The notes beneath the pieces are model-generated. The model saw nothing but the letters and a program-made list of their open reading frames with translations. It did no database searches and had not been told where the DNA came from. Positions 1 to 12,500 of a stretch of 12,500 nt of DNA are shown here, one piece after another (within the stretch, counting starts at the first letter, position 1; each line of letters starts with the position of its first letter). Source of the DNA: Acropora yongei (taxonomy: Eukaryota > Cnidaria > Anthozoa > Scleractinia > Acroporidae); the NCBI GenBank assembly GCA_014634225.1, contig BLFN01000485.1, forward strand, positions 1,983,371-1,995,870. The letters are read 5' to 3'. A program made the translations under genes and the position numbers.

Positions 1-109
1 GCGCATTTGCTATGTGGATATATTCAAATGCGCTTTACAACAGTTTGTGGGGGACTTTGCCCGACTGCTTTATGACGCAGTTCACAATCTTTTTTATGTA
101 ACAAGTAGA

Positions 110-143
<34 letters not shown>

Positions 144-238
144 ACAGACCACAACACCGGGAACTTCATGCTCTACTCTTTACGAATAGTGTGTGAGTTC
201 TTTAACGTCCCACAGTTATTTAAGGGTTGTGAGACGGA

Positions 239-278
<40 letters not shown>

Positions 279-279
279 G

Positions 280-323
<44 letters not shown>

Positions 324-408
324 ATTATTTTAAGACCCAGAGCCGGAGTCGAACTCACAACCTCCCGCGTCATAGACCAATGCTCAACAACAGAGCTACC
401 GGGTCGCA
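1..408 (-). mobile_element. tRNA-derived SINE, 3' end cut by window edge
   Basis: Read on the minus strand, this element starts near 408 with a tRNA-like head (about 407-333) that has recognisable pol III A and B boxes and a GACCC/GGGTC pair at its ends. A tRNA-unrelated body follows, with the stretch GGGACGTTAAAGAACTCACA (rc of about 196-215), which I remember from invertebrate SINEs. The low-coordinate end carries a hairpin: GCGCATTTG at 1-9 pairs with CAAATGCGC at 25-33, like the short tail hairpins of such SINEs. The tail itself lies outside the window. The head folds poorly in the T-arm and anticodon stem, so this is not a functional tRNA. The open frame at 14-196 on the plus strand is a chance frame inside the SINE. 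Family name not assigned. Confidence 0.7.
345..398 (-). promoter_or_regulatory. RNA polymerase III internal promoter (A and B boxes) of the SINE
   Basis: On the minus strand, TAGCTCTGTTGTTGAG (398-383) fits the A box and AGTTCGACTCC (355-345) fits the B box, with spacing typical of a tRNA gene. These are what place the SINE head and orientation. Whether the boxes still drive transcription is unknown. Confidence 0.6.
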
Positions 409-874
409 GTAATCAGTGGTTAAAGCAACATTGTGAAATTAGTTATGTACAACATGTATAAACTTTGAAAACCAAAAGATTGAATCTAGGCCTTAGACTC
501 TAAAATGAGTTAACATTAAATAGAATGAAAATTAAAAGTTTGTTACAGTATGTTGTGTTTGAGATTGTATGAGACTATCATGAGCAAGCTGTCTTTTTCT
601 GTGTCGAAGTCAGAATTTTCCTGACAGAAAAGATCTTGGACAGTTCTTTAGTTGGAGAACACATCAGTTGGCTCCATGGGGGTTTGGACTATGTGTAGGT
701 GGTTAACGTGATATGGTGCAGGCATTTACAAAATAATTTAGAAAATTGGTTATGTAAACGTATTATTATTACCATACACTGAACAAGACATTTTGAAATG
801 TACACAGCCAACTTCAAAAACATAGTTGGAATTTTACCTTCTACCCAAATACATATTAAGTGGAAAATTGTTCT
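409..874. other. No gene seen between SINE and integrase pseudogene
   Basis: AT-rich sequence with stops in all frames and no repeat that I recognise. It lies downstream of the last exon of the minus-strand integrase gene, so it may include that gene's old 3' untranslated region. I see no clear AATAAA in the expected orientation close to the stop codon. Confidence 0.5.
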
Positions 875-1041
875 TCAAGTACAAAAATGCATCCATGCAG
901 TGTTTAGGCTCAACCTCACAGGGGATGGTATAAGGTCCTCACAAGCTTTCCAGAAGTCTGGATGAAGAAAATCTGATGGAGTTTGTAGTGCCCCTGAATG
1001 GGAAGCAACTTCCTTTAGCTGGTCTTCTGTCACAGGCCATC
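875..1041 (-). pseudogene. Integrase pseudogene exon 4: C-terminus
   Basis: The exon follows the acceptor CTCTCTTTCAG (ends at 1042). Its first two bases complete the Gly codon begun in exon 3, and 54 further codons run open to TGA at 877-875. The peptide W-P-V-T-E-D-Q-L-K-E-V-A, then D-F-L-H-P-D-F-W-K-A-C-E, resembles the conserved tail of this integrase family as I remember it. It is intact within itself. The last dozen residues, after P-S-P-V-R, are not recognisably conserved. Confidence 0.82.
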
Positions 1042-1547
1042 CTGAAAGAGAGCATGTCGGTTGAAATCCTTTTACAATAAATTATTGGGTTTTTATTTGC
1101 TAACTACTCAGTTTCAGGTGCATTATCAATTTTATTAGTGTTCCACTGTTATGGCTTTCCGCATCCTTGACAAATAGTGCAAACTGTCCAGCAAATGTTA
1201 TTATTTACATAAAAAAGTTTCCGGAAAGGATAGAAGTGATGATCTAGATTGAAAACCATTGACACTTTAGAGCTAGACTTTATGAACTCAGCATTGTATG
1301 ATGCAATGTGACTCAAAAATTAATGATAAGGAATTGGTTTCCTTCATGACTTTGCTTTTGTAGGGTACACAATAACAAATCACTACTATTAAAGGTAATT
1401 CATTATAAATTTATATGATATAGGGTGAATCAGAGTTGTGAAATGTCAAAGTTTTTCAAGTTTCATTGCATGTGACAGAACTACTACTGAGCATCAACAA
1501 TTTTATTGCCTGATTGAAGCAAACTGATTAGCTATAGGATTCTTTAC
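1042..1547 (-). other. Intron 3 of integrase pseudogene (506 bp)
   Basis: GTAAAG at the 5' end and CTCTCTTTCAG at the 3' end on the minus strand; it splits a Gly codon after its first base. No other feature is seen inside. Confidence 0.75.
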
Positions 1548-1717
1548 CACACTCTTCCAACCCATATTCTTGTGGAAAGTTATAAATATGATCCGGCACT
1601 CCATCAGGAAGAGAAGTATTTTCCTGTCTTCTGATTCTGTGAGTGTTCCAGATGGTTTCTCGAAACGAGTCTAGCTGTTTTTATATCACCGGAATTAAAA
1701 TGAAAGCCAACAGCATC
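1548..1717 (-). pseudogene. Integrase pseudogene exon 3: post-catalytic W-N-x-H-R region
   Basis: The exon starts after the acceptor TTTTCCCTCAG (ends at 1718) and its first base completes the Arg codon begun in exon 2. It reads M-L-L-A-F-I-L-I-P-V-I, a TAA stop (1683-1681) where the family usually has Gln, then K-Q-L-D-S-F-R-E-T-I-W-N-T-H-R-I-R and L-P-D-G-V-P-D-H-I-Y. It ends E-E-C plus one base at the donor TGTG|GTAAAG (1548/1547). The 170 bp give 56 codons plus one base on each side, exactly as the flanking phases require. A single C-to-T change of CAA to TAA accounts for the stop. Confidence 0.85.
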
Positions 1718-2141
1718 CTGAGGGAAAATGAAAAATAAGAAGGTAAAGGTTATGTACTACCATAACTAGAACTTACATTTGGATATGAAAAGATTACGCC
1801 CAGGCCTTGTTTTGTACTGTTATCAACAACCTGACTTAATCTAAAACACTTTAGGAAACCGAGTTTGTATTTCTCACATTTTTTTAAGATTACAAAGTGA
1901 CACTAACAGACACTTTTGTGATGGGCTTTGATAATATTTTGGCCAAAAGTATGGTTAAACCACTTGTAGATCCATCTGAATCTTTTCTTAAGCTACCGGT
2001 CCCCAAGGAAGATGTCCTGTGTAATCTTATTCTCAGAGGATGCACCATAAGCAATACTCCTAACTATTTTTTTTGCAAAATATGCATTTTTTTCCACATG
2101 GGTAACGCATGTCATCCAACAAAGACAAATTAGATGATTAC
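1718..2141 (-). other. Intron 2 of integrase pseudogene (424 bp)
   Basis: GTAATC at the 5' end and a pyrimidine-rich CCCTCAG at the 3' end on the minus strand; it splits an Arg codon between bases 2 and 3. The plus-strand open frame at 1897-2133 falls inside it and has no recognisable product. Confidence 0.75.
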
Positions 2142-2255
2142 CTATGGGTCCCATTGTCTGCGTCATATAGGCCTTTGTCTTTCAGCATACAGAGCTGCAC
2201 TTGAAAATATCTTTCTAATCTCTCGTGTAACTCCCTCCGCCAACGCTTAATGTTA
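2142..2255 (-). pseudogene. Integrase pseudogene exon 2: third catalytic region
   Basis: In frame from 2254 this encodes N-I-K-R-W-R-R-E-L-H-E-R-L-E-R-Y-F and then L-K-D-K-G-L-Y-D-A-D-N-G-T-H. The family normally has I-E-R-W-W-R-E-L-H here, with the Glu as third catalytic residue. In this copy Glu is Lys (AAG, 2248-2246) and the second Trp is Arg (CGG, 2239-2237). The donor CATAG|GTAATC at 2142/2141 is good and leaves two bases of a codon, which exon 3 completes. The acceptor ACAG at 2259-2256 leaves one extra T before the frame. The exon is too short to show as a long ORF. Confidence 0.85.
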
Positions 2256-2422
2256 CTGTCAATTAATTAGACACTGCAATAAGTACAGAACGCTAACAGT
2301 TGTCTTTACATTTATATTACACCACTTCTTGACTTCTTGATATATACTACACACGCACATTATAGGCACACACATGTATCGTTATCCCAAACCAAAAATT
2401 TGTTATAATTCATACTATCTAC
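2256..2422 (-). other. Intron 1 of integrase pseudogene (167 bp)
   Basis: It begins GTAGAT and ends TTGACAG on the minus strand and separates Y-G-P-S-T-A-N from the third catalytic region. Unlike the other two introns, using these ends leaves the frame off by one base, so either the acceptor has been altered, a base was gained, or this is an insertion that only looks like an intron. An inner candidate acceptor TTATTGCAG lies about 18 bases earlier but adds a stop. Confidence 0.6.
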
Positions 2423-3099
2423 CGGATTTGCTGTTGATGGTCCATACACAACTGTATCAGTTGGTTCTATGTCGCCATGGTTTTGTCTTAGAAATACCTG
2501 CATGGTGGCCATTATGCCAGTTTCACTGCCCCTGTCTACTCTTATGATTGAAGATCCCTATATTCGTAAAGGTACTCCAAATACAACCGACCGATAAGCT
2601 TTGGATCACAGTTGGTCACAAACACTCTTAACCATACCAATTTACTTCTTGAGGTATCAACGCTGCCATATACTGCAAGCGGGGATGTCCTGTTCTGATA
2701 TCCAATTAATTTGTCATGACCGTCCATGGAATGGACCCAATTAACTCCTTTTGTCGTAAACTGCTTCTTAACTTTCTTATTCCTCTTGGTGGGACATCTT
2801 GCCGCCAGACCATCAGGGTCGAGATCAAACATAACATCGTGCACTAAATCTCTTGGTACATTGAGTTTGTACTCTTGTCTCAACCAATTTTGCATTGCTC
2901 TATACCCAAGAAGACACCCAGAACCGTCAAGTTCATTCTTCACTGCTTCCTTTACTTCTTCAACCGAAATTCTTGTGTCAGGGAAGTGTATATCAAACTC
3001 TCGAAGTCTTCTATCAAGAGAACGAAGACTCCACGCATACTGTGGAAAGTCTCGTACGAGAAAGTTTAATATATTTTTTTTTATTATTTTTAACATCAA
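2423..3099 (-). pseudogene. Integrase pseudogene exon 1: N-terminus plus first two catalytic Asp
   Basis: The frame is open for 185 codons from an ATG at 3099 to TAA at 2542-2544. Residues 11-38 (FP-Q-Y-A-W-S-L-R-S-L-D-R-R-L) resemble the family's N-terminal helical region, and residues 118-165 form the first strand block of the integrase fold with D126. Below about 2566 the homologous reading moves to another frame, giving R-V-D-R-G-S-E-T-G, F-L-R-Q-N-H-G-D and Y-G-P-S-T-A-N, and runs to the donor CCG|GTAGAT at 2423/2422. A shift of one base explains the change. The first residues (MMLKIIKKN) come from AT-rich sequence and may not be real; CTTTCCACAG ending at 3040 is a usable acceptor that would start the exon at 3039 in the same frame. 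Confidence 0.85.
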
Positions 3100-3180
3100 T
3101 CAATTCTTTGTTTTGATTGCACTTTGTTTTTAAAGTTGTTTCGCTTTCTAAATCGGTTTTTGTTGCACTTGTAACTGCTT

Positions 3181-3340
3181 AGTAATTTAACTTCGATTTT
3201 ACTTTAATTATCCAATTTGATTTCTTTTTTATTTAGTTTTGCTTTTACATAAGATGTCTAAGTACTTTAATTTTGATTTTACCTTGATTATTCAGTTTAA
3301 TTTCTGATTGAGTTGGTTTTAATTTTATATCAGATATTTT
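3181..3340. repeat. Two-copy 80-bp direct tandem duplication, T-rich
   Basis: 3181-3260 and 3261-3340 align without gaps at about 60 of 80 positions by my count. Both share blocks such as GATTTTAC and AGAT at the same offset. The pair lies just 5' of the integrase pseudogene, in a T-rich stretch of the plus strand. Function unknown; it may be a degenerate minisatellite. Confidence 0.6.
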
Positions 3341-4050
3341 TTTCGGAAAATCTTTACAAAACAACGTAAAATATGAATGGCAAACATCGGCCACCATACT
3401 CTAGAACCTGCGTAAGTTCCGAAATAAGCGCCTTACAGTAGGTATTATGTCAAACTTAGGTAATGACTGTGTTTCATTTAAAGCCTACAGGAGTTCTAGA
3501 AATTGTCAACAAGTAAGCCTTACGCAAGTAAGTGCAAGTCAGTTCCACGTAAATTTGAGGGTCCAACATAGGTTTGGTGAGATGCGGAATAAAGCTTAAA
3601 ATCGAGGCGGGTTGTGGGATGATAGAAATCTTTAAGGCAGGATGCGGGGTTTAAAACACCTGCGAGACCGAGATGATCTCCATTTCTAAGTCATGGAAGC
3701 CTATTGAGAGTATGTCATTTTCAGCACTGCAAAGCCACGTAAGTAGCCTATTAGGTAAAATATGGTGGTGTACTGAAACAAATGAGACTACACAAGGTGA
3801 GATCGGAAAGGGATAAAAATGCTCGTTGGTGCGAGCGAGATGTGGGTTTCAGAGAGCCTATTCAGGCCCTGACATGCATGAGTGATTTGTTATCAGCGAT
3901 CGTTTGGTGAAGAGGATTGATGTATCATTAGTAAAGCTGAGTATCGAATGAGAGTGCTTTTCTTTTCTTATTCTTTGAGTTCCAATCATTTTATTTTCAA
4001 ATAAAATTGGACAAAGTTGTGGGTTTACAGATCTACACAATTTTTTTCTC
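3341..4050. other. No gene seen; unassigned sequence
   Basis: No convincing frame or RNA gene. Around 3575-3660 there are loosely repeated GATGCGG words in a G-rich stretch that could be an old dispersed repeat. The minus-strand frame at 3858-4073 shows no recognisable product and runs into repeat copy A, so I do not call it a gene. Confidence 0.4.
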
Positions 4051-4457
4051 CCACACATAAAATCAAGACGCAAGATAATTATTTATTTAACTCATCTCAA
4101 CTTGACATCTTTTATTTGCTTCGGTTGTTACTCACATGAATTAAAAGTTTACTGGTTTTATTGTTAGAACATTTTATAAAGATTAGTTCAGTGGATGTTT
4201 CCTGTGCCTTCATCCCATATCTTAGCGAGTTGAAAGTGGGCAGCCCATCCTTTCCGCCAAATCACACAATTGCCTCTTCGTAACAGCAAATTCTCGCAGA
4301 TCCCTTTCCCACCTCTTCATTCCCCTTTTCTGTCAAAAAGACGGAGAAATAGAAAAACGGTAATCACCTGATATACCTATGAATTACTGAAAAAGAAATA
4401 AATATCGAATTACCAGAAGTAAATATCGAATTACCCTTATGTGTCCTTAGGCAGCCA

Positions 4458-4735
4458 TGAGCTGAAGTCTCCCCAGCCCCACACCCCGCCCCCGCTTCTG
4501 CCGGCCGTGTTTTCGATCGGTAAATGAACATGAGGTTTAAAATGAAATACACCGGTACGTTCTTTTCTCGTGCCAGTTATATCTTATCTTTAATGAAATA
4601 ACACGAACACAAATGTAGTCTTATTAATGAGTTAGATACTAATGCAAAAGTTTTGTCCTCTTCAACAGCATTGACCCCCCCTCCCCCCTTAATGTCGATC
4701 AACTAAATTGCTTCTCAGATAAACGGGACAAGAAA
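4458..4735. other. Segment present only in repeat copy A
   Basis: Between the shared anchors around 4440 and 4750, copy A has about 280 bp that copy B replaces with about 30 bp. It begins with a C-rich part and ends with a C-rich run (about 4674-4688). It could be an insertion in A or a deletion in B. No end repeats were found. Confidence 0.45.
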
Positions 4736-5083
4736 CGTTTCATGTTTTATGAGAATCAAGGATTTAAAGCCACTCCCCGTATTAAGAAATGGCCTCTTGT
4801 TGCGGATCAAATTCCTGTTGTTTGAATCTACGGCGAGCTTATTTCCTCGGAAGCTAGTGAAGTCGATCATCCGCAAATTGTCGGTGAATGAGAGAAGATG
4901 TTTCAGGGGAGAGGTGAGCCTCAAATTGCGCTTCATCGTGTTGTAAACAAGATGAGTACCAAGAAAAGGACCTCTGCATTTTTTCTAGAATTATCAGGTT
5001 GATTTCGCGTCTGCAATTGCTTGCCAACGGGTAATAGTCTGGGCGCATGCGTGTAAAAGGGCCCGAATGCGTGCACGGAAGTT

Positions 5084-5325
5084 AAAAGAAAAAAAAGGGA
5101 ACTTTATTTAAGTTTCAAATCTAACTAGCGTTCGTGGTACGCTAATTGGGGACACTGTGAATTGAAATTAACACGAATCAAATGTAATCAGAAATTATGT
5201 AGGTTTGTGACGAGAGGGGAAAACCGGAGTACGCGGGGAAAAACTTCTCAGAGCAGAGTAAAGAACCAACAAACTCGATGTGAGGCGAGTGCTCTCGCCA
5301 CTACGCAACCACTGGTCTCCTGCAG
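5084..5325 (-). mobile_element. Second tRNA-derived SINE, inserted in copy A, B box missing
   Basis: On the minus strand from about 5325 it begins with a tRNA-like head, GCGTAGTGGCGAGAGCACTC (rc of 5287-5306), a usable A box. The body includes TTGGTTCTTTACTCTGC and TTTTCCCCGCGTACTCCGG, which I recall from an abundant coral SINE. It ends in an AAATAAAG-type tail followed by a C/T run. In fuller copies of this family a B box should lie between the A box and the body; here the head passes straight into the body, so an internal deletion is likely. Copy B lacks the whole segment, so it probably inserted after the A/B duplication. Target-site duplication is not clear. The plus-strand frame at 5162-5374 is chance. 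Confidence 0.65.
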
Positions 5326-5789
5326 AAAAACTCCTATTCAGCGATTAGGAAATTTAAAAAGACAAACGACCTAGGCCTCTTTGTTTATTTACGATGAGTT
5401 GTCCCGGAGAAAGATTAAAGACAACAGTGTGGACCTCCACAAAATGACACATTTTGCGATACATACCTTAAACCCACTTGTCGTAGCTATGGGATTCCAA
5501 GTGCTCAGCGATTCATTGAATAACATCGCCAGGCAAACCAGACCTAAAAGAAGGGAAAATCTAGAATTCATTGCTTGTGCTGAAGGTTAGTGGTTCGTTC
5601 TTCACAGTAACAGAGTGGACTTTTTAGTTTGAATCTTCTTTAAGTGAGCGCTCCTGACTGATTGAGGTAGCTCTTTACTACTTATGACTTACTTCTGCCT
5701 GTATTGACGCTATTCATATATAGGTATAATATACCGTGATGCCAAACTACGACACGTGGCATGCAAATAGTATTGCAAATGCCCTGTTA

Positions 5790-6030
5790 AAAACCTTGAA
5801 ATGATGAAATTAGCAAAGATAACGTTGCTATTCAGTTAAGTTGAAAGAGACTAGTTAAGAAGCAGGAGATTAGGAGTCAGTCAAATAATCGAAATTGTTT
5901 AGCACAGCTGTTACTTAATGTTTTCTTCCGCTGGTAAACAAAGTTGTTAAGGTGTGAGACCACAAACTCTGTCCAGAAATGAATGATACGTCACTATATT
6001 TCGAATTTTCTCCATCATTACCACAGCTGG
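5790..6030. other. Segment present only in repeat copy A
   Basis: Copy A has about 240 bp between the shared octamer-containing block (5748-5771) and the shared block that begins near GGCGAGTGAAGGGTAAATAA; copy B has about 20 bp there. No recognisable element was found inside. Confidence 0.45.
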
Positions 6031-6671
6031 ACACTGTAGGCGAGTGAAGGGTAAATAACGTTGAATTTAGATTACTGCTTAGATTCCCCTTTTTACAATA
6101 AAATTACAATCCCTGAAGTCAAAATTCAACAAAAGAAGTCCTATATCTGCAGGGTATGTAAAAAGAAGCTATTTAATAAGCTCCATAGACTAAAGACGCC
6201 CCTCAATTTATGGTCGTTAACCATTGACCGCATTAATTAACCATGATAGCAAACACTCACAAAGCGTCCTAACTATACTAATATTCAATTCAATATCACC
6301 TGTCTGCAACTTTTTCAATTGAAAATCTATCTATAGATATGAAACCTTTGTCGGCTCATGAGTTTTGTGAATCCCAAGATATTTTGGATTTATAATCCGT
6401 TTATGGATTCTCTATCCAAAAGGCAAAATTCGTATTTGGATTCGAGAATCCGTTTTCGAATTTTTCTCCCGAAAAGAACACGTCCTATACAGCTATCTTT
6501 TGATGCAGGAATAAATACTACTTCAGTGTTGTGTATTTAATGGTAGCGTTACTTTGTTTGTAATGTTTATATCGTTTCTACAGTTATATCGTGTGGGAGA
6601 TGCATGTACGAGGTGATCAAAATTACATTTGGAACTTTTAATCTGTGTTTACAGTAACGTTTTCTTGGACT

Positions 6672-6673
<2 letters not shown>

Positions 6674-6726
<53 letters not shown>
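6674..6726. repeat. (TAA)n microsatellite
   Basis: About 17 near-perfect AAT/TAA units, directly after the end of repeat copy A. It may be the tail of a retroelement or a plain microsatellite. Confidence 0.97.
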
Positions 6727-6729
<3 letters not shown>

Positions 6730-6742
6730 GAGCGGTCTTGTT
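6725..6742. repeat. Short hairpin next to the (TAA)n tract
   Basis: AACAAGA (6725-6731) and TCTTGTT (6736-6742) form a perfect 7-bp stem with a GCGG loop. It is short enough to be chance. Confidence 0.4.
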
Positions 6743-7334
6743 TTGAGAACCAAAGACTTGGATTGAAATACTTTATTTTTCCCTAATATTCATTTCGTCA
6801 ATTTGGGACGAAAGCCGACATGGAAGTCTCATAATAAGAAGAATCCGTTAGTTGCTGTTTTACACGTGACATTTAGTTCGTATTTATTTGCAAAATTTAC
6901 GATAAGCAAGACCAAAACAGATGCAAAGTCTCCTTCATGGCGATTGTCTTATAAATGAAATATTTTTACACGCGAAATCCTTTTCGCAGCCAAAAAAAAA
7001 AGAAATAATAATATTAATAATAATAACAAAAACAAGTAACATTCGAACTGTTTGCGGTCGCACGGTGTTCTATCGCTGAAGCCGAAACATCTGTCCATGG
7101 GCAAATTACAGGCAAATTAACATAGACACCAGTATGTTAAATATAGAAGGCAAAGCACTGGCTTTGAAAGTAACTCCCAGGATTGTGATATGCTTTTTAG
7201 CTTAGCATGCACAAATCAGGTTTATGTATGCTCGGAGGTAGTGCAACTATCAAATGGGAATCATGTTTTTCACTTTTAAATATACATGGTTAATAATACG
7301 TCGATAAAGCGTGGAACGATTAATATTGTCGTGG
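6743..7334. other. No gene seen; A-rich and AAT-rich patch at 6992-7037
   Basis: No credible frame. An A10 run followed by irregular AAT/AAC units (6992-7037) looks like a decayed poly(A) or microsatellite tail, possibly of an unidentified plus-strand retroelement whose body I cannot recognise. Confidence 0.45.
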
Positions 7335-7640
7335 TTAAGTGATCTGTTGTAAATGCTTTCGAGGCCGAAATCCTCCGACTCTCCATGACAGGCTTATCGC
7401 ACTTAGGACCAAAATATCAAACAGCTCTGTAGTAACGCGTTCGTATTGAGGTGAGCTACCAGCTCCAATGTTTTTATCTTCGTGTAACGCATTATCTGGG
7501 AACGTGGCAGTTTCTTTTTTAATATGAAGGCATGAATAAAGCAATAGTCGAATTGAGGCTGTGTTGCTTGAGGCATTGCGGGACAGCAGAACTACATTCG
7601 ACTTCAGTGCCCGCATCCCGTGGATAAAAGCAAGGCTCAT
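7335..7640 (-). CDS. Unrecognised 101-codon ORF
   Basis: The frame is open from ATG at 7640 to TAA at 7335. The translation is of balanced composition, without membrane segments or a signal peptide, and has a basic C-terminus (R-P-R-K-H-L-Q-Q). I recognise no domain. It lies in the non-duplicated spacer between repeat copies A and B. Similar translated stretches may occur in dispersed coral repeats, so this could equally be a fragment of an unclassified repeat. Chance cannot be excluded at this length. Confidence 0.2.
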   Translation of the reverse strand: MSLAFIHGMRALKSNVVLLSRNASSNTASIRLLLYSCLHIKKETATFPDNALHEDKNIGAGSSPQYERVTTELFDILVLSAISLSWRVGGFRPRKHLQQIT

Positions 7641-7974
7641 AAGAGGGAAGGGTCAATTTATTATGATTGTTGTGTTTTGTACAACGTTAACGTAAACCTC
7701 GTTCGTGCATATCGTCAATTTTTTCGCTCTCTTTATTTTTGGTCGCATTTCAGAAAGCAAATAACCTTTCAGACAGTGGTCAATGCAGTTTAATTCTTCA
7801 TTAGGTCATGTAGACGACAAATATTTAGTCTAACAAAGCTTCAAGAAGAAAAAGATTGCGTACAAACAAGTCATGAGCATAATGGTGGCATGACTTCATG
7901 TCAATCCCCATGATCTCCATTTCCAGTATTTCCAAGTTTTCTGGTATCTAGTCGACGTGCATAGCTAGACTCTA
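7641..7974. other. No gene seen
   Basis: AT-rich spacer with no long frame, RNA gene or repeat that I can support. Confidence 0.5.
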
Positions 7975-8300
7975 AAAGTCGGTCTTTCAACCATCGACCA
8001 AATGTGCACCAACCATCGATCGAACGAGTGTCGACCAATTACTGACCGATACATCGGTCAAGTATCGACCAATTGTAAGTGTCTGCAAAGTGTCGGCGAA
8101 ATGTTGGTAAAGTATAGGTGAACTGAAAAGCTGCATCGACCGACATACATCTCGACTTACTATATACCGAGTGTCGACCGAGTGTCGATCAAGTGTCGAC
8201 CGATCGCGCGAGTGTCGATGGAGTGTCGACCGAGTGTCGACCGGCTAGGTCGACCGATATAGCGGTCGCCATAGGGGTCGACAAAATAGTCGACACTACC
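7975..8300. repeat. Degenerate GTCGAC-rich minisatellite field
   Basis: The clear core at 8168-8254 is built from 11-bp units close to CGAGTGTCGAC: 8168-8178, 8179-8189, 8190-8200, 8209-8219, 8220-8230 and 8231-8241, with an 8-bp interruption at 8201-8208. Around it, from 7975 to 8300, scattered ATCGACC, GTCGACC and CGGTC words look like worn units in both orientations. CpG density is high compared with the surroundings. Confidence 0.8.
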
Positions 8301-8824
8301 TACAGTAAACATGATCCCTGAATTTTTCAGGCTTCTCTGGCCAATTGTAAAATTGCTTTCTTAACTGCGAGGGTCAGGCTTAGCCTGGAAGAGCTTGTTA
8401 TTGATATGCTTATGTTTGTGTTTGCTGCCCATGAACAGGCTCAACGCAAGAGGATCACACTACTGATTGTTCAATTCAAGATACCGCCGTAACTTTCAAA
8501 TTTGTGTGAGGAATCGCATCTCTCTAGATATCAGGTGGATTTCCAGGGGCATGAACCTCCACGGGGACGCTGTTAGCTATAGTTTTTTTGATAATAACAA
8601 CTACAGTAATGGACTCTTTTTTTTTTTCAAGATATCGACACTCGTCGGTTCTCTCACACTATAGACAGGTTCTCCTGGCATTAGAACACCGAATGATCGA
8701 TATTTACCTTTCTTCAGCCCGGTTGTGGAGCAGTTTGCATTGAAGTCACGACAACAACTGGGTTTATCCACCGGTCTGCTCAATTATCCGAGTTTTGAGA
8801 CACAGTGAACTTTCTTAGTGAAAG
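8301..8824. other. No supported gene; one stray minisatellite unit
   Basis: Contains T-rich runs near 8583 and 8618-8627 and, at 8634-8644, one exact 11-bp minisatellite unit in reverse orientation. A small cysteine-rich minus-strand frame (about 8708-8775) was considered and not accepted. Confidence 0.4.
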
Positions 8825-9425
8825 ATGAACCCTGATAGGTGGAATCCGTCTGCTTCGTGGAATGCTTGTTCGGAAGAGGGCGTTCATTCGAACGATTTCA
8901 TTGTTGACTGGGTTTTCCTTATTCCCAGGGTTATTTTTTTAAAGGAAGAGGGCGGAATTAGTCCTTCTTTTGGTCGCCGGCTTCTTGACTATGTTATTTA
9001 TACTTGTAGTTATTACTTTGACACCCCTGCCTCGCGAATCGATTTTGTTATTCCCAGACCTCTCGCGCCCTTGCCTGTTTCTACACCTAGTTTTACGGGA
9101 GATGTGATTCTTGTGCGTCGTAGTTGTAACCATATGTCACCCCTCGCGGTAATCTTCCTCACCTGCCTTTTACTTTTGCTTTATGCTAACTTACTTCTCG
9201 TGCCATTCCCCTTTCTTTTACTTTCAGATATTTTTTCAGTCTGGCTTCTGGACTTCAGACGAGATCGCGGATCATTCAGTCCACAGTAATCACATTGAAG
9301 GCTTCAATAAAGTATACGTATTGCTGCGACGTTCAATTAAGCTGCTTTTCCAGCACGCCCTTTTCACGACGCCTTGTACATGTGCTTGCCGCACAACATC
9401 GATGAGTCACGGTCACATGACCTAG
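8825..9425 (+). CDS. Candidate two-exon gene, product unknown
   Basis: An ATG at 8825 opens 108 codons to 9148. There a possible donor GCG|GTAATC starts a 79-bp candidate intron (9149-9227). The intron holds TGCTAAC at 9184-9190, close to the branch-point consensus, a pyrimidine tract, and the acceptor ACTTTCAG. Splicing is phase 0 and the second exon is open for 65 codons to TAG at 9423-9425. The unspliced frame is also open, to 9289, with a hydrophobic stretch from the intron. The peptide has no recognisable domain; the second part is basic and cysteine-containing (C-T-C-A-C). An AATAAA occurs at 9306-9311, inside the second exon. This could be chance; the splice signals are the best evidence. 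Confidence 0.25.
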
Positions 9426-9640
9426 TAGACATTGCATAATACAGCCTCCCCCGATAATCCTATTGTTGAGGCCGTGTGTATTTTTGCGCAACTTTGATAT
9501 TCCTCTCGGGCACGCATGAAATCAAGACACAAGATCAATATATATTGAACTCATTTCAAGTTGACATGTTTTATTTGCCTAGGCTGTCATATGGATTCAA
9601 AGTTTTCTGGTTTTATTCTTAGAACATTTCATAAAGATTA

Positions 9641-9698
9641 GAACCTTCACTCTCACGACAAATATTGCTTAAAATACTCAAAATATGCTAAAAAGGAA
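9641..9698. repeat. Left terminal inverted repeat
   Basis: 58 bp; its reverse complement matches 10597-10654 with three substitutions and no gap. Confidence 0.92.
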
Positions 9699-9879
9699 GT
9701 ATTTAGCTTAAAAAAGTATTCTATACTACGAAATAATTTTTTTCTGAGGGTCCAAAATAGGTCTTCGTAGTAAATTCAAATCTCCCGCTATCCGCCATCT
9801 TGACTAGTCGCGCAGAGCAGTCTGGGCTTGTGACGTAGCTTGGTTGCTTTACTCCTCGAGTATCCGTAAAAGAGCAAAA

Positions 9880-10222
9880 ATGTCGCACTGTGTCGCTTTT
9901 GAGTGCAACGTCCAGGTCAAGAGGAAACAAAACGATCCAAAAATGCGATTCCATACGTTCCCAAAAGATAAAAAATTTCGTCAGGCGTGGATCCATACTA
10001 ATGGGAGGACATCTTACCCGAAAAATGCGCGTTTGTGCTCGAAATATTTCGAAGAGCATTGGTTCGAGGCGTCGTATCTCATGGAAGTGCGAATACTTGA
10101 ATCAAGCTCGGATGCTAAATCCTCTCAAGACAGATGCCGACGTCCCCACAAGATTTTCTCACCGGAAAGCAACTCCCGTACGCTTTTTTTGCCAAACGAG
10201 CAGAGAAGTGACAGCTTCTGGA

Positions 10223-10253
<31 letters not shown>

Positions 10254-10538
10254 TGTTATAATACAACATGTTATGAATGTTGCTTTCTGGCCCAATCCTT
10301 GAGTTGTGATGCTTGGTTAATTACGAATCCTACTTCCCTTATGTTTTTAGAGTGTTTCTGGCCTTTTTAATGACAATCCTGGTATCTCAGCTTTTCAGGA
10401 AAGAACGCATGAAGAATTAGCAAAGGAGGAAGATGACGAGTCGCTAGAAATGTTGTGACCGTTTCCCCGACCCATTGTGATGTTGGAGTTCAAACAGAGT
10501 GTTCCCTTGTAACAATGGTGGATAGTTCAACACTGTGA
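9880..10538 (+). pseudogene. THAP zinc-finger ORF of the transposon, decayed, two exons
   Basis: From ATG at 9880 the frame reads M-S-H-C-V-A-F-E-C (C4-x4-C9), F-H-T-F-P (24-28), W37 and L-C-S-K-Y-F (52-57), the order of the C2CH THAP domain that binds DNA through one zinc. The zinc-ligand His is Tyr56 here (TAT, 10045-10047). The AVPTxF-like end of the domain appears as D-V-P-T-R-F at 10139-10156 in the +1 frame, so a frameshift lies between about 10080 and 10135. A (TG)n tract begins at 10227, probably in an intron that ends at CTTTTCAG (10398). The exon after it gives E-R-T-H-E-E-L-A-K-E-E-D-D-E, then in another frame D-V-G-V-Q-T-E before TGA at 10536-10538. No catalytic domain follows. 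The related minus-strand frame at 9721-10059 is a shadow. Confidence 0.8.
10227..10252. repeat. (TG)13 microsatellite
   Basis: Thirteen perfect TG units at the start of the putative intron of the THAP ORF. Confidence 0.97.
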
Positions 10539-10596
10539 AATGCCCACAACCAGGAATGCTCCGTGTCAATTTCCACACGATTTTTGTGAGGCTGTT

Positions 10597-10654
10597 TTCC
10601 TTTTTAGCATATTTTGAGCATTTTAAGCAATATTTGTTGTGAGAGTGGAGGTTC
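10597..10654. repeat. Right terminal inverted repeat
   Basis: 58 bp; inverted partner of 9641-9698. A piece resembling its outer 13 bp is also found at 4190-4202 in repeat copy A. Confidence 0.92.
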
Positions 10655-11515
10655 CTTCTTATGCCTCCATTGAATATCTCCGTGAGTTAAAGGGGGCAGT
10701 CCATCCTTTCCGCCAAATTAATCACACAATCGCCTCTTCGTAGCGGCAAATTTACGGAGATCTCTTCCTCACCTCCTCATTACACCTTCTTGCAGTCAAG
10801 AAGACGGAGAAATAGAACGACGATAATCGCCTAATGTACATGAATTGGTGAAATAGAAATAAAGCGAATTAGCCTTGCGAATCCTTGGCTAGCTATGGTA
10901 ATAAACTGCTATGTGAAGCTAGGGTTTAAAGCCACTAACCTCATTAAGAAATGGCTGCATGTTCCTGTCCGAATTCCTTATCATCCCTATGTAGAATACC
11001 CGGTTGTTTGGATCTGCGAAGTCGATTCATCCGCAAATTGTCCCCTGTTTCAGGGGAGAGGTGAGCGTGAAATTGCTTGTCAGCGAGTTGTAAACAAGAT
11101 GGGTGCCAAGAGAAGGACCTCTGCATCTTTTCTGGCATGTTCAGGCTGATTTCACCTCTGGAATTACTTGCCAAGGGGTAATAGGCGGAGGGCATGCGCG
11201 TAGTATAGGCCCTGTATGTGTGCATGGAAGTTCCTCGAGAATAACTTGTACTCAGCTATTAGGAAAATGGAAACTGAAACCACCAAGGCCTTTTATTTGT
11301 TTATTTATAAGTCGCCCCGGAGCAAGGTTAAAGACGAATATATGGATCTCAGGAAAATGGCACATTTTGCGATACATACCTTAACAACCTTTTCACCCGG
11401 AGGTTGGGAAGTGTTTGCAAAGCACAGGGATTCCCTGAATAACATCCAATTGAAGTAGCTCTTTGCTTTACGACGAACTCCTGTATTGACACTACTCGTA
11501 TATAAAGGACATTTA

Positions 11516-11735
11516 TTCCCACAAAGAATAAATGAATTTATACGGCTCGCTACGTGAGTAATGTTTGATTCTAGATTATGTAAATCAGTTGACTTGTTAC
11601 TGAGAAAACATACGGCCACGATTGTTGCTAATATATGGCACAACTATTGATCTCAGTTTCATCACTTGGCTCCAGCAAACAGAGCTCAGCCTTGGTTATG
11701 CGCCCCGTTGAGTCTAAGGTAACGAGCGAGAAGCA
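11516..11735. other. Segment present only in repeat copy B
   Basis: Copy A passes from the CTGTATTGAC block to the CGACAC-TGGCATGCAAAT block in about 55 bp; copy B has roughly 220 bp more. No recognisable element; the minus-strand frame at 11305-11643 spans the junction and is not supported as a gene. Confidence 0.45.
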
Positions 11736-12374
11736 TAAATATAATATATATTGATGCAAATTACGACACTTGGCATGCAAATAGTGTTTAAAACTGCACT
11801 GCGTAGGTGAGTGAAAGGTAAATAAATGGGAGCTCCCTCGTCTTACGTTGGATTCGGACTAAAACCCAGATTCCTCAAATATAATTGCAGTCCCTGAAGT
11901 AAAAGTTCTACGAGATCAGCCTTATATCTTCGGGGTATATAGAAGCTATTTAATGATTTCCATAGAGTAGTGACGATCCGCAGTTAATAGTCGGTAATCA
12001 TTGATCTCATTAACGATCACTGCTGTGCTTATCATGCTCAATGCAGTAGCACCTGTCTTCAATTTTTTCAATTGAAAATCTACCTACAGATATGAAACAT
12101 TTGTCGGCACATAATATTTTCGTGAGCCCCTATAGCTAGATATTTTGGATTTATTATTTGTTTTTGGATTGTCTCAAAAAAGGCAAAATCCGTATTTGGA
12201 TTTGAGAATCCGTTGTCAAACTTTTCACCCGGAAAACGCTTCCTATACAGCTATCTTTTGATGCTCGAATACAAACTGCTGGACGATTTAGAGTGTTGTG
12301 TGCATAACGGTCACCTTATATATATTGCTCATATCGTTTGTAAAATTATACCATGTGGAAAATTCATGTAAGAT

Positions 12375-12452
12375 GAAAACGAATGAGTTTCGGCTATCGA
12401 TTTGTTTTCATTCTACGACAACGCTGACGGCGTTTGTTCGTTTTGCATAATG
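12375..12452. other. Short segment present only in repeat copy B
   Basis: Copy A reads directly from CATGTA to GGTGATCAAAAT, while copy B has about 75 bp between them. Its ends (GAAAACGAAT and GTTCGTTTTGC) are weakly inverted, so it may be a very small non-autonomous DNA element. Confidence 0.35.
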
Positions 12453-12500
12453 GTGTGATCAAAATTAAATTTGGATCTCCTAATGTGGTTTCACAAGAAC

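Follow-up and report, generated by a model that had tools for sequence, protein, structure and literature searches.

The minus strand of a 12,500-nt stretch of Acropora yongei DNA, here called the window, carries at positions 3072-834 successive parts of a single rva_4 (PF24764) DDE transposase, as found by tblastn together with reading of the sequence. We conclude, with a probability of roughly 85%, that a decayed copy of an IS3EU-like DNA transposon, truncated at its 5' end, occupies this locus. Judged from their distribution among related sequences, the introns that interrupt it appear to be ancient within one clade of the transposase family.

Four exon remnants of one transposase gene lie in order on the minus strand

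The window was searched by tblastn with P0001, a family member from Dendronephthya gigantea. The pieces of P0001 were returned in order along the minus strand: residues 28-203 at 3087-2563, residues 208-253 at 2554-2417, residues 250-288 at 2257-2141, residues 288-345 at 1719-1546, residues 345-388 at 1042-911 and residues 383-404 at 935-864. The first three pieces were linked at an E-value of 4.9e-78, the second and third forming one gapped stretch there; residues 288-345 gave an E-value of 5.0e-24, and the last two pieces, linked, gave 2.5e-11. When a second relative, P0009, was compared with the window, its residues 30-208 aligned in frame -3 (3081-2545) and its residues 208-260 in frame -2 (2551-2390), running on into intron 1. 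The locus is laid out as follows, with a slash within letters marking an exon boundary.

2423..3072, minus strand: exon 1 remnant, with the HTH-like N-terminal part, the D1 codon at 2724-2722 and the D2 codon at 2536-2534.
2252..2422, minus strand: intron 1, 171 nt, with the donor CCG/GTAGATAG and a damaged 3' end.
2142..2251, minus strand: exon 2 remnant, in which QIERWWRELHERLE of the family has become NIKRWRRELHERLE, with Glu changed to Lys at codon 2248-2246.
1718..2141, minus strand: intron 2, 424 nt, GT-AG, phase 2 (AG/G), reading TAG/GTAATC...CCCTCAG/GATG.
1548..1717, minus strand: exon 3 remnant, corresponding to P0001 residues 288-345 at 67% identity, with an in-frame TAA at 1683-1681.
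1042..1547, minus strand: intron 3, 506 nt, GT-AG, phase 1 (G/GA), reading GTG/GTAAAG...TTTCAG/GATG.
834..1041, minus strand: exon 4 remnant, starting WPVTEDQLKEVASHSG..., with the tail FLYLKNNF in another frame and a stop at 836-834.

Introns 2 and 3, both GT-AG, have pyrimidine-rich 3' ends. The G+C content of the exons was 40-45% (exon 4 counted as 1041-819) compared to 32-35% in the three introns. A first-pass annotation, made from the letters of the sequence, had described four minus-strand stretches as consecutive parts of one integrase-core protein, and the ordered tblastn pieces bear this out. It had also placed introns 2 and 3 as GT-AG and in phase (2142/1717, AG/G; 1548/1041, G/GA), which is exact. 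Its extent of 875..3099 is off at the ends, since clear transposase homology begins near 3072-3087 and runs past 875 in another frame. Its first stretch, the ORF at 2542-3099, covers exon 1 incompletely, as this exon extends in a different frame as far as 2423. Intron 1, with its donor at 2422 and its damaged 3' end, had been missed.

The protein family has a predicted RNase-H-like DDE core

The read-through peptide of the window copy, with X at the breaks, matched PF24764 (rva_4, 'Integrase core domain') at an E-value of 3e-15 and 56.9 bits, against a cut-off of 26. The four single ORFs (exons 1, 3 and 4), when tested alone, were below the PF24764 cut-off. The HTH_21 match of the read-through peptide was weak and under the cut-off (E 0.0023). 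With a threshold of E<=1e-3, a protein search returned 279 homologues, the best 120 of which were listed. The best named relatives among those listed were the cnidarians Dendronephthya gigantea, Actinostola, Exaiptasia, Porites harrisoni and Clytia and the tunicate Ciona, and homologues containing all the pieces in order are present (P0001-P0003), in keeping with the first-pass reading. The closest among those listed were P0009, at 85% identity over 62% of the query, and P0062, at 88% identity over 44%. The rva_4 proteins of cnidarians, tunicates and others have the same order of parts as the window copy at up to the identity reached by P0062, but the window copy is broken and many members of the family are intronless.

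Asp150 of P0001 (D1) is D in all 120 listed proteins, and Asp214 (D2) is D in 117 of the 120. Glu253 is E in 55 of the 60 long members; the remainder have S (two members), K (one), D (one) or a gap (one). Lys at the catalytic Glu is therefore found, as the K in this count says, in one other long member besides the window copy. The structure model of P0001 had a mean pLDDT of 88.6 and a pTM of 0.66. Comparison of this model with the PDB gave 17 matches at E<=0.001, all of which were DDE transposases or integrases, including Mu, IstA, TnsB, ISCth4 and RSV integrase. The best E-value was 7.4e-5, and TM-scores over the whole chain were low, at 0.17-0.34 when normalised to the query. A sequence-profile search of the PDB returned nothing at E<=1. 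The model of P0001 suggests that the family has an RNase-H-like DDE core with D150, D214 and E253.

We take the PF24764 proteins to be the transposases named IS3EU in Repbase. An excerpt of PMC10045372 describes IS3EU as lacking an HHCC motif and as having its first D at a distance of 100-300 residues from the N-terminus, and complete IS3EU families as having TA..TA termini and usually 6-bp target duplications. The present family resembles IS3EU/GingerRoot in that D1, at residue 150 of P0001, falls inside the range of 100-300, and in that none of the 109 members whose D1 could be located showed an HHCC-like motif ahead of it. The weak HTH_21 hint in the window peptide, being of IS3 type, is a further likeness to IS3EU. 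IS3EU is the best-fitting superfamily, and the copy is accordingly called IS3EU-like.

It is very improbable that the locus is a processed fragment made by retrocopying, or that it comes from a virus or a self-synthesising, Polinton-like element instead of a cut-and-paste transposon. Related integrase-like cores do occur in Polintons and retroelements, according to the same excerpt (PMC10045372). The introns, however, rule out a processed copy, and the first-pass view of an intron-bearing element rather than a processed copy fits with their presence. A scan of viral contigs produced seven pattern matches and no confirmed relatives, and the lack of an HHCC-like motif in the 109 members argues against a retroviral-type integrase, although Polintons are also without HHCC.

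The window copy is broken in several places

About 30 residues of the family are missing at the N-terminus of the window copy. Homology to P0009 starts at residue 30, and the first 29 residues of P0009 and of P0062 had no match in the window. The frame is lost near 2545-2563 in exon 1 and near 911-935 in exon 4, and exon 3 is interrupted in frame by the TAA listed above. In intron 1, the nearest AG (2257-2256) does not abut the conserved Ile codon (2251-2249), and as this AG is out of register with that codon, intron 1 breaks the frame. The Glu that became Lys in exon 2 is the catalytic Glu of the QIERWW motif.

Substitutions were counted at positions with a conservation of 95% or more among the members. 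Outside the breaks, 5 of 68 such positions (7%) were altered in the window copy. On the same set of positions, P0009 departs at 1 of 53 and P0062 at 1 of 42, and among the listed members the departure reaches 13%. The end branch of the window copy in the tree was 0.12 changes per column compared to 0.042 for P0009. Decay by substitution thus appears modest, and the case for a pseudogene is carried by the breaks. Because the start is gone, the frame is lost twice, a TAA interrupts exon 3, in-frame splicing of intron 1 is prevented and Lys stands in place of the catalytic Glu, the window copy would be unable to make the enzyme and appears, from its sequence, to be a dead pseudogene.

The ordered exons, the good splice signals at introns 2 and 3 and the intact majority of conserved positions are what a working four-exon host gene would have. 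That the window copy is such a gene is close to impossible given the absent N-terminus and the other breaks, by which a working host gene is excluded here; an assembly error might account for one of them, but hardly for all. The first-pass annotation had presented a hidden four-exon gene and made no mention of the breaks.

Intron positions are shared within one branch of the family

Intron positions were compared across 101 ORFs classed as unspliced, namely the 120 listed sequences minus 19 that were excluded by hand because their source labels indicated spliced predictions; the unspliced status was assigned from the sources and from read-through into introns, and some of the 101 may derive from transcripts. 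The intron classes were defined by alignment positions and identity thresholds. The intron-1 site is the end of 56 of the 101 ORFs. Fifty-five of these 56 read NQ/V (as CAG/GT), and P0035 reads NQI; the CCG/GTAGATAG donor of the window copy lies at this place. Intron 2 is the end of three of the 101: P0061 and P0070 stop exactly on the split Arg codon and P0074 stops three residues later. All three intron sites are passed by 37 of the 101, and five are in no class. For 17 of the 37 intronless ORFs the longest contig was >50 kb. Since the read-through of P0009 into intron 1 (VDTIYKNFLV) resembles that of the window (VDSMNYNKFLV), the introns themselves look homologous.

Three further, diverged relics in the same genome agree with the window copy in intron positions. 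The first, L040, has an intron-1 donor CAG/GTGAGT and an intron 1 of 115 nt, with a read-through resembling P0072 and P0102. Its intron 2 (donor CAG/GTGATT, acceptor CACAG/GATGC) has the position and phase of the window's. L040 is badly broken; its intron-1 acceptor is out of register too, and its intron-3 donor is not GT. The second, L041, is an exon 3 with an intron-2 acceptor and an intron-3 donor in the same phases as in the window. The third, L042, is an exon 4 starting AAG/GA (G/GA), with the intron-3 acceptor at the same position and phase as in the window. Stretches of N adjoin L041 and L042. As the same positions and phases are found in other copies, the junctions of introns 2 and 3 in the window are not due to chance.

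Six distant relatives were also found in the same genome (L003, L004, L006, L007, L008 and L009). Their identity to P0009 is 33-36%, and some contain stops. L003, L004, L006, L007 and L008 cross the intron-1 site without an intron, and the match of L009 stops before it. The first-pass annotation had made its reading depend on family members having introns at these places; members without them exist, both as the 37 of 101 ORFs and as these five of six relatives.

The tree comprised 101 rows: the 56 intron-1 ORFs, 29 of the 37 intronless ORFs, the three intron-2 ORFs, 11 of the 19 set-aside proteins, the window and L003. The eight intronless rows left out were omitted by hand, most as apparent near-copies of P0017, of which P0018 alone was seen aligned to P0017. 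All 56 intron-1 rows and the window were in one 68-row branch, which contained none of the 29 intronless rows and had weak support (80/75). The next branch out, of 71 rows with support 95/86, includes two intronless rows. Two intron-2 ORFs within the 68-row branch run on through the intron-1 site, suggesting losses or transcript sources. For the intron-1 label, 11 changes were counted on the tree, with the named spliced proteins scored as rows without the intron whatever their own gene structure. The simplest reading is that intron 1 was gained once, long ago, with few later losses.

Copy number, element ends and other features of the window

A DNA-level search of the 405-Mb genome (365 contigs) with 820-3065 matched this region itself alone. 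A lone match is unusual for a recently active transposon and is expected of an old lone relic. No element ends were located in the window. A search for terminal inverted repeats (TIRs) between 6-820 and 3066-6000 gave two weak pairs, compared to 0-9 in 20 shuffles, with the 5' part of the copy missing. A general repeat scan gave one 12/16 pair with a 5/6 flank, and the best local alignment, at 26, was lower than the top shuffles (29-32). With no ends located, no 6-bp target duplication could be placed in the window, and none above chance was seen. TA..TA ends and 6-bp duplications such as complete IS3EU families have were not found at the window copy. As the 5' part of the window copy is gone, the missing TIRs say little about its family.

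These results could also be explained if an IS3EU-like transposase had been domesticated in an ancestor as a single-copy host gene that is now a pseudogene in the species of the window. The window copy and P0009 would then descend from one intron-bearing gene, retained in the animal that carries P0009 and lost here. The single DNA-level match and the unlocated ends agree with this, as do the complete exon 1 and short branch of the closest relative, P0009, and host genes derived from Ginger1 retain element introns, as described in part of PMC2836005. We nevertheless regard domestication as unlikely, and a shared descent of the window and P0009 from one such gene as equally doubtful. The genome contains further relics with identical intron positions at other places, and Dendronephthya gigantea has at least five distinct long members (P0001, P0002, P0003, P0005 and P0006). 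The nearest clusters hold 18 (P0009) and 11 (P0062) sequences, which fits multiple copies, or several species or assemblies.

The search of genome contigs gave one distant relative, L001, at 26% identity, on VBAU01000213.1, a contig filed as a Bacteroidetes bacterium MAG. The other ORFs of this contig look eukaryotic by eye, and it is likely to be contamination.

A repeat outside the transposase gene lies downstream of the relic.

1..402, minus strand: SINE-like repeat with a head that is tRNA-like by eye.

This repeat had 42 matches in the same genome including its own, from 40 scored of 223 candidates, and ARAGORN and Rfam called no tRNA or RNA family. Positions 4052-6611 and 9511-12373 form a diverged direct duplication in seven aligned pieces, 71-83% identical and ~5.5-6.5 kb apart. 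At 9641-10654 is an element of 1014 bp that carries inverted repeats of 58 nt (95% complementary) and whose ORF encodes a THAP domain (Pfam E 7.5e-9); the element is present in one copy of the local duplication and absent from the other. No clear target duplication was found for this element, which looks like a THAP-bearing DNA transposon. At 7988-8254, short direct repeats are clustered around CGAGTGTCGACCGAGTGTCGA, many of them at 11-base spacing.

Discussion

Transposases with introns are known from other superfamilies. Some Ginger1 transposases have 1-4 introns, three of which are common to Ginger1-5_HM and host-derived genes, as stated in part of PMC2836005. Ginger1 and Gin-1/Gin-2 resemble the present family as integrase-like DNA transposons, some of them with conserved intron positions. 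In contrast to the present family, in which no HHCC-like motif was found, Ginger1 has a zinc finger and a GPY/F motif, according to the same partial text (PMC2836005). CACTA transposases are encoded by one to six exons, the boundaries of which are conserved, and have undergone intron loss, as an excerpt of PMC4158355 reports. They share with this family multi-exon transposase genes with old conserved boundaries, but CACTA is a separate superfamily and the studies are of plants. Since Ginger1 and CACTA transposons also carry introns, introns do not mark a host gene. The first-pass suggestion of long residence as a host gene is therefore unsupported, the copy being a pseudogene and intron-bearing DNA transposons being documented. 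On the same precedents, its argument that introns speak against a plain transposon insertion fails. Our literature search, which had Repbase reports outside its scope, returned no publication joining IS3EU and coral; exon-intron gene prediction for transposases in general is mentioned in an excerpt of PMC12730594.

We propose that in intact relatives a four-exon pre-mRNA would be spliced to encode a DDE transposase of ~400 residues, consisting of a helical N-terminal part and a catalytic core of RNase-H type that carries D, D and E. Going by related transposases, this protein would bind the element ends and catalyse cutting and strand transfer. The element would move as DNA, so that, as the precedents suggest, the introns would travel along with it, and one clade of the family has retained their positions through many copies. 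We infer that the window copy arrived by transposition and that it is kin to IS3EU. It would later have been broken at its start, in its frames, in exon 3, in intron 1 and at the catalytic Glu.

Apart from its intron conservation, the window copy is ordinary. What it corrects is an inference: an integrase-like gene cannot be recognised as a host gene by its conserved intron positions. Since the intron-1 site is found in 56 of the 101 unspliced ORFs and these lie in one branch of the tree, the family could serve to trace how introns are gained and lost within a DNA transposon.
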